The notes under the pieces are model-generated. The model was not told where the DNA came from. It did no database searches and saw only the letters and a list, made by a program, of their open reading frames with translations. A DNA stretch of 64,000 nucleotides. Origin: Methanoculleus oceani. Its GTDB lineage: Archaea > Halobacteriota > Methanomicrobia > Methanomicrobiales > Methanoculleaceae. Both the position numbers and the translations under genes were made by a program. The stretch's first letter is position 1, and each line of letters opens with the position of its first letter. Shown in pieces: positions 1 through 64,000 of this stretch. The stretch is taken from the NCBI RefSeq assembly GCF_023702065.1, contig NZ_QFDM01000001.1, positions 496,001-560,000 on the forward strand, given 5' to 3'.

Positions 1-1089
1 GATATTGAGGTCAGGAACGGGATCTCGGAGGCCGAGGAGCAGATCCGAAATGAGGTCGCGGAGCTGGTCGCACAGGTGAAAGCGGAGATCGCCGAAGAGG
101 TCGGGGAGCAGATCCGGGCCGAGTTGACGGGACTTGCCCCGCAGTTGAAAGCCGAGATCGCCCGGAAGGTCGAGGAACGGCTCAGAGGCGAGGTTACGGC
201 GGCGGTCACGCAGGCGAAGGCCGAGATAATCACAGAGGCTGAGGAGCGGATCCCGGGCGAGGTCACAGAGCAGGTGCAGTCCGCAATCCTCGCGATGGAC
301 ACCGATATCGAGAACCGGGCGTGGCTGGCGAAGGTTCTTGAGGGCAGGGCTCTCGAGGGTGCATCCGGGGCGGCTGAACGCCCCGAATCTCCCTCTGCCG
401 GGACGGGGGTGAACTACATCGCCTTTGAGGACCACTTCCGGGGCTCCCGGGAGGATATCAAGGAGCGGCAGAGGGCGTTCGTCCACTACTTCGAGGGCTG
501 CAGCAACGTTCTCGACATCGGCTGCGGCCGGGGTGAGTTCCTCGAACTGATGCGGGAGCAGGGCATCGGGGTCCGCGGCGTGGACCTCGACGAGACGATG
601 GTGGAGTTCTGCCGCTCCCGGGATCTCGCGGTCGAACTGAACGATGCGGTTTTGTACCTCGAACATCTCGAGGACGCGAGTCTTGATGGGGTCTTTATTG
701 ACCAAGTCGTCGAGCACCTCGAGCCTGGCTATCTTGTCCGGCTGCTCGATCTCTGTTACCGGAAATTGAAATCTGGCTACTATCTCGTCGCCGAGACGGT
801 GAACCCGCTCTCGTTTGTCTCGTTTGCGAATTTCTACATCGACATGACCCATGTCAGGCCGGTTCATCCTGAGACGCTGAAATTCCTTTTTGGGGCTGTG
901 GGATTCAGGGAGATCGAGGCTCAGTTCTCCTCACCGGTACCGGATGAAGCGAGGCTGCGGCAGCTGCCAGTGGAGGAGAGGGTAAACGAGGCAGAACGGC
1001 TGCAGGCTGACATTTACAACAGAAACATCGGTTTGTTGAACGAAACGATCTATGGAGCGCAGGACTATGCAGTTGTTGGAAAGAAGTAA
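1..1089 (+). CDS. Coiled-coil SAM-dependent methyltransferase, 5' partial
   Basis: The reading frame is open from base 1, so the true start lies before the window; a GTG at 76 is only an internal candidate. The N-terminal part is charged and heptad-like, with repeated blocks such as AEIAEEV and EVTEQV typical of a long coiled coil. The C-terminal part is a class I methyltransferase: motif I VLDIGCGRGEFLEL, an acidic end of strand 2 (GVDLDE), and the late motif PVHPETLKFLF. This family is common in polysaccharide clusters of archaea and bacteria. With the two glycosyltransferases downstream it probably modifies or caps a surface glycan. The acceptor cannot be read from sequence. Confidence 0.85.
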   Translation, partial: DIEVRNGISEAEEQIRNEVAELVAQVKAEIAEEVGEQIRAELTGLAPQLKAEIARKVEERLRGEVTAAVTQAKAEIITEAEERIPGEVTEQVQSAILAMDTDIENRAWLAKVLEGRALEGASGAAERPESPSAGTGVNYIAFEDHFRGSREDIKERQRAFVHYFEGCSNVLDIGCGRGEFLELMREQGIGVRGVDLDETMVEFCRSRDLAVELNDAVLYLEHLEDASLDGVFIDQVVEHLEPGYLVRLLDLCYRKLKSGYYLVAETVNPLSFVSFANFYIDMTHVRPVHPETLKFLFGAVGFREIEAQFSSPVPDEARLRQLPVEERVNEAERLQADIYNRNIGLLNETIYGAQDYAVVGKK

Positions 1090-1154
1090 TTCGAAGCGAC
1101 TGAATACATGCTCATATCTGAAAATAATTTTCCCATTCTAAAGAGATCAGCGAG

Positions 1155-2210
1155 TTGATACGATTGAAAATTGCACTGTGCGCGGTCCAAGTGCCGTTTG
1201 TCAGAGGGGGAGCAGAATCTCTTTGTGATAACCTCTATACTGAATTATGCAGACGGAATTGTGAAGTTGAGTATATTAAGATTCCTTTCAGGTGGTCCCC
1301 TCCACAAGAGATCGTCAACCATTCTCTAGTCTGGAGATTGCTTGATCTTACAGAGAGTAATGGTTCGAAAATCGATGGAGTTATAGCAACAAAATTTCCT
1401 TCATATCTGGTTAAACACGATACGAAGGTCGTATGGCTGCTCCATCAGCATCGACAAGCATATGATCTAGCACACACGCAGTTTGACAACCTTGCAACCT
1501 ATGGCACGCTTGGCAAGATCGTGCGGAAAAAGATCCATCAAATGGATAATATTGGGTTCACCGAGAGTAAAAAAGTCTATACGATCGCACAGAATGTCGC
1601 AAACCGGCTCTGGGGCTTTAACCAGTTGCATGGAGAGGCGTTGTATCCCCCTCCTCCCCTCATGGGCAGATATCGTTGCGGTAAGTATGATAACTACATC
1701 TTCTATCCGAGCAGGCTTGATTCAGCGAAACGCCAGGATCTTGTAATCAAAGCAATGAGGTATGTCCATCGCGATCTGAGGTTGATAATATCGGGAACGG
1801 GCCCCTCGCAGGAGCGATATAAGGCAATCGCGCGTGAATATGGAGTGGCTGATAGAGTTGATTTCCTTGGATACGTGTCTGATGAACAATTGCTCGAATT
1901 ATACAGTAATGCTTTCTGTGTTGCTTACACCCCAGTTGACGAGGATCTGGGTTATGTTACTATGGAGTCATTTTTTTCCAAAAAGCCTGTAATAACATGC
2001 ACTGACTCTGGAGGAACTTTAGAATTTGTCAGAGATGAGGAGAACGGCTATATCGCACATCCATCCCTGGAGGATATTGCCCAAAAAATAAATGCATTAT
2101 ACGAGAGTGATCGCGCCCGAACTATGGGTGAGAATGGCTATCAGGCAATGAGGAATATGAATTTATCGTGGGATCATGTTGTCGATAAACTTTTGGGGCC
2201 GATGCGATGA
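1155..2210 (+). CDS. Family-4 (GT-B) glycosyltransferase
   Basis: This 351-residue protein has an N-terminal Rossmann start with a glycine-rich loop (VPFVRGGAESL) and a C-terminal GT1/GT4 domain. The C-terminal domain shows FYPSRLDSAKRQDLVIKAM, LIISGTGPSQERY, VDFLGYVSDEQLLELY and the EX7E-like segment around GYVTMESFFSKKPVITC. These are hallmarks of retaining nucleotide-sugar glycosyltransferases. The TTG start at 1155 could equally be the TTG at 1164; neither has a strong ribosome binding site. The stop overlaps the next start by 4 nt (ATGA), so the two are translationally coupled. The codon mix is more AT-rich than the housekeeping genes of the window, which suggests lateral acquisition. 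Sugar specificity is unknown. Confidence 0.85.
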   Translation: MIRLKIALCAVQVPFVRGGAESLCDNLYTELCRRNCEVEYIKIPFRWSPPQEIVNHSLVWRLLDLTESNGSKIDGVIATKFPSYLVKHDTKVVWLLHQHRQAYDLAHTQFDNLATYGTLGKIVRKKIHQMDNIGFTESKKVYTIAQNVANRLWGFNQLHGEALYPPPPLMGRYRCGKYDNYIFYPSRLDSAKRQDLVIKAMRYVHRDLRLIISGTGPSQERYKAIAREYGVADRVDFLGYVSDEQLLELYSNAFCVAYTPVDEDLGYVTMESFFSKKPVITCTDSGGTLEFVRDEENGYIAHPSLEDIAQKINALYESDRARTMGENGYQAMRNMNLSWDHVVDKLLGPMR

Positions 2211-3505
2211 AAATAGCGTACTTCTCGCCTGTATCCCCCCAGAAAACTGGAATTGCCGATTATTCTGAAGTTGAGTTGCTGCCATACCTCCCCCATCACT
2301 TGGATATTGATATTTTCATTGACACGAAAATACGGCCAAATAATGACGATTTAAAGAAAAAATTTAATATCTATCCATATACCGATTATGAGAAAATGAA
2401 GGAATCCTATGACATCCCACTCTATCACGTGGGGAACAACGAGTGTCACGACTATATCTATCGTTCTCTAATAAAAAACCCTGGAATTACTATTTTCCAT
2501 GACATCTATTTACATAACTTCTTATGGAGTGTTTCTATTGGTCAAGGCAGCACTGATCGCTATAGAGAAGAGTTTAAATATTGTTATGGTGAAGAGGGGT
2601 TGAATATAGCAGACCGCGCGATTGGAACAGGTGCATATCCGGAGTTTGACTATCCCCTCATTAAAAGAATCCTTGACCACAGTTTGGGAGTCATTTGCCA
2701 CAATGATTTTAGCATACAGGTTGCCCTTAAAGAGAAACCCGACGCTAGTATCACGAAAATTCACCATCCTTTGACGATCCCCCAAGAGATAAAAGATCTG
2801 GAAAGTCAGAATGCCCGGAAGATTAAGGAAAACCTTTCAATAGAGGCGAAGAAACCGATTATTGTAAGTTTTGGTTTCATATCGTCGCATAAGCGGTATC
2901 ATGTCTTGCTGAGAGCGTTTAAGAAACTATTAGTTGAATTCCCTGATGCAGTTCTTCTCCTCGTTGGAAAAGATCTCATGGGAATTGATAATCTGATCAC
3001 CAGTCTCGGCCTAGCAGGATCAGTTATTAAGGCTGGTTTCGTTCCTTTCACAGACATCGTCAAATTCCTTGCCATTGCAGATTTTTGCGTCAATCTCCGG
3101 CACCCAACGGCAGGTGAGACCAGTGGAAGTGTTCTGAGAATCATGGCAGCGAAAAAGTCCGTCATCGTCTCAGATGTGGGATGGTTCTCTGAAATCCCAG
3201 AAGATTGCTGCCTTAAGGTGGCAGTAGATTCCCATGAAGAGGACCTCCTCCTTGCATACATGCAGACTCTCGCTGCGAATGCTAGAATGCGCGAGGCCAT
3301 CGGAGAGAACGCACTGCGATGGGTAGAGCGTGAACATAACCCCCAGAGAATAGCAGAAGAGTTTTATCGGTATATCAAGTCGGTTGTTGACGGGGATGAG
3401 ATCGTGATGACACGGGTATCAGAAGCGTTGCTGCATCTGGGTGTTGACGAACAGGATGATAATTTGCTGAGGCACGTCTCAGCATCAATACGGGGTATAC
3501 TGTAG
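2207..3505 (+). CDS. Family-4 glycosyltransferase
   Basis: This 432-residue GT-B protein starts MKIAYFSPVSPQKTGIADYS, a typical GT4 opening. Its donor-binding C-terminal half shows IIVSFGFISSHKRYHVLLRAF, AVLLLVGKDLMG, AGFVPFTDIVKFLAIADFCVNLR and TSGSVLRIMAAKKSVIVSDVG. The ATG overlaps the stop of the preceding glycosyltransferase, so both act in one transcript, presumably adding successive sugars to a surface polysaccharide or S-layer glycan. The gene is AT-rich compared with the core genes nearby. The donor sugar and linkage are not predictable. Confidence 0.85.
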   Translation: MKIAYFSPVSPQKTGIADYSEVELLPYLPHHLDIDIFIDTKIRPNNDDLKKKFNIYPYTDYEKMKESYDIPLYHVGNNECHDYIYRSLIKNPGITIFHDIYLHNFLWSVSIGQGSTDRYREEFKYCYGEEGLNIADRAIGTGAYPEFDYPLIKRILDHSLGVICHNDFSIQVALKEKPDASITKIHHPLTIPQEIKDLESQNARKIKENLSIEAKKPIIVSFGFISSHKRYHVLLRAFKKLLVEFPDAVLLLVGKDLMGIDNLITSLGLAGSVIKAGFVPFTDIVKFLAIADFCVNLRHPTAGETSGSVLRIMAAKKSVIVSDVGWFSEIPEDCCLKVAVDSHEEDLLLAYMQTLAANARMREAIGENALRWVEREHNPQRIAEEFYRYIKSVVDGDEIVMTRVSEALLHLGVDEQDDNLLRHVSASIRGIL

Positions 3506-3708
3506 GAGGGATAAACGGGAGTACAGCGGAAATCCCAGTTCTCCAATGGTACCCTAAAACCTTTCCCTGTAGTGTAAGCCTTCAATAACAGATTGTAGTT
3601 TTAAACGGATACGATACATTTTTTAGTGTTTGATGTGAATTTTGAGTCAGATTCACTTAATTAGAAATATTTAGCGAATTACTAGGGTAATGATGTTTGG
3701 TGAGAACT

Positions 3709-4513
3709 ATGAACATTGAAATAGACTATCCCATAAATCCGAGGTCGAGATGGACCTCGCTTAAACCGAATAAAGCTCTGCATGATATCATCGAACTCAA
3801 TGGAGATATCTATGGCAGGTACTATCAGACGATTTCTGCAATTCAAAGAAAAATTCCGGGTAATTTCCCGGGACTTAGATCCTAGAAATCCCTCTGAGCC
3901 AAATTGGTTCAATGGTTTTATTCCGGGGCTGGATGCTATTTCACTCTATGGGTTTCTTTGTGTGAATAATCCCAAGCGATATGTGGAAGTAGGTTCTGGT
4001 AATTCCACCAAGTTTGCCCGGAAGGCGGTTCAGGACAATCACTTGCAGACAAAGATTACCTCGATCGATCCGTACCCTCGGGCGGAAATCGATAAAATCT
4101 GCGATGAAATCGTCCGTAAACCTGTCGAAGATGTCGATATTGCTCTTTTTGAAGGACTTGAAGCAGGGGATATCCTCTTCGTGGATAACTCACACCGCGT
4201 ATTTACGAATTCGGATGTCACAGTGATATTCCTCGATGTTCTGCCGTGCTTGAAACCGGGCGTCCTTGTGGAGTTTCATGACATCTTCCTCCCATATGAC
4301 TATCCGGAAGAATGGAATGCCAGATACTACTCAGAACAGTATACGTTGGGGGCGTACCTTCTTGGTGGTGGAAAAGATACTGAAATCCTGCTGCCGAATT
4401 GCTATATTTCTCATATTCCCGATCTGCATCGTATATTGTCTCCAATCTGGGGCGATCCCTTGATCGATATTGTTGAAACGTATGGGGGTTCATTTTGGGT
4501 TATAAAAAAGTGA
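3709..4513 (+). pseudogene. Frameshifted SAM-dependent methyltransferase (Methyltransf_24-like)
   Basis: A good start exists at ATG 3709 with GGTGA six bases upstream, giving MNIEIDYPINPRSRW and on to GRYYQTI, but that frame stops at 3883-3885. The rest of the protein continues in the +1 frame: FLQFKEKF, then SEPNWFNGFIPGLDAI, motif I YVEVGSGNSTKFA, SIDPYPRAEID, ILFVDNSHRV, VEFHDIFLPYDYP and a C-terminal GGSFWVIKK. From memory of the family, IEIDYP...NPR leading to an FPGLDA segment is one continuous polypeptide. The shift falls near the TTT at about 3832-3834. The in-frame ATG 3782 used alone would lose the first quarter and has no ribosome binding site. Either the gene is recently inactivated or there is a one-base sequence error. 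It may be the third step of the upstream glycan operon. Confidence 0.8.
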
Positions 4514-4676
4514 ATATCCTCACGAGACATCTATCATTGAGGCCGTATCCCCTCTAACTTTTGATTTCGGCAAGCCCGATCACATAGTTGCTCTGTCGAA
4601 ATTTATCACCTTCGAATCCGGCCAAGGTTTTTGGGATGCTATAGGGCCGGGCGCCGATCTGGAGTATCCCGTTCTA

Positions 4677-6914
4677 TCATGTTTGTGTCCATAGTTGTCC
4701 ACCTTCTATTTCCATTGAGTGAACAGCTATTGCTAAATCCCTTTCATCCTCCGATCGCCCCAGATCTTTAGGTGATGTAGCATCAGGGAACTCAAAGGCA
4801 ATATACTGGATTTCTCCCTCCAGTACATTATGAGGTATTAATACTGTCTTTTCCTGGGTTCCAGGTTGATCAAACAGCCACTCGCCTACCCAGTGCTCAT
4901 TCACGTAAACAGTCACCCGCTGCTGGTCTAATGCCTCCCCACTGAGATAGGGAGATGCTGTGATTTTAAGAGCGAGGTCTGAATCTGTGTTTTCCGGTTG
5001 AACTGCCAGTACAGCATTATGACCATCAGTCCAGGTAAATCCCTCTTCTGGACCAGACCACCCGGCGAGTTGATATGTCTGTGCGTTCCCCTCTTTTCCA
5101 AAGAGAATCTCTGTTTCAGATTTATATACCGGTAAAGGTATAAGGCCTTGCCCAGGCTCGTAGATCTGAACAGTTGGTGCCCAAGAGTTACGGAACCAAC
5201 TATGACCATTTATGGAATATTCTCTCAAAGGGGGGAGGTAATCTAACTCAAGATAATACTGCCCACTTTTGTTCGTACTTAAATATTGGAAGTATTTTCG
5301 CTCCCTTGTGTCTGATTCATTGATCGATAAAATTGACTGCCCAGAAAATTCATCTGGTATCTGTAGTTCGGAAGTTATTGTTCGTGGAACATCCCCAAGC
5401 GAAACAGGTGCATCGGATATAGATAGATGCCCGCTAGCATTAAATGGCTTTACAAGCACAAGTGGTGTTCCTTGTGCAACCATTCTCCAGTTCTCCCGGT
5501 ATTCGTCGCCATCCAATGCGGGGCCTATACTCAATAGATCCGTGTTCACTATGTTTTGGACTCCATGACCTGCGCTAAGGGCGCCGTGATCACCAACAAT
5601 GATTATTAATGAGTCCTCGTAAATGTCATGCTCCTTTAGTTGCTTAACTAACTCTCCTGATATTTTCAAAGATGCTTTCGCCTGCTCTTTATAACCTGTT
5701 TCGTTAAATGGTAGATCCTCATAATGCAAATCCGCATTTAAGTTAAGTGGGCCATGAGGTCCTACATTGTGATAAAACTTGAATGTTTTCTCTTCGCTTG
5801 ATACATTAAATTCTGAAATGAGTGTATTATAGAAGGCAAGGTCATGGGGAGTGCTATCGCCTCTATTCGTCCCTACGAATGGCATAAAATGAAAATGGCT
5901 TTTTAAAAAGTGCGGCATGTATCTAAACAGGGTAAGATGTTGTAATTCTATCGTCCCCTTCATCGCGTCAGTAACTCTATCCACCTGACCTCTTTCTGAA
6001 ATCCCTATGTTCGATGCAACTTCCTTACTCTGATATATTGTGTGCTGTAATAGAGGATATAAATCAACTCTATAGCCATTCTTCATCAATGTCTGTGGGA
6101 TGGAATTATTCGAGAATGTGGTTTTAACAAATTCAGATCTAGGAATTGAATTGTCATAATATTCGCCGGTTAATATTAACGGAATCGAAGCGTCTGTATG
6201 TGGGTATCCTCCGGCAGCATTTCTGTAATAGATAAACCCATCAAACATCTCACGATATTCATCATTCTCATCAATGATCTCTTGAAAGATGTCTGATCGG
6301 AAAGCATCCAGCACCAAAATAACAACATTCTGTTCCTTTGAGAATTCAAACATAGTTGTATCGTCATATCCGATGGCGTAACTCTTCCACTCTGGCTCAT
6401 CGGGTGCTTGGTATACTTCGGCAGCCAGTCCTCCTCCCTGGACCAAGAGCAAAAGAACGCTTGCTACAGCGATATGTTTGTAGATGGAGGGGGCTTTGAA
6501 GAGTGCAACACCCAGAACCGCAATCCAAACTGCCGAATCGATGATACCATTGAGGAGATAATCATTCCAGATAATCTCTCGCCCATCAAGTACTCCATAG
6601 TCCCAGACCAGAACGTGGCCCTGAATCCAGAATAATAGCCCTAATGCAGATACGAGGGCCACTGCGCGCTGGTGGATTGTCCCTTTAAGGATGAGGAGGA
6701 TTGCCGAGATTATGGCTGCTGCGGCAAGAGAATAGGCTAAAAAAATCCAGATCATATCTGAATAGAAGTACGGGATCTCCAGGATATTCCCGTAATACAT
6801 ATATGACGGGCCAAAAAACAGTACCGTAAGCGACAGGAGAAATGCCGCGCCAATAGATGGGGCCCTTTTTCCCGGGTCACTGAGAGTGTTTTGAATTCTC
6901 TCTTTAATCGTCAT
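4677..6914 (-). CDS. Membrane-anchored sulfatase / alkaline-phosphatase-fold protein
   Basis: Five or so hydrophobic segments occupy the first 170 residues (for example AAFLLSLTVLFFGPSYMYY and ALFKAPSIYKHIAVASVLLL). An extracellular sulfatase-superfamily domain follows, opening with NVVILVLDAFRSDIFQEI and closing with LIIIVGDHGALSAGHG. This layout resembles lipoteichoic-acid-synthase-like or phosphoglycerol transferase proteins. An extra C-terminal part of about 250 residues looks beta-rich. The start is placed at the second ATG (6914) because GAGGAG lies four bases before it; an upstream ATG at 6926 is inside that site. The likely role is transfer or hydrolysis of phosphate or sulfate substituents on surface glycans. 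The exact substrate is unknown. Confidence 0.8.
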   Translation of the reverse strand: MTIKERIQNTLSDPGKRAPSIGAAFLLSLTVLFFGPSYMYYGNILEIPYFYSDMIWIFLAYSLAAAAIISAILLILKGTIHQRAVALVSALGLLFWIQGHVLVWDYGVLDGREIIWNDYLLNGIIDSAVWIAVLGVALFKAPSIYKHIAVASVLLLLVQGGGLAAEVYQAPDEPEWKSYAIGYDDTTMFEFSKEQNVVILVLDAFRSDIFQEIIDENDEYREMFDGFIYYRNAAGGYPHTDASIPLILTGEYYDNSIPRSEFVKTTFSNNSIPQTLMKNGYRVDLYPLLQHTIYQSKEVASNIGISERGQVDRVTDAMKGTIELQHLTLFRYMPHFLKSHFHFMPFVGTNRGDSTPHDLAFYNTLISEFNVSSEEKTFKFYHNVGPHGPLNLNADLHYEDLPFNETGYKEQAKASLKISGELVKQLKEHDIYEDSLIIIVGDHGALSAGHGVQNIVNTDLLSIGPALDGDEYRENWRMVAQGTPLVLVKPFNASGHLSISDAPVSLGDVPRTITSELQIPDEFSGQSILSINESDTRERKYFQYLSTNKSGQYYLELDYLPPLREYSINGHSWFRNSWAPTVQIYEPGQGLIPLPVYKSETEILFGKEGNAQTYQLAGWSGPEEGFTWTDGHNAVLAVQPENTDSDLALKITASPYLSGEALDQQRVTVYVNEHWVGEWLFDQPGTQEKTVLIPHNVLEGEIQYIAFEFPDATSPKDLGRSEDERDLAIAVHSMEIEGGQLWTQT

Positions 6915-7007
6915 GAAACTCCTCATTGAATTATGATTCGTTTTGATTTTCTAGCACAAGGCACATATTCCCATGGAATCGGTTTCCCGACAATATGCAG
7001 TATCAAA

Positions 7008-8387
7008 TTACCTCTTCTTCATGAGATAGAGCACACGCAAGGAATCCTCGATAGGCTCTTTCCTGATGATGGAGAACTGTTCCCCGAACCTCTCCTCAAA
7101 TGCATCCTGCGAGTAATCCACAAACACATCCTCCCGGTTCGCGAGCAGCTTCCGGACTTGCGAATCCCCCTTCGGCACGAATTCGATCACGAGATGTTCC
7201 GCGATCTCAGCGAAGAACCCGGCAATCCTCTCGAACGGGACGTTGTTGGAGATGGCGAGGTGGTGGATCAGGGCAAGTGCAAAGACCATGTCCACGGGCC
7301 CCCGTCCGATCAACGAATCCCGTTCTGCATTCTGCCAGCCTATCCCCGGGCTCGGGTTCGTGAGATCGAGCATGAGAGGGAGAAGGTTCTGCTCATTGCT
7401 CTTCCGGATATCGAGGGTGTTTAGCTCCACACAGGCAGGGTCGATGTCAAACGCAACAGTGGGGATGCCGCGTTCGCTTGCAAGCCGGGAGAAGACCCCG
7501 ACATTTGCTCCAAGGTCCCAGACCGACCGGGGACGGTCCATGTCCAGAAACTCGCCGACAAGCTTCTTCTTGTGCTCTAATCCGGCCGCCGAGTAGTTTG
7601 TCTCGGTGTAGTAGTCGGCCCACTCGGTCCCGGCGGGCCGCCAGTCCAGGCCCTTGACGGCGTTGGACAGACTGTCGAGCAGACCCAGTAGAGCGTTCCT
7701 AGCCAGGTTCGGGCGCTCGATGGTCTCGTGGGTATCCGCATACTTTGCCTGGCTCTTCGCGTGCATGTGGATGTGCATGGCGAGGCCCGGTTTGAGCCGG
7801 GTTCGCCCGGGCAGGAGAGAACTCGCGAGATCCAGGGGGACGCCGTCGATGTAGACCCTCAGCAACTGGCCGAGCCGGATATCCCGGTGGGCCATGAGTG
7901 CCAGCGGTGCAAGGAAGTGCTGGCAGAACTGCCGGTATGCCACCCAGGGATCCCCTTCCCGGTAGCGCTCGAATGAGAGGGTATCGATGAAGAGCGCTCT
8001 CCCTCTGTGGAACTGGATGTTGTAGGCGCTGGCGTCCTTGAGGGTCATCCCGTGCTCCAGCGCGATCCGCTCGACATCCAAAGTGACCAGCGCAGCTTCT
8101 TTGAGCTGGCTGAATGACCACTCGTAGGGATAAGAGACGAAGGATATCTCTTCGGGTTGGATGACGATGTACGCATTTCCGGGTTGTTCCGAAGGGATAT
8201 CGACCTCTTTGTGGGGGATCAGGGCCTGTCTGGAGACAAGGTTCTCATACAGGCCGGACTGCATGAGGCAGTCATAGTCCTCACGGCAGGAGTTGTTGAT
8301 CTGCCGGTATAATACATCGTCCCGTCCAAAGAGAAAGCCGCCGGGATCTCTGAAAGAGCTGGGAAGAACACCGGATTTAGTCTTCAT
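7008..8387 (-). CDS. SAM-dependent methyltransferase (nodulation-protein NoeA-like)
   Basis: This is a 459-residue two-part protein. The N-terminal half has a kinase-like remnant motif (MTLKDASAYNIQFHRGRALFIDTLSFE). The C-terminal half is a class I methyltransferase with SVWDLGANVGVFSRLA, VAFDIDPACVELN and MVFALALIHHLAISNNVP. Proteins of this shape are found in polysaccharide loci. The start overlaps by 11 nt the stop of the upstream small YLDPG membrane protein, so the two are co-translated. It sits just upstream of the sulfatase-like gene on the same strand and is probably in one transcript with it. The methyl acceptor is unknown. Confidence 0.82.
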   Translation of the reverse strand: MKTKSGVLPSSFRDPGGFLFGRDDVLYRQINNSCREDYDCLMQSGLYENLVSRQALIPHKEVDIPSEQPGNAYIVIQPEEISFVSYPYEWSFSQLKEAALVTLDVERIALEHGMTLKDASAYNIQFHRGRALFIDTLSFERYREGDPWVAYRQFCQHFLAPLALMAHRDIRLGQLLRVYIDGVPLDLASSLLPGRTRLKPGLAMHIHMHAKSQAKYADTHETIERPNLARNALLGLLDSLSNAVKGLDWRPAGTEWADYYTETNYSAAGLEHKKKLVGEFLDMDRPRSVWDLGANVGVFSRLASERGIPTVAFDIDPACVELNTLDIRKSNEQNLLPLMLDLTNPSPGIGWQNAERDSLIGRGPVDMVFALALIHHLAISNNVPFERIAGFFAEIAEHLVIEFVPKGDSQVRKLLANREDVFVDYSQDAFEERFGEQFSIIRKEPIEDSLRVLYLMKKR

Positions 8388-8583
8388 GGTCAGCGGACTT
8401 GGGTCTGAATCGATCCTTGAGTTTCTGCCAGTACATCTTTAGTGTGAATGCTACGCCCAACCCGACTGCGACCAGTAACTGCCAGATCATACTCCCCACA
8501 CCGGGATCCAGATATGCAGAAACCGATTGAGGGATAACGATCAGCGCAATGAGAACTAGTAAAAAGTGCCGTAACTGCAACAT
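8377..8583 (-). CDS. Small YLDPG membrane protein
   Basis: This 68-residue protein has an N-terminal hydrophobic segment (FLLVLIALIVIPQSVSA), the sequence AYLDPGVGSMIWQLLVAVGLG, a second hydrophobic helix, and a basic tail (KMYWQKLKDRFRPK). The AYLDPG-GS motif followed by a helix is a recurring small-protein family next to NoeA-like methyltransferases and sulfatase-like genes. I know the association but not a proven function. ATG 8583 is chosen because AGGTGA lies just before it; the GTG at 8589 is part of that site. It overlaps the following methyltransferase, implying coupled translation and perhaps a membrane anchor or partner role. Confidence 0.75.
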   Translation of the reverse strand: MLQLRHFLLVLIALIVIPQSVSAYLDPGVGSMIWQLLVAVGLGVAFTLKMYWQKLKDRFRPKSADHED

Positions 8584-8624
8584 GATCACCTAGTGACTAA
8601 TTACTTAAATTGTTGATAGAACAT

Positions 8625-8634
8625 GGTATATACC
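8625..8634 (-). promoter_or_regulatory. TATA box for the YLDPG-methyltransferase operon
   Basis: GGTATATACC lies about 46 nt upstream of ATG 8583 on the minus strand. This predicts initiation near 8604 and a leader of about 20 nt that contains the AGGTGA site. Confidence 0.5.
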
Positions 8635-8796
8635 GCTTACGAATCGGCTGTCGATAGAGTTAAGCTCAGCTAACTGTTGTCTGCGACCCGTAAGATCTTT
8701 TAAGCAGAAATGCCTGCTGAAGAGGCGGTTTTGTAAATATCCCTCATAGAGAGGGAGTGGATATGTCTGGAAAATGTTGAAAATCTATCAGCCCTT

Positions 8797-8896
8797 TCTT
8801 CACGTGGTCGGGATCAAAACCTCCATTGGTCAGAACAGTGTCATATCATCCCTTTCATCGCCTAGCACCGCTCAGCGGGATCTGGTTACCCCCGAA
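8797..8896 (-). pseudogene. Decayed 3' continuation of the subtilase fourth Ig-like repeat
   Basis: Directly after the subtilase stop (TGA where the intact repeats have TGG) the minus strand still resembles the repeat: AACCAGATCCCGCTGAG against GACCAGATCCAGCTGGG, then CACTGTTCTGACCAATGG against GATTCTGTTCGGGCCAAGACGG. Substitutions and small indels destroy the frame. So the protein once extended further. The rest of the 8590-8796 gap holds nothing I can identify. Confidence 0.6.
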
Positions 8897-11800
8897 TCAG
8901 GTCTTTGTGCTGGTGTTCTGCACGATGACAGAAATTGTATCATTCTGTCCCGCGGTCATGGTTGTAGGGATAGTTGTAGGGATAGTTGTAGGGATAGTTG
9001 TGGGGATGGTTGTAGGGATGGTTGTAGGGATGGTTGTGGGGATGGTTGTAGGGATGGTTGTGGGGATGGTTGTAGGGATGGTTGTGGGGATGGTTGTAGG
9101 GATGGTTGTAGGGATGGTTGTGGGGATGGTTGTAGGGATGGTTGTAGGGATGGTTGTAGGGATGGTCTCATTTACGACGACCGTGTCCACCGTTGGCGTT
9201 GCTGCGGTCACCTGCACGGTCTTTGCGAGGGTCTCCCCGAACCACTGGTGTGCCTCCCAGACCATGCGGTACTGGGGAGTGTAGGTGCCTGCCGTTGCGG
9301 GTGCGGTCATGGTGAAGGTGAAGGTGTGGGACGCTCCCGGGGCCACGGTCACTCCTGCGGGAAGTGGAACCCGTCTTGGCCCGAACAGAATCGCTTCACC
9401 CGCGGTGCCACCGGCAGCACCCAGCCGGATCTGGTCTCCCTCGGACCAGGTTTTTGTGCCGGTGTTCTGCATGGTGACGGACACCGAGGAGCTCTGTCCT
9501 GCAGTCATGGTTGCGGGGATGGTGTCACTTACGACGACTGCGTCCACCGTTGGCGTTGCTGCGGTCACCTGCACGGTCTTTGTGAGGGTCTCCCCGAACC
9601 ACTGGTGTGCCTCCCAGACCATGCGGTACTGGGGAGTGTAGGTGCCTGCCGTTGCGGGTGCGGTCATGGTGAAGGTGAAGGTGTGGGACGCTCCCGGGGC
9701 CACGGTCACTCCTGCGGGAAGTGGAACCCGTCTTGGCCCGAACAGAATCGCTTCACCCGCGGTGCCACCGGCAGCACCCAGCTGGATCTGGTCTCCCTCG
9801 GACCAGGTCTTCGTGCCGGTGTTCTGCATGGTGACGGACACCGAGGAGCTCTGTCCTGCAGTCATGGTTGCGGGAACGGTATCACTTACGACGACTGCGT
9901 CCACCGTTGGCGTTGCTGCGGTCACCTGCACGGTCTTTGTGAGGGTCTCCCCGAACCACTGGTGTCCTTCCCAGACCATGCGGTACTGGGGAGTGTAGGT
10001 GCCTGCCGTTGCGGGTGCGGTCATGGTGAAGGTGAAGGTGTGGGACGCTCCCGGGGCCACGGTCACTCCTGCGGGAAGTGGAACCCGTCTTGGCCCGAAC
10101 AGAATCGCTTCACCCGCGGTGCCACCGGCAGCACCCAGCTGGATCTGGTCTCCCTCGGACCAGGTTGTCGTGCCGGTGTTCTGCATGGTGACGGAAACTG
10201 CGTAGCTCTGCCCGGCAGTCATGGTTGTGGGGATGGTGTCGGAAACAACTGCGGCGTTATTCACTGTGGCAACGGAATTTACTGCGTTGTACGCGTTGAT
10301 CCGTCCCCCGGTCGCAACCTTGCCGGTAAGCGAGGGTTTGGCATCGACGGTGTTGAGGATGGTCTGCTTGATCTGACTGGTGGAGAGGCCCGGAGCGGCG
10401 GCTTTGACGAGCGCTGCAAGTCCGGAAACGTGCGGTGTCGCCATCGACGTGCCACTCATGTAGCCGTAGGTGTTCGCGTTGACGGCGTTGCGAGATACCT
10501 CTACATCATCGATGTAGTAACCGTCGTAAGTATAGATATCGTCAGATATGAACCTGAACCGCAGGTAGACACTGGAATCGCCGCAGTAACTGGAGAGATC
10601 GACGCTGGCGATATACCATGCATTACTGTAATCGCCGGTAACCACAGAAATGACGTCCCACGTAGCTCCGTCATGAGAGCACTCGATAAGAAGCCCGTCG
10701 TAACTGTACTCGGCGTTGCCCCGTAGGTAAAAAGTCAGCACCGATGCAGAGGAGGGAGAGAGGTCGATCGGGTTCTTCCGGGTTAGTGCGCAGTTAGCGT
10801 TGTTCGCATAGTAACCGCCGGGGCTGTCGGTGACGCTCGAGGGAGCGCTGTAGTAGGCTGCCGTGGTCAGCCCCCACGGGCTCTGGACGTTCCAGTTGGC
10901 AAGCGTCGTCATGCTGTCCGAAAAAACTGTCGTGTAGCCCGGAACGGTGCTGTAGATACTGGCCCCCGGTGCGGCGACGTCGACGGTGGTGGCGCCGTAG
11001 TTCGAGAACGACGCCAGGTTGTCGTTATGGTCGGTCGCCGCCACCGCGATGATGTTTGCGCAGTTGTAGTTCGCCGGGTAGTGAGGGATCGCGTCGTTGT
11101 TTGTACCGTCGTTTCCTGCCGCGCAGACCACCACGGCAGGAGAAGCCGCGATAGCGGTTTGGACGGTAGAAACATAGTTAGTTCCTCCGAAAGAACAGCT
11201 GATGACGTCGGCGCCCATCATGGTGGCGTACGCGAATGCCTCGAGTTGATCGACTGTGGTAAGCGCTCCTGCCGCAGATCCTGCCTTCAGGGGCATGATC
11301 TTCGTGTTCCAGTTCACCCCGACGATGCCCTTTGCGTTGTTGCCGACTGCAGCGATTGTTCCGGCGCAGTGGGTGCCGTGCCCGTTGTCATCGTAGGGGT
11401 CGTTGTCGTTGTTGACGAAGTCCCACCCGTGGACATCGTCGATGTAGCCGTTCCCGTCGTCGTCGATGCCGTTGCCGGGAATTTCACCGGGATTTGTCCA
11501 GATATTTGCTGCAAGGTCCTGGTGGGTGCAGTCTACGCCGGAATCTATCACGGCCACGACGACACCCGTCGAGCCCTGTGCGAGATTCCAGGCTTCCGGC
11601 GCGTCAATGTCGGCGTCTGCTGTCCCTCCAGTCTGGCCGGTGTTGTGGAGGCCCCAGAGGGCATTGAACTGAGGATCGTTCGGTGTTTGATCGAGCCGGT
11701 CGATGTAATTCGGCGATACGGAGAGCACGTTCGGATCGCTCCGGTAGAAGTTCACCGCTTCCTCGACGCTCGTCTCGGAGGAGAGCTGGACTAACTGAAC

Positions 11801-12211
11801 GCCGGCAAGTCCGGTCCGGGTGAAGTCCTTCTTGACACTGCTTCCGATGCGTGAATGCACGCTCTGGGAGATCTCCTGACCGTTTGCCGATTTGATCGTA
11901 GCGGTTGGTTTGAACTCGACGATCACCTCCCCAGGAACGTAATCGAGACCTTCAGGTCCCGCATGGGCATCGAGTTGACCGACAACGGGAGCGAGGTCCG
12001 TGAACGAATCTTCAGTAAAATATGGCGATGTGTTATTCTTGGTTAACGGCAATTTTCCGCTTTCGTTCACAGGCACCAATTCGGAGGTCGAATAATTACC
12101 GGACTCAGTGAATGATGCGTTGTCGTCGGGCTGCGCGGACGCAGTGGCACTTAGAGTGAAGAAGATAAGCAGAATTATGAAAATGAACATTTTTAAGAAT
12201 TTTCTTGCCAT
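8897..12211 (-). CDS. Secreted subtilisin-like (S8) protease with Ig-like repeats and a TIPT-repeat tail, 3' truncated
   Basis: This 1104-residue protein begins with a signal peptide (hydrophobic 6-25, ATASAQ cleavage region) and a propeptide (VPGEVIVEFKP at 92-102). The S8 domain carries catalytic Asp223 (VIDSGVD), His278 (GHGTH) and Ser589 (SGTSMATPHVSG). A Ca-binding-like loop GIDDDGNGYIDD lies at 248-259. An inserted beta-sandwich domain of about 150 residues (430-575) separates the oxyanion region from the catalytic Ser. Three near-identical 119-residue Ig-like modules (TMTAGQS...QNTGTKTWSEGD) follow, then about 17 copies of TIPT and the start of a fourth module that ends at a nonsense codon. 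It acts outside the cell, perhaps surface-attached. Repeat expansion and truncation suggest rapid evolution. Confidence 0.92.
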   Translation of the reverse strand: MARKFLKMFIFIILLIFFTLSATASAQPDDNASFTESGNYSTSELVPVNESGKLPLTKNNTSPYFTEDSFTDLAPVVGQLDAHAGPEGLDYVPGEVIVEFKPTATIKSANGQEISQSVHSRIGSSVKKDFTRTGLAGVQLVQLSSETSVEEAVNFYRSDPNVLSVSPNYIDRLDQTPNDPQFNALWGLHNTGQTGGTADADIDAPEAWNLAQGSTGVVVAVIDSGVDCTHQDLAANIWTNPGEIPGNGIDDDGNGYIDDVHGWDFVNNDNDPYDDNGHGTHCAGTIAAVGNNAKGIVGVNWNTKIMPLKAGSAAGALTTVDQLEAFAYATMMGADVISCSFGGTNYVSTVQTAIAASPAVVVCAAGNDGTNNDAIPHYPANYNCANIIAVAATDHNDNLASFSNYGATTVDVAAPGASIYSTVPGYTTVFSDSMTTLANWNVQSPWGLTTAAYYSAPSSVTDSPGGYYANNANCALTRKNPIDLSPSSASVLTFYLRGNAEYSYDGLLIECSHDGATWDVISVVTGDYSNAWYIASVDLSSYCGDSSVYLRFRFISDDIYTYDGYYIDDVEVSRNAVNANTYGYMSGTSMATPHVSGLAALVKAAAPGLSTSQIKQTILNTVDAKPSLTGKVATGGRINAYNAVNSVATVNNAAVVSDTIPTTMTAGQSYAVSVTMQNTGTTTWSEGDQIQLGAAGGTAGEAILFGPRRVPLPAGVTVAPGASHTFTFTMTAPATAGTYTPQYRMVWEGHQWFGETLTKTVQVTAATPTVDAVVVSDTVPATMTAGQSSSVSVTMQNTGTKTWSEGDQIQLGAAGGTAGEAILFGPRRVPLPAGVTVAPGASHTFTFTMTAPATAGTYTPQYRMVWEAHQWFGETLTKTVQVTAATPTVDAVVVSDTIPATMTAGQSSSVSVTMQNTGTKTWSEGDQIRLGAAGGTAGEAILFGPRRVPLPAGVTVAPGASHTFTFTMTAPATAGTYTPQYRMVWEAHQWFGETLAKTVQVTAATPTVDTVVVNETIPTTIPTTIPTTIPTTIPTTIPTTIPTTIPTTIPTTIPTTIPTTIPTTIPTTIPTTIPTTIPTTIPTTMTAGQNDTISVIVQNTSTKT
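8959..9165. repeat. 12-bp minisatellite, about 17 units
   Basis: Units of GGTTGTAGGGAT with variants GGTTGTGGGGAT and AGTTGTAGGGAT run without interruption. On the minus strand each encodes I-P-T-T within the subtilase tail. Because 12 is a multiple of three, copy number can change without shifting the frame. Confidence 0.95.
9182..10250. repeat. Three 357-bp direct repeats encoding Ig-like modules
   Basis: The segment beginning GTCCACCGTTGGCGTTGC recurs at 9185, 9542 and 9899, an exact 357-bp period. The copies are almost identical in DNA, not only in protein, which indicates recent duplication or ongoing gene conversion. Each encodes one 119-residue module of the subtilase. Confidence 0.95.
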
Positions 12212-12260
12212 TTGTTTCGCCTTCTGAGTTCTTTATTAATTACAATGGGGTGTATTTTTC

Positions 12261-12270
12261 ATTATAAAAG
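12261..12270 (-). promoter_or_regulatory. TATA box of the subtilase gene
   Basis: On the minus strand CTTTTATAAT lies about 55 nt upstream of ATG 12211, inside an AT-rich stretch. It predicts a start near 12240 and a leader of about 29 nt. Confidence 0.45.
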
Positions 12271-12378
12271 TATTTCGAAAATAAAAGTTAACATCTGCGG
12301 GTTTTTTGGAAAAATAAAATTCACTCGATATATTTATCGGCAGGAACTCAACTAAGAATCACGCGATATCACCAGGAA

Positions 12379-12489
12379 TTAGGACTCAATCGTCTGCCCC
12401 GCAATCCACATCTCCAACATCCGTTTCGGCATCTCAGCCTTGAACCGGGGGATCGGGAAAGGGACGGGACTATTCGCCTGCACCACTCC
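12379..12489 (-). pseudogene. Possible C-terminal gene fragment, unidentified
   Basis: A minus-strand frame without a start codon of its own reads VPVPFPIPRFKAEMPKRM, then LEMWIAGQTIES and a TAA stop. It is closed upstream by a stop at 12490-12492. The composition looks protein-like, but I do not recognise it. It lies immediately downstream of the truncated dehydrogenase and could be the far side of a deletion junction. Confidence 0.2.
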
Positions 12490-12520
12490 TCAGCCGTCAG
12501 GGGACTCCATGCGGATGCGT

Positions 12521-12925
12521 CTATATCGACGCTCCAGATTTCGTCGTCCCCGGCGGCACCGTGCTCTTCACGACGACGGTGTGGGGGTCCTTTCCGCCGC
12601 AAAGCGCCTCCCCGATCGACCGGCTCGCCGCGGCGACCATCGAGAGGTCGGCGCTCCCGTCGGCTGCCGGCGGGGTGCCGACGCAGATGAAGGAGAGGTC
12701 CGCGGCGGCGACCGGATCGTAGTCCGTCCCCGCGCCGAGCCGCTTGCCGGCGTGCTTTTCGAGAAGTGCATCGAGGCCCCGCTCGTGGATCGGGGCGCGC
12801 CCGGCGTTGATCGCCGCTGCCTTCCCCGCATCGATCTCGACGATCTCGACGGTATGCCCGAGTTCGGCAAAGCAGGCCCCCGTGACAAGGCCGACGTAGC
12901 CGCCGCCGACGACAGTTATCCGCAT
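12521..12925 (-). pseudogene. UDP-glucose/GDP-mannose 6-dehydrogenase, N-terminal fragment
   Basis: The 134 codons encode a clear UDP-sugar dehydrogenase N-terminus: MRITVVGGGYVGLVTGACFAE (NAD-binding GXGXXG), VEIVEIDAGKAAAINAG, PIHERGLDALL, LSFICVGTPP and VVVKSTVPPGTT. Family members are about 420-440 residues. Here the homology stops abruptly right after VPPGTT, the reading frame ends six residues later, and the central and UDP-binding domains are absent. The enzyme would oxidise UDP-glucose or a relative to the uronic acid for surface polysaccharides. The fragment cannot be functional alone. It probably marks a deletion or mobile-element scar. Confidence 0.85.
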
Positions 12926-13148
12926 CGTTTCGTGATCCTCCGGTCCGTTACGTCAAAATTGGGTTTAGGAAAGTTAAAAGATATCTTATTGGAGAAAGGG
13001 ATGCCGCCGGGTTTTGGGCGGTGTATAATGATTATAGTGCGAGTGAATGGATACATCGGGACAATGCCGGTAAAGTGGGTGCCCCGTCTCGCCCATTGCA
13101 GTCTGTCCCTATGCATCAGCTGCCCCCGGATAGCCGGTTCCCCTCCAT

Positions 13149-13316
13149 ATGAACGATGCCGCGACGACGCCTGTGGTCACTCCGGTCAGCGGCGTTGCTG
13201 CTGGCGGCGACCTGGATTTCATGGGGATGAGCGTTCAGGGAATAACTCATTCTCTCTTCTTCGGTTCTGCTGAAATGCTCCTGGCAACCGATATTGCCCG
13301 GTTATCGATGAGGTAA
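13149..13316 (+). pseudogene. Possible remnant of an S-layer-type surface protein
   Basis: A 55-codon frame contains TPVVTPVSGVAAGGDLDFMG, which resembles the repeated SGVAAGDDL-type segment of methanogen surface proteins as I remember them. The family residues after it are not conserved and the frame ends quickly, with no good ribosome binding site. I read it as a decayed fragment. The flanking bases 12926-13148 and 13317-13571 contain no gene I can support. Confidence 0.3.
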
Positions 13317-13583
13317 GCGATATGATTCCTGTAAATGGGTGTGTGAACCCCCCGATCAGGAGAGCAACGACCGGAATGGACAACATTTGTTCTGCATGGA
13401 ACATAATTGGACCAATGAGTGGAAAAGGTTCTGTGCGTGTTCAATCGCATATTCCACGTGCGAAAAAGAAGAATTCCGGGGAGATGGCCGATGCCTGGTC
13501 CCGAGACTGTGCAGACGATTGCCAAACGCAAAGATTGATAGGATATCCCACCGATCATCTGCATAATTCTTGTGAGGACACTC

Positions 13584-13775
13584 ATGACCAGCATCGAAGC
13601 AGACGTCAGGGAGATCAAGGAGAGCATCAGGGAGCTCACCAAGAAGATCGATCTTCTCCTCGATGAGCGGGAGAGGATGGCAGTAATGAAACTCTCTGAG
13701 CGGTCGCTCTCTGCCTTTCTCCTTGAGGAGCCCGACCTCTATACCGTCCGGGATGTCAGGGCTGTGTACCGATGA
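13584..13775 (+). CDS. Antitoxin-like small protein of a MazEF-type pair
   Basis: The protein has 63 residues from ATG 13584, preceded by TGAGG at good spacing (a GTG at 13572 is in frame but overlaps that site). It is highly charged with a coiled-coil N-terminus (MTSIEADVREIKESIRELTKK) and a C-terminal segment LLEEPDLYTVRDVRAVYR of the kind used by antitoxins to block their toxin. The stop overlaps the toxin start in ATGA, the classic coupled arrangement. No DNA-binding fold can be assigned by eye. The call rests on size, composition and neighbour. Confidence 0.65.
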   Translation: MTSIEADVREIKESIRELTKKIDLLLDERERMAVMKLSERSLSAFLLEEPDLYTVRDVRAVYR

Positions 13776-14101
13776 AAGGGACGATCGTTCTGATACCGTT
13801 TCCCTTCACCGATCTCACGGCAACAAAGCTGCGTCCTGCACTCGTCCTCTATGAAGGTGACCGCGATGTTGTCCTTGCCTTCATCTCGTCAAAGATCCAT
13901 GCCGGACCCGCTTCGGCAGGGGTTATGGTGACCACTTCCCACGCAAGTTTCTTGAAGAGCGGTCTCAAAGTCGATTCAGTGATCCGACTGGACAAGATTG
14001 CAACAGTCTTGAAAGATTTGATGGTCGGTGAACTTGGAGAACTTGATGACGACCTCAGGGCTGAGGTCAATGCAAAACTCGCTGTGCTGTTCCGGCTCTG
14101 A
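13772..14101 (+). CDS. MazF/PemK-family toxin (endoribonuclease)
   Basis: The 109 residues begin MKGTIVLIPFPFTDLTATKLRPALVL, the family signature in which the strand-1 segment and the K-RPALVL motif form the SH3-like barrel. ISSKI and the later DSVIRLDKIATVLKDL (SVIRLDKI motif) also match. MazF enzymes cleave mRNA at short sequences until neutralised by the cognate antitoxin. The gene overlaps its antitoxin by 4 nt. It lies in a scar of fragmented genes, which fits a mobile accessory locus. Confidence 0.85.
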   Translation: MKGTIVLIPFPFTDLTATKLRPALVLYEGDRDVVLAFISSKIHAGPASAGVMVTTSHASFLKSGLKVDSVIRLDKIATVLKDLMVGELGELDDDLRAEVNAKLAVLFRL

Positions 14102-14530
14102 CCCGAAGCGAAGGCTGACCCTTCGGACTCTCCAATCGACGAGACCCCCGGGCTTGTAGAGATATCCACTGCAAACGGATCCCTGTAACCCGAATCGGGC
14201 CTCTATATTGTGATAGCGGTGTTCCCCTGCTTTGCCGCAAGTCAAGCAGCCGGATTAGTGTTGAGGTCATTCTAAAATGCGGTGGGGAAGTGCTCCTCTC
14301 TCTTCTGTTCCGGTCCCGGGTATCTGGGGAAGCCGTCAGATGTGAACATCCCCGGCTGCCAACTGCCCGTGCGGACTCTCCTGGGAGCACCGACCACCCT
14401 GGTGGTACTTGAATAGTCGGGTTCGGAAAAAGTGGGGTTATTCCCTGAGCACATGCCGGTTCCAGTCCACCAAACCCCGCACTCCAATCGATACACTCTA
14501 TACGCCCAGAGGCCGATACTATTCCAGAAA
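14102..14530. other. Intergenic stretch without a supported gene
   Basis: Immediately after the toxin stop, CCGAAG and CTTCGG form a 6-bp stem (about 14103-14126) that could help end transcription. The remainder has short open frames on both strands but none with a start, ribosome binding site and recognisable protein. Confidence 0.5.
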
Positions 14531-15667
14531 ATGGATACCCCCGCCCTCTCCGTCGTCCTCCCCGCACTCAACGAGGAAGCCACCATCGGCGAGTGCATCG
14601 AAAAGATCCGGCAGGTCTTTGCCGATCTTTCGATCGACGGCGAGATCATCATCGCCGACTCGTCCGACGACCGGACGGCGGCGATCGCCCGGGACCTCGG
14701 GGCCACGGTCGTCCGGCCGGAGAAGCGGGGCTACGGGAACGCCTACCTCGCGGGGCTCGCGTGCGCCCGGGGGGATTACATCGTCATCGGGGACGCGGAC
14801 AACACCTACGACTTCCTCGAGATCCCGAAGTTCCTCGCTCCGCTCGATGCCGGCGCCGACATGGTCCTCGGCTCCCGGCTCCGGGGAGAGATCCGGCCCG
14901 GGGCCATGCCCGCCCTCCACCGCTACGTGGGTAACCCCCTCCTCACCCGGCTCCTCAACCGGGTATTCGGCATCCGGATATCGGATGCGCACACGGGCCT
15001 CCGGGCGTTCCGGCGGGAGGCGCTCGAGCGGCTGAACTTGAAGACCGGGGGGATGGAGTTTGCAAGCGAGATGATCATCGAGGCGGCGAAGGCCAACCTC
15101 CGGATCGACGAAGTTCCCATCACCTACTCCGCCCGGGTCGCGCCCTCGAAACTGCAGAGCTTCTCCGACGGCTGGCGGCACGTCCGGTTCATGCTCCTCT
15201 ACCGGCCGATCCCCTTCATCACCGTCCCCGGGCTGCTCTTCACTATCTTCGGCTTCTTTTTGATGGTCATCTTCCTCTTCCGGGGCGACGTTGAGACCTC
15301 GTTCATCCACTCCTTCATCCTCGGCGCCCTCTTCTTCGTCGGCGGGCTCCAGGCGCTCTTTGCGGGGATCAACATCGCCGTCTACTCGGCCGTCCAGGGC
15401 TACGGCGAGGCAGGATCGTTCATCTCCCGGCTCATGAACTACCACAACCTCGAGTGGGAACTCCTCGCCGGTATCCTGCTGATGGCCGGCGGCGGCCTCG
15501 TCGGGCTCGGCATCCTCCGGGACTGGGCCGCCACAGGGTTCGGCCCGCTCTTCCAGATTGCAAACGCCGTCTGGGCGCTGGCCCTCTTCCTCGCCGGGAT
15601 GCAGGTCGTCTTCTCCGGGATCTTTACGAGCATGATGCTCCTGAAACGCGGCGAAGGGCCGGACTGA
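14531..15667 (+). CDS. Family-2 glycosyltransferase with C-terminal membrane domain (dolichol-phosphate sugar synthase-like)
   Basis: From ATG 14531 the protein has 378 residues. The GT2 domain shows LSVVLPALNEEATIGECI, an aspartate cluster IVIGDADNTYDF and the acceptor region ISDAHTGLRAFRREAL, typical of dolichol-phosphate glucose/mannose synthases. About four hydrophobic helices follow (PFITVPGLLFTIFGFFLMVIF, ILGALFFVGGLQALFAGI and two more). It likely charges a polyprenyl or dolichol phosphate with a sugar at the inner membrane face for protein glycosylation. An upstream in-frame start (14432) would add residues unlike the family. Confidence 0.88.
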   Translation: MDTPALSVVLPALNEEATIGECIEKIRQVFADLSIDGEIIIADSSDDRTAAIARDLGATVVRPEKRGYGNAYLAGLACARGDYIVIGDADNTYDFLEIPKFLAPLDAGADMVLGSRLRGEIRPGAMPALHRYVGNPLLTRLLNRVFGIRISDAHTGLRAFRREALERLNLKTGGMEFASEMIIEAAKANLRIDEVPITYSARVAPSKLQSFSDGWRHVRFMLLYRPIPFITVPGLLFTIFGFFLMVIFLFRGDVETSFIHSFILGALFFVGGLQALFAGINIAVYSAVQGYGEAGSFISRLMNYHNLEWELLAGILLMAGGGLVGLGILRDWAATGFGPLFQIANAVWALALFLAGMQVVFSGIFTSMMLLKRGEGPD

Positions 15668-15765
15668 CGCCCCGCGAACCGCCGGGGCAGGGCGCTCCGT
15701 CCCGCAATATCGATTTTAAATGCTCTGTTTGCCATTCAGGGCCCGTTAATCTGAGATCGATCCTG

Positions 15766-15775
15766 TTATATATGG
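15766..15775 (+). promoter_or_regulatory. TATA box of ablAB
   Basis: TTATATATGG is centred about 38 nt before ATG 15809, predicting initiation near 15796 and a very short leader beginning at the GGAGG site. Confidence 0.5.
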
Positions 15776-15808
15776 TTGGCGGTACAGTGTGACCCGGAGG
15801 AACTGCAA

Positions 15809-17122
15809 ATGGTCATTTTATCAACCAACCAGCAGGAGATAGCAGAAAGGATCGATGCAGGCACCGCCGCGGAAGTCTGGCGGGACTGGAGGTGGCAGGT
15901 CCGGCATGCGATCACCGATATCTCCACGTTCGAGCGGCTGCTCGGCGTATCGTTCGGAGAGGACGACCGGCGGGCGCTGGAAGAGACCGCGAGCAGGTTC
16001 CCCCTGCGGATAACACCGTATTACCTCTCGCTCATCGACGCGAAGGACATCTGGAACGACCCGATCTTCATGCAGTGCTTCCCGTCGCCGGCCGAGCTGC
16101 AGGTCGAGCCTGATGATCTGGCGGACCCGCTCGCCGAGGACGCCGACAGCCCCGCCCCCTGCATCACCCACCGCTACCCCGACCGGGTGCTCTTCCTGGT
16201 CAGCAACGTCTGCGCCATGTACTGCCGGCACTGCACCAGGAAGCGGAAGGTAGGGGACGTCGACTCCATCCCGTCGGAAGCCGAGATCGTCGAGAGCCTC
16301 GACTACATCCGGGAGAACCCCGGTATCCGGGACGTCCTCCTCTCCGGGGGCGACCCGTTCATGCTCCCCGACGACTACCTCGACTGGATCCTGACCGAAC
16401 TCGACGACATCGAGCACGTCGAGGTGGTCCGGATCGGCAGCCGGATCCCGGTCGTCCTCCCCTACCGGGTCACGGAGGACCTCGTCGCGATGCTTGCCCG
16501 CCACCACCCGCTCTGGGTGAACACCCACTTCAACCACCCGGCGGAGATCACCGCGTCCTCGGAGAAAGCGCTCGCACGGCTTGCCGATGCCGGCATACCG
16601 CTCGGTAACCAGACCGTCCTCCTGGCGGGGGTGAACGACTGCCCCCGGATCATGAAGACCCTGGTGCAGAAACTCGTCCGGAACCGGGTCCGCCCCTACT
16701 ATCTCTACCAGTGCGATCTCTCCGAGGGGCTCGCCCACTTCCGCACCCCGGTCTCCAAGGGGATCGAGATCATCGAGAGCCTCATCGGGCATACCAGTGG
16801 TTTTGCGGTCCCGACCTACGTCATCGATGCTCCCGGGGGCGGCGGGAAGATCCCGGTGATGCCCCAGTACCTCATCTCCTGGGCCACGAACCGGGTGGTG
16901 CTGCGCAACTTCGAGGGGGTGATCACCACCTACCGGGAGCCCGACTCCTACGAGCCGGTCTGGTGCGACCGCAAGTGCGCGACCTGCGGGCAGTACCTGA
17001 GGCTCGAGGGTGCGGACGAGTCCAGAGCGGTCGGGATCGTCAAACTCCTCTCCGACGAGGACCCGACGACAGCGCTCGTCCCGGAGCACACCGAGCGGTT
17101 CGAACGGAGAAATGACAACTGA
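15809..17122 (+). CDS. ablA: Lysine 2,3-aminomutase (radical SAM)
   Basis: This 437-residue member of the KamA family converts L-lysine to L-beta-lysine using SAM, a 4Fe-4S cluster and PLP. The radical-SAM cysteines are Cys135, Cys139 and Cys142 in [27 protein letters not shown] and [14 protein letters not shown] are family motifs, and the C-terminal [11 protein letters not shown] is a zinc-type cluster. The start is set at ATG 15809 because GGAGG lies 8 nt upstream. The next gene, overlapping by 11 nt, is the acetyltransferase that finishes the pathway. The product is the compatible solute N-epsilon-acetyl-beta-lysine, so the operon is expected to be salt-induced. Confidence 0.93.
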
Positions 17123-17951
17123 TACTGTCACGACGATCGGCGGCACCCTTGTCCAGCACGGGCGGGTGAGCGACCGCATCTACGTGATGCACCTCTCCCC
17201 CCGCGACCTCCCCGGCATCCTGGACGACCTGGACGGGCTCGCACAGAGAGAGCGCTACACAAAGATATTTGCCAAGGTGCCCGCCTCCGCCCTCCCCCTC
17301 TTCCTCGCCCGCGGCTACGTCGTCGAGGCGCGGGTTCCCCGGTTCTTCCGGGGCAGGGAAGACGGCTGTTTCGCATCAAAGTTCCTCGACCGGAAACGCC
17401 GGCAGGAGTCGGCCGATACCGCCGGGGTTCTCGCGGCCGTCCGTGAGAAGGCCGGCGATGCCCGCCCTGCCGGCCTCCCGCCGGGCTGGAAATACTCCGT
17501 GGCAACGGAGGACGACGCCGACGACCTTGCCGCGCTCTACGGTGAGGTCTTTGCGACCTACCCATTCCCCATCGCCGATGCCGGCTACCTGCGGGAGACG
17601 ATGGCCGGGGACTACCGCTACTTCAGCGTCCGCACCGCCGACGGCAGGCTTGCCGCGGCCTCCTCGGCGGAGATCTACCCCGACGACGAGAACATCGAGA
17701 TGACCGACTTCGCCGTGCACCCGGACTTCCGGGGCCGAAACCTCTCGGGCTATCTCCTCTCCCGGATGGAGGAGGAGATGTGGGCGGCCGGGATGAAGAC
17801 CGCCTTCACCATCGCCCGGGCGCTCTCGTATTCGATCAACATCACGTTTGCCCGGGCCGGGTATGCCTGGGCCGGAACCCTGGTCAACAACACCAACATC
17901 TGCGGCGGGTTCGAGAGTATGAACGTCTGGTATCGGCCGCTCGCCGGGTAA
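17112..17951 (+). CDS. ablB: Beta-lysine N-epsilon-acetyltransferase
   Basis: The 279-residue protein starts at ATG 17112, overlapping ablA. The N-terminal half carries the AblB/YodP-type segment [44 protein letters not shown]. The C-terminal half is a GNAT domain with [23 protein letters not shown] as acetyl-CoA binding motif A. It acetylates beta-lysine made by AblA, giving an osmolyte known from methanogens at elevated salinity. Gene order and overlap support the assignment strongly. Confidence 0.92.
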
Positions 17952-17969
17952 AAAAGAGTTCTTCGGAGT

Positions 17970-19433
17970 TTACGCAGAGCCCTTCCGCTCCGCGTCCTTC
18001 TTTTTGTAGCCCTCAAGCAGGATCGTCGTCAGGTTCTTCACGGGTGCGTCCGTACTATCCGCAATATGGAACTCGCAGAACGGACAGACCGTCACCACCA
18101 CGTCCGCACCGGTCGCCTTCACGGCCTCGTCGCGCTTCGCCCCGAGCGCTTTCGCCTCCTCCGGCACCCCTGACCGGACGCCGCCGCCGGCGCCGCAGCA
18201 CTGCGAGGGCATCTCCACGAACTCCCGGACGGCCTGCCGGAGAAGCACCCGCGGCTGCTCGCTGATCCCCTGGCCCCGGAGGAGGTGGCAGGGGTCGTGG
18301 TAGGTCGCCCTGACGTCGAGCTTCGCCGGGAGCTCGATCCCGTACTCCGTCAGGATCTCGGTGACGTCTTTGACCTCGAACGGCGTCTCGTAATCGTTCT
18401 TCAGCGTCGCCCCGCACCCGGCGCAGATCGTCATCACGGTCTTGATCCCCCGGCGGGCGAAGGCCTCGATGTTCTTCCTCTTCAGGTCAGCGACATACGA
18501 CGTCTGCCCCGTCCGGATCAGCGGCGAGCCGCAGCAGACCTGGTCGTGGGGGACGATCACCCGGATCCCGTTGCGCTTCATGACCTCCATCGCGTCGAGC
18601 GCCGTCTGCGGCACCCGGCCGTTGAACATGCACCCGACGAAGAACCCCACCTCGCCGCGGACGGGGCCGTCGGGCTCGATCACCTCGGGCACCTGCTCGA
18701 GGAAGGTCGGCTGCGTCCGCTCGACGCTCCGTCCCGTCTCCTGCACCAGTCGCGCCACCTCCTGGTGGCGGGGGAGGGTCAGCCCGCGGCGGTTCGCGAG
18801 CTCCCTGAGCTTCTCGATCGCCTTGCCCGGGACGTCGATCTCCTTCGGGCAGACCTCCGTGCACCGCTTGCAGGTCGTGCAGTAGAAGAGCCCTTTCTCG
18901 ATGGCGTCGGTGATCCGGTCCCCCGAGTCCCGGGGGTCGAGGGCGAGGCGCATCTCCTGCCGGAGCACCGTCGGCCCCGCGAACTCCGTCACCTGGAGGG
19001 CCGGGCAGGCCGATACGCAGGAGAGGCACTCGATACAGTCCCGGAGCGGCTTGATCGCCTCGATCTCCTCCAGGGACGGGAGTCCTGCATCCGGCGCCGG
19101 ACATATCCGGGCGATCTTCGCGATGACCGGGCTCATGTCCACCGTCAGGTCCTTCAAGACCGGGAGGTCCAGCGGCTCGATCGTCATACCGTCGCGGGCC
19201 TCCTCCATGCAGGCCAGGCCGGGCTTCCCGTCCACCCGGACGGCGCAGCTCCCGCACTGCCCGGACCCGCAGCAGTAGCGGTAGGCGAGCGTCGGGTCGT
19301 GCTCATCGTGGACCGCGTGGAGGGCGTGGAGCACCCGGGCACCCTCATTTACCCGGACGGCGTACTCCTCGAAGTGCGGCTCCGCGTCCACGGCCGGGTC
19401 GAAGCGCGAGACCCGGATCGTGATCTCCTTCAT
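17970..19433 (-). CDS. tfrB: Thiol:fumarate reductase subunit B (Fe-S, CCG domains)
   Basis: This is a 487-residue fusion. The N-terminal 2Fe-2S plant-ferredoxin-type domain (CCGSGQCGSCAVRVDGKPGLAC) is followed by two 4Fe-4S motifs (CIECLSCVSACP, CTTCKRCTEVCP), as in succinate dehydrogenase subunit B. Two cysteine-rich CCG domains then appear (VCCGSPLIRTG and CCGAGGGVRSG), as in heterodisulfide reductase subunit B. This architecture is diagnostic of methanogen TfrB, which oxidises coenzyme M and coenzyme B thiols to the heterodisulfide while electrons go to fumarate. ATG overlaps the tfrA stop by 4 nt. The enzyme is cytoplasmic and supplies succinate for the incomplete reductive TCA branch. 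Confidence 0.93.
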   Translation of the reverse strand: MKEITIRVSRFDPAVDAEPHFEEYAVRVNEGARVLHALHAVHDEHDPTLAYRYCCGSGQCGSCAVRVDGKPGLACMEEARDGMTIEPLDLPVLKDLTVDMSPVIAKIARICPAPDAGLPSLEEIEAIKPLRDCIECLSCVSACPALQVTEFAGPTVLRQEMRLALDPRDSGDRITDAIEKGLFYCTTCKRCTEVCPKEIDVPGKAIEKLRELANRRGLTLPRHQEVARLVQETGRSVERTQPTFLEQVPEVIEPDGPVRGEVGFFVGCMFNGRVPQTALDAMEVMKRNGIRVIVPHDQVCCGSPLIRTGQTSYVADLKRKNIEAFARRGIKTVMTICAGCGATLKNDYETPFEVKDVTEILTEYGIELPAKLDVRATYHDPCHLLRGQGISEQPRVLLRQAVREFVEMPSQCCGAGGGVRSGVPEEAKALGAKRDEAVKATGADVVVTVCPFCEFHIADSTDAPVKNLTTILLEGYKKKDAERKGSA

Positions 19434-21061
19434 GCCGGCACCTCCCGCCGCTCGATCCCTTCATGCGCGAGCGAGACGTAGGTGTGGGAAAACGGCGAAG
19501 TCGCCGGGTCCGTCGCGACCTCAGCGTCCAGCCGGACGTGAGCCCCCCGGTTCTCGGGCCGCAGTAGAGCGCACCTGACGATCAGGGACGCCGTAGTGCA
19601 CATGTTCCGGATCGTGCAGCACTCGAGAAGGTTCGCGGTCGAGGCAGCGCAGAGCCGCTTGTCCGCCAGTCGCCGGACGTGCCCGAGCGCCGTCCGGAGG
19701 TCGGGGGCGTTCCGGAAGATCCCGGCCTGGTTCCACATCGTGAGTTTCAGGTCCTTCCTGACCTCTGCAGGGCTTATTACTCCCTCGAAGAACCCATCGA
19801 GCATCCGGGTTACCTCATCGACCCGGGCGGGATCGATCCGGCCGCTCCGTTCCGGTGCCTTCCCGGCGAACTCCCCGGCGCGCTTCCCGAAGACCTGCGT
19901 ATCCGCGAGGGCATTCCCGCCGAGGCGGTTTGCGCCGTGCACCCCCCCGGTCACCTCCCCGCAGGCGAAGAGGCCGGGGATGGTCGTCCGGCACTCCGGG
20001 GTGATCCGGAGCCCGCCCATGATGTGGTGGGCGGTGGGCGCCACCTCCATCGGTTCCCGCCGGATATCCACGCCGAACGCGAGGAACTGCTCGAGCATCA
20101 CCGGGAGCCGGGTCTCGATCCTCTCTCTCGGGAGGTGGGTCACGTCCAGGTAGACCCCGCCGCGGTTCGTCCCCCGGCCCTCCAGCACCTCGGTCGCGAT
20201 CGCTCTCGCAACCACGTCCCGGGTGGAGAGTTCCATCCGCTCGGGGTCGTAGCGCTCCATGAACCGCTCCCGCCGCGCGTTTAAGAGGATACCCCCCTCG
20301 CCCCGGACCGCCTCCGTCACCAGGCGACCGCGGGCGTCGTAGGGGTAGACCGCGCCGGTCGGGTGGAACTGGACCATCTCCATGTCGATCAGTTCCGCAC
20401 CCGCCCGGTAGGCCATGGCGAACCCGTCCCCGGTTCCGGCGGCGGAGTTCGTGGATATATCGTAAGCCTGCGTCCCTCCGCCGGTCGCGAGCACCGTGGC
20501 GTCGGCCCGGAAGAGCATGGGGTTCCCGTCCCGGTCGAGAGCGACGGCGCCGGCGACGGCGCCGTTCTCGTCTTTTACGAGGTCGACGACCGAGACCTCC
20601 TGGTAGAGGTGTGTATCGGTCGCGTCGAGCCGGTCGAGGAGCGTCATGATCATCTCGTGGCCGGTCCGGTCCCCGGCGTAGCAGGTCCGGGGGAACCGCT
20701 GCCCGCCGAACGGCCGCTGCGCGACCTGTCGGTCTTCCGTCACGTCGAAGACCGCACCCCACCGGACGAGGTCCGCCATCCGTTCGGGGGCCTCACGGGT
20801 CAGTGCGTCCACCAGAGCGGGGTCGTTGAGGTATGCCCCGCCCTTCAGCGTGTCCTCACGATGAACCTCGACGGAATCCCGGTCGCGCAGCACGGCGTTA
20901 AACCCGCCTTCCGCCATCGTCGTACACCCGCCCTTGCCGGCGATGGTCTTGGAGACCAGGACCACACCGCCGTACCGGGAGGCCTCGACGGCAGCCCGTA
21001 CCCCGGCGCCGCCACTTCCGATAACCAGCACGTGCGCGTCCACAATCTCGTCTACAAGCAT
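19430..21061 (-). CDS. tfrA: Thiol:fumarate reductase subunit A (flavoprotein)
   Basis: From ATG 21061 the protein has 543 residues. The FAD-binding motif is VLVIGSGGAGVRAAVEAS. KGGCTTMAEGGFNAVL, FHPTGAVYPYDARGRLVTEAVRGEGGIL and the substrate/flavin region HHIMGGLRITPECRTTIPGLFACGEVTGGVHGANRLGGNAL match fumarate reductase/succinate dehydrogenase subunit A. An in-frame ATG at 21091 would add ten residues but lies over a TATA-like sequence. The shorter start puts the Rossmann fold at the usual distance and would be nearly leaderless. It forms the fumarate-reducing half of TfrAB. Confidence 0.92.
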   Translation of the reverse strand: MLVDEIVDAHVLVIGSGGAGVRAAVEASRYGGVVLVSKTIAGKGGCTTMAEGGFNAVLRDRDSVEVHREDTLKGGAYLNDPALVDALTREAPERMADLVRWGAVFDVTEDRQVAQRPFGGQRFPRTCYAGDRTGHEMIMTLLDRLDATDTHLYQEVSVVDLVKDENGAVAGAVALDRDGNPMLFRADATVLATGGGTQAYDISTNSAAGTGDGFAMAYRAGAELIDMEMVQFHPTGAVYPYDARGRLVTEAVRGEGGILLNARRERFMERYDPERMELSTRDVVARAIATEVLEGRGTNRGGVYLDVTHLPRERIETRLPVMLEQFLAFGVDIRREPMEVAPTAHHIMGGLRITPECRTTIPGLFACGEVTGGVHGANRLGGNALADTQVFGKRAGEFAGKAPERSGRIDPARVDEVTRMLDGFFEGVISPAEVRKDLKLTMWNQAGIFRNAPDLRTALGHVRRLADKRLCAASTANLLECCTIRNMCTTASLIVRCALLRPENRGAHVRLDAEVATDPATSPFSHTYVSLAHEGIERREVPA

Positions 21062-21079
21062 CTTATTAGTCGGTGCGTT

Positions 21080-21087
21080 GTATAATA
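21080..21087. promoter_or_regulatory. Shared TATA-like element between tfrAB and aspartate kinase
   Basis: GTATAATA is read as GTATAATACC on the plus strand and GGTATTATAC on the minus strand. Plus-strand use predicts a start near 21110 for the kinase (ATG 21122). Minus-strand use predicts a start near 21060, at the tfrA ATG. Confidence 0.4.
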
Positions 21088-21121
21088 CCATAAAGTAATT
21101 GCAGGGGACAAGTGAGCCAGA

Positions 21122-22522
21122 ATGAGGCTTTTAATGAAATTTGGCGGCACCTCCGTCGGTGAGGCAGACTGTATCCGGCGGGTCGCAGACATCGTGGAAT
21201 CGCACCGTGCAGCAGATGACGAGGTCGCGGTAGTCGTATCAGCATGCTCGGGGATCACCGACCAGATCATCGCGGTGGCCGATGAGGTCATAACGAGCAA
21301 GGAGCAACCCCCGATCGGGACGCTTCTGTCGGCGATGCGGACCCGGCACACCCGGCTCCTCGGCGAGACGGCTCCCGACTACGTCGACGAGGTGACGGCG
21401 GTCATCGACGACCGGCTCACCCGACTGCAGAACATCCTCACCGCGGTGCATACCCTCAAGGAGCTGACTCCCCGGTCCCGCGACTACATCATCTCCTTCG
21501 GAGAGCGGCTCTCCGCCCCGATCGTGAGCGCCGCCCTCCGGCAGCGTGGCATCTCCTCGGTCGTCCTCGACGGCGCCGAGGCCGGGATCGTCACGACGGC
21601 GAACCACGGGGACGCTCGCGCCCTCCCCGCGAGCGAGACGAGCATCCGGAGCCGGGTCGCCCCGCTGCTCGTCGATGCCGTCCCGGTTATCATGGGCTTT
21701 ATGGGAGCGACCGAGCAGGGCGTCATCACCACGCTCGGGCGGAGCGGTTCCGACTACTCGGCCGCCGTCGTCGGCGCCGGGATCGATGCCGACGAGATCT
21801 GGATCTGGACCGATGTCGACGGGGTGATGACCTCCGATCCCCGGATCATCAAGGATGCTCGGGTCCTCGACGACATCTCCTACCTCGAGGTGATGGAACT
21901 CTCCTTCTTCGGTGCAAAGGTCCTCCACCCGCGTTCGATCGAACCCGCGATGCAGAAGGACATCCCGATCCGGGTCAAGAACTCTTTTAAGCCCGAAGTC
22001 CCCGGCACCCTCGTCCTTCGCGACAAGCACCAGGAGAAGCGGGTGGTCAAGGCCATCGCCCTGATCGAGAAGGTGGCGCTGGTCAACATCAACGGCGCCC
22101 AGATGGTCGGCCGCCCCGGCGTGGCGAAGACGATCTTCTCCGCGCTTGCCGAGCGGGAGGTGAACGTCATGATGATCTCGCAGGGCTCAAGCGAGGCCAA
22201 CATCTCTCTCATCATCGACGAGTCTCACCTGGACGCCGCCATCGGGGCCCTCAACCCGATAGCGAAGCAGGGTATCGTGCGAGAGGTCACCTACGACCGG
22301 GACGTCGCCGCGGTCGCCGTCGTGGGTGCGGGGATGGCCGGCACCCCGGGGACGGGGGGCCGGATCTTCTCCGCGCTCGGCCGGGCCTCTATCAACACCA
22401 TGATGATCTCGCAGGGCTCAAGCGAGGTGAACGTCTCGTTCGTCGTGACAGACGGGGACGGCAAACGTGCCCTGCAGGTACTGCACGACGAATTCCGTCT
22501 CTCGGAGAACTCAGATGACTGA
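21122..22522 (+). CDS. lysC: Aspartate kinase
   Basis: This 466-residue protein starts MRLLMKFGGTSVGEAD, the aspartokinase signature. It also has TLGRSGSDYSAAVVGAGIDADEIWIWTDVDGVMTSDPRI (nucleotide/aspartate site) and FFGAKVLHPRS. Two ACT regulatory domains follow (VALVNINGAQMVGRPG...MISQGSSEANIS and AVVGAGMAGTPG...MISQGSSEVNVS). It phosphorylates aspartate in the first step toward lysine, threonine and methionine, and the ACT pair suggests end-product inhibition. The stop overlaps purM by 8 nt. Lysine is also the substrate of the ablAB pathway nearby. Confidence 0.93.
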   Translation: MRLLMKFGGTSVGEADCIRRVADIVESHRAADDEVAVVVSACSGITDQIIAVADEVITSKEQPPIGTLLSAMRTRHTRLLGETAPDYVDEVTAVIDDRLTRLQNILTAVHTLKELTPRSRDYIISFGERLSAPIVSAALRQRGISSVVLDGAEAGIVTTANHGDARALPASETSIRSRVAPLLVDAVPVIMGFMGATEQGVITTLGRSGSDYSAAVVGAGIDADEIWIWTDVDGVMTSDPRIIKDARVLDDISYLEVMELSFFGAKVLHPRSIEPAMQKDIPIRVKNSFKPEVPGTLVLRDKHQEKRVVKAIALIEKVALVNINGAQMVGRPGVAKTIFSALAEREVNVMMISQGSSEANISLIIDESHLDAAIGALNPIAKQGIVREVTYDRDVAAVAVVGAGMAGTPGTGGRIFSALGRASINTMMISQGSSEVNVSFVVTDGDGKRALQVLHDEFRLSENSDD

Positions 22523-23513
22523 AGAAGAACATACCTACCGCAAAGCCGGGGTCGATATCGACCTCGAGGCCCGGGCGGTCCGGGCGCTGATCGACGGCCT
22601 CACCTACCGGAGGACCGGCGCGTTCCCGATGCTCGGGAAGGTCGGCCACTTTGCCGGGCTGATCGACTGCGGGCCGTACGTTCTCGCGCTCGCGGTCGAC
22701 GGCGTCGGCACCAAGATGCTCGTCGCGGACGCGCTTCGTGACTGGAGCACCGTCGGGATCGACTGCATCGCGATGAACGTCAACGACCTCTACGTGATGA
22801 ACCTCGAACCGGTGGCGTTCGTCGATTACATTGCGACCGACGCGCTCTCGCCCGAGAAGATGGCCCAGATCGGCGAAGGGTTGAACGAGGGGGCGAGGCT
22901 TGCGAACATGAACATCGTCGGCGGCGAGACCGCGACCCTCAAGGGGCTCGTGAACGGCCTCGACCTCGCGGGAACCTGCCTCGGGGTCCAGAAGAAGGAG
23001 AAGGTCGTCACCGGCGAGGGGATCGTCCCCGGCGACCTGATCGTCGGGGTCCCCTCGAGCGGCGTCCATAGCAACGGCTTAACGCTCGCCCGCAAGGTCG
23101 TCGAGGACTGCGGATCCTACGATACCCGTCTCTCGAACGGCAAGACCCTCGGCGAAGAACTCCTGACGCCGACCAGGATCTACCACGAGGTGCTCCGGGT
23201 GACGGAGGTCTGCACCGTCCACGGGATGTGTCACGTCACCGGCGGGGGCCTCCTGAACTTCCAGCGGCTCACGGAGTACGGGTTCTCCATCACCGATCCC
23301 CTCGCCGTCCCCGTCATCTTCCGCTGGCTGCAGGAGACCGGCGGGATCAGCGAGATGGAGATGTACCGCACCTTCAACATGGGCATGGGCTACGCTTTCG
23401 TCGCCCCGGCCGAAAGCGTGGCCGCAATTCAGGCGGTCATCCCCGACGCCCGGGTGGTCGGCGAAGTGACGGAAGAACCCGGTGTGCGGTTGAGAGGTGC
23501 GACGGTTCGTTAG
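22515..23513 (+). CDS. purM: Phosphoribosylformylglycinamidine cyclo-ligase (AIR synthetase)
   Basis: From ATG 22515 the enzyme has 332 residues. Family motifs are TYRKAGVDID, VLALAVDGVGTKMLVAD, GIDCIAMNVNDL, NIVGGETATLKG, GVPSSGVHSNGLTLARKV, HVTGGGLLNFQRL and NMGMGYAFV. It closes the imidazole ring of 5-aminoimidazole ribotide in purine synthesis using ATP. The start overlaps the kinase stop, so translation is coupled. The last codons (GATVR, stop) lie in a hairpin-element sequence that recurs near 29.35 kb, so the native C-terminus may have been altered by a few residues. Confidence 0.93.
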   Translation: MTEEEHTYRKAGVDIDLEARAVRALIDGLTYRRTGAFPMLGKVGHFAGLIDCGPYVLALAVDGVGTKMLVADALRDWSTVGIDCIAMNVNDLYVMNLEPVAFVDYIATDALSPEKMAQIGEGLNEGARLANMNIVGGETATLKGLVNGLDLAGTCLGVQKKEKVVTGEGIVPGDLIVGVPSSGVHSNGLTLARKVVEDCGSYDTRLSNGKTLGEELLTPTRIYHEVLRVTEVCTVHGMCHVTGGGLLNFQRLTEYGFSITDPLAVPVIFRWLQETGGISEMEMYRTFNMGMGYAFVAPAESVAAIQAVIPDARVVGEVTEEPGVRLRGATVR

Positions 23514-23600
23514 AACCGGAGCTTGAGAGAACGCGAAGCGTTTTCGAATGCGACGGACGGAACGTCCGGAGCACGAGCACCGCAGGAGCGGAGTTAGGGC
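23505..23600. repeat. Dispersed small-hairpin element, copy 1
   Basis: The stretch contains AACGC-GAA-GCGTT, GGAC-GGAAC-GTCC and CCGC-AGGA-GCGG. It shares GGTTCGTTAGAAC and TTGAGAGAACGCGAAGCGTTTTCGA-type sequence with the region at 29260-29480, where it lies in the opposite orientation. It begins over the purM stop codon. The following bases to 23788 have no supported gene. Confidence 0.65.
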
Positions 23601-23788
23601 ACCATTAGATGCCAATAACTCTCATCTCCCTTTAAGTTCTGTACGTCCGCGCTGTTATCCGCAAGATCACGGCACTCATCGTCTCTTCGGTCGTGCTCGC
23701 ACCTGGAGGTGCTCACTACGTTCACGTATACTAATGCTTCACGCGAAGATGCGACCAGTCATGTTCCGTTCGCCACATTTTCTTCCGT

Positions 23789-24025
23789 TCACGCCCCGCC
23801 GCCTGCCTCCTCGAAGTAGTGCAACGCCTCGGGGACCTGTTGCCGGACCCGCTGGAGGAAGTGGTTTGTAAGGTCTGGGTCGGCTATCCTGAGCGAGTGC
23901 TGCATCGCCCGCTCCGTCTCCTTGGTGAGTTCGCCCCGCTGGTCCATCTCCGTCTTGATGTCATGGACGGCGTTTTCGACCTCCTCTTCGCTCTCCCATT
24001 TCAGCACAGATATCGTTCGTGCCAT
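23789..24025 (-). CDS. Small acidic hypothetical protein
   Basis: This is a 78-residue soluble protein, MARTISVLKWESEEEVENAV and on to ETERAMQHSLRIADPDLTNHF. The start is set at the second ATG because GAGGTGA lies six bases before it and directly abuts the first ATG (24031). It is helical and charged with no cysteines or membrane segment. I do not recognise the family. It lies head-to-tail behind the ZPR1-like and SepF genes. Confidence 0.65.
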   Translation of the reverse strand: MARTISVLKWESEEEVENAVHDIKTEMDQRGELTKETERAMQHSLRIADPDLTNHFLQRVRQQVPEALHYFEEAGGGA

Positions 24026-24103
24026 TTGCATTCACCTCAGGGCGTCGCGTATGGGAGGAGGTCCTACTTTAGATTAACCCCTGAGGGGCAAAAAAGAAAG
24101 GTA

Positions 24104-24631
24104 TCAGGTTTCTTCCCGATCAAGGAGCATCTTTTCGGCTTTTTCACTGACAAGCGCGCTGTTCCCGGCGGGGTCCTCGAGGATCACCGTGAATGGGAAG
24201 GCCACCTCCCGTGCAGCGCCGATCGTCTCCTGCATCCGGAGTGCGGCCGTCCGCTCGTCGTCGCTCTCGGGGTTCGCGAGGATCGTCTCCAACGCCTGCT
24301 CGAAGCGGGAGAGGACTCCCTCGATGTTGGTGACGAACCCTTCGCAGGCGGTGCCGGGCTCGACCTTCAGCCCGAGTTCCGGGATCTCGATCGTCCCCGT
24401 CGTGCTCCGCGCCACCCGGATGGCGAGGTCGTCGGGCTCCTCGACCCGCACCGTCCACCGGACCGGGTCGCCCTCCCCGAGGATGATGGTGTCGGTATGC
24501 CGGTAGCCGCATGCGTCGCAGGCGATTGCGACGAGCAGGAGGTCGGAGAAGTGGGGGATCTCCAGGCGGTGATAAACGATCCGGATCTCGCCCCCGCACG
24601 CGGGGCAGGTTCCCTGATAGGAATCCCGCAC
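24104..24631 (-). CDS. ZPR1-type zinc finger protein
   Basis: This is a 175-residue single ZPR1 domain: CPACGG (7-12 region), then YHRLEIPHFSDLLLVAIACDACGYRHTDTI with the second CXXC, followed by the beta-rich part IEIPELGLKVEPGTACEGFVTNIEG. Archaeal ZPR1 homologues are single-domain; the eukaryotic protein binds the elongation factor eEF1A, but the archaeal role is unproven. The GTG start shares one base with the SepF stop (TAGTG), so the two genes are tightly coupled. Confidence 0.88.
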   Translation of the reverse strand: MRDSYQGTCPACGGEIRIVYHRLEIPHFSDLLLVAIACDACGYRHTDTIILGEGDPVRWTVRVEEPDDLAIRVARSTTGTIEIPELGLKVEPGTACEGFVTNIEGVLSRFEQALETILANPESDDERTAALRMQETIGAAREVAFPFTVILEDPAGNSALVSEKAEKMLLDREET

Positions 24632-25008
24632 TAGATGCCACCGCCGATCTTCTCGCGGGAGACCTTGACGGACATGGGCGTGATGAGGACGTATTTCTGC
24701 TCCCCGAGGCCGACGATGTCGCCGTTCACGTCCTTTGCCACGTCGCGGAGATCCTTTAAGACCCGCTCGAACGTCACTTTGTCCATCTTCAGCCGCCCGA
24801 TATCGACGATGACGATGTTGCCGTTGTAGACCTCGTCTTTGACGCGGGGGGTGTCTTTGAGGTCGGCGATGGTGGCGATCTTGATGTACATGGATGCCGG
24901 TGCTTCTTCGTTCGATCCCTCGTAGGAAGCGAGGTCGAGTTCCATGTAGTCCTCTTCATTTTTTGCGGGACTTTTACCGAGGATGCTGTCAAAGAGCTTT
25001 TTAACCAT
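24631..25008 (-). CDS. sepF: Cell division protein SepF
   Basis: The 125 residues start with a short amphipathic membrane-binding helix (MVKKLFDSILGK), then an acidic linker and the SepF core: ASMYIKIATIADL, VYNGNIVIVDIGRLKMDK, RVLKDLRDVAKDVNGDIVGLGEQKYVLITP. In archaea with FtsZ, SepF tethers the division ring to the membrane. It overlaps the ZPR1-like gene by one base. AT-rich sequence just upstream (25009-25058) probably carries its promoter. Confidence 0.9.
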   Translation of the reverse strand: MVKKLFDSILGKSPAKNEEDYMELDLASYEGSNEEAPASMYIKIATIADLKDTPRVKDEVYNGNIVIVDIGRLKMDKVTFERVLKDLRDVAKDVNGDIVGLGEQKYVLITPMSVKVSREKIGGGI

Positions 25009-25058
25009 AGAAAAAGTGAGGAATGAATTTTATTTAATAGTATCTTTTAATTTCTCCG

Positions 25059-25556
25059 TTATATCTCAAGATTCCAGATATCGTCCCCGACATAGTGGAC
25101 GCTTTTGACCGACTTGCCCTTCTCCTGCCGCTCCATATCGGCGGCATCGAAGAGCGCAATCCCGATTGCGAGCGGTTTGCCATAACGCTCCTCGACGACC
25201 TGTACGGGGTGTCCCGCCCGGATATCCGGCGAGATCGAGACGATCCCGGGGCGCATGGCATCCGCGCCGTTGGCGACGAACCTGACCGCACCGGCGTCGA
25301 CCACCACCCGCCGCTCGGGGATCGGGTGCTCGATGAGGCCCCGCAGGCTGGGAAAGGCCCAGTCCCCGGAGGCTATCAGGAGCGGCTTTTTATCGACGAG
25401 GTAGATCCCGACGGAAGCATCCGTCTCCACCCGCTCGATCCGGTCGGATCGAAAGAGGTCGGCCGACGCTCCGATCTCGTCGGCAAGCTGACCCAGGAGA
25501 TCGGCGATCTGTGACTTCCGGATGACGTGACGTTTTTTTACGGTGATCTTTGGCAT
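25059..25556 (-). CDS. PUA-domain RNA-binding protein
   Basis: The 165 residues from ATG 25556 have GAGGT eight to nine bases upstream. The N-terminal part MPKITVKKRHVIRKSQIADL is basic. The C-terminal half is a PUA domain: RVVVDAGAVRFVANGADAMRPGIVSISPDIRAGHPVQVVEERYGKPLAIGIAL. Such stand-alone PUA proteins are conserved in Euryarchaeota and thought to act in RNA modification or translation. It is divergent from the SmAP gene and has its own TATA box. Confidence 0.88.
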   Translation of the reverse strand: MPKITVKKRHVIRKSQIADLLGQLADEIGASADLFRSDRIERVETDASVGIYLVDKKPLLIASGDWAFPSLRGLIEHPIPERRVVVDAGAVRFVANGADAMRPGIVSISPDIRAGHPVQVVEERYGKPLAIGIALFDAADMERQEKGKSVKSVHYVGDDIWNLEI

Positions 25557-25600
25557 GTAATCGATACCTCGAGGAAGTGTTAACCCTCGCGCAACAACGC

Positions 25601-25614
25601 GGTTATATTTAAGT
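25601..25614 (-). promoter_or_regulatory. TATA box of the PUA gene
   Basis: ACTTAAATATAACC on the minus strand predicts initiation near 25581, giving a 25-nt leader with GAGGT before ATG 25556. Confidence 0.55.
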
Positions 25615-25626
25615 AGCTTCCTCACT

Positions 25627-25637
25627 CAAATATATTA
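25627..25637 (+). promoter_or_regulatory. TATA box of SmAP-rpl37e
   Basis: CAAATATATTA lies about 35 nt before ATG 25667, predicting a short leader starting near 25658. Confidence 0.5.
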
Positions 25638-25666
25638 CTCCAGAAAGGACGGCACAGGGTAATCAT

Positions 25667-25894
25667 ATGACGCCAAGACCGTTGGATATTTTAGATCAGG
25701 TACTGAATCGTCAGCCCGTCATCATCAGCCTGAAAGGTGGGAGGGAGATCCGGGGGATCCTCCAGGGATACGACGTTCACATGAATCTGGTATTGGATAA
25801 GGCAGAAGAAGAAGTGGACGGCGCGGCGCAGAAACTCGGCACGTTGATCGTCCGCGGTGACAATGTGATCTACATTACCCCTTCAGTTGAATAA
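25667..25894 (+). CDS. Sm-like archaeal RNA-binding protein (SmAP/LSm)
   Basis: The 75 residues carry the Sm1 motif [32 protein letters not shown] and the Sm2 motif [13 protein letters not shown]. The conserved MNLVL and RGDN residues that bind uridine in the heptameric ring are present. These proteins act in RNA metabolism. It is followed at 16 nt by ribosomal protein L37e, the usual archaeal pairing. Confidence 0.95.
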
Positions 25895-25910
25895 CATTAG
25901 GTGAGAGAGA

Positions 25911-26093
25911 ATGTCAAAAGGCACACCCTCAATGGGCAAGCGGCAGAAGCGCACCCACATCGCCTGCAGGCGTTGCGGCAAGATCTCGTTCCACGCACAG
26001 CACAAGGTCTGTGCGGCCTGTGGCTTTGGCAGAAGCCGGAGAATCCGCAGTTACCGCTGGACAGAGAAGAAAGCAAAGGTACCGACGCATTAG
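25911..26093 (+). CDS. rpl37e: 50S ribosomal protein L37e
   Basis: This 60-residue basic zinc-ribbon protein shows [23 protein letters not shown] and [17 protein letters not shown], giving the CXXC-X14-CXXC ligand set. It binds 23S rRNA in the large subunit. An AGGTGAG site lies before the ATG. It is co-directional with SmAP and purF, with only 9 nt before purF. Confidence 0.95.
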
Positions 26094-26102
26094 AGTTGTA
26101 TC

Positions 26103-27539
26103 ATGTGTGGTATCGTTGGCATCGTCGATGCTGGCGGTGTCTCGTTTCCGTTGTATTATGCCCTGTACGCTCTCCAGCACAGGGGGCAGGAGAGCGCAGG
26201 GATCTCTACTTTTGAAGGCACGACCCTGTACACGCATAAGGACCAGGGGCTCGTTGCCGAGGTGTTTAACAGCCACACCCTGCAGGAACTGCGGGGCAAC
26301 GCCGGAATCGGACACGTCCGCTACCCGACGACCGGGTCGAAGGTCCCGGAGAACGTTCAGCCGTTCAACTTCAGGTACCGGGGGCTCGACCTCTCTATCG
26401 CCCATAACGGCAACCTGGTCAACACGGACGAACTCCGGGAGGAGTACGAGCGCCGGGGGCAGATCTTCTGCACTACGACCGATACCGAGATTATCGGGAA
26501 CATCATCGCCGATGCGCTCCGGACCTCAAAGAGCATGGAGGATGCCGTCCGGCTCTGCATGCGGCGGCTGCGGGGTTCTTACGCCACCGTCGCGCTCTTG
26601 AACGATACCATCTATGCCTTCCGCGACCCGCTCGGCATCAAACCGCTCTGCATCGGGAGGCTCGACCACGGCTACATCGTCGCATCGGAGAGCGTGGCGA
26701 TCGATGCACTGGACGGCACGTTCATCCGGGACGTGCTGCCGGGAGAACTCATCCGTATCGATGCAAACGGGCTCTCGTCCGTCCAGGTCGCGACCGCGAA
26801 CAGGAGGGCGCACTGCATCTTCGAGTACATCTACTTCGCACGCGCCGACTCGGTCATGGACGGGACGCTGGTCTATGACGTGCGGCGCCGGATCGGGCAG
26901 AAACTCTATGATGCGAACCCCGTCGAAGCGGATACGGTCTGTCCGGTCCCCGACTCCGGCATCGCGTACGCCGCCGGTTACGCCGAGCGGTCCGGGATCC
27001 CGTTCGTCGAGGGGCTGATGAAGAACCGCTACATGGGCCGGACGTTCATCATGCCGACCCAGCAGCAGCGGGAGCGGGCGGTCCGGATCAAACTCAACAC
27101 CGTCAGGGGAAACCTCAAAGACAAAAGGGTGGTCCTCATCGACGATAGCATCGTCCGGGGGACGACGTCCCGCCGGATCGTGAACATGATCCGGGACGCG
27201 GGGACGGAAGAGATCCATCTCCGGGTCGGCTCCCCGCCGATCGTTGCCCCCTGCTACCTCGGGGTAGATATGCCCACCCGCGCGGAACTGATCGCGAGCG
27301 GCAAAGAGATCGAGGCGGTGCGGGCGAGCATCGGTGCGACGTCGCTCACCTACATCCCGCTCGAGGATCTGGTGGAGGCGATCGGGTGCGGTGAGCGGAA
27401 CCTCTGTATCGGGTGCCTGACCGGGTGCTACCCGGTGGATATCAACGGGGAGAAGAGCTGCCACTCTATCGTGGACTACGTGGCCGGAACCCACCAGTCC
27501 GACCTCTCGACCTTCAGGACCGGGAAGGAACGGACTTGA
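26103..27539 (+). CDS. purF: Amidophosphoribosyltransferase
   Basis: This 478-residue enzyme starts MCGIVGIVDAGG. Cys2 is the N-terminal nucleophile of the glutaminase domain with no propeptide beyond Met. Glutamine-site motifs include GIGHVRYPTTGS and FNFRYRGLDLSIAHNGNL. The phosphoribosyltransferase domain has the PRPP motif KRVVLIDDSIVRGTTSRRIV, and CIGCLTGCYPVD at the C-terminus may bind the Fe-S cluster seen in some PurF. It makes phosphoribosylamine, the first step of purine synthesis. Its stop codon lies 5 nt from the hairpin end of the insertion element. Confidence 0.95.
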   Translation: MCGIVGIVDAGGVSFPLYYALYALQHRGQESAGISTFEGTTLYTHKDQGLVAEVFNSHTLQELRGNAGIGHVRYPTTGSKVPENVQPFNFRYRGLDLSIAHNGNLVNTDELREEYERRGQIFCTTTDTEIIGNIIADALRTSKSMEDAVRLCMRRLRGSYATVALLNDTIYAFRDPLGIKPLCIGRLDHGYIVASESVAIDALDGTFIRDVLPGELIRIDANGLSSVQVATANRRAHCIFEYIYFARADSVMDGTLVYDVRRRIGQKLYDANPVEADTVCPVPDSGIAYAAGYAERSGIPFVEGLMKNRYMGRTFIMPTQQQRERAVRIKLNTVRGNLKDKRVVLIDDSIVRGTTSRRIVNMIRDAGTEEIHLRVGSPPIVAPCYLGVDMPTRAELIASGKEIEAVRASIGATSLTYIPLEDLVEAIGCGERNLCIGCLTGCYPVDINGEKSCHSIVDYVAGTHQSDLSTFRTGKERT

Positions 27540-27543
27540 CACT

Positions 27544-27564
27544 CTCCCCGGCTAAAGTCGGGAG
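27544..27564 (-). repeat. Right-end hairpin of the IS605-type element
   Basis: CTCCC and CGGGAG pair around a loop holding the tnpB stop. In active relatives such subterminal hairpins are recognised by TnpA, and the same region forms the end of the TnpB guide RNA. Confidence 0.6.
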
Positions 27565-28706
27565 ATTCTTGCTTCGTTGACCGGGACTTGCACCGCCGGA
27601 ATTGGCGGTGTAGCGATCCCGATCTCCACAAGCGTAGATTCGGGTGTGCCCCACCCTACGGATGCTCGTTTCAGGATATTTTGTGCGGCGTTCAGATCCC
27701 GGGGAACAGTACACCCACAGACCGGACATGCATGGGTCCGCTGCCCGAGATCCTTCTTCTCTCGGTGCCCGCAGCGGAAACAGTCCTGAGTCGTATAGGC
27801 TGGCTCGACCAGATGCACATACTTACCAGCATTCGCAGCTTTGTACTGTATGAACTCTCTGGCCTTATACTACGCGGCATCGAGAATAGCTTTGGATCTG
27901 CCGCGTAGCTTCGACTCTAAAGACTCGACCATCGGTTTGATGTTGAGGTGTTCCAGAGCAATGTAGTCGTAGTTATCGACATAGTGTCGGCTCCACTTGT
28001 GCAGGAAATCGTTTCTCCGGTTCTCGACCAGCTCGTGGATCCGAGCGACCCGGATCCGCTGTTTCCGGCGGTTCCGGCCCCCGTCCACTGCCCGAGATAA
28101 CTTTCTCTGGGCCCGGCGGAGCCGTTGTGCGGCCTTCCTGACGTTGTGCGGGTGCGGGAAGACCGTGCCCTCGGTGTCGGTAGAGAAGTTCTCCAGGTTC
28201 AGGTCGATCCCGACCGCCCGGGTGCCGGTCGTCGGTTCCGGGATATCGGGGGTTTCGGAGATGATCGCCACAAACCACCGGTGAGCGGGAGTATGCTTGA
28301 TCACGATCTGCTTGATCCTTCCAGGAACCGGGCGGCTGAGCTCGATCCGCATCTCCCCGATCTTGCTCAGCCAGAGGCGGTTGCCCGTGAGCCGGAACCC
28401 CGTCTGTTCGTAGATCATCGAGTTGACCCACTTCTTCCGGAGCTTGCCGACCTTTCTCCCCTTTTCCTTCAGTTTTCTGAGAGCACGGAGGTTGTGGACG
28501 ATCTGCTGGATGACGTTCTGCAGAACCTTGCTGTGGACCTCCTTCAGCTCAGGATACTCGGCTTTCAACTTCGGGAGACAGGAGTCCCGATACATCTTGT
28601 TCTCAAGACACCAGTTCCGGACAAAGGAGCATCTCGCAAAGCCGGTGAACAGCCGCCCGGCAACCTTCTGCGAGGGGTAGATCCGATATCTGGTGACGTA
28701 TCGCAT
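27552..28706 (-). pseudogene. tnpB: TnpB (RuvC-like RNA-guided nuclease family) with an in-frame amber stop
   Basis: One continuous frame of 383 codons reads as TnpB except for TAG at 27870-27872. Before it are the basic N-terminus, RuvC-I Asp168 (VGIDLN) and RuvC-II Glu252 (ALEHLNI). After it, without frame change, come YKAREFIQYKAANAGKYV, the zinc ribbon Cys309/312/327/330 (CFRCGH, CPVCGC) and RuvC-III Asp337 (PRDLNAAQNIL). Relatives usually have Trp or a similar residue at the amber position (DAAW or DAGW), so TGG to TAG is likely. As read, translation ends after 278 residues and lacks the zinc ribbon and third catalytic residue. Confidence 0.85.
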
Positions 28707-28780
28707 TGCGAACTCTAGGGTTCCATGGGCGCTCAGCAGGCTATAGAGTATCGCGTGCGGGGTGAAAGTGTTCTGACCAA

Positions 28781-28829
28781 GGGGTGCAATTCATCCCCAC
28801 GGCTCAAGCCGGGGGCTTTCTTGCACCCC
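28781..28829 (-). repeat. Nested hairpin, probable left end of the IS605-type element
   Basis: GGGGTGCAA (28781-28789) pairs with TTGCACCCC (28821-28829). Between them CCCC-ACGGCTCAAGCCG-GGGG forms a second stem. It lies about 75-120 nt upstream of tnpB. Confidence 0.5.
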
Positions 28830-29127
28830 TTGAACCCCGGATCTGTAAGCGACTTCTCCCGGCTGTGGTTCTCCCCCCTCTCTTTTATCTCCGGGACCGA
28901 GCGCGCTTCTCACCGAGAACTCCCAGGCACCGCCAGAACCGCGGATCTCGGGAAGAACCGGTTGCTCCGGTCACTCACATCGGCCGGGCCACCCGTCCTA
29001 AAGCACCTGCGCGCGCGTTTGGGGGCCGTTTTCGGGCCCATTGGCACAGAGCGTGCAGGAAAACGGCATTGTGGAGCGGAAGACAAACAACGAATACAAA
29101 AGCGCGAAACCATCAGAGAACCGAACA
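28830..29127. other. Gap with no identifiable gene
   Basis: Between the insertion element and the tRNA I see no frame with a start, ribosome binding site and recognisable product on either strand. Confidence 0.5.
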
Positions 29128-29202
29128 TAGCGAGGGATGGATTTGAACCATCGATCTACGGGTTATGAGCCCGCCGGGATTTCCTGACTACCCCACCTCG
29201 CT
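29128..29202 (-). tRNA. Initiator tRNA-Met (anticodon CAU)
   Basis: The 75-nt minus-strand sequence folds as a full cloverleaf. The acceptor AGCGAGG/CCTCGCT has an A1-U72 pair, the anticodon arm GCGGG-CTCATAA-CCCGT has the run of G-C pairs typical of initiators, and the T-arm contains GGTTCAAATCC. The discriminator is A and no CCA is encoded. There is no intron. The A-U first pair and GGG/CCC anticodon stem mark it as initiator rather than elongator. Confidence 0.95.
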
Positions 29203-29237
29203 TCCCATCTGTGAGGTATATACCATTGTTTTCAAGA

Positions 29238-29248
29238 GGATATATACC
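29238..29248 (-). promoter_or_regulatory. TATA box of initiator tRNA
   Basis: GGTATATATCC on the minus strand is centred 41 nt before the mature 5' end, which allows a leader of about 15 nt. A second TATA-like GGTATATACC at 29215-29224 is too close to the tRNA to direct its start. Confidence 0.5.
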
Positions 29249-29259
29249 TTTCCGCGGGC

Positions 29260-29480
29260 CGAATCGGCGCATCGAAGCCTGATGGCTTCTCACACTCTGG
29301 TTCTCGAAACCCGAAGGGTTTCTCAAACTCCGTCCTTTCGGGACGTCGTTCTAACGAACCCTCGCATCCTGCGGAGCGTCGCCGTTCGAAACCCTTCGGG
29401 TTTCTCATGCTCCGCTCCCGCCCGTCGTTACTCGAAAACGCTTCGCGTTTTCTCGAACTCCCGCCGCTCGCCATGCTCGC
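29260..29480. repeat. Cluster of small hairpins, dispersed element copy 2
   Basis: At least six short palindromes with loops like GAA or TTCG follow one another: GAAACC-CGAA-GGGTTTC, GTCC-TTTC-GGGAC, GAAACCC-TTC-GGGTTTC, GAAAACGC-TTC-GCGTTTTC and related ones, separated by CG-rich spacers. In reverse complement the block shares GGTTCGTTAGAAC and the AACGCGAAGCGTTTTCGA module with copy 1 after purM. It lies between tRNA-Met and thioredoxin. Confidence 0.75.
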
Positions 29481-29537
29481 GCCAGTCGTCCCCATAATCC
29501 AATCATTTAATACGAGCGGACAGCATAATTCCGCTGT

Positions 29538-29954
29538 ATGGAAGAAAAGAGGCCGGTGGACGACGACCTGCAGCGTCTCCGGGAAGAGCGCCTCCGGGAA
29601 CTCGAAGCGCGGATCCAGGGCACCACGGGCGGTGTCATCGAGGTCGTCGACGACACGTTCCGGGAGACTCTACAAAAGCATCCTTCGCTGGTCGTCGACG
29701 TCTGGGCGGAATGGTGCGGTCCCTGCCGGATGGTGGCCCCGGCTATCGAGGACCTTGCGCGTGATTTCTCCGGCAGGGTGACCTTCGGCAAGTGCAACGT
29801 CGACCAGAACCCTGCCATGGCAGGGAGCTTCAGCATCACCGCGATACCGACGCTCCTGTTCTTCGCGAACGGCATGCTTGTCGACCGGGCGGTCGGTGCG
29901 CTCCCGAAAGAGGCCATCAAAGCAAGGGTCATGCGGGCCTTCGACACCGGTTAA
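29538..29954 (+). CDS. trxA: Thioredoxin
   Basis: This 138-residue thioredoxin has active site WCGPC (Cys60, Cys63) in VVDVWAEWCGPCRMVAP, the conserved cis-Pro region TAIPTLLFFANG and the GALPKEAIK end. An extra charged N-terminal helix of about 30 residues (LQRLREERLRELEARIQG) precedes the fold, as seen in several methanogen thioredoxins. It reduces protein disulfides in the cytoplasm. The stop overlaps by 4 nt the end of the convergent pterin-dehydratase-like gene. Confidence 0.93.
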   Translation: MEEKRPVDDDLQRLREERLRELEARIQGTTGGVIEVVDDTFRETLQKHPSLVVDVWAEWCGPCRMVAPAIEDLARDFSGRVTFGKCNVDQNPAMAGSFSITAIPTLLFFANGMLVDRAVGALPKEAIKARVMRAFDTG

Positions 29955-30298
29955 AGGTCCGCCCCCTGCCGGGACCTGAGCCACCCGGAGAGCCGTGCGG
30001 CCATGATAAAGTCGTTCCGGGAGAGCCCGCCGATGGCGTAGGTGTACCAGGCGACATACACGAACCTGCCTTCGTGGATGCCGATATCCGGGAGATGGTT
30101 CTCCCGCGCGGAGAACACGGCGACCTCGCGGAGGAATTTCACGGCGTCACAGAACTCCTTGCAGGCGAACCGGGCGCAGAGGCGCCCGCCTTCGATCGAC
30201 CAGTCCGGGACCTCCGATGCGAGGTCGGCGATCTCCCGCCGGGTCAGCGGTGCCGTATCCGCGACATCCGGGCTGATCGCCTCAGACGAAAGATCCAT
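29951..30298 (-). CDS. Pterin-4a-carbinolamine dehydratase-like protein
   Basis: The 115 residues carry the family core VPDWSIEGGRLCARFACKEFCDAVKFLREVAVFSARENHLPDIGI, then VYVAWYTYAIGGLSRNDFIMAARL. The canonical active site has two adjacent His before PD (HHPD-like) and a later TH. Here it reads ENHLPDI and WYTYAIGG, so only one His is in place. Dehydration of 4a-hydroxypterin is therefore not certain. Archaeal homologues lie outside known phenylalanine hydroxylase pathways. It is convergent with thioredoxin. Confidence 0.8.
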   Translation of the reverse strand: MDLSSEAISPDVADTAPLTRREIADLASEVPDWSIEGGRLCARFACKEFCDAVKFLREVAVFSARENHLPDIGIHEGRFVYVAWYTYAIGGLSRNDFIMAARLSGWLRSRQGADL

Positions 30299-30410
30299 GG
30301 TGATCCCTCACCGGGCAGGGTGAAAAAGGTTCTTCTTCAGCAGGGGGCCGGGGAGACGCTGCCGTTCCCCCCCGGGCCGCATGTGGTTCCGGCAGAAGGT
30401 CCGCCAGGCT

Positions 30411-30980
30411 TCAGTGCAGTTTCCCGATCAGGAACGCCACGTTCGCGGCGAACCGCCGGACCGTTCTCATCCCTTCTTCGTCGTTTAAGGCTTCTCCCGG
30501 CGCTCGCCCGAAGACCATGTTCCAGTAGGTCGAGCCCGGCACGATCATGTCGTTGATCAGGTAAAACATCAGCATCTCCTGGAGCGTGGCGGTATGCCCG
30601 CCCCGCCGCGCCACGGCGATCGGGCCGCCCACCTTCCGGGAGAGGAACGAGTCCGACGACATCGAGACCATCCCGATCCGTTGCAGCGCCGACATGACGT
30701 CGCCCCGTGCAGTCCCGAAGTAGACCGGGGCGCCGACGATGAACCCGTCAGCCTCCCGGATCTTCGCGATGATCTCGTTTAAGCCGTCATCGAGGGCGCA
30801 CTCCCCCCCGGTGCAGAGCCCGCAGGCGGTGCAGGAGAGGATGCGCATCTCCGCAAGCAGTACGGTCTCGGTCTCAATACCCTCGCGCTCGAGAACCTTT
30901 GCACACTCCCTGAGCACCAGTGCGGTGTTCCCCTCGAGCCGGGGACTCCCGCAGAGGAGCAATACTTTTCCGTTCGTCAT
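30411..30980 (-). CDS. Iron-sulfur flavoprotein / NADPH-dependent FMN reductase family
   Basis: The 189-residue flavodoxin-fold protein begins KVLLLCGSPRLEGNTALVLREC (phosphate-binding loop GSPR-XGNT), has a compact cysteine motif CTACGLCTGGEC for a 4Fe-4S cluster, and ADGFIVGAPVYFGTARGDVMSAL. This matches iron-sulfur flavoproteins of methanogens, dimeric electron carriers linked to oxidative-stress defence. Its start lies 1 nt after the DUF362 gene's stop, so the two probably form one transcript. Confidence 0.88.
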   Translation of the reverse strand: MTNGKVLLLCGSPRLEGNTALVLRECAKVLEREGIETETVLLAEMRILSCTACGLCTGGECALDDGLNEIIAKIREADGFIVGAPVYFGTARGDVMSALQRIGMVSMSSDSFLSRKVGGPIAVARRGGHTATLQEMLMFYLINDMIVPGSTYWNMVFGRAPGEALNDEEGMRTVRRFAANVAFLIGKLH

Positions 30981-30981
30981 C

Positions 30982-32085
30982 TTACACCTCGATCAGCCGG
31001 TAAGAGGCATCGCCAAGCCCGATCCGGGCAGCGTAGGCGATCTGGTATCTGCCGTCCGTGTAGTCCCAGACCCCCTTAAACTTGTCCTCCCCGGGAGCGA
31101 AGTTCTCCGCAAGCAGTGTCCGGGCAAACCCGAGCTCGCTGTTGACGAGGTCGAGGCTCGCGTGGTCGATCGCAACCGGGTCGGTGGAGGCGAGGATCCC
31201 GATGTCGGGGACGATCGCCGCGTCGCTCCAGGGGACGCAGTCGCAGTCGGGGGTGATGTTGAGGAGGAAATTGATGTAGCCCACCCTCCCGGATTTACCG
31301 CGGACAGCACCGAGAGCGTATTCACAGAGCCTCTCAAGGAACGGCCGGATCTCCGTCGTCCAGTCGAACTCGATCGCTCCCGCCTCGCAGGATCGCATGC
31401 AGTCGCCGCACCCGACGCAGTGCTCCGGGTTGAACTGCGCCCGTCCGTCGACGATGGTCATCGCCGCCTGCGGGCAGACCTGGGTGCACCTGCCGCATCC
31501 GATGCAGTTCTCGCTCTCCAGGAGCGGCCGGCCGGCGTGCTGCTCCGCCTTCCCGGAGGGCGGGGCACAACCCATCGCCAGGTTCTTGATCGCCCCCCCA
31601 AACCCGGCGAGGTCGTGGCCTTTGACATGCGAGAGGACGATCATACTGTCGGCGTCGAGGATGTTCCCGGCTATACGGACACTCCGGAAGTGGCTGGCGT
31701 CGATGGCGACTTCTCCCCAGTACCCGCCCCGCAACCCGTCGGCGACGATCACCGGGGCGCCGACCACGGCGTAGTCGAACCCGTGCTCGATGGCAGTGAC
31801 GGTATGCCTGACGGCGTCGGCCCTGCTCCCCGCATAAAGGGTGCCGGTATCGGTGATGAACGGGTGCGCCCGACGCTCCTTCACCTTATCGACCACCTGC
31901 CGGGCAAAGACCGGGTGGACGTAGGTGTCGCACCCACGCTCCCCGGCGTGCAGTTTGATGGCCGCAAGGTCCCCCGGCCGGATCACCTCCGCAAACCCGG
32001 CTGCATCGAAGAGGCGGCGGATCTTCTGTACTTTGCTCTCGTGGTGGCTTCTCGCCCTGAGATTCGCGAAATAGACGTCTGCCAT
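30982..32085 (-). CDS. DUF362 family ferredoxin-domain protein
   Basis: The protein has 367 residues from ATG 32085 with an AGGGAG-type site upstream. The DUF362 core reads AAIKLHAGERGCDTYVHPVFARQVVD, FITDTGTLYAGSR and MIVLSHVKGHDLAGFGGAIKNLAMG. A two-cluster ferredoxin insert follows (CIGCGRCTQVCP and CVGCGDCMRSCE), then the C-terminal DUF362 part NITPDCDCVPWSDAAIVPDIGILASTDPVAID. The family is widespread in anaerobes, and its reaction is not established. Together with the downstream iron-sulfur flavoprotein it suggests a redox function. Confidence 0.88.
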   Translation of the reverse strand: MADVYFANLRARSHHESKVQKIRRLFDAAGFAEVIRPGDLAAIKLHAGERGCDTYVHPVFARQVVDKVKERRAHPFITDTGTLYAGSRADAVRHTVTAIEHGFDYAVVGAPVIVADGLRGGYWGEVAIDASHFRSVRIAGNILDADSMIVLSHVKGHDLAGFGGAIKNLAMGCAPPSGKAEQHAGRPLLESENCIGCGRCTQVCPQAAMTIVDGRAQFNPEHCVGCGDCMRSCEAGAIEFDWTTEIRPFLERLCEYALGAVRGKSGRVGYINFLLNITPDCDCVPWSDAAIVPDIGILASTDPVAIDHASLDLVNSELGFARTLLAENFAPGEDKFKGVWDYTDGRYQIAYAARIGLGDASYRLIEV

Positions 32086-32216
32086 CGCTATCTGCTCCCT
32101 CTGGGGTACTCTCTCGCCGGAAGATAAGGATTGTGCCTGCACACCTCCCCTCCGGGTTGCTGGAAGCCCGGCCGCTTCTGCACCGGCAACCCTGCGGTGG
32201 GGGTAACGGCCGGGGT

Positions 32217-32699
32217 CTACAGCCCGGCTCTCCGGCGCATCGGCCGAACTTCCGCGCCCTCCAGGTTCCCCGCCGCCCAGGTGTAGCGTTCGCGGGTACC
32301 GGATGGAAGGTCGCGTTCCGGTATCGAGATGAACCCGAACCCCGCGTAAAATCCGGCCAGGCTCTCGACTGCGTACATAAAGAGGTCGTCGTTGTGGCAG
32401 GCCACGACCAGAGCGTTCACCGCCATGCGGGCATACCCCCTGCCGCGACAGGTTTCGGACGTGAAGACGCCGTCCACCTCCATGCTGCCGTCGGGGTGTC
32501 TCCTGCACCGGGCGAGAGAGACGATTGTCCCTGCAAGGAAGACCGCAAAGACCCTGTCCCGGTCGGGGTCGCCTACCGTACCGTGGTAATCGCGCCAGAC
32601 CTCGTTCGCCGCGGAGAACTCCACGCTCCCGAGTTCACGGACCACCGGCCCGATGCCGGCCGCCCTGATCTCAATTCCTGAAAGAACAGCAGTTATCAT
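32217..32699 (-). CDS. GNAT-family acetyltransferase
   Basis: The 160 residues start at ATG 32699 with GAGGTG seven bases upstream. The GNAT acetyl-CoA site is VDGVFTSETCRGRGYARMAVNALV, and the C-terminal FYAGFGFISIPERDLPSGTRERY fits motif B. The gene starts 10 nt after the preceding sensor kinase gene's stop, so it is probably at the end of the chemosensory transcript. The substrate is unknown. Confidence 0.85.
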   Translation of the reverse strand: MITAVLSGIEIRAAGIGPVVRELGSVEFSAANEVWRDYHGTVGDPDRDRVFAVFLAGTIVSLARCRRHPDGSMEVDGVFTSETCRGRGYARMAVNALVVACHNDDLFMYAVESLAGFYAGFGFISIPERDLPSGTRERYTWAAGNLEGAEVRPMRRRAGL

Positions 32700-32709
32700 T
32701 CCGAGCACC

Positions 32710-34116
32710 TCAGACAATCCTGTATCCTTCGGACGGCACGAGGATCTCAAACTTCGCTCCTGATCCGAATGTTCCGGTCTCGCGAATTGCGATCCCGGTT
32801 ATGGCAAGTATCTCGTGGGCGAGGAAGAGTCCGTGCCCGTACCCGTCCGGGTTCTGGATGAAGAGCTTCTCCTTCTCCGCGTCGGTGATGCCGGTCCCGT
32901 CGTCCTCGACGATGATTGCACAGCCTTCCGGGCGCAGTTGATAGGTGATGACGATCCGGGTCGCCCCCGTCGCCGGATCCAGGGCGTTCTCAAAGAGGTG
33001 GGTAAAGACCGTCTCCAGATGGGGGTCGGCGAAGACCTCGAGCCGCTCCGTCCATGCCTGGAGGGAGACGGCACCAAAGGAGAGGCCCTCGGCCGCGTTC
33101 CGGATGGTCTTCTGCACGGGGATCCATGCCGGCGGCGATGCCCCGATATCGCGGAACTCGCGGGAGATCTCGATCTGCCGCCGGATACCGTTTGCAGCAT
33201 CGTTTAAGTCGTCGATGAAGGAGAGGATCTCGGGATCGTCGAACTTCATCACGCCCACCGAGAGATGCCCGTACAGGATTGCAAGCCGGTTCGAGAGGTC
33301 GGTGCGAAGGATTCCCGAGAGGGTGTTGAGCTGGCGGCTGGCGTTCTGAAGCGCAGCCTCCGTCATGACCTCGTCGCTGACGTCCCGGATGGACTCGATA
33401 GCTCCGGTGACCTTGCCGCTCCGGTCGAGAAGCGCGGTCGCTGCGAACCTGATATGTGCCCCCCGCCCGTTCCGGAGACAGGGGGCGAGGACCTCCGAGA
33501 CGAGAGTGTTCCCCTCTCTCCTGATCGAAGGGTACCCTGCCTCGGGGTCGCCACGGAGGATCCGGTCTGCGAGCAGCGCCCGTCGCTCGCCGTAGAAGGG
33601 CAGTGCGTAATCATAGTCCCCCCGGCCGAGCATGGCATCCTTCTTCACCCCCGTCATCGCTTCGATCGCGCGGTTCCAGGCGATGACCCTCCCCTCGCGG
33701 TCGATGGCAAAGGTCGCGTCGGGCAGAAACTCGATGATCTCGTTCATCTGCTGTTCGGACTCCCGGAGTCTCGTTGAGAGGAGCGCGACCACGCCGCCGA
33801 CGAGGACGAGGAAGACCGCACGAGGGAGTATGGTGAGAGCAAACAGCGGAGCGGACGGGGAGAGGAGGAAGACCGTGACGGCGTAGGCCGCCGCGAGGCA
33901 CACGGAGAAGATGATGCCGCGCCGTGGATACCAGTAGCTCGCGAGGATGATCGGGATGCTGAGCGGGAGGGCGGGGAGGGGGAGGAGACCTTCCGGGGCA
34001 CCGAGGACCAGGCCGAGCAGGTTCCCGCCGAGGGTCAGCACGGTCAGCACTGCGATGAGCGCGATCCGGTTACGCGCATCGGGGAGGAACGTGGTGAGGG
34101 AATTTCCGACGTTCAT
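32710..34116 (-). CDS. Membrane PAS sensor kinase-like protein lacking the phospho-acceptor His
   Basis: The 468 residues begin with about four hydrophobic helices (residues 18-115). A PAS domain follows (IIEFLPDATFAIDREGRVIAWNRAIEAMTG), then a dimerisation region and an HATPase (LFENALDPATG, VEDDGTGITDAEKEKLF, GYGHGLFLAHEILAITG). The paralogous kinase next to it has ITRHDLLNQL; here the same place reads ILRTDLSNRL, so His is replaced by Thr. It is probably a pseudokinase or modulator that binds ATP without autophosphorylation. It belongs to the chemosensory cluster by strand and spacing. Confidence 0.85.
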   Translation of the reverse strand: MNVGNSLTTFLPDARNRIALIAVLTVLTLGGNLLGLVLGAPEGLLPLPALPLSIPIILASYWYPRRGIIFSVCLAAAYAVTVFLLSPSAPLFALTILPRAVFLVLVGGVVALLSTRLRESEQQMNEIIEFLPDATFAIDREGRVIAWNRAIEAMTGVKKDAMLGRGDYDYALPFYGERRALLADRILRGDPEAGYPSIRREGNTLVSEVLAPCLRNGRGAHIRFAATALLDRSGKVTGAIESIRDVSDEVMTEAALQNASRQLNTLSGILRTDLSNRLAILYGHLSVGVMKFDDPEILSFIDDLNDAANGIRRQIEISREFRDIGASPPAWIPVQKTIRNAAEGLSFGAVSLQAWTERLEVFADPHLETVFTHLFENALDPATGATRIVITYQLRPEGCAIIVEDDGTGITDAEKEKLFIQNPDGYGHGLFLAHEILAITGIAIRETGTFGSGAKFEILVPSEGYRIV

Positions 34117-34182
34117 GGGAAGACCTGCGGCTGTGGTTTCGCCCTGGATCGGGAGTTCGCTCCCGGCCGGCGGTGCCTGTGT

Positions 34183-35502
34183 TCATTCCGTGTGCTGGCC
34201 GCCGGCACGGATCACCTCCACCGGACAGAGGAGTTCGAACCGTGCTCCCCTCCCCGTCTCACCCGTCTCCCGGATGGTGATCCCGGTGATGGCGAGGATC
34301 TCCCGTGCGAGGAAGAGGCCGAGGCCGGTGTTCATGCCGTGCGCGTAGGAGAAGATCTTCTCCTTCTCGTCGGGAGGTATCCCCGCTCCGTCATCTTCAC
34401 AGAGGATGACATATGCGTCCCCCTCCCGTTTGAGGCTGAAGGTGATGGTGGTGACCTTCTCCCCGTAGCGCAGTGCGTTCTCGATGAGGTTTGAGAATAC
34501 CTTCTCGATGAGCGGGTCAGCGTAGATCTCCACCCCTGCCGGAACGGCGTTCTCAAGGGTTACCGTGCCCACCGAGACGTACTTCTTCGATCGATCCACA
34601 AGCGTTCGGACCTCCTGCCAGAGGGGGGACGTCGCCCCCACCTTCTGGTATTCGGCCGTAAACCGGAGGGTATTGCTGATCCGGTTCACCATCTCGCCGG
34701 CGCTCTCGACATGGTGCCATGCATTCGCCGGTTCCCTCTCGCGCAGCGTCCGGCCCAGGTCGAGATACCCCCCGAGCGCCGAGAGCTGGTTTAAGAGGTC
34801 GTGGCGGGTGATGCTCGCCATGAGCTGGAGTTTTCTGTTGGCGTCCGCGAGCGCCTTCTCCACGCGTCTCCGTTCCTGGTTCTCCGCCGCAAGACTCTCG
34901 TTGCTGCGCGAGAGATCCTCGACGGCCTCCCTGAGCTGATCGTTCAAGGAGTGCAACTGTTCCTGCGCTTCCTGGAGCTCGGCGTTCTTCGTCACCGCGA
35001 CGGTATATGTTGAGAGGAGCGTGTTCAGGATCTTGCGCCTTCCGGCAGCGATGGTATAGGTGCTGCCGGAGAAAGGGACCTCCAGTCCTGCGGGAGAACC
35101 GTCCGGGTCGGGCATCTCTCGCGTCCGCAGGACGGCGTCAATCTGGGAGCGGACGTGTCCCGGGTCGACAGGCTTGACGATGAAACTGTCGGCCCCGGAT
35201 GCAAGCCCTCGCATCACGTCGGCAGGATCGTAGAGATTGGTGACCAGGATGACCGGGATATCCGGGAAATTCTCCTTGATCCGGCGGCAGAGCTCGTATC
35301 CGTCCATCCCGGGCATCATGACGTCGGTCAGGACGATGTCGGGTCGGCCGGTTCCTATCCGCCGTATCGCCTCGATGCCGTCCGCCGCCAGGGCAACATC
35401 GTATCCTTCCGTCTCAAGCATGTGACGGAGGAGTTCGGCCTGCGTCCGGCTATCCTCCACCACCAGAATACTCATTGCCGTTACATCGTGTTTATCTTCC
35501 AT
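34183..35502 (-). CDS. Receiver-histidine kinase hybrid
   Basis: The 439 residues have an N-terminal receiver (SILVVEDSRTQAELL, phospho-Asp in DIVLTDVMMPGMDGY, Lys in SFIVKPVDP), a central coiled coil (QEAQEQLHSLNDQLREAV...ERRRVEKALADANRK), the His box SITRHDLLNQLSALGGYL and an HATPase (NLIENALRYGE, CEDDGAGIPPDEKEKIF, MNTGLGLFLAREI). The receiver probably accepts phosphate from CheA upstream and controls this kinase. It lies 17 nt after cheA and is followed by a paralogous kinase, suggesting a branched relay with no separate CheY. Confidence 0.9.
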   Translation of the reverse strand: MEDKHDVTAMSILVVEDSRTQAELLRHMLETEGYDVALAADGIEAIRRIGTGRPDIVLTDVMMPGMDGYELCRRIKENFPDIPVILVTNLYDPADVMRGLASGADSFIVKPVDPGHVRSQIDAVLRTREMPDPDGSPAGLEVPFSGSTYTIAAGRRKILNTLLSTYTVAVTKNAELQEAQEQLHSLNDQLREAVEDLSRSNESLAAENQERRRVEKALADANRKLQLMASITRHDLLNQLSALGGYLDLGRTLREREPANAWHHVESAGEMVNRISNTLRFTAEYQKVGATSPLWQEVRTLVDRSKKYVSVGTVTLENAVPAGVEIYADPLIEKVFSNLIENALRYGEKVTTITFSLKREGDAYVILCEDDGAGIPPDEKEKIFSYAHGMNTGLGLFLAREILAITGITIRETGETGRGARFELLCPVEVIRAGGQHTE

Positions 35503-35519
35503 GTCGGCCCTCCTTTCCG

Positions 35520-38006
35520 TCAGCGGCGACGCATCAGGCGGTGGATCATCTCGAGAAAGTCCCCCGTCTCGAAACTGCTCTTGACGATATAGGCGTCCGC
35601 CCCGACCGCTTTCCCCCGCTCCCGGTCTTCGGGCGAGTCGAGCGAAGTGACCAGCGCCACCCGAAGCCCGGCAAGCTGCCGGCCTTCGGCACGTATCTTC
35701 TCGGTGAGCGTAAAACCGTTCATCCGGGGCATATCTACGTCTGACACGACCATATCAAACTCATGCTGCTTAAGCCTTGCGAATGCGTCGATGCCGTCGA
35801 CGGCAGTCTCTACCTGATATCCAGCCCCTTCAAGAACCGTCTGCAGCAGGACCCGGGACGTAACCGAGTCCTCCACGACGAGGATACGCCGCCCCGTCTC
35901 TCCCGGGAGTGCCGGGGGAGGTGCCGACCGGTCCGCCTGCATCGCGTCCTGGATCAGCTCGAGGGGGTCGAGAACGAGCGCCACGCTCCCGTCCCCGAGG
36001 ATCACGGCTCCCTCGATCCTTCGGACGGAACGGAGCTGGCTCCCGAGCGGCCGGACGACGATCTCCTGCACCCGGATAACCTCGTCGACCATGCACCCGA
36101 TCTGCCCTGCCCCGTATGCGATGATGACGAGGGGTGTTGGACGCGACGGGTCGTAAGAGCCGGAGCGGGAGTACTGAAGGTGCGACTCGCGGTGGGCGGC
36201 GCGCCCGGAGCGGGAGCACTGAAGGTGCGACTCGCGGTGGGCAGCACGCCCGGAGCGGGAGCACTGAAGGTGCGACTCGCGGTCGGTGGGAGCGGTTGCC
36301 CCTCGTTCTCCAGGGTCATGAGAGCCGGATGGAGGGATACCCAGGGCATCGGTGAGCTGGATGACCTCGATCGTCTCCCCTGAAAGCCGGATCGTCGGTC
36401 GGCCCCTGGAGAGGACCAGGGAGCCGGGGCGAATCCGGAGGACCTGCTTGACCTGCTGCATCGGAAGGACGTACACCTGCTTCCCGGAGCGGACGAGCAG
36501 CCCGCGGAGGGTGGCCATCCTGACCGGAACGAAGAAGGTGATGGAGGTCCCTCGTCCGACAGCCGAGGAGACCGTCACCTCTCCCCCGAGACGGGATACG
36601 GTATCCTCCACGATCGCAAGCCCGAGCCCTCTCCCCGAGAGGTCGGTGACGATCCGGCTCGTCGTCATCCCCGACCTGAAGATGAGCCAGATCGCCTCGC
36701 TGTCCGTGAGGCCCTCGTCCTCATCCTCCGTGATCACCCCGTTCTCGACGGCGGTTCTCCGTATCGCGCTGCTGTCGATGCCGGCGCCGTCATCGGCCAC
36801 CTCGATGCCGACCCTGCTGCCGGAGCGGGGAAAGACCCGGATCCGCACGGAACCGGTGGCCGGTTTCTTTCGGGTTAGCCGGATATGTGGATCCTCGATG
36901 CCGTGGTCGATACTGTTGCGGATAAGATGCATGACGGGCTCTTTCAGCGCATCGAGAATGCGCCGGTCCACCTCGATCTCCCCCCCCTCGATGGTGAGGT
37001 CAACCGATTTTCCCGAGGTTCGGGAGAACTCTCTCACGAACGCGGAGAACGGTGTGAGCATGCTTGAGGCCGGGAGCAGCGCGGCATCGTGGATCAGATC
37101 GGAGATCTCGGAGGTGCTCGTCTTGAGTGCCGACTGGTCGATCTCCATGGCACGGAGATGCGTGGCGAGGTCGTGCTGCAGGTAGGTCACGAACTCCCGG
37201 TTGTACTCCAGGAACTCGACCGCCCGCTGGAGCGGCAGGACAAGGTCGGGTGGGATCGCTGCCTTCTCCTCGCCGAAAACCTTCCTGCGGATCAGGTATA
37301 GGTCGTTGAACGCCTGTGAGTGGTTCCACTGCCAGAGGGCAAAACGGGCCGTCATCTCCTCAAGTTCGCGTATTCGCTGCGTGATGAAGAGCCGTGCCGT
37401 GAGGAGATTGTCGGCCCCGGTGGTGAGCCGGTCGAGTTTGTGGGCCGCAATCCGCACCGTGCCCCCGTCCGGTCCCGGCCCGGCCGGCTCGGCACCGTTA
37501 CGGACCCCTGCCGTGTCGGGGGCGTGGCTCTCCCGGAAGGCCGGGCCCGGTTCGTCCCGCCGGTCGTCCGGGGGACCATTCCCGAAAGCCCTGTCGTCAC
37601 GGCTCTCTTCGGCCGGCCTCTTCCTGCCGGGAAGGGCCCGGAGCGCCCCGTTGATCTCCGCCGGCGAGATACCGGGTCTCTCTCCGCGGAGAAGCGCCTT
37701 CACGACCGCAAGTGTCCGGTGGAAGAGATCGAAGTCGTCCACGCCGGGTGTGTACTCGCCCCGTTTCACCAGGGAGAAGACAGTCTCGAGGTTCTGGCAG
37801 AGTGACTCGATCTCCCGGAGGTTAACCGCACGTGCCGCGCCCTTCAGACTGTGGATCCTGCGGTAGACCGACTCGATCAGTTCGGGCGTCGGCCCCGCCT
37901 TCTCAAGCTCGATCAGCCCTTCGGTGATTGCTTCAAGGTACTCGTCCGCCTCCTCGCGGAACGTCTCGAGGAGACGGGCACGGAATACATCGTCCGATCC
38001 GGTCAT
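35520..38006 (-). CDS. cheA: Chemotaxis-type histidine kinase CheA with C-terminal receiver
   Basis: The 828 residues hold an Hpt domain with His52 (RRIHSLKGAARAV), a variable linker, a dimerisation helix pair, the HATPase (HLIRNSIDHGIEDP, VADDGAGIDSSAI, LSGRGLGLAIVEDTVSRLGG), a CheW-like domain (VRMATLRGLLVRSGKQVYVLPM) and a receiver (RRILVVEDSVTSRVLL, FDMVVSDVDMPRMNGF, DAYIVKSSFE). No classic CheY-binding P2 domain is obvious. Within the CheW-like part a 15-residue tandem repeat (RESHLQCSRSGRAAH) is inserted. The fused receiver is typical of alternative-function chemosensory systems rather than flagellar ones. Confidence 0.93.
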   Translation of the reverse strand: MTGSDDVFRARLLETFREEADEYLEAITEGLIELEKAGPTPELIESVYRRIHSLKGAARAVNLREIESLCQNLETVFSLVKRGEYTPGVDDFDLFHRTLAVVKALLRGERPGISPAEINGALRALPGRKRPAEESRDDRAFGNGPPDDRRDEPGPAFRESHAPDTAGVRNGAEPAGPGPDGGTVRIAAHKLDRLTTGADNLLTARLFITQRIRELEEMTARFALWQWNHSQAFNDLYLIRRKVFGEEKAAIPPDLVLPLQRAVEFLEYNREFVTYLQHDLATHLRAMEIDQSALKTSTSEISDLIHDAALLPASSMLTPFSAFVREFSRTSGKSVDLTIEGGEIEVDRRILDALKEPVMHLIRNSIDHGIEDPHIRLTRKKPATGSVRIRVFPRSGSRVGIEVADDGAGIDSSAIRRTAVENGVITEDEDEGLTDSEAIWLIFRSGMTTSRIVTDLSGRGLGLAIVEDTVSRLGGEVTVSSAVGRGTSITFFVPVRMATLRGLLVRSGKQVYVLPMQQVKQVLRIRPGSLVLSRGRPTIRLSGETIEVIQLTDALGIPPSGSHDPGERGATAPTDRESHLQCSRSGRAAHRESHLQCSRSGRAAHRESHLQYSRSGSYDPSRPTPLVIIAYGAGQIGCMVDEVIRVQEIVVRPLGSQLRSVRRIEGAVILGDGSVALVLDPLELIQDAMQADRSAPPPALPGETGRRILVVEDSVTSRVLLQTVLEGAGYQVETAVDGIDAFARLKQHEFDMVVSDVDMPRMNGFTLTEKIRAEGRQLAGLRVALVTSLDSPEDRERGKAVGADAYIVKSSFETGDFLEMIHRLMRRR
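36161..36283. repeat. 45-bp tandem repeat inside cheA
   Basis: CGGAGCGGGAG starts at 36161, 36206 and 36251, giving a 45-bp period and about 2.7 units. Each holds a GCAC-TGAAG-GTGC mini-hairpin. On the coding strand it adds RESHLQCSRSGRAAH units in a loop of the CheW-like domain without breaking the frame. Style and composition recall the intergenic hairpin element. Confidence 0.85.
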
Positions 38007-38017
38007 GGCAGGTCGTG

Positions 38018-40399
38018 TTAGACCCGGTACTGCTGGGTGATCCTCTTCAAGCGGTCACCGAGCTCGTGCAGGTCTCCGGCAGTCTTCTCCGCCTTGTGAG
38101 TGGTTTCAAGGTTCTTCTGTGCCGCGTCGCGAATATTCTCCATCGCGCGGGAGATCTGGTCGACCCCCGATGCCTGCGTCTGGATCGAGGCGGCGATCTC
38201 GATGACCTCCTGCGAGGTGTCTGCTATCGACCGGGCGAGCACTTCGATCGCTTCCTGCGCGTTGCTCGTCAACCGGGCTGCATCCGCGACGGATCGTATC
38301 CCCTGCTCGGTCGAGACCGCAGTCGAGGAGACCCCCTGCTGAATGTCGGTGAGGATGACACGGATGTTTGAGGTCGCCTTCTTCGACTGCTCGGCGAGGT
38401 TGTGAATCTCGTTCGCGACGACTGCAAACCCTTTCCCGAACTCCCCGGCCTTTGCGGCTTCGATAGAGGCGTTCACCGCGAGCAGGTTGGACTGTTCGGA
38501 GATATCGGTCACGGTCGCGATGATCTCGCCGACGGCCTGGCTCTGTTCCGAGAGCCGGATGACATTCATCCGGACGATATCCATCTGCCGCTGGATCTGG
38601 TTCATACCCTCCAGGATCTCACGCACGGACTTCTGGCCGTCCTTTGAGACGTCGAGCGCCCGCATTGCCTTCTCGGAGACGCCTTTCGTCTTCTGGTTCA
38701 CCAGTTCGGTCTTCTTCCGGACGCTCTCGACCGAATCCGAGGTCTCGTTCACCGTTGCGGCGGTCTGCGAACTGGCCGCGGAGAGCTGGGTCGTGACCGC
38801 CAGGATCTCGTTCGATGCCAGAGAGAGCACCGAGACCCCTTCGTAGAGTTCCTCGCTGATCAGTTTCATCAGCCGCGAGAGTTCGATCCCAATGGTATTG
38901 AGGGCGTCACGGTAAGCGACAAACTCCCCGGCAACCGGGATCTTCTCGTCGAACCGGGCGGTAAAGTCGCCGGAAGCATAGAATCGCGCAAGCCGCATCG
39001 CCTCGTTCACCGGTTCCGTTATCGATTCAAGGGTCTTGTTGAACCCGGCGATGATCATCCGGTATCCGCCGCGGAACGCCTTCTCATCCCCGCGAATGGA
39101 GAGGTCGCCTGCGCGGGCGGCGTCCGTGAGTTTGAGCGTCTCTTTATGGAGATGGTCGAGGGACTGGACCATCAGCGCGAGCGCGGGGCGGATCTCGTCG
39201 CCTTCATCGGTGACCGGGAACTCCTGGACATACTCGCCGAGGGCGATCTTCTTCAAGTTCCCGACGACGTTCGTCTGGAGGTCGCCGGCAAACTCATCCA
39301 TCGTTTTAGCCATGACCCCGATCTCGTCCTGCCGCTTGATGTTGAGCCGGGCGGAGAGGTGCCCGTTGCGGAGCTCTTTGAGCATCAGCACGACCTGCTG
39401 CAGGGGCTCAGAGATCGAACGGCCGAAGAGGATGGCTATGGCGACACCGATGGCGATGGATGCGAGGACGACGACGATGATCGTATTCCTTATGGTATCT
39501 ATCGGTCCGGTGAAGTCGGAGAGTTCGGCACGCGAGACGATGTGCCAGTCGAGCGGCTCGAAATAGGTATAGGCGTCGATGATGTCGGTGCCGTCGATCT
39601 CGTGGCGGATGACCCCGACCTTATTCTCGAGCATCTCCTGGACGAAGTCCTCGTCGGACCAGTTCTCTCCTTCGAGGGACGGATGCACGAGCAGCTGGCC
39701 GTTGCTGTCGATGACGAACATGTAGCCGTTCTGGCCGATGACCGTCTCCCTGAGGCTTGCCTTGACGACGTCAAGCGTCTCCTCCTCCTCGGTTCCGACG
39801 AAGAGAACCCCTACCGTCGTGCCGCTGCTGTCCTTTATCGGTTCGTATGCGGTGACGTAGCGCTTGCCGAAGAGGTCTCTGCTCCCGTAATAGGTCTCCC
39901 CCTGGTTCACCACGACATCGTAGACGTTCTGGGTCAGTTCGGTTCCGACTGCCCGGGTACCGTCGGTCCCGATGACGTTCGTGGATACCCGGACGGCATG
40001 GTCGTCATACACCTGGAAGACCGTCGCTGCGCCGCCGACCAGGGACTGCACCTGATCGACGATCTCGAAGTTATCGTTGATGACGTACGGATCGCCGCCG
40101 TCGTTCACCAGCGTCAGTTTCCCGTCGATGATCTCGGGGGTGCCCCGGGCGTAAAAGTTCTCCCGGAGGACGTTGAGGTCGCTGTTCACCTTATTGCGCG
40201 TGAGTTTGTAGACATCGTTGGTCCATCCCCTTGCGTCGTGCACCTGCGTCTCGAGCAACGTCTCGATCTGGTCGTTGATCACACCGCTCGAACTGGTATA
40301 CGCTACTATGCCGAGCATAAGCGTCGGGATGATCGCCAGAAACAGGCAGATGACGAGGATCTTCGTCCCGACTTTCATGTCTGAAAAAAATGTGAACAT
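38018..40399 (-). CDS. Methyl-accepting chemotaxis protein (Cache-HAMP)
   Basis: This 793-residue receptor has TM1 near residues 11-33 ([22 protein letters not shown]), an extracellular Cache-type sensor domain ([41 protein letters not shown] and [21 protein letters not shown]), TM2 near 288-310 ([21 protein letters not shown]), HAMP-like linker segments and a long cytoplasmic coiled coil. The coiled coil ends in the signalling hairpin region [41 protein letters not shown]-like. It should control CheA through the double CheW. The ligand is unknown; Cache domains often bind small organic acids or amino acids. Confidence 0.93.
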
Positions 40400-40526
40400 A
40401 CTACTTCCGTTCCACTCGCTCTTGTACGCCTGAATAGATTGATCTGCACTTCGGGTTAAATAATGATCCGTCCGTAAAAGAACGATTCCTGGCGAGCTTT
40501 CTGCATAACGACCGGATAAAGTGGCG

Positions 40527-41501
40527 TTACTTCCTGGTTTCGTTTATCACCATCGCGGGATCGGCAAGGATCGCCGCCGCGTCAAGGACGATCACCGATC
40601 CGTCTGTAGCGCCCAACAGGTAACGCCGTTCGATAGGTGTCATGCCGGGGTCTACGGGGGAGAACTGGTCGGTCGGCCTGATGCCGATATCCGTGATATA
40701 GTCTGCAAGGATTCCGAAGGTTACCGTTCCGTCGGTCAGAACGATGACCCGGTTGAGGTCTGTCAGCCCATGCTTCGGGATCGAAAAAAGCGTGCGGAGA
40801 TCGACGATGGAGATGATCTCTCCCCTGACCGTACAGATCCCGGCGATGAAGTCGGGCACCCCGGGAACCGGGGTGATCTCACGGATGATGAAGACTTCCC
40901 GGATGTACTGCGTCTTGATGGCGTATTCCTGGTTGGCGAGGCGGAACGTGAGGATCTCCGAGAACGAGGTTTCAGGCGGCTCCTCCTCCGGCTGCGCGAA
41001 CGCTCGCGCCCGGGCCGCGAGGATAGCCCCGGCTCTCCCGGGATCACAGGAAGGCTCCTCCCCGCCGGTTCCGACCGCGCCCGGGAGGGGGAGCTGCCCG
41101 TTCTCTTCCGCCGCAAGGAATGCGGAGAGATCGTAGATGAGAACCGTTCCGTTGTCCGCCACCAGAACACCCGGAGAGGAGGAGATGTCGCCGTCGGGCG
41201 GGAGCGGCACCGTGCTCTCCTGCACCCCCTTCACCCTGTCCACCCAGAGGGCTACGCAGTCAGGACCGGGATGCGCGATGATGAGGGCGTCGGTGGGGAG
41301 GGGAGGGCGGTCGGGGAGCCCGAGGAGCATCCGGAGCGAGTAGACCGGGACGGTCCTGCCGTGCAGGTTCATGGTCCCCGCTCCTCCCCTGCGGTTGCCT
41401 GCTTCGGGCCGGAGTTCCACCATGCCGACGACCTGCCGGGTCTCGGCGAGAGGGAGCGCACAGGCTATCCCCTCAACGGTGAAGGACAGAAGGTGTGTCA
41501 T
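40527..41501 (-). CDS. cheW: Double CheW-domain adaptor
   Basis: The 324 residues contain two CheW modules. The first (residues 1-135) reads [24 protein letters not shown] and [19 protein letters not shown]. The second (from about 178) reads [51 protein letters not shown] and [14 protein letters not shown] proline- and acid-rich linker joins them. It scaffolds receptor and CheA. A fused double CheW upstream of a single receptor suggests a dedicated array, separate from any motility array. Confidence 0.9.
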
Positions 41502-41564
41502 GGCGGATCACCGGATGTTCGAAGGTTGGTCCGGAGCGGATAAAAGGTTACGGGGGCCTGCCGG

Positions 41565-42431
41565 TCAGAGCCTGGTGAGTTCGATACCCCCGTTCGAGGT
41601 GGTGACGGTGATCGTCGGCCCCCCTTCGCCGAGGGTGCCAGAGACCCGGGTTCCCGACGACTCGTCAAGCAGGAGCGGGAGGTCGCTTGCCACGATCCTG
41701 CCGTTTGAGGTGGTGGCGACCACCCGGGCATCCAGGCTCTCTGCGAGCCGGAGCGTGACGGCGCCGTTGCTCGACGATACCGCCACGTCCCCCCGGACGG
41801 CAGGAATCTCGGCAGATATCGGGCCGTTCGAGGTTCGCAACTCTGCGATCCCTCCGGCCTCCTCCACCGTGATGGGGGCGTTGCTGGTCCTTGCGGTGAC
41901 GTACCCTTCGGCGCCCCGCACCTCGATCCCGCCGTTCGAGGAGGCTGCCGTGAGATCGCCGCCGGGAGCGCCGTCAACCCGCACGGGGCCGTTCGACGTC
42001 CGGAGTTCCGTTCCGTTCACCAGCACTCCGGAGAGATCGATGGGGCCGTTCGAACTCTCGACCCGCTGCAGGACGACGGTGGGCGGCAGGTGTATCGTGT
42101 AGTCCACGCTCACCTGCGGGTTGAACGCGGTATGCACTGTCTCGATCCGGAGAGGATCGCCCTCCGTCACCTCTATCCGGACCTTCGCGAGTTCACCCTG
42201 GCCGTAGACGGACCGTTTGACCGCACTGACGGCGACGCTCTCCCCCTCCCGGACGTCTACGTTCACGCCCCCGTTCCGGTTGATCACGACGACACCGCTC
42301 TCCGGCTCAACCGTGACCGTCCGGTCGAACTCCTCCGTCGACTCGAGCCCCGGCACCCCGACGCACCCGGGGAGAATGGCGAGGACGGCGAGGACGGCGA
42401 GAGCCAGCAGCGCATATACGGTTCCCTGCAT
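41565..42431 (-). CDS. DUF4097-type beta-helix lipoprotein
   Basis: The 288 residues begin with a signal sequence and possible lipobox (VLAILPGCVG). The body is a series of about eight repeats containing SSNGPI, TSNGPV, SSNGGI, TSNAPI, TSNGPI, SSNGAV, TSNGRI and TSNGGI, the turn motif of DUF4097 right-handed beta-helix proteins. It is extracytoplasmic, probably membrane-anchored. It lies 25 nt downstream of the ABC-2 exporter genes on the same strand and may be a partner or co-expressed envelope protein. Its ligand is unknown. Confidence 0.85.
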   Translation of the reverse strand: MQGTVYALLALAVLAVLAILPGCVGVPGLESTEEFDRTVTVEPESGVVVINRNGGVNVDVREGESVAVSAVKRSVYGQGELAKVRIEVTEGDPLRIETVHTAFNPQVSVDYTIHLPPTVVLQRVESSNGPIDLSGVLVNGTELRTSNGPVRVDGAPGGDLTAASSNGGIEVRGAEGYVTARTSNAPITVEEAGGIAELRTSNGPISAEIPAVRGDVAVSSSNGAVTLRLAESLDARVVATTSNGRIVASDLPLLLDESSGTRVSGTLGEGGPTITVTTSNGGIELTRL

Positions 42432-42456
42432 GGTTGTCCTTCTCTGTGGCCGCCCG

Positions 42457-43293
42457 TTATGTAACTATCGCCGTCTCAAACGTCCGGCGGGCGAGGAGGT
42501 ACATCACCGCCGCAAAGGCCACGAGGTAGGCGAACGATGCGAGGACGTCGGTCGTGGTGGAGGAGTAGTGGGCACCGACGGCGAAGAAGTCGTTTCCGAG
42601 GGCGAAGTAGCGGACCCCGTTGACCAGGTGGGTGAGCGGGTTGTAGATCGAGAGAGCCTGTAAGAGCGGCGGGAATGCCTGGATCGGGTAGAGGGCGTTC
42701 GAGACGAAGAAGAGCGGCAGGGTGAGGAGCGTGATGACCCCCTGCAGGCCTTCCGGGCTCTCGAGGCGCATCGAGATGGTGGAAGAGAAGAGGAGGAATC
42801 CGAGTGAGAAGACGCCGACGAACGCGAATATGCCGAGGACAGAGAGGGCGATCTGCGTGGCCGAAAACCCGGGGAAGAACCGGACCCCGAGGAGGAGCCC
42901 GAACGCCATGATGATCGTCACCTGGATAAACGACTTCGTCATCCCCGAGAGGCTGACCCCCAGCATGATGTGGGTCCGGGGCATGGGGCTCGCGAGCATC
43001 TCCCGCATCAGGCCCCAGTTCTTATCGAAGAGGAGGCTGATCCCTCCAAAAAGACTCGTAAAGAGGGTCGTCATCGCGATCACCCCGGCGGCCATGAAGG
43101 TGAGGTAGTCGACCGGGACGACGCCTGCCGGGACCGGGATGGCGGAGGCGAACCGGTCGAAGTTCGAGGACATCGCGACGCCGAAGAACGCCATCCAGAG
43201 CGCCGGCTGCAGGAGCGATGCAAAGAGCTGCGTCCTGAACCGGACGAACCGGATCATCTCCCGCCAGTAGACGGTGAGGAACTCCCATGCCAC
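42457..43293 (-). CDS. ABC-2 type transporter permease
   Basis: The 278 residues run from GTG 43293, 7 nt after the ATPase stop; an ATG at 43350 would overlap the ATPase by 50 nt and is less likely. Six hydrophobic segments and the ABC-2 signature are visible, for example ALWMAFFGVAMSS, LTFMAAGVIAMTTLFTSLFGG, REMLASPMPRTHIMLGVSLSG and QGVITLLTLPLFFVSNALYP. It pairs with the adjacent DrrA-like ATPase as an exporter of drugs, lipids or glycan precursors. Confidence 0.9.
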   Translation of the reverse strand: MAWEFLTVYWREMIRFVRFRTQLFASLLQPALWMAFFGVAMSSNFDRFASAIPVPAGVVPVDYLTFMAAGVIAMTTLFTSLFGGISLLFDKNWGLMREMLASPMPRTHIMLGVSLSGMTKSFIQVTIIMAFGLLLGVRFFPGFSATQIALSVLGIFAFVGVFSLGFLLFSSTISMRLESPEGLQGVITLLTLPLFFVSNALYPIQAFPPLLQALSIYNPLTHLVNGVRYFALGNDFFAVGAHYSSTTTDVLASFAYLVAFAAVMYLLARRTFETAIVT

Positions 43294-43300
43294 CTTCCGT

Positions 43301-44251
43301 TCACGCCCCTGTATCCCGCAGTTCTCTCCCCGTGTAGTGGACGAAGACATCGTCCATCGTCGGTTTTTTCAGGTTCACGCTCGAGATCCCGATCCCGGCG
43401 CCCCGCACCGCATCGACGATCCGCGGGAGACAGTGGCTCCCGTCGGCCGAGATCGTGATCGAGAGGCCGCGGGGGGACGTGGTGATCGACCGGATCTCCC
43501 CGATCCCCCGGAGGGACTCGCGCGCTTTCCCGTCGTCCTCGGTCTCCAGGTAAACGACGTCCTCGCCGAGTGCGTTCTTCAGCTCCCCCGGGGTGCCGGA
43601 GACGATGATCTTCCCGCCGTCGATGATGCTGATCCGGTCGGAGAGCATATCGGCCTCCTCCATGTAGTGGGTCGTCAGGAATATCGTCGTCCCGGCCTCG
43701 TTCACCTGCCGGACGTATTCCCACATCCGCATCCGTGTCTGGGGATCGAGCCCCTGTGTCGGCTCATCGAGAAACAGGACTTCCGGCCGGGTCATCAGCC
43801 CCCTGGCGATCTGGAGCCGCCGTTTCATGCCTCCGGAGAGGTTCTTCGTCCGCTCGTCCCGTTTGGAGCCGAGTTCCACGACCCTGAGCAGATCGTCGAT
43901 CCGCCGCCGCCGTTCGTCCCGGGGAATGGCGTAGAGCCGCCCGTGAAACTCCATCGTCTCCCAGACGGTAAGGTCACGGTCGAGCACGTCTTCCTGGAAG
44001 ACGATGCCGATAGCCTCCCTGACCCTCCCGGGCTCTCGCGCGACGTCGTGGCCGGCCACCCGCACCGTACCTTTCTGGAGGGGGAGGAGCGTTGTCAGGA
44101 TGTTGATGGTGGTGCTCTTTCCCGCGCCGTTGGGACCGAGGAATGAGAAGATCTCGCCTCTCCGGACGGTGAAACTGATGCCGCGCACCGCCGTAAAACT
44201 ATCGAACGTATGTTCGAGGTCCCACACTTCGATGACATCGTCCCCTTCCAT
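43301..44251 (-). CDS. ABC transporter ATP-binding protein (DrrA-like)
   Basis: The 316 residues carry Walker A GPNGAGKSTT, the Q-loop region GIVFQEDVLDRDLTVWE, signature LSGGMKRRLQIARGL, Walker B VLFLDEPTQGLDP and the switch His in IFLTTHYMEEAD. A C-terminal domain of about 80 residues (VVYLETEDDGKARES...SSVNLKKPTMDDVFVHYTG) is characteristic of the DrrA/daunorubicin resistance family. It energises the permease downstream. Confidence 0.93.
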   Translation of the reverse strand: MEGDDVIEVWDLEHTFDSFTAVRGISFTVRRGEIFSFLGPNGAGKSTTINILTTLLPLQKGTVRVAGHDVAREPGRVREAIGIVFQEDVLDRDLTVWETMEFHGRLYAIPRDERRRRIDDLLRVVELGSKRDERTKNLSGGMKRRLQIARGLMTRPEVLFLDEPTQGLDPQTRMRMWEYVRQVNEAGTTIFLTTHYMEEADMLSDRISIIDGGKIIVSGTPGELKNALGEDVVYLETEDDGKARESLRGIGEIRSITTSPRGLSITISADGSHCLPRIVDAVRGAGIGISSVNLKKPTMDDVFVHYTGRELRDTGA

Positions 44252-44598
44252 CGATCACCATCCGCTCCCTGCGGTCCTGCACCTCATGCACGGTGCCGTC
44301 ATATCTCCCTTTCCCTCCCGGAACACGGCAGTCTGCCCGGAGGCGCGCGTTCCGTGTTCTCCTCTCCCCGTCGCACTCCGGAGTGCGGGTCCGGGTGGTA
44401 AATGCACTCCCGCATCCCTCCCGCGGCCGGCCCGGAATAGATATTCTGAAATACCAGAACTCCCACATCCATCCTCAGAGACGGAATGTGCGGCTGCTGC
44501 TTGCTCGCCTGCAGAGGCGATCTGAGGGCCCGATCCGGGTATAGCATCACTCCCGGCACCGGCGCGCCGGAACCCGGCGAGCGTGCGGGAGGGCGGCA
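44252..44598. other. Divergent intergenic region
   Basis: It separates the minus-strand exporter operon from the plus-strand secreted protein at 44599. Short AT-rich stretches (for example around 44430-44460) may hold promoters, but I cannot place a TATA box confidently. No gene is supported. Confidence 0.4.
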
Positions 44599-45093
44599 GT
44601 GACCCCACCCCTCCGGGCGGTCTTCGCTCTCCTCCTCGTAGCGCTGACGCTTGTGACGGCGGCAGGCGGGCTCGTGGTCGACAACGCCGACCTGACCCCG
44701 GCAGAAGTGAAGCTCCTCTTTGCGATGCGGGAGTATACCCTGACCTACAACGAGTATGCCGACCGGCTGCCGGGATGGGTGACCGGCCCCTTCGAGGACG
44801 AGAAGGTCAACCTCTATGTCACGTCTCCCGACGGCGTGCTGGTCATCGGGATCACCTTTCATGACAGGAAGATCGTCCAGTTTGACGCGAAAGGCTGCCC
44901 GGACCCGATCGTCACGGTGACCACCGATTCTGGGACGGTGGAGGGGGTTATGGTCTCCGACCGACCGTTCGACACGTTCCGGGCGGCGATGCGGAACGGC
45001 ACGGTCACGATCGAGGGGAACAACCTCCTTGGGGTGTTGCGGTCGGGGATGGTCCGGTTCGGGCTCTGGACGATGGACGTCCTCCGGTTGTGA
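44599..45093 (+). CDS. Secreted or membrane-anchored hypothetical protein
   Basis: The 164 residues start at GTG 44599, with GGGAGGG upstream as ribosome binding site. An N-terminal signal or anchor (AVFALLLVALTLVTAAGGLVV) leads to a compact alpha/beta part: YTLTYNEYADRLPGWVTGPF, VNLYVTSPDGVLVIGITFHD, then TVEGVMVSDRPFDTFRAAMRNGTVTIEG. The last part resembles SCP-2/sterol-carrier-like small domains only loosely, so no family is assigned. The gene stands alone. Confidence 0.75.
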   Translation: MTPPLRAVFALLLVALTLVTAAGGLVVDNADLTPAEVKLLFAMREYTLTYNEYADRLPGWVTGPFEDEKVNLYVTSPDGVLVIGITFHDRKIVQFDAKGCPDPIVTVTTDSGTVEGVMVSDRPFDTFRAAMRNGTVTIEGNNLLGVLRSGMVRFGLWTMDVLRL

Positions 45094-45130
45094 CGGAGCC
45101 TAAAAAGATATAGTTGACGGGCTGCCGCCC

Positions 45131-45331
45131 TCACAGCCCCACGAGGCGCATGCAGAACCCGAGGGTCAGCCCCGACATGGAGGATGTCGCCGAGAGGGCC
45201 GCGAGCACCGCGGCGTTCACCAGCGGGCCGGTCCTGAGCGGGGTGTAGGTCGGGTTGCACTGCAGTCGCCGCACTATCCTGAACGGTTTTGCGGTCGTCG
45301 AGATGGGGGATTTGTAACGTCTGATCCTCAT
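45131..45331 (-). CDS. Small hypothetical protein with a hydrophobic C-terminal half
   Basis: These 66 residues, MRIRRYKSPISTTAKPFRIV with a moderately hydrophobic C-terminus (LVNAAVLAALSATSSMSGLTLGFCMRLVGL), follow an excellent ribosome binding site (GAGGAGGTG six bases before ATG 45331). That site is the main reason to believe it. The protein could associate with membrane through its C-terminus. I do not recognise it. It is antisense to nothing known and convergent with the gene ending at 45093. Confidence 0.5.
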   Translation of the reverse strand: MRIRRYKSPISTTAKPFRIVRRLQCNPTYTPLRTGPLVNAAVLAALSATSSMSGLTLGFCMRLVGL

Positions 45332-45551
45332 GTGAACACCTCCTCGTGCCGGGTAGATATTATTTCCTGAGTGTCGATTGTTCCTCTGAATAATAATTAT
45401 TGCGGTTTCACTCTCCGGAGGGGGGGCGGCGACAGCCGCTCCGGAGCAGGCAATCGACGGGGATGCGTCACTCCGGGATCAGGTGCGGATAGCCCCTGGG
45501 AACCCGGCCCGCGACAGGTTTATCCGTTCTCCGGGCGAGGGGGTCCCATAG

Positions 45552-45716
45552 ATGCATCGATACGCAAAACTCCTCCTCTATGGGCTGCTGGCGTTCGCCG
45601 TCTTTGCCGGGGTCAGTTTCGCCGTCGGCGGGCGGGTGAACTGGGCGCTCGGGATAGCGACGGCCGCCGGGGTGATGATCGCGTACTTCTTCGCCGCTCT
45701 CCGGCGGGGGAGGTGA
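45552..45716 (+). CDS. Two-helix small membrane protein upstream of arginine deiminase
   Basis: ATG 45552 opens 54 codons encoding two transmembrane segments (KLLLYGLLAFAVFAGVSFAVGG and WALGIATAAGVMIAYFFAAL) with a short basic tail RRGR. Its last codons (GGGGGAGGTGA) form the ribosome binding site of the arginine deiminase gene that starts 5 nt later, so the two are inseparable in expression. No family is known to me. It might be a membrane partner of the arginine pathway or simply a leader gene. Confidence 0.65.
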   Translation: MHRYAKLLLYGLLAFAVFAGVSFAVGGRVNWALGIATAAGVMIAYFFAALRRGR

Positions 45717-45721
45717 ACAGG

Positions 45722-47020
45722 ATGGCGCCGGGAGTGCGGGCAGAGTGGGAGCGGCTCCGGAGTGTGGCCGTCCACCGGCCGGGAATCGAGATGTTCTTCG
45801 GGCTGCTGGAACCGTATGCGGCGCTCTACGAACGGGCGTTCAGCCGCTACGAGGCCCGCCGGGAGCACGACGGTCTCGAGCGCACCCTCCGGGAGGAGTT
45901 CGGGGTCCGGGTGCTGCGGCTCAAGGAGACGATCCTCGATGCCGCCGACCGCGACCCGGCGGTACGCCGGCGGCTGGTCGATTGGGCGCACGAGACCGTC
46001 ACCCTCCGGGGCGGCAGAAGAGAGGTGGCGGAGGCCCGCCGGAGCATGGAGCAGAACGCCGACGCCCTGGACTCGCTGCACTTCTTCACGCTCCTACTCT
46101 TGAATCCGGTCATCGACGTGGGGCGGGGGCGCGCCGGCGGTGGGGTGGACGTCCACATCCTGGAGCGCCAGCCGCTCGCAAACCTCTATTTCATGCGCGA
46201 CCAGCAGGCGGTGACCGACTGCGGCCTCGTCGTCGCACGGCCGGCAAAACGGCAGCGTGCCCGGGAGCCCGAGATCACCCGGTTCCTCTGGGATATCCTC
46301 GGCATCCCCATCGCCGGAGCGGTCCGGGAGCCGGGGACGTTCGAGGGCGGGGACTTCATGCCGATGGGGGAGTTCGCTCTCGTGGGCACCGGAGACCGGA
46401 CGAACCGTGCCGGGCTACACCAGTTTCTCGGCTTCGCTCCGGGGTTCGACGAGATCGGCGTGGTCCACCAGCCGGGCCACCCGCTCATCCCGGGCGACCG
46501 GCCCGACCCGATGGTCGATATGCACCTGGACACCTACTTCAACGTCGCGGGAAGCGGGGTGGTGATCGGATCCGTAGTCCTCCTCCGGAGGGCGCAGGTC
46601 GACGTCTATTGCCGGACGGACGGGGGCTACGAGTTGTCGGGCGAGGTCGCGAGCCTCTACGATTACATCCGGTCCAGAGGATTTTCAGTGATCGATCTCT
46701 CGATCCTGGAGCAGCTCTCCTACGCCGCAAATGTCCTCTGCGTCCGGGACGGGAGCATCCTCGCGGTGGAGGGGGAGCGGGTGATGCAGACGGTGCTCCT
46801 GAACCTGGAGCGGAAGGCCGCACGGGACCCGCAACGCTACGGGAGGCTTCTACGCCATGCTGAGGAGGACTACCGCCGGATCGGGAGCGCCGGAAGGTTC
46901 TTCCCGCACAAGGGGGAGTTCTCCCGGCACGGCATCGAGGTCTGTCCGCTCCACCTCGAGAACCTGACCGGGGGCTACGGCGGCCCCCACTGCATGACCT
47001 GCACGCTGGAGCGGGGGTGA
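45722..47020 (+). CDS. arcA: Arginine deiminase
   Basis: The 432 residues start at ATG 45722 with GGAGGTGA upstream. Catalytic motifs of the guanidino-modifying superfamily are present: NLYFMRDQQAV, GTFEGGDFMPMG, MHLDTYFNVAG and the nucleophile Cys424 in GGPHCMTC near the C-terminus. It hydrolyses arginine to citrulline and ammonia in the cytoplasm. Carbamate kinase follows 4 nt downstream. The middle enzyme, ornithine carbamoyltransferase, is not in the window and could be the biosynthetic one elsewhere. This is an uncommon pathway for a methanogen. Confidence 0.9.
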   Translation: MAPGVRAEWERLRSVAVHRPGIEMFFGLLEPYAALYERAFSRYEARREHDGLERTLREEFGVRVLRLKETILDAADRDPAVRRRLVDWAHETVTLRGGRREVAEARRSMEQNADALDSLHFFTLLLLNPVIDVGRGRAGGGVDVHILERQPLANLYFMRDQQAVTDCGLVVARPAKRQRAREPEITRFLWDILGIPIAGAVREPGTFEGGDFMPMGEFALVGTGDRTNRAGLHQFLGFAPGFDEIGVVHQPGHPLIPGDRPDPMVDMHLDTYFNVAGSGVVIGSVVLLRRAQVDVYCRTDGGYELSGEVASLYDYIRSRGFSVIDLSILEQLSYAANVLCVRDGSILAVEGERVMQTVLLNLERKAARDPQRYGRLLRHAEEDYRRIGSAGRFFPHKGEFSRHGIEVCPLHLENLTGGYGGPHCMTCTLERG

Positions 47021-47024
47021 CGGG

Positions 47025-47969
47025 ATGACGGGGAAGGCCGTGGTTATCGCGCTCGGCGGAAACGCTATCCTGCGGCACCGGGAGACGGGGACGGCCGAAG
47101 AGCAGTTCGCAAATGTCCGGAGAGCCTCGCGGCATATCGCGGGGATCGCGAGCGACGGATACGCCGTCGTCATCACCCATGGGAACGGCCCCCAGGTGGG
47201 TGATATCCTCCTCCGAAACGAGATCGCAAAGGATACCCTCCCGTCGATGCCGCTCGACGTCTGTGGGGCGGAGAGCCAGGGGATGATCGGCTACCTGCTC
47301 CAGCAGTCGATGCAGGAGGCCCTCGGCGAGGCCGGGCTCGACTGTCCGGTCGCGACGGTGCTCACCCAGACCCTGGTGGACAGCGACGATCCGGCGTTCG
47401 GGAACCCGGAGAAACCCATCGGGCCGTTTTATACGGCGATGCAGGCGAGACGGCTCCAGGAAGAGCAGGGCTGGCGGATGGTGCAGATCCCGGGGCAGGG
47501 CTACCGGCGGGTGGTGCCCTCGCCGCGCCCGGTTGCCCTCGTAGAGGAGCAGGCGATAGTCAGGCTTTTTTCGGCCGGGACGGTCGTGATCGCCGCGGGC
47601 GGCGGAGGTATCCCGGTGGTCACGGATTCAGGCGGCCGCCTCCGGGGCGTCGAGGCGGTGGTGGACAAGGACTACACCGCGGCGCTCCTCGCCCGGCTCG
47701 TCGGCGCCGGGGATCTCCTGATCCTGACCGACGTCGAACGCGTTGCCCTGAACTACGGACGGCCGGACCAGCGGGATATCGGCGAGATGACGGTCCTCGA
47801 AGCACGGGAGCATCTCGCGGCGGGGCAGTTCCCTCCCGGGACTATGGGGCCGAAGATCGAGGCGGCCGTTGGGTTCCTCGACGCAGGAGGGGGGCGGGTA
47901 ACCATCGCATCGCTTGAAGAGGCCTCGCAGGCCCTCGCCGGCCTGGCCGGGACCCGGATCTGCCCGTAA
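47025..47969 (+). CDS. arcC: Carbamate kinase
   Basis: The 314 residues match the family throughout: VVIALGGNAILRHRETGTAEEQ, VVITHGNGPQVGDILLRNE, LDVCGAESQGMIGYLLQQ, GFIGPFYT-like region KPIGPFYTAMQA, VVPSPRPVALVEEQAI, VIAAGGGGIPVV, VEAVVDKDYTAALLA and PPGTMGPKIEAAVGF. It transfers phosphate from carbamoyl phosphate to ADP, giving ATP as the final step of the arginine deiminase pathway. It is the third gene of a tight operon with the small membrane protein and arginine deiminase. Confidence 0.94.
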   Translation: MTGKAVVIALGGNAILRHRETGTAEEQFANVRRASRHIAGIASDGYAVVITHGNGPQVGDILLRNEIAKDTLPSMPLDVCGAESQGMIGYLLQQSMQEALGEAGLDCPVATVLTQTLVDSDDPAFGNPEKPIGPFYTAMQARRLQEEQGWRMVQIPGQGYRRVVPSPRPVALVEEQAIVRLFSAGTVVIAAGGGGIPVVTDSGGRLRGVEAVVDKDYTAALLARLVGAGDLLILTDVERVALNYGRPDQRDIGEMTVLEAREHLAAGQFPPGTMGPKIEAAVGFLDAGGGRVTIASLEEASQALAGLAGTRICP

Positions 47970-48031
47970 CCGGTTCTCCTCCCCAACACTTATATACTAC
48001 ATTCCCGAACTCCCGGCGGTGATGGAAGAAT

Positions 48032-48370
48032 ATGGCGGATAACTTCTGGACAGGTGTCATCGTCGGGTGGCTCGTGGGGCTCATTCTCGGCTTCCTGCTG
48101 CCGGTCATCGGACCGCTGATCGGCGGTTTCGTCGCCGGCTGGATGGTCAGGGGCGGCATAGGCAACGGCGCGAAGGCCGGGCTGTTTGCCGGCATCCTCG
48201 GTGCCATCGTCATCGCGGTGCTGCTTCTTCTCGGCGGCACGCTTCTCCTCGGGGCATTCGGGTTCATCGCGGGTCTCGGGACGTCGCTCGTCATCATCGT
48301 GGCGGCGTTCGTCTATCAGGGGCTTCTCTCCCTGATCGGCGGTGCCATCGCCGGAGCGATCCGGCGGTAA
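48032..48370 (+). CDS. Glycine-rich membrane protein (DUF5518-like)
   Basis: The 112 residues form about four transmembrane segments rich in glycine: IVGWLVGLILGFLLPVIGPLIGGFVAGWMVRGG, AGLFAGILGAIVIAVLLLLGG and so on, ending AGAIRR. The GPLIGGFVAG-type first hairpin and the G-X-AG pattern match the archaeal DUF5518 group as I recall it. Function is unknown. A shorter-spaced paralogue follows at 48436. Confidence 0.8.
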   Translation: MADNFWTGVIVGWLVGLILGFLLPVIGPLIGGFVAGWMVRGGIGNGAKAGLFAGILGAIVIAVLLLLGGTLLLGAFGFIAGLGTSLVIIVAAFVYQGLLSLIGGAIAGAIRR

Positions 48371-48435
48371 GACGGTAGCGCGGAGCAAACACCGGGGAGG
48401 GCGATCTCCCCGGCTCTTCTCGACCGGAGGCGGAA

Positions 48436-48810
48436 TTGGCAGAAGGCAGGGGTTCATACTGGCTCTCCGCGCTTGTGGGGATCATCTTTATGCTCTTCAT
48501 CAGCCCATTCTTCCCGGTGGTGGGCCCGATCGCCGGTGGGATCGTCGGCGGTTACCTCGGGCCCCCCGGGGCGGTCAGGGGCGCTCTCGGCGGGCTCCTG
48601 GACGGACTCATCGTCGCCGCGGTATTCTCGGTCATCGCCGTCGTCGGGGGGACGGCGTTTCTTGGCCCCGTCGGCACCCTCATCGGCCTCGGGATCGCTG
48701 TTCTTCTCTTTGCTCTCGCCCTCTACTTCGGGATTCTCGGTGCCGTCGGCGGTGCGATCGGTGGGGCGCTGAAAGCGTGGATGATGTCGCGCCGGATGGT
48801 TACGGGATGA
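48436..48810 (+). CDS. Glycine-rich membrane protein (DUF5518-like), second copy
   Basis: The 124 residues from TTG 48436, with GGAGG at 48425 upstream, have the same layout as the preceding protein: FFPVVGPIAGGIVGGYLG, AVRGALGGLLDGLIVAAVF, GTLIGLGIAVLLFALALYFGI and a basic end WMMSRRMVTG. The pair looks like an old tandem duplication. Its end overlaps by 11 nt the end of the convergent MFS gene. Function is unknown. Confidence 0.78.
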   Translation: MAEGRGSYWLSALVGIIFMLFISPFFPVVGPIAGGIVGGYLGPPGAVRGALGGLLDGLIVAAVFSVIAVVGGTAFLGPVGTLIGLGIAVLLFALALYFGILGAVGGAIGGALKAWMMSRRMVTG

Positions 48811-50020
48811 GGCCCCCGATCTCCTCCTGGAGCCTTACTGCGATGCGGCAGCGGTACATCCAGAGGTAGGCGATCACCGCTGCGGTCTCGACGATGACGA
48901 CGTACGCGACGATATGCCCGATCGATACGTCGTAAAGGATGCCCATCACGACGCTTCCTGCGAACCACGCCGTCCCGAAGACCGCGCTCACGGCGCCGTA
49001 GACCTTCCCCCTCCGGTCCGCCGCCGTGGACTCCGCGATCGATGCCCGAAGGGCGGTCTCGAAGATCCCGATTCCGGCCCCCCAGGCGAGCGATCCTGCG
49101 ATCGCCACGCCCGGGTCGGGCGAGAAGGCAAGCAGAACCGTCGCGGTACTGAGGACAGGGATGGTGAGGAGGACATGGGTACCGATGCGGTCGAAGACCC
49201 GCCCGACGAGCAGCGCCACCATGACCGAGACCACCATCGCGGATGCGTAGAAGAGGGGGATGACGGCATCGGGGACGATCGACTGGGCTTTTAAGTGGAA
49301 GGAGATGAGCGGGAAGCTGGCGAACCCGGCCATGCCGAGGAAGATGAACGCTGCATACGGGATGATCACGGGCGGATCGTCCATATTCTCCCTGGTCCCG
49401 CCGTTTGCTTCCAGGCGTCCCGGCTTCGGCACCTTTGATTGGGCGAGGAAGAGGACCACAGCAACGCCGGCGAGAGGGATGCCGAGCAGGAGAAAGCCCG
49501 GGGCGTATCCACCGGTGAGGGCCAGGGCAGCGACCATGATCAGCGGGCCGATGACCGCACCGACCTGGTCGAGCGCCTTGTGAACCCCGAACCCCCACCC
49601 TCGTCCGACGGTCGTCGTCGCGTGGGAGAGGATCGTGTCCCGCGCCGGTGTCCGGACGGCCTTCCCTATCCGTTCGGCGATGATGAGGACGGCCGCGGTC
49701 TCCCACCGGCCGGCGACAGCGAGAAGCGGGATGGCGGCGAGCAGGCCGTAACCGGTCATCGCCACCTTCCAGTAGCGGTGACTCCGGCCGACGTAAGCAC
49801 CGGTGGCGGACCGCAGTGCGTATCCTATGAGTTCGCCTGATCCGGCGACCAGCCCGACGACGGCCGCACTCCCCCCGAGGAGGAGGAGGTAGGGGCCGGT
49901 GACGCTCCGGGCGCCGTTCGAGACCAGGCTCCCCAGGAGACTTGCCGCGCCGAGCAACAGGATGAGCCGAACAGAGAGGTCGCGGACCTCCTGCCGGTTT
50001 TCCGGAGAGGGATCGGGCAT
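48800..50020 (-). CDS. Major facilitator superfamily transporter
   Basis: This 406-residue protein has about 12 hydrophobic segments. The motif region between TM2 and TM3 reads GYALRSATGAYVGRSHRYWK, and the central loop contains the basic stretch KVPKPGRLEANGG. ALDQVGAVIGPLIMVAALALTGGY is typical of drug or metabolite exporters. The substrate is not predictable. The last 11 nt overlap the convergent membrane protein gene. Confidence 0.88.
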   Translation of the reverse strand: MPDPSPENRQEVRDLSVRLILLLGAASLLGSLVSNGARSVTGPYLLLLGGSAAVVGLVAGSGELIGYALRSATGAYVGRSHRYWKVAMTGYGLLAAIPLLAVAGRWETAAVLIIAERIGKAVRTPARDTILSHATTTVGRGWGFGVHKALDQVGAVIGPLIMVAALALTGGYAPGFLLLGIPLAGVAVVLFLAQSKVPKPGRLEANGGTRENMDDPPVIIPYAAFIFLGMAGFASFPLISFHLKAQSIVPDAVIPLFYASAMVVSVMVALLVGRVFDRIGTHVLLTIPVLSTATVLLAFSPDPGVAIAGSLAWGAGIGIFETALRASIAESTAADRRGKVYGAVSAVFGTAWFAGSVVMGILYDVSIGHIVAYVVIVETAAVIAYLWMYRCRIAVRLQEEIGGLIP

Positions 50021-50162
50021 ACTCCCCGTGGTCTTGGAGGACCGTTCTCATTAAGTACTGCACGGAAGGCAGCAGTGCCCTTATTTGCGCTCGCCGCGAA
50101 TACCTTCTTAGCACAACCCCCGGAACGGGATCGGACCGTCTGGGGAGGCACGAGGGATACCT

Positions 50163-51539
50163 GTGGAGCAGGAGGACAGCCGGCCGTATTCGCGCAGATT
50201 CATCCTGATACTGGTCACCGTCGCCACGTTCTTAAACCCGTTCACGGGCTCCGCGATCAACCTTGCCCTGCCCGCCATCGGGGTTGAGTTCTCCGCAGAC
50301 GCCGCCACGCTTGCCTGGATCTCCAGCGCTTACCTCCTCGCATCGGTCATCTTCCTCCTCCCCGCCGGAAGGCTCGGCGACTCCCGGGGAAAGGTCACCG
50401 TCTTCGTGATCGGGATCGTGGTCTACACCGCCGGGGCCGTTCTCACCATCTTCACGCCCACGATAGGCCTCCTCCTCCTCTTCCGCTTCCTGCAGGGGAT
50501 GGGCGGCGCCATGATCTACGCAAACAGCGTGGCCCTGATCACCCATCTTTACCCGCCCGGCGAGCGGGGCTACGCGATCGGGCTCAACACCACCGCCGTC
50601 TACGCCGGGCTTTCGCTCGGCCCGTTCCTCGGGGGCGCCCTGACCCAGTTCCTCGGCTGGCGGAGCATCTTCATCGTAACAGCGCTCCTCGCCGTCCCGG
50701 TCCTCCTCTACGCCGGTAAGTTCCCGGCATTCTTGAACGAGCGGCAGCGCGAGCACTTCGACGTCGCGGGGCTGGTCCTCTCCTCCGCCCTGATCTTCTG
50801 TCTCTTCCTGGGCCTGGCCTCGGCGACCACCCCGACCGGCGCGGTACTCCTTGCGGCGTCCCTCCTGCTCGGGGCGGCCTTCTTCCGGGTGGAGCGGCGG
50901 CAGCCCTGCCCCCTCCTCCCGGTCTCGCTCCTCGAGAAGAACAGGGTCTTTGCCGCCTCGAACGGCGCCGCCCTGATCAACTACAGCGCCACGTTCGCGG
51001 TCGGGTTCCTCCTCTCTCTCTACCTCCAGTACATCCGGGGCTACGAACCCGTCGCTGCAGGCACCCTGCTCCTGGTCCAGCCGATCATCCAGGTCTTCGT
51101 CGCCCCGGTGGCGGGCCGCCTCGCCGACCGGATGCAGCCCGGGCACGTCGCCTCTGTGGGGATGGCGCTCTCGGCCGCGGCACTCTTCGGCTTCTCCATG
51201 CTCGGCGAGACTACATCGATCGCCGTGATCCTCATCCTTCTGGTCCTGCTGGGCGTGGGGCTCGGGCTTTTTTCGTCCCCGAACACCACTGCCATCATGG
51301 GCTGCGTGGAGAAGCGGTTCTTCGGCAGCGCATCGGCGATGGTGGCGATGATGCGGTCGCTCGGAATGATGCTGAGCATGGGGGCGGTCCTCGTGGTCTT
51401 TGCGGTCATCATGGGATCGACGACCGTCACACCGGCGATATTCCCGGAGTTCCTCGTGAGCGTGCGGCTGATTTTCCTCGCCTTTGCGGTCCTCTCGGTC
51501 TTTGGCGTCTCCTTATCGCTCCGCAGGAACAGATGTTGA
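50163..51539 (+). CDS. MFS multidrug efflux transporter (DHA2/EmrB-like)
   Basis: The 458 residues start at GTG 50163 and have about 14 membrane segments. DHA2 features are TFLNPFTGSAINLALPAIGVEF (motif D1-like start), WISSAYLLASVIFLLPAGRLGDSRGKV (motif A), LLLFRFLQGMGGAMI and GLSLGPFLGGALTQFLGWRSIFIV (motif C, antiporter signature). It exports toxic compounds by proton antiport in known relatives. It is divergent from the other MFS gene across a 140-bp gap. Confidence 0.92.
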   Translation: MEQEDSRPYSRRFILILVTVATFLNPFTGSAINLALPAIGVEFSADAATLAWISSAYLLASVIFLLPAGRLGDSRGKVTVFVIGIVVYTAGAVLTIFTPTIGLLLLFRFLQGMGGAMIYANSVALITHLYPPGERGYAIGLNTTAVYAGLSLGPFLGGALTQFLGWRSIFIVTALLAVPVLLYAGKFPAFLNERQREHFDVAGLVLSSALIFCLFLGLASATTPTGAVLLAASLLLGAAFFRVERRQPCPLLPVSLLEKNRVFAASNGAALINYSATFAVGFLLSLYLQYIRGYEPVAAGTLLLVQPIIQVFVAPVAGRLADRMQPGHVASVGMALSAAALFGFSMLGETTSIAVILILLVLLGVGLGLFSSPNTTAIMGCVEKRFFGSASAMVAMMRSLGMMLSMGAVLVVFAVIMGSTTVTPAIFPEFLVSVRLIFLAFAVLSVFGVSLSLRRNRC

Positions 51540-51626
51540 CGGAAGGCTCCGGGCTTCCCGAAATAATCCCTCTGGAACGAAGAGGAAGCGTTAAAACTCC
51601 CGACATCCTGTGATCTCTTTGAACTG

Positions 51627-53243
51627 ATGGAACTGGTGATCGGAAAGAACGGCGACCGCGACGTCGCCGTCGATGCCCAGGAGCTCGTCACGGGCAGGAC
51701 CTGTGTCATCGCGCAGTCGGGTGCCGGGAAGAGCTGGGGCATCGCGGTTCTCTGCGAGCAACTCCTGCAGGCGCGTGTGGGGTTCTGCCTCATCGATACG
51801 GAGGGGGAGTACTCTTCGCTCAGGGACCGGTTCCCCCTCCTCTGGATCGGTTCCAGCGATGACTGCGACGTGGATATCGGGCAGGCGAACCTCCGGGAAC
51901 TGATGCAGAACGCGATCTGTTCCCGGACGGCGGTGATCTTCGACGTCTCGGAGGTCAATATGCAGGAACGGGTCTCCTACCTCGCGGAAGTTCTCTACGA
52001 CCTTGCGAGCGAGTTAAAGCAGCCGTTCCTGCTGATCGTGGAGGAGGCGGACAAGTTCATTCCCCAGTCGGGGGAATCCATCAAAAAGATCGAGGAGATC
52101 TCCCGCCGGGGGCGCAAACGCGGGCTCGGCCTCTTAGTCGCGACCCAGCGACCGTCACTCGTGACAAAGAACGTCCTCTCGCAATGCAACAGCCAGATCC
52201 TCGGGAAGCTCTCGATCGAGAACGACTTGAAAGCGGTCAGCCTCTTCTTTCCGTCCAGGAAAGAGGCCGGAGAACTCGCGGATCTTGAGCCCGGGGAGTT
52301 CTTCGTGATGGGTAAACTCTCGGGGGAGATGACGAAGATGCGCTTTGGGGCCCGGCTCTGCGAGCACCGGGGGCTGACGCCCAAACTCGTGCCCGCGCAG
52401 CCGGTCAGGCCGGCCGAACCGCCCCGGGCCGAACCGTGCGGCGGCGCCGCCCGGGAAGAGCCGGCGGTGCCGCCCGCTATCACGGATGTTGCGAATACCC
52501 CGGATGCCGCGGATGCTACAAATGCAGTGATCCCGGTACTTCTCCGCGAGGAGGCGCTCGATATCGCGAAGGCCAAACGAAAACGCCGGTTCCTGATCCT
52601 GGAGCCTGAAGAGCGGATCGTCTCGGGAGAGCGGGTCTACCGACCGCTTCACAGGGTGGAGATCCGCTACATCGGCGGGCTCATCCGCAAAGCGACGAAG
52701 ACGGCGTCGTTCGTCATTGACGCGCTCACCGGCTGCATAGTCGAGGTGGACCGGGGGCTGAAGGTCAGGCCGGGGTTCTCGGAGCTCCTGGGGCTCGACG
52801 AGGCCGCAGTGAAGATCGTTGCAGGGCTCGCGAACGGCGGCTCGACACTGGTCGAGATCGAGGCCGACACACACCTTTCGCCCGCCGTGGTGAAGAAGGC
52901 GATAAAGAGCCTTGCGGAGGCGAAACTCATCACCGAGATGAAGACGGTAGGCGACACGAGGGTCTACGTGCCCCTGCTGGCAGACGAGGTTCCGGCGTTT
53001 TCTGCCCTCCGGCCGGGGACCGACCTCCCGATGGAACCCCTCCGGGAGGAACCTCTCGAAGCGAAGGTCACGGAATCCTCTCTCCGGATCATCCTGAAGG
53101 GACTTGAGCCGACGGCGGAGATCGTCGGGTTCGACACGATCTACTACCCGGTCTACCTGATCCGGTTCGCATCGGATCGCGGAGAACGCTCGATCGTCCT
53201 CGACGGCTGCACGGGAAAGGAACTTCTCTTCCCGACATCGTGA
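51627..53243 (+). CDS. HerA-like ATPase (DUF87)
   Basis: The 538 residues carry Walker A in [22 protein letters not shown] (31-36), [17 protein letters not shown], Walker [14 protein letters not shown] and the arginine-rich [39 protein letters not shown], all hallmarks of HerA/FtsK-type helicase-translocase domains. A C-terminal half of about 270 residues (starting [19 protein letters not shown]) with a winged-helix-like segment ([31 protein letters not shown]) is of unknown role. No NurA nuclease is adjacent. Activity in DNA processing or defence is possible. Confidence 0.88.
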
Positions 53244-53328
53244 CCGGAGTACTTATCCTCACGCGGGAGTACAGGAGATCTTATGTCCTGCCGCCCTCGC
53301 GGCCGGTGGGCGGAGAGGTGAACGAGTT

Positions 53329-53487
53329 ATGGATTCATACCGATGCGGCCTCTGCGGCTACGTCTACTTCCCGGCAATTGGCGACACCGACCACGGCGTC
53401 AAGCCTGGCACTGCGTTTGAGGACCTGCCCGAAACCTGGAAATGCCCCCGGTGCGGCGCGGCGAAGAGCCGGTTTGTGAAGATCTGA
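53329..53487 (+). CDS. Rubredoxin, copy 1
   Basis: The 52 residues are [13 protein letters not shown], then a loop and [17 protein letters not shown]. The two CXXC pairs (Cys6/9 and Cys39/42) bind one iron without sulfide. GAGAGGTGA precedes the ATG. Rubredoxins carry single electrons in anaerobes, for example to rubrerythrin or flavodiiron proteins in oxygen defence. Confidence 0.93.
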
Positions 53488-53729
53488 GAGTGGTGGACAC
53501 TTTCGGACCTCTATCATCTTCTCTCTGACGTGACGGTGAGAGCATCCGCTACGCCGGCGTTTTTTTCTCCGGAAGGCGAAGGAGGCGGTTTTCTTCGTCC
53601 CCGAAGGGCGAGCCCGCCGGGAACTCCATCCCCCGATCTCCTGACCGGAGTACTTATCCCCACGAGGATACATGGGTGCCGTGCCCCTGTCGACGTTGCG
53701 GCCGGTCGGGGCGGTGAGGTGAAGAGATG

Positions 53730-53888
53730 ATGGATTCATACCGGTGCGGACTCTGCGGCTACGTCTACAACCCCAGGGCCGGCGAGCCCGGCCACGGTAT
53801 CGAGCCCCGCACGGAGTTTGGAGACCTGCCCGAGAACTGGGCATGCTCCCGGTGCGGTGCGGAGAAGAACCTGTTTCGGAAGGTGTAA
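53730..53888 (+). CDS. Rubredoxin, copy 2
   Basis: The 52 residues are [20 protein letters not shown] and on to NWACSRCGAEKNLFRKV, with iron ligands Cys6/9 and Cys39/42. ATG 53730 is preferred over the ATG at 53727 by spacing from GAGGTGA and by alignment with copy 1. Compared with copy 1 it keeps the more usual YNP after the first CXXC pair, so it may be the ancestral form. Confidence 0.93.
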   Translation: MDSYRCGLCGYVYNPRAGEPGHGIEPRTEFGDLPENWACSRCGAEKNLFRKV

Positions 53889-53994
53889 GGGGCAGGTTCG
53901 GGCTGGCCCCCCACTACAAATCTTCTCTTTTAGGGGTGTGTCCCCTCACGAGAATGTTGTATAGCGTCCTGTTCTCCCGGCTGCGCAGGCGCCC

Positions 53995-54516
53995 TCACCC
54001 GAACCGGAAGATCCTGAGCCCCTCCCCGCGGATCTCCCGCCCGGCGAGGTGCTCCATCTCGTGGTCGATCCCGTAGGCGGTGGAGCCCGAGAAGGCCATC
54101 TCCACGGCGCCGAGGTCTTCGGTCCGGATCGTCCGCTCGAGCGGGTGGACGGTCATCCGGATCGCCCGGCGGGCAGCAAGGCGCACCCGGTAGGGCCGCT
54201 TGACGAGCAGCCGGACGGGAGCGTTGCCGCACTTCTCGAGCCGGTGGACCGTTCCCTCCCGGTCCAGGAGGACCGGGTCGACGAAGAGGTAGATCTCCTC
54301 AAGCGAGTAGCCGGTCCGGCTCTCTTCGTCGTAGACTGTGGTCTTCGTGACGGCCGAGATGGCGGTGAGACCATCCGCGGCGTAGCTCCAGTCGCCACCG
54401 TAGCGGAGCGAGAAGAGGAGGGGGACGAGCGCATCGGCGGGTATGCCGAACCGGTCCGCGAGGGCGGCCTCCGCGGCGGCAAAAGCGAGTTCTTCCCGGA
54501 TCTCGTCGGTCTCCAT
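53995..54516 (-). CDS. Peptide deformylase-like metalloprotein
   Basis: The 173 residues have the order of deformylase motifs in altered form: ADGLTAISAV (place of GXGLAAXQ), FVDPVLLDREGTVHRLEKCGN (place of NP-I followed by EGCLS) with Cys96, and GIDHEMEHLAGREI with His152, Glu153 and His156 (HEXXH). Cys plus two His are the metal ligands of true deformylases. Archaea start proteins with unformylated Met, so the substrate must differ. An N-terminal helical extension of about 40 residues precedes the fold. The gene stands alone on the minus strand. Confidence 0.65.
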   Translation of the reverse strand: METDEIREELAFAAAEAALADRFGIPADALVPLLFSLRYGGDWSYAADGLTAISAVTKTTVYDEESRTGYSLEEIYLFVDPVLLDREGTVHRLEKCGNAPVRLLVKRPYRVRLAARRAIRMTVHPLERTIRTEDLGAVEMAFSGSTAYGIDHEMEHLAGREIRGEGLRIFRFG

Positions 54517-54673
54517 CGGTCGCCCCTGCGGCCGGGACGCGGATAAATGCTCCGGCGGTCAACAGAACCTGCCGTCCGGGCGCACGGTGCGGGGGTCTTT
54601 CGTGGCCGCGGCCAGCCGCCCGAACAGACCGTGAGAAACGGTTATTATCGACCCCCGCGTCTACCTTCTCCCT

Positions 54674-55042
54674 ATGAAAGACCTGTTGACGGTTCTGCTG
54701 GATATCGAGAAGCGGGCCTGGGAGGCTGCCGACACCCGGGACGTGGAGTTCTACCGTGATTATCTCGCGCCGGAAGCCCTTGTCGTCAGCCCCCCGGGCA
54801 TCCTCTCCCGGGAGGGGATTCTCGAGGATCTCACACAGAACCCCCATGAACTGCCCGCGTACACCCTCAGGGACCCGAAGGTCGTGCCCCTCGGGGAGGA
54901 GAGCGCCGTTCTCGTCTACACCGTCTCTTTCGGCGGGCAGACGCTCTTTGTATCGACCGCGTATACACGGAACGACGGCCGGTGGCGGGCGGCCTTCCAC
55001 CAGCGGACGCCTGCTTCTCCTGTGACCGAACCGGCGGATTAG
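54674..55042 (+). CDS. NTF2-like (DUF4440/SnoaL-type) protein
   Basis: The 122 residues start MKDLLTVLLDIEKRAWEAADTRDVEFY, with an N-terminal helix, then YLAPEALVVSPPGILSREGILEDL and strand motifs SAVLVYTVSFGGQTLFVSTAYTRNDGRWRAAFHQRTP. This is the cone-shaped NTF2 fold used as a small-ligand or dimer domain. The exact reaction is unknown. The end overlaps the convergent thiE end by 4 nt. A likely TATA element (GTTATTATCG) lies near 54640. Confidence 0.85.
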   Translation: MKDLLTVLLDIEKRAWEAADTRDVEFYRDYLAPEALVVSPPGILSREGILEDLTQNPHELPAYTLRDPKVVPLGEESAVLVYTVSFGGQTLFVSTAYTRNDGRWRAAFHQRTPASPVTEPAD

Positions 55043-55674
55043 CGCCTGCCGGCCTTCGCAACAGCGATCCGGTTCCGGAGGTCGCGTGCGGCGGCGGTGA
55101 CGTCCTCCTGCCCGACGATCGCAGATATCACCGCAACCCCGTCTGCTCCCGCGGCGATGACGTCGGAGACGTTCCCCGCGGTGATCCCGCCGATCGCGAC
55201 GAGGGGGAGGGGGACTGCGGCCCGGATCGCCGAGAGCACGGCAAGCCCGTGGCCCGGGCCCGCATCGTCCTTTGATCCGGTCGCAAACGTCGGGCTGAGC
55301 GCCACGTAGTCGGCCCCCTCCTCCCGTGCCCGGACTGCTGTCGCGACGGACCCCACCGAGGCCCCGATGACGAACCCCGGTGGGGCGAGCCGCCGCGCAT
55401 GCCCGATGGGGAGGTCGCTCTCCCCGAGGTGGACCCCGTCCGCACCGACCGCGAGGGCCACGTCCAGGCGGTCGTTCACGATGAAGAGCGCTCCGGCGTC
55501 ATGGGTGACCTCGCGGATTTCGGAGGCCGCATCGAAGAGCTTCCGGCCGGAGAGTCTCTTGTCGCGGAGCTGGACCGCGTCCGCGCCGCCGGCGACGGCC
55601 CGGCGGGCGAGCTCCGCGTGCGAGAGGCCGCGGCCGATCGTCTCGTCGGTGATCACGTAGAGGTCATACGCCAT
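55039..55674 (-). CDS. thiE: Thiamine-phosphate synthase
   Basis: The 211 residues from ATG 55674 (GAGGA five bases upstream) form a TIM barrel with [89 protein letters not shown] and [29 protein letters not shown]. It joins the pyrimidine and thiazole phosphates to make thiamine phosphate. It overlaps thiM by 11 nt, forming a thiazole salvage unit. Confidence 0.95.
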
Positions 55675-56512
55675 ACGGTTCCTCAACCCGTGCATGCCCG
55701 GCAAGGTCTTCGAAGGTAAGCCCGGCAAGTTCATCGAAGAGTGCCGTCCGGAACGAGTAGGGCCCGCGTGCCCCCGCCGCGGCCCGCTCCCCCGCCCGGC
55801 CGAAGGCCGCGAGCGCCGCCGCCGACGCAACCGCACAGTCGTCTGCAACCGCGACGAACGCCCCGGTGACCGAAGCTGCCATGCACCCCGTCCCGGAGAG
55901 CCGGTCCATCGCCGGGTTGCCGTTTTTGACCAGATACACACGTTTTCCATCGGTGACGACGTCGACTGCTCCCGTCATCGCCACCACGGTCCCGGTCGCC
56001 CGGGCGCACTCCCGCGCCGTCTCGACGGGGTCGCCCGTGACCCCGCCGGAGTCCACCCCCCGGACACTCCCGCCGGTCCCGGCGAGGACGCCGATCTCCC
56101 CGGCGTTCCCCTTCAGGACGGCGATATCGAGGGCGTCGAGGAGGCGCCGTACGGTCGCGGTCCGGAACGGCGTCGCCCCCGCACCGACGGGGTCGAGGAC
56201 GACCGGGACCCCGAGATCGTTTGCCCGGCGGCCGGCGATGAGCATGGCGTCGACCTGCGCCGCCGAGAGCGTCCCGATGTTCAGGACGAGGGCGCCGGCG
56301 GCGGCGACCATATCGGCGACCTCCTCGGCCGCCTCGGCCATCACCGGGGCGGCCCCGGCAGAGATCGTGATGTTCGCGCAGTCGTTGATCGTGACGCTGT
56401 TCGTGATATGGTGCACAAGCGGCCGCTGTTCCCGCACGGCGGCGAGGAGGGCGGCGGTGATCGCGCCGTCCATGAGGCGTGTCGGAGAGTTATCCACAGT
56501 ATTGGTCGGCAT
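55664..56512 (-). CDS. thiM: Hydroxyethylthiazole kinase
   Basis: The 282 residues match the family: [112 protein letters not shown] and the catalytic [16 protein letters not shown]. It phosphorylates the thiazole alcohol for ThiE. The start at 56512 gives 13 residues before [13 protein letters not shown] (second candidate start at 56473). Confidence 0.95.
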
Positions 56513-56597
56513 ACGTACCTATTTCGACGGCAATTTCTTAAACCCGGTCGTTGTCGGCGGGGGCGTCGCCGGCCCGCCGGGCGGCGGCATCCCGGGC

Positions 56598-58466
56598 TCA
56601 CTCCCGGTCGTGCCGCCGGAGGAACTCGCGGACCATCCGGGACTCCACCCACCCCTGGTCCAGCTGTCTGATGTACCCGTTGATCCGCTCGACCTGGTCG
56701 CGGATGACCGCTGCCGTCTCCTCGTCATCCAGCAGTTCCGCTCTCCCCAGGGTCACCTGCAGGGGCTGGCGGATGTGGTCGCCGAGGACGGCAAACTGTT
56801 CGATGTTTCGTTCGATCTGCCTGAATGCCTCCCGGTGAAGCTGCTCGATCTGTTTCCGCTCGGTGATGTCCCTGCCGACTGCCTGGACGCCGACAACTTT
56901 TCCGTGCTCCACGATCGGGGATTCGTTCAGTTCAACGAACGCTGTCGTCCCGTCTTTGCGGCGGAACTCGACCTCGAGCCCCTCGACCGGCTCGCCCCTG
57001 GCCATCTTCGCCTGCCCTTCCTCCCACGCGGCACGAGAGAGGGGGCTGACGTAGTCGCGACACCTGCAGCCGATGAGTTCTCGCGGGGTGTAGCCGAGGA
57101 TGCGGATCACGGCCGGGGAGATGTAGGTGATCCCGCCGTCGTGATAGCAGGTGTAGATCATATCGAAACTCCGTTGCGCGATCTCGCGGAACTTCTCCTC
57201 GCTCTTTTTGAGCGCCTCTTCGGCTGTTTTTCGCTTGATCCCCTGCGCCAGAACGTTTGCGGCCGCCTGGACGAAGTTGATGTCGTCCAGGGTGAACCTG
57301 CGCAGGGTCCGGGTATGGGCGCCGAGCACCCCGTACGGCGCCTCGTCACCCTGGACGATGACGCTGATGCCGCTTAAGATCCCCTCGTTCCGGAGGAGGG
57401 CCGGGCCCCGGAACCGGGTCTCGGCGTCGAAGTCTTCGACGATCACCGGTTTGCGGGAGAGAAGCGTATACCCCGCCTGGGAGTCGGTTCCCCCGTTCAC
57501 TTTCTCGGTACCGATCCGGACTCCGCTGAACCCCACCGCCGCCTCGAGGATGAAGAGATCCTCTTCGGGCAGGTACCGGAGCACTTTGGCACACTCGACC
57601 TCCAGGTGCTCGGTCACCGCCCGGATCACGGCGTTCATCAGTTCGGGAGGCTCAGCCCCTGCAAGAGCCAGCTGGCCCAGCGCCGCGATGGCCGCCTGTT
57701 GTGCAACCCGGGTGGCGGCGAGGCGCTCGGCCTGTCTTCTCGCGGTGACGTCGAGGTTGACCCCGGCCCAGAGGACTATCCTCCCGTGCCCGTCACGGAC
57801 GGGGGCACCCCGGGAGAGAATGGTGCGATACCCTCCCCCGGGTTCAGGAATCTCGAGTTCGTGGTCCCACTGGCACCCGGAATCGAGGCACCGTTTCCAT
57901 TCGGCGCGTGCCGCTGCCGCGTCCTTGAGCGGTATGCATTCCATCCATCCCTGGCGCCGGCAGTCCTCGAGCGTCCTTCCCGTCAGATCGAGGAATGAGG
58001 GCGAGATGTAGAGTGCAGTGCCGTCCGGCTCGCAGGTCCAGGTGCCGTAGGGAATCAGTTCACCGATGCAGGTATAGACCGATCCGGGCTTGATCCGCGC
58101 TGCTTCGTCGCGTTCGGGGGTTACGTCCCGGAACCGGGCGAGCACCATCCCGGCGTACGGCTCGTCGGACATCACCCGGCACGAGAAGGAGAACCAGCGC
58201 ACCTCACCGGTGGAGGTTCGCATCCGGCAGGCGGCGTGCGCTACCTCCCGCCGGCACCGGAGCGCCTCGAGCACCTGGCCGGCAGTATCTTCCTCCTCGA
58301 TGAGCGGCGCAAGGTGGCGGACGATGAGGTCGCCTGTCTCCATACCGTGGGTCACTTCACTGCCGATCCCGAACGTCTCCCGAAACGACCGGTTCAGCAG
58401 CGCAACGGTGTTGTCACGGTCAAGAATGACGACGGCGTCGTCCAGTTCGTCAAAGCAGCGGTACAC
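56598..58466 (-). CDS. PAS-PAS-GAF-PAS sensor protein with a His box but no ATPase domain
   Basis: The 622 residues hold PAS1 (DELDDAVVILDRDNTVALLNRSF), PAS2 (IPYGTWTCEPDGTALYISPSFLDLTG), GAF (about 265-420, ISVIVQGDEAPYGVLGAHT) and PAS3 (SFDMIYTCYHDGGITYISPAVIRILGY), then ITERKQIEQLHREAF. A dimerisation-like helix pair FAVLGDHIRQPLQVTLGRAELL follows, with a possible phospho-His in GDHIRQP. The protein then ends at RRHDRE, with no N, G1 or G2 boxes. It may be phosphorylated by a partner kinase or act as a signal-sensing scaffold. No membrane segments are seen. Confidence 0.88.
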   Translation of the reverse strand: MYRCFDELDDAVVILDRDNTVALLNRSFRETFGIGSEVTHGMETGDLIVRHLAPLIEEEDTAGQVLEALRCRREVAHAACRMRTSTGEVRWFSFSCRVMSDEPYAGMVLARFRDVTPERDEAARIKPGSVYTCIGELIPYGTWTCEPDGTALYISPSFLDLTGRTLEDCRRQGWMECIPLKDAAAARAEWKRCLDSGCQWDHELEIPEPGGGYRTILSRGAPVRDGHGRIVLWAGVNLDVTARRQAERLAATRVAQQAAIAALGQLALAGAEPPELMNAVIRAVTEHLEVECAKVLRYLPEEDLFILEAAVGFSGVRIGTEKVNGGTDSQAGYTLLSRKPVIVEDFDAETRFRGPALLRNEGILSGISVIVQGDEAPYGVLGAHTRTLRRFTLDDINFVQAAANVLAQGIKRKTAEEALKKSEEKFREIAQRSFDMIYTCYHDGGITYISPAVIRILGYTPRELIGCRCRDYVSPLSRAAWEEGQAKMARGEPVEGLEVEFRRKDGTTAFVELNESPIVEHGKVVGVQAVGRDITERKQIEQLHREAFRQIERNIEQFAVLGDHIRQPLQVTLGRAELLDDEETAAVIRDQVERINGYIRQLDQGWVESRMVREFLRRHDRE

Positions 58467-59038
58467 TGAGGACCTCCGTGGCCGGCATATGCGGAACCCC
58501 GGAGTGTGGGTGCCGCATGTCAGGTAGTATAGTACCTGTTCATGAACCTAGTGCTTTTCGGAATCCCTGCATTCGCGGCGATACAGGGAGCGCGGGTAGA
58601 ACCCTGGAGAATAATGTTCTGCAGATATGGGCCGTCCTATGATGAAGCGTTGTCGCAGGGTCGCATCGGGCTCCGGTGCGAAACCTCGAAGTTCCCGGGT
58701 CTGCATTAAAACGCGGTGGCGAAGAGTGGGAACAGGCGACCCGGTCTCTCCTTAATAGGATTCCCGAAGGCATGCTGATGTGGATCTTCGAGGAGGTCCT
58801 TAAAGGTCCCGATTGGCTGATTACCCGCCGTTTCGGGATCGGTATGGAAGTCCGGAACCTCCTGCGCGCCGGCGTGATGACATTGCCGCCAGAAGATGCC
58901 ATATTTAAGAAAAACGCGGTATATATCAATTTATATCGTGAAAATCGGATCCTATGTTGTGGACAATCGTTTCCGTTACAGTTATTACACCCCTCAGTGT
59001 ATTCACTGCATAATCCAGATTGGAGTTTACTTTTTCCG
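58467..59038. other. Long intergenic region between two divergent sensor genes
   Basis: An AT-rich block at about 58905-58945 with GGTATATATC and TTTATATCG could hold the promoter of the kinase starting at 59039. The plus-strand frame is open back to 58676, but the residues there look unlike a sensor protein, so I do not include them in the kinase. No other gene is supported. Confidence 0.4.
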
Positions 59039-61201
59039 ATGTCCACACCCCCAGGAACTACTCGGACGGGAGCCGATCCCACCAGACGCGACGAAGAGAC
59101 GCAGGGTATCTCCGCCGAAGTAGAGCGGCTCGTTCGCGAGCGGACTGCCGAACTCCTGGAAGAGAATGAAGCGCTTCGGCAAGAGGTTGGGGAACTCAAG
59201 CAAGCCGGAGAAGTGCTGAAAAAGGCCTATACCGAGCTCGACGACCGTGTCAGGGAACGGACGACTGAACTGGAGCGCGCCAATACCCGGCTCTTAGTCG
59301 AGATCGAGGAGCGTAAGCGAACCGAAGAAGTCCTCCGAGAAAGCAAGGAACGGTTCATAGCATTCATGGATAACAGCCCCGCAGGCGCCTGGATGAAAGA
59401 CGAACAGGGGCACCTCGTATACTTAAATAAAACCTTAGAGGCCCATTTCAAAGCCCGACTCCAGGTATGGCGGGGTAAGACGGATTTTGAACTATGGCCT
59501 CTGCAGGTCGCCGAGCAGTTCCGGGAGAATGACCTGACCGTCCTCAAGGAGGGCAGGGTCATCGAGGTCGTGGAGGAGACGCCCAACCCGGAAGGCGGTT
59601 CTACCTATTGGTGGAACTTCAAGTTTCCCTTCCAGGACGCTTCGGGTAAAACGTATGTGGGGGGCATCGGGATCGATATCACCGCCTGGAAGCGGACCGG
59701 GGCGGCATTGCAGGAGAGCGAGGAGAAGTACCGGAACCTCGTAGAACTCGCGCCGGAGCCGATCGCAGTCCATCGTCAGGGTAAAGTTGTCTACGTCAAT
59801 CCTCCCTGCGTCGCGCTCTTCGGTGCAGAGAGACGGGACGATCTCATCGGTAAACCGACCCTCCAGTTTGTCCATCCGGACGACCATGAAGTGGTCAAAG
59901 GACGTATCCGCCAGATGGCGGAAAAGGATACGACCGCGCCTCTGATCATAGAGAGGTTCGTAAAACTCGACGGTCAGGTCATCGACGTCGAGGTCGTTGC
60001 TACCCCGATAATGTACGAAAACATGCCTTCAGTGATGGTCCTCTTCCGGGACATCAGCGAGCGCAAGCAGGCTGAGGCGAAACTCCGTGCCGTCATGGAA
60101 AGGGAGCATTTGAGAGCCACCGAGCTGGATGCGACTCTTGCATCGATCGCATCGGGCGTCATCATCTACGATACCACCGGGGCTATCGTTCGGGTGAACG
60201 AAGCGGTGCGTAAGATGATCGACAGAACATCGATATCTCTCGATCCTATCCATTTCGAGGAGCGCCAGGCGGGTTTTGGGGTCCTGCGGGAGGATGGGAC
60301 GCTGCTCTCTCTCGAGGCGACCCCCTACTACCGGGCGTTGCGCGGAGAGACCGTGCAGGGAGAAGAGGTGATGGTTACCCGCCTGGACCGAGAACCGCTC
60401 TGGGTGGACACGTCGGCAGCTCCTATCCGCGATGGCGGCGGTGCTATCGTCGGGGCCATTGCCATCCTCACGGACATCACCGAGCGGAAGCGGGCTGAGG
60501 CAGCGCTTCAGCGATATGCAGAGAACCTGGGCCGTCTCCACCACGATCTGGAGACCTCGAATCGGGAGGCGAACCTCTACCTGGATATCCTCACCCACGA
60601 CATCGGGAACACCGAGAACGTCTCGAACCTCTACGCCGACCTGCTCATCGAGTCCCTGAATGGAGAGGCAGCCGGATACGTGAAGAAACTGCAGCGCAGC
60701 GTCCAGAAGAGCATCGAGATCCTGGGCACCGTCTCCACTATCCGCCGGATCCATCGGGCGAAGACCGAGCTGAAACCGATGGATCTTGATGCCGCAGTCC
60801 GGGGGGTAATGGAAGGCTATCCCGACAGTATCTTCTTCTATCACGGCGCGCATCACCAGGTCGAGGCCGATGACCTTCTCACCGTGGTCTTCAACAACCT
60901 CATCGGCAACGCCGTCAAGTTCGGTGGTCCCGAAGTCGTAGTCACCGTCCGGACGGAACAGGATGACGGGTTCGTCCGGGTATCGGTCGAGGATACCGGT
61001 CCGGGTGTCCCGGATAAAGGTAAGCAGGAGATCTTCCAGCTGTACGAAATGAAGAAGCGAGGTGTCGGTAAGGGACTCGGTCTCTACCTGGTACAGATCC
61101 TCGTGGAACGCTACGGCGGCAAGATCTGGGTCGAGGACCGGGTGCCGGGCCGCCCGGGAGAAGGCGCGGCGTTCAAATTCACATTGAGACCTGCCCTGTA
61201 A
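59039..61201 (+). CDS. Multi-PAS sensor histidine kinase
   Basis: The 720 residues from ATG 59039 start with a long coiled coil (ISAEVERLVRERTAELLEENEALRQEVGELKQ and VRERTTELERANTRLLVEIEERKRTEEVL). Three or four PAS domains follow (for example FIAFMDNSPAGAWMKDEQGHLVYLNKT, LVELAPEPIAVHRQGKVVYVNPPCVALFG and ATLASIASGVIIYDTTGAIVRVNEAV). Then come the His box LDILTHDIGNTENVSNLYADLL and an HATPase (NNLIGNAVKFGG, VEDTGPGVPDKGKQEIF, GVGKGLGLYLVQILVERYGG). It is cytoplasmic. The response partner is not adjacent; methanogen kinases often work with separate receivers. Confidence 0.9.
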   Translation: MSTPPGTTRTGADPTRRDEETQGISAEVERLVRERTAELLEENEALRQEVGELKQAGEVLKKAYTELDDRVRERTTELERANTRLLVEIEERKRTEEVLRESKERFIAFMDNSPAGAWMKDEQGHLVYLNKTLEAHFKARLQVWRGKTDFELWPLQVAEQFRENDLTVLKEGRVIEVVEETPNPEGGSTYWWNFKFPFQDASGKTYVGGIGIDITAWKRTGAALQESEEKYRNLVELAPEPIAVHRQGKVVYVNPPCVALFGAERRDDLIGKPTLQFVHPDDHEVVKGRIRQMAEKDTTAPLIIERFVKLDGQVIDVEVVATPIMYENMPSVMVLFRDISERKQAEAKLRAVMEREHLRATELDATLASIASGVIIYDTTGAIVRVNEAVRKMIDRTSISLDPIHFEERQAGFGVLREDGTLLSLEATPYYRALRGETVQGEEVMVTRLDREPLWVDTSAAPIRDGGGAIVGAIAILTDITERKRAEAALQRYAENLGRLHHDLETSNREANLYLDILTHDIGNTENVSNLYADLLIESLNGEAAGYVKKLQRSVQKSIEILGTVSTIRRIHRAKTELKPMDLDAAVRGVMEGYPDSIFFYHGAHHQVEADDLLTVVFNNLIGNAVKFGGPEVVVTVRTEQDDGFVRVSVEDTGPGVPDKGKQEIFQLYEMKKRGVGKGLGLYLVQILVERYGGKIWVEDRVPGRPGEGAAFKFTLRPAL

Positions 61202-61215
61202 ACCCATTGATCGGG

Positions 61216-61434
61216 CTAATTCCGGCAGATGATGCCGACACTCCTGTTTACCCTGAGAGTGCCGACGCTTCTCTGTGGCTTGAATTCAGCGATGAGTTCT
61301 TCGACGAGATCGACATAGTCCTTCTCGAACCTTCGTTCTTCGAATCCGCGGGCAATTGAGTTGTACGCGTAGACTCCTTCGGCGCGATGGAGTTTCCTGT
61401 CCTTTAGAGACAGTGGGCTAAGCTCTGCATGCAA
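61216..61434 (-). CDS. Questionable small protein
   Basis: A 72-codon frame, with charged segment SIARGFEERRFEKDYVDLVEELIAEFKPQ, has plausible composition. It has no ribosome binding site and no recognisable family. It lies between the kinase and tRNA-Ser and could be a chance frame or gene remnant. Confidence 0.2.
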   Translation of the reverse strand: MHAELSPLSLKDRKLHRAEGVYAYNSIARGFEERRFEKDYVDLVEELIAEFKPQRSVGTLRVNRSVGIICRN

Positions 61435-61492
61435 GAGGGTCAGAAGAAGGGTGGATGTGCTTTTCGGCAGCGATTTGAACGTGAATGGTAAA

Positions 61493-61577
61493 CGCCGAGG
61501 GGGAGATTTGAACTCCCGAGGTGCCAGGCACCAGTGGCTTTCGAGGCCACCGCCTTCCCGGACTAGACTACCTCGGC
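61493..61577 (-). tRNA. tRNA-Ser (anticodon CGA)
   Basis: The 85-nt minus-strand sequence has acceptor GCCGAGG/CCTCGGC, discriminator G, anticodon arm GTGGC-CTCGAAA-GCCAC (CGA), a long variable arm (TGGTGCCTGGCACC region) and T-arm GAGTTCAAATCTC. The long variable arm and G73 identify a serine tRNA. CCA is not encoded and no intron is visible. Confidence 0.95.
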
Positions 61578-61610
61578 ACAGAATCAGCCTAGAGTATTTA
61601 GGTTCTTCGA

Positions 61611-61620
61611 CTATAATAGT
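61611..61620 (-). promoter_or_regulatory. TATA box of tRNA-Ser
   Basis: ACTATTATAG on the minus strand is centred about 38 nt before the mature tRNA 5' end, allowing a short leader. On the plus strand, GTATTTAG (61594-61601) is a candidate TATA box for the gene at 61629, so the two promoters interleave. Confidence 0.4.
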
Positions 61621-61628
61621 ATCGAGAT

Positions 61629-61832
61629 ATGCTCTGTCGATTCACCCTTATCCCTGACGGCAGCGTGCTGGTCTACCAGGTGCGGCCGGGGGACACCTAC
61701 GAGACCGCCCTCCTCTCCTTCGGGCTCAACCCGGATGCGGCGTTAATCTTTTTCCGCGGAAGGAGCCTGCCGCAGGATAAAAAAATCGAGGAGGAGGAGG
61801 TCGGCATCTTCCTGACCTCCTCACGTGGATGA
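61629..61832 (+). CDS. Ubiquitin-like beta-grasp (MoaD/ThiS/SAMP-type) small protein
   Basis: The 67 residues follow the ThiS/SAMP pattern: VLVYQVRPGDTYETALLSFGLNPDAALIFFRGRSLPQDKKIEEEEVGIFLTSSRG. The helix segment TYETALLSFGL, the strand LIFFRGRSLP and the C-terminal strand match the fold. Most relatives end in Gly-Gly, which is adenylated and thiolated or conjugated; this one ends Ser-Arg-Gly. It may have lost conjugation or act as a sulfur carrier with a single Gly. It is convergent with the thermosome gene, 1 nt apart. Confidence 0.75.
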   Translation: MLCRFTLIPDGSVLVYQVRPGDTYETALLSFGLNPDAALIFFRGRSLPQDKKIEEEEVGIFLTSSRG

Positions 61833-61833
61833 C

Positions 61834-63423
61834 TTACTGTGCGCCCGGTCTTCCGGACTGGGTGACCATCATGTCGTCGACCCGGACGAGGAGCATGGTC
61901 GTCTCGGTCGCGCTCTTGATCGCCTGGGTCTTCACCCGCAGGGGCTCGATGACGCCGGCCTCGCGCATGTCCACAACCTCGCCGGTGTAGACGTTGAGCC
62001 CGGCGTGCTTCGCGCCGTCGGCGTGGGCCTTCCTCAGGGCGACGACCTTGTCGATCGTGTCGAACCCGGAGTTCTCCGCGAGTGTCTTCGGGATAACCTC
62101 GAACGCGTTCGCAAACGCCTCGATGGCAAGCTGGACCCGCCCGCCGACAGTTGCGGCGTAGTCGCGGATGCGGAGCTGGAGTTCGGTCTCCACCGAACCG
62201 CCGCCGACGACGAACTTGCCGTCCTCGATGGCGTCCTGAACGACCCGGCATCCGTCGTAGACCGCCCGCTCGAGTTCGTCCAGCAGCAGCTGGGAAGTGC
62301 CCCGCAGGAGGATCGTGACGGCCTTCGGGTTGTCGCAGCCGGAAATGATCGTCAGGTCGGCATCAGGGACCTCCCGGGTCGCTTCCGCGTGGCCGAGCGT
62401 CGCTGCGTTGAGTTCTTCGGGCTTGTTGACGATGGTGCCGCAGAGCGCTTTCGCGGCGAACTTCATATCCTCCTCCTTCACGTCTTCGATGGCGTAGATG
62501 CCGTGTTTGGCGAGGTAGTACTGCACCGCATCGGCGATCCCCTTCTGGCAGAGGACGACGTTTGCGCCGGAGGCAACGACCTGGTCGGCAAGTTTCCGGA
62601 GAGACGCCCGCTCCTGCTCGGAGAACGCCTTCATCTGGTCGGAGGAGGTGATCTTGATCTTCGACTTCACCTGGGTCTTCGTGATCTCGAGCGGCAGGGC
62701 GAGCAGGGCTACTTTAGCGTCCGTGACTTTGGTAGGCATCTGCTCGAAGACGCGCTTCTTGTCGATGACGATACCCCGGATCAGTTCGGCGTCATGCATC
62801 GAGTCGCCGACCTGCATCTTGATCTTGACGTCGTCCTCGTCCACGATGTAGGTGCCCTTGCCCGTCTCGGTGGCGACCTGCCGCACCGCGTCCACCACGA
62901 TGCCGGAGATCTTGTCCTTGACCGCTTCGATGGACTTGCCGGTCATGGCGGTGTCGGCGATCTTCAAGAGGTCGTCGCGGTCGCCGAACCCGACGGTGAT
63001 GGCCAGATCGTCGAGGAGCAGAAGGGCCTTCTCCATGCCGAGCTGGTAGCCGTTTGCGATGATCGTGGGATGAACCTCCTGGGCGAGCAGTCTCTCCGCC
63101 TCTTCCATCAGCGACCCGACGAGTACGGTCGCGGTTGTGGTGCCGTCGCCGACCTCGCCGTCCTGGGTCTCTGCAACCTCGACGACCAGTTTGGCGCCGG
63201 GGTGCTGCACGGACATCTCGTGCAGGATGGTTGCTCCGTCGTTCGTGATCACCACGTCACCGCTGGAGCTGACCAGCATCTTGTCCATTCCCCGGGGACC
63301 GAGCGTCGTCCGAACGGCGGCCGCAATTGCCTTTGCAGCCATGATATTCGAGCGCTGCGCCTCGAATCCGCGCGTGCGCTCAACATTTTCCCGTAAAATA
63401 ATGATGGGCTGTCCAGCAAGCAT
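61834..63423 (-). CDS. thsA: Thermosome subunit (group II chaperonin)
   Basis: The 529 residues start [51 protein letters not shown]. ATPase motifs are [11 protein letters not shown] and [17 protein letters not shown], with the catalytic Asp region [13 protein letters not shown] later. The apical domain holds the group II protrusion ([21 protein letters not shown]). The C-terminus ends SGRPGAQ, without the GGM-rich tail of many group II subunits. It forms the two-ring ATP-dependent folding machine. GGAGG lies 9 nt before the ATG. Confidence 0.96.
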
Positions 63424-63463
63424 TGTATAATCCTCCTTTGTCCGTTAGGTTTGTTCAGAGGTT

Positions 63464-63473
63464 CTATATATAC
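63464..63473 (-). promoter_or_regulatory. TATA box of the thermosome gene
   Basis: GTATATATAG on the minus strand predicts initiation near 63442 and a short leader containing AAAGGAGGA before ATG 63423. Confidence 0.6.
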
Positions 63474-63614
63474 TGATCGATAGGTCCCGTCCTCCCCCGG
63501 GCGCACCCGCCGTTCGGCGGGGGTGGATCGCCTGTCAGCCGACGGTACGCGCCTGGTACCCCGGCAGATGCACCGCCCTGTTCCGGCCCTCTCAAAAAAG
63601 CGTGTTCGGGTTCT

Positions 63615-64000
63615 TCACCCGAGCCTCGATATCGCGAAGAGCGAGTGGACCGGGACGCCGTCGATCTCCCGGACGCCCTGCTTGTCGAAGAGCGACCAGA
63701 CCGCCATCGGCACGGCTCCGTGCCGCCGGAGGAACGCTATCGCCTCGGCAAGCGTCGTCCCGGTCGTGACGACGTCGTCGATGATGATGCAGCGCTCCCC
63801 GGCAATCGTGGAGAAGGTGCCCGAGAGGGATCCGGTAGGGGCCTCGCTCCGGCTGTGTTTCGCCGGGAGGTAAACCGCGAGTTTCAGCCCCTCCTCCGCG
63901 GCGATGAGAGTGGCGAGCGGGACTCCCGACAGCGCGATGCCGACGACCGTGTCGGGGACTTCTCCAGCGGGATACACGGCCTCTTCCTCAGCCAGGTAGA
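63615..64000 (-). CDS. Orotate phosphoribosyltransferase-like (PyrE/GfcR-type) protein, 5' partial
   Basis: The frame is open to the window edge; a GTG at 63977 is only internal. At least 128 residues are present: TVVGIALSGVPLATLIAAEEGLKLAVYLPAKH, then the PRPP motif RCIIIDDVVTTGTTLAEAIAFLRRHGA and the C-terminus VPVHSLFAISRLG. This is a type I phosphoribosyltransferase close to orotate phosphoribosyltransferase. In archaea a similar domain is also used in the regulator GfcR with an N-terminal HTH, which would lie outside the window. Enzyme and regulator cannot be told apart here. Confidence 0.85.
   Translation of the reverse strand, partial: YLAEEEAVYPAGEVPDTVVGIALSGVPLATLIAAEEGLKLAVYLPAKHSRSEAPTGSLSGTFSTIAGERCIIIDDVVTTGTTLAEAIAFLRRHGAVPMAVWSLFDKQGVREIDGVPVHSLFAISRLG

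Follow-up and report, generated by a model that had tools for sequence, protein, structure and literature searches.

What does a protein that resembles peptide deformylase do in an archaeon? The question comes from a 64,000-nucleotide stretch of the Methanoculleus oceani genome (the window; positions 496,001 to 560,000 of NZ_QFDM01000001.1), for which a preliminary description reported a deformylase-like protein. The gene, which we call PDFL, lies at 53995..54516 on the minus strand. It has an ATG start at 54516, encodes 173 amino acids, and is present in just one copy in the M. oceani genome. Its translation does contain Cys96 and, at residues 152-156, HEMEH, which were the residues first singled out. 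In pairwise comparisons with most congeners, dN/dS is about 0.2-0.3 and third-position changes are in excess, so an antisense reading frame of 165 amino acids over the same bases can be set aside as non-coding. Judged from these substitutions, PDFL is a real gene under selection.

First, we considered whether PDFL is related to deformylases. AlphaFold modeled the window protein with a mean pLDDT of 92.9 and a pTM of 0.86. When this model was compared to the PDB with VIA-align, the top matches were all deformylases (Z 10.6 over 125 aligned residues, rmsd 4.2). There were 157 chains with Z of at least 8 and only 161 with Z of at least 5; because nearly all of the chains above 5 are also above 8, the deformylases stand apart from other folds. 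Foldseek also ranked deformylases first, with a modest best E value of 9.1e-4, and a search of BFVD gave no match below 1e-3. A separate model of the homolog from genome G536, a member of family f8 that we take to be Methanosarcina acetivorans, has a pLDDT of 93.8 and again matched deformylases (Z 10.8, 120 residues, rmsd 3.0). Among the top matches listed for either model, there are only peptide deformylases. On these models, PDFL almost certainly has a deformylase fold and metal site, and the original deformylase-like call, for which structure prediction was the proposed check, holds for both proteins.

Sequence profiles point weakly in the same direction. Of 40 family members, 36 have subthreshold matches to the deformylase family of Pfam (PF01327), and the best matches of PDFL to PDB profiles are deformylases (E = 0.03). 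No deformylase model in the library passes its curated cutoff on PDFL: the window protein scores 15.6 bits and the best relative 22.1 bits against PF01327 (cutoff 22.8 bits), and the relatives listed score at most 15.9 bits against TIGR00079 (cutoff 103.95 bits). Comparing the PDFL profile to archaeal deformylases gave E = 0.0056 and a probability of 6.5%, which is weak because the set of deformylases was narrow, and we give it no weight.

Conservation of the ligands among homologs, the other check proposed in advance, is complete: C96, H152, E153, E155, and H156 do not vary among 40 sequences or among 35 more diverse ones. G40, G41, W43, R92, L93, E94, R102, R107, and P108 are also invariant in PDFL. 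The equivalent of motif I is GGDWSYA (residues 40-46; 54379..54399, minus strand), which lacks the catalytic glutamine of GXGLAAXQ. The degenerate GXGLAAXQ-like segment mentioned in the preliminary description corresponds to R-Y-G40-G-D-W-S-Y-A, where the invariant G40, G41, and W43 are found but the glutamine is not. The equivalent of motif II is RLEKCG (residues 92-97; 54226..54243, minus strand), with Cys96 (54229-54231) as the presumed metal ligand. Motif III corresponds to HEMEH (residues 152-156; 54049..54063, minus strand), with His152 and His156 as presumed ligands and Glu153 as the presumed general base. Across the family, the three motifs read GG[DSA]WSY, E[KR]C[GS] (with lysine, or arginine in two sequences, at the glycine of EGC), and HE[MLI]EH (with an invariant glutamate for aspartate), instead of the classical G-phi-G-phi-A-A-X-Q, EGCXS, and HE-phi-DHXXG. 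The ligands were said to have the order and spacing of those in deformylases; the order is the same, but Cys96 and His152 are 56 residues apart in every member of the family, versus 42 for L065, a canonical deformylase.

Overall, PDFL shares with peptide deformylases of types 1 and 2 (PF01327, TIGR00079) the predicted fold, the cysteine and HExxH metal set with its glutamate base, the order of the motifs, a VINPEI-like strand, an RP 11-12 residues after the cysteine, and an alanine five residues before the first histidine. The invariant Arg102 and Arg107 may lie near the positions of conserved deformylase arginines. PDFL differs from these types in lacking the motif I glutamine, in having EKC for EGC and HExEH for HExDH, in the longer spacing from cysteine to histidine, in having an N-terminal helix in place of the usual N-terminus, and in falling below all of the curated cutoffs. 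A third type of deformylase, with altered motifs, has been described from archaea, trypanosomes, and various bacteria, and activity is reported to be mostly weak or absent in those of archaea and trypanosomes (PMC5591237, PMC12690207). Like PDFL, type 3 deformylases occur in archaea, have changes in motifs I and II, and have no solved structure reported; the likeness is by description, as the archaeal type 3 sequences are not named in those papers (PMC5591237, PMC12690207). Since archaeal relatives of deformylase are already described, PDFL is a further variant of them rather than something wholly new.

Within the class, PDFL matches were found in 48 of 232 genomes. Searching a sample of the phylum with a profile added many more genomes, from families f8 and f36; homologs occur in Methanomicrobiales, in a Methanosarcinaceae-like family, and in one further family. 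Within the phylum sample, on which the family profile was run, PDFL is confined to methanogen-related lineages; beyond the phylum, the scan used single-protein patterns only. At the sensitivity used, no match was found among plasmids, phages, or viral contigs that would suggest a mobile origin. The tree places f8 and f36 on one side and Methanomicrobiales on the other (split support 98/85), consistent with descent from one ancestor followed by many losses and, within Methanomicrobiales, some exchange. Within Methanoculleus, a full-length PDFL is present in 19 of 35 genomes, and pseudogene-like remnants with deletions are found in three (G047, G052, and G062). PDFL is thus conserved yet, as these decayed remnants show, dispensable. 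Copy number also varies: G105 has two intact copies in tandem (L045 2935-5279), and a second copy is partial or decayed in G059 (L060) and G069 (L063).

What might PDFL act on? No Met-tRNA formyltransferase was found in the M. oceani genome above the TIGR00460 cutoff of 201.5 bits (the best score was 54.7 bits), so formyl-methionine would be an unexpected substrate. (The window also contains an initiator tRNA-Met, at 29128-29202 on the minus strand, with the anticodon arm GGG-CTCATAA-CCC and an A1-U72 end.) PDFL probably either cuts another amide or has been reused. We favor, with a probability of roughly 0.5, that PDFL is an active amide hydrolase that acts on something besides nascent formyl-methionine. 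The preliminary description had taken a different N-acyl or formyl-amide substrate to be implied, which is plausible, but the loss of the motif I glutamine also fits weak or lost catalysis.

Indeed, PDFL might instead be a weak or dead relative of deformylase with a metal-binding or regulatory role, such as in the supply of molybdenum/tungsten (Mo/W) or Fe-S cofactors. We consider this doubtful, although it has a real chance of being correct. Besides the missing glutamine, the mostly weak or inactive type 3 deformylases of archaea and trypanosomes favor it (PMC5591237, PMC12690207), and so does the gene neighborhood. In 14 Methanoculleus genomes, and in G080, the genes immediately ahead of PDFL encode a molybdate/tungstate-type ABC transporter (solute-binding protein, permease, and TOBE-ATPase); FdhD lies directly after PDFL at three loci (L114, L115, and L131), the first of which also has a cysteine desulfurase before PDFL; and SufC-SufB follow PDFL at L129. 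These neighbors hint at enzymes of formate or formylmethanofuran, but this Mo/W and Fe-S cofactor category was picked post hoc, with the data already in view. Against such a role, Glu153 is invariant along with both ligands, even though metal binding does not require it and catalysis does. Also, M. oceani has kept PDFL without the transporter, and three genomes (G050, G055, and G075) have kept the transporter without PDFL; because each persists without the other, a strict link between the two is disfavored.

More broadly, a search for operons found no neighbor of PDFL that is common to all clades. In the window, the divergent neighbor is a DUF4440 gene (54674..55042, plus strand), which lies beyond the transporter operon in several congeners (such as L152, L031, and L034). 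Phylogenetic profiles were uninformative about dependence on FdhD because FdhD is present in 221 of the 232 genomes. A link to thiamine, which was considered since thiE and thiM adjoin PDFL in the window, was dropped because this arrangement is not common to other genera.

Alternatively, PDFL might be a true deformylase that acts on formyl-Met peptides, which could come from bacteria by uptake or arise in side reactions. The fold, the ligands, and the two invariant arginines would all suit such an enzyme, but M. oceani seems to lack the formyltransferase, the two motifs that bind the substrate's backbone (I and II) have been rewritten, and the gene has decayed in several species. We therefore view this as quite unlikely. 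The broader statement that archaea do not formylate initiator methionine fits the missing formyltransferase in M. oceani but does not hold universally among its relatives within the order. In genus g13, which we take to be Methanocorpusculum-like, closed genomes contain a def with full motifs and, directly after it, fmt. The g13 fmt scores 280 bits, versus the cutoff of 201.5 for Fmt. In G024 (L181 1011-2430), def and fmt are separated by one base, and the canonical pair is also present in G043, G027, G044, and G114. Most g13 genomes have two deformylases, and the end of the g13 initiator tRNA is A1-U72, as usual for archaea. The def of g13 and PDFL belong to a common superfamily and are found in the same archaeal order; unlike PDFL, the def of g13 has the motifs GVGLAAPQ, EEGCLS, and QHEYDHLDG as well as a formyltransferase partner, and by its motifs it represents a separate line of descent. 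These gene pairs suggest that N-formyl-methionine, or another pair of formylation and deformylation reactions, exists in an archaeon. Separately, G221 encodes a member of the divergent PDFL family (L144) and a deformylase-family gene that exceeds the Pfam cutoff (C26:276436-276891).

As a special case of the favored explanation, PDFL might hydrolyze N-formylmethanofuran or a related formamide of C1 metabolism. Formylmethanofuran is a formyl amide and is the product of a Mo/W enzyme that has an amidohydrolase subunit (PMC11656701), and both the restriction of PDFL to methanogen-related lineages in the phylum sample and its FdhD and Mo/W transport neighbors would agree with this substrate. Nevertheless, we consider it very unlikely: PDFL is missing from most organisms in the sample that use methanofuran, the gene context is loose, FwdA already serves this bond, and hydrolysis would waste formyl groups. 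In the literature library searched, no work links deformylase and methanofuran. Another formamide was considered as well, with PDFL replacing ArfB (FAPy deformylase). PDFL and the creatininase family (PF02633) do not have complementary distributions: PF02633 is also absent from 8 of 10 PDFL-negative genomes tested, and G221 contains both. The creatininase family, which includes ArfB in other archaea, is absent from 19 of the 22 genomes tested, among them the window's own genome (entries L188, L189, and L190).

Finally, all 40 members of the family match PF05618 (Zn_protease), and many, such as L122 5926-6453, are claimed by this Pfam family above its cutoff; the M. acetivorans homolog passes it at 2e-19. 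That PDFL is an "ATP-dependent zinc protease" is nonetheless extremely improbable, as the match is partial (the first 24 positions of the profile are missing), the DTGA of genuine PF05618 proteins (L157-L162 and L178) is absent, profile comparison detects nothing shared with those proteins, and the predicted fold is that of deformylases. Based on these sequence and structure comparisons, the PF05618 label on the relatives of PDFL is probably wrong, possibly because PDFL-family sequences are in the Pfam seed.

Returning to PDFL as an amide hydrolase, we propose a diverged member of the deformylase fold that would have been inherited in two methanogen-related lineages and would have kept the mononuclear metal center. 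Cys96, His152, and His156, along with a water, would bind Fe2+ or Zn2+. Glu153 would activate the water, and attack by the water on a formyl (or small acyl) amide at its carbonyl would release formate (or the corresponding acid) and an amine. In the deformylase of E. coli, the oxyanion is held by the motif I glutamine and by the backbone after the cysteine. PDFL may retain the backbone part; because the usual glutamine is missing, the metal and backbone NH groups near Cys96-Gly97 would hold the oxyanion. Since the gene is dispensable and the M. oceani genome yielded no Met-tRNA formyltransferase above the cutoff, the likely substrate would be a small or accessory amide rather than nascent formyl-methionine. 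A more specific proposal would make PDFL an amide hydrolase dedicated to the biology of methanogen C1 metabolism or of Mo/W enzymes, with GGxWSY as a new motif I and, as its substrate, a formyl amide that is not formyl-methionine; this seems unlikely. Either way, PDFL is a clean archaeal family that lends itself to testing, is recognizable by a signature of its own (GG[DSA]WSY, RLE[KR]C, and HExEH), and occurs in organisms that seem to lack the known substrate; its substrate would reveal a role for the deformylase fold outside of protein synthesis.
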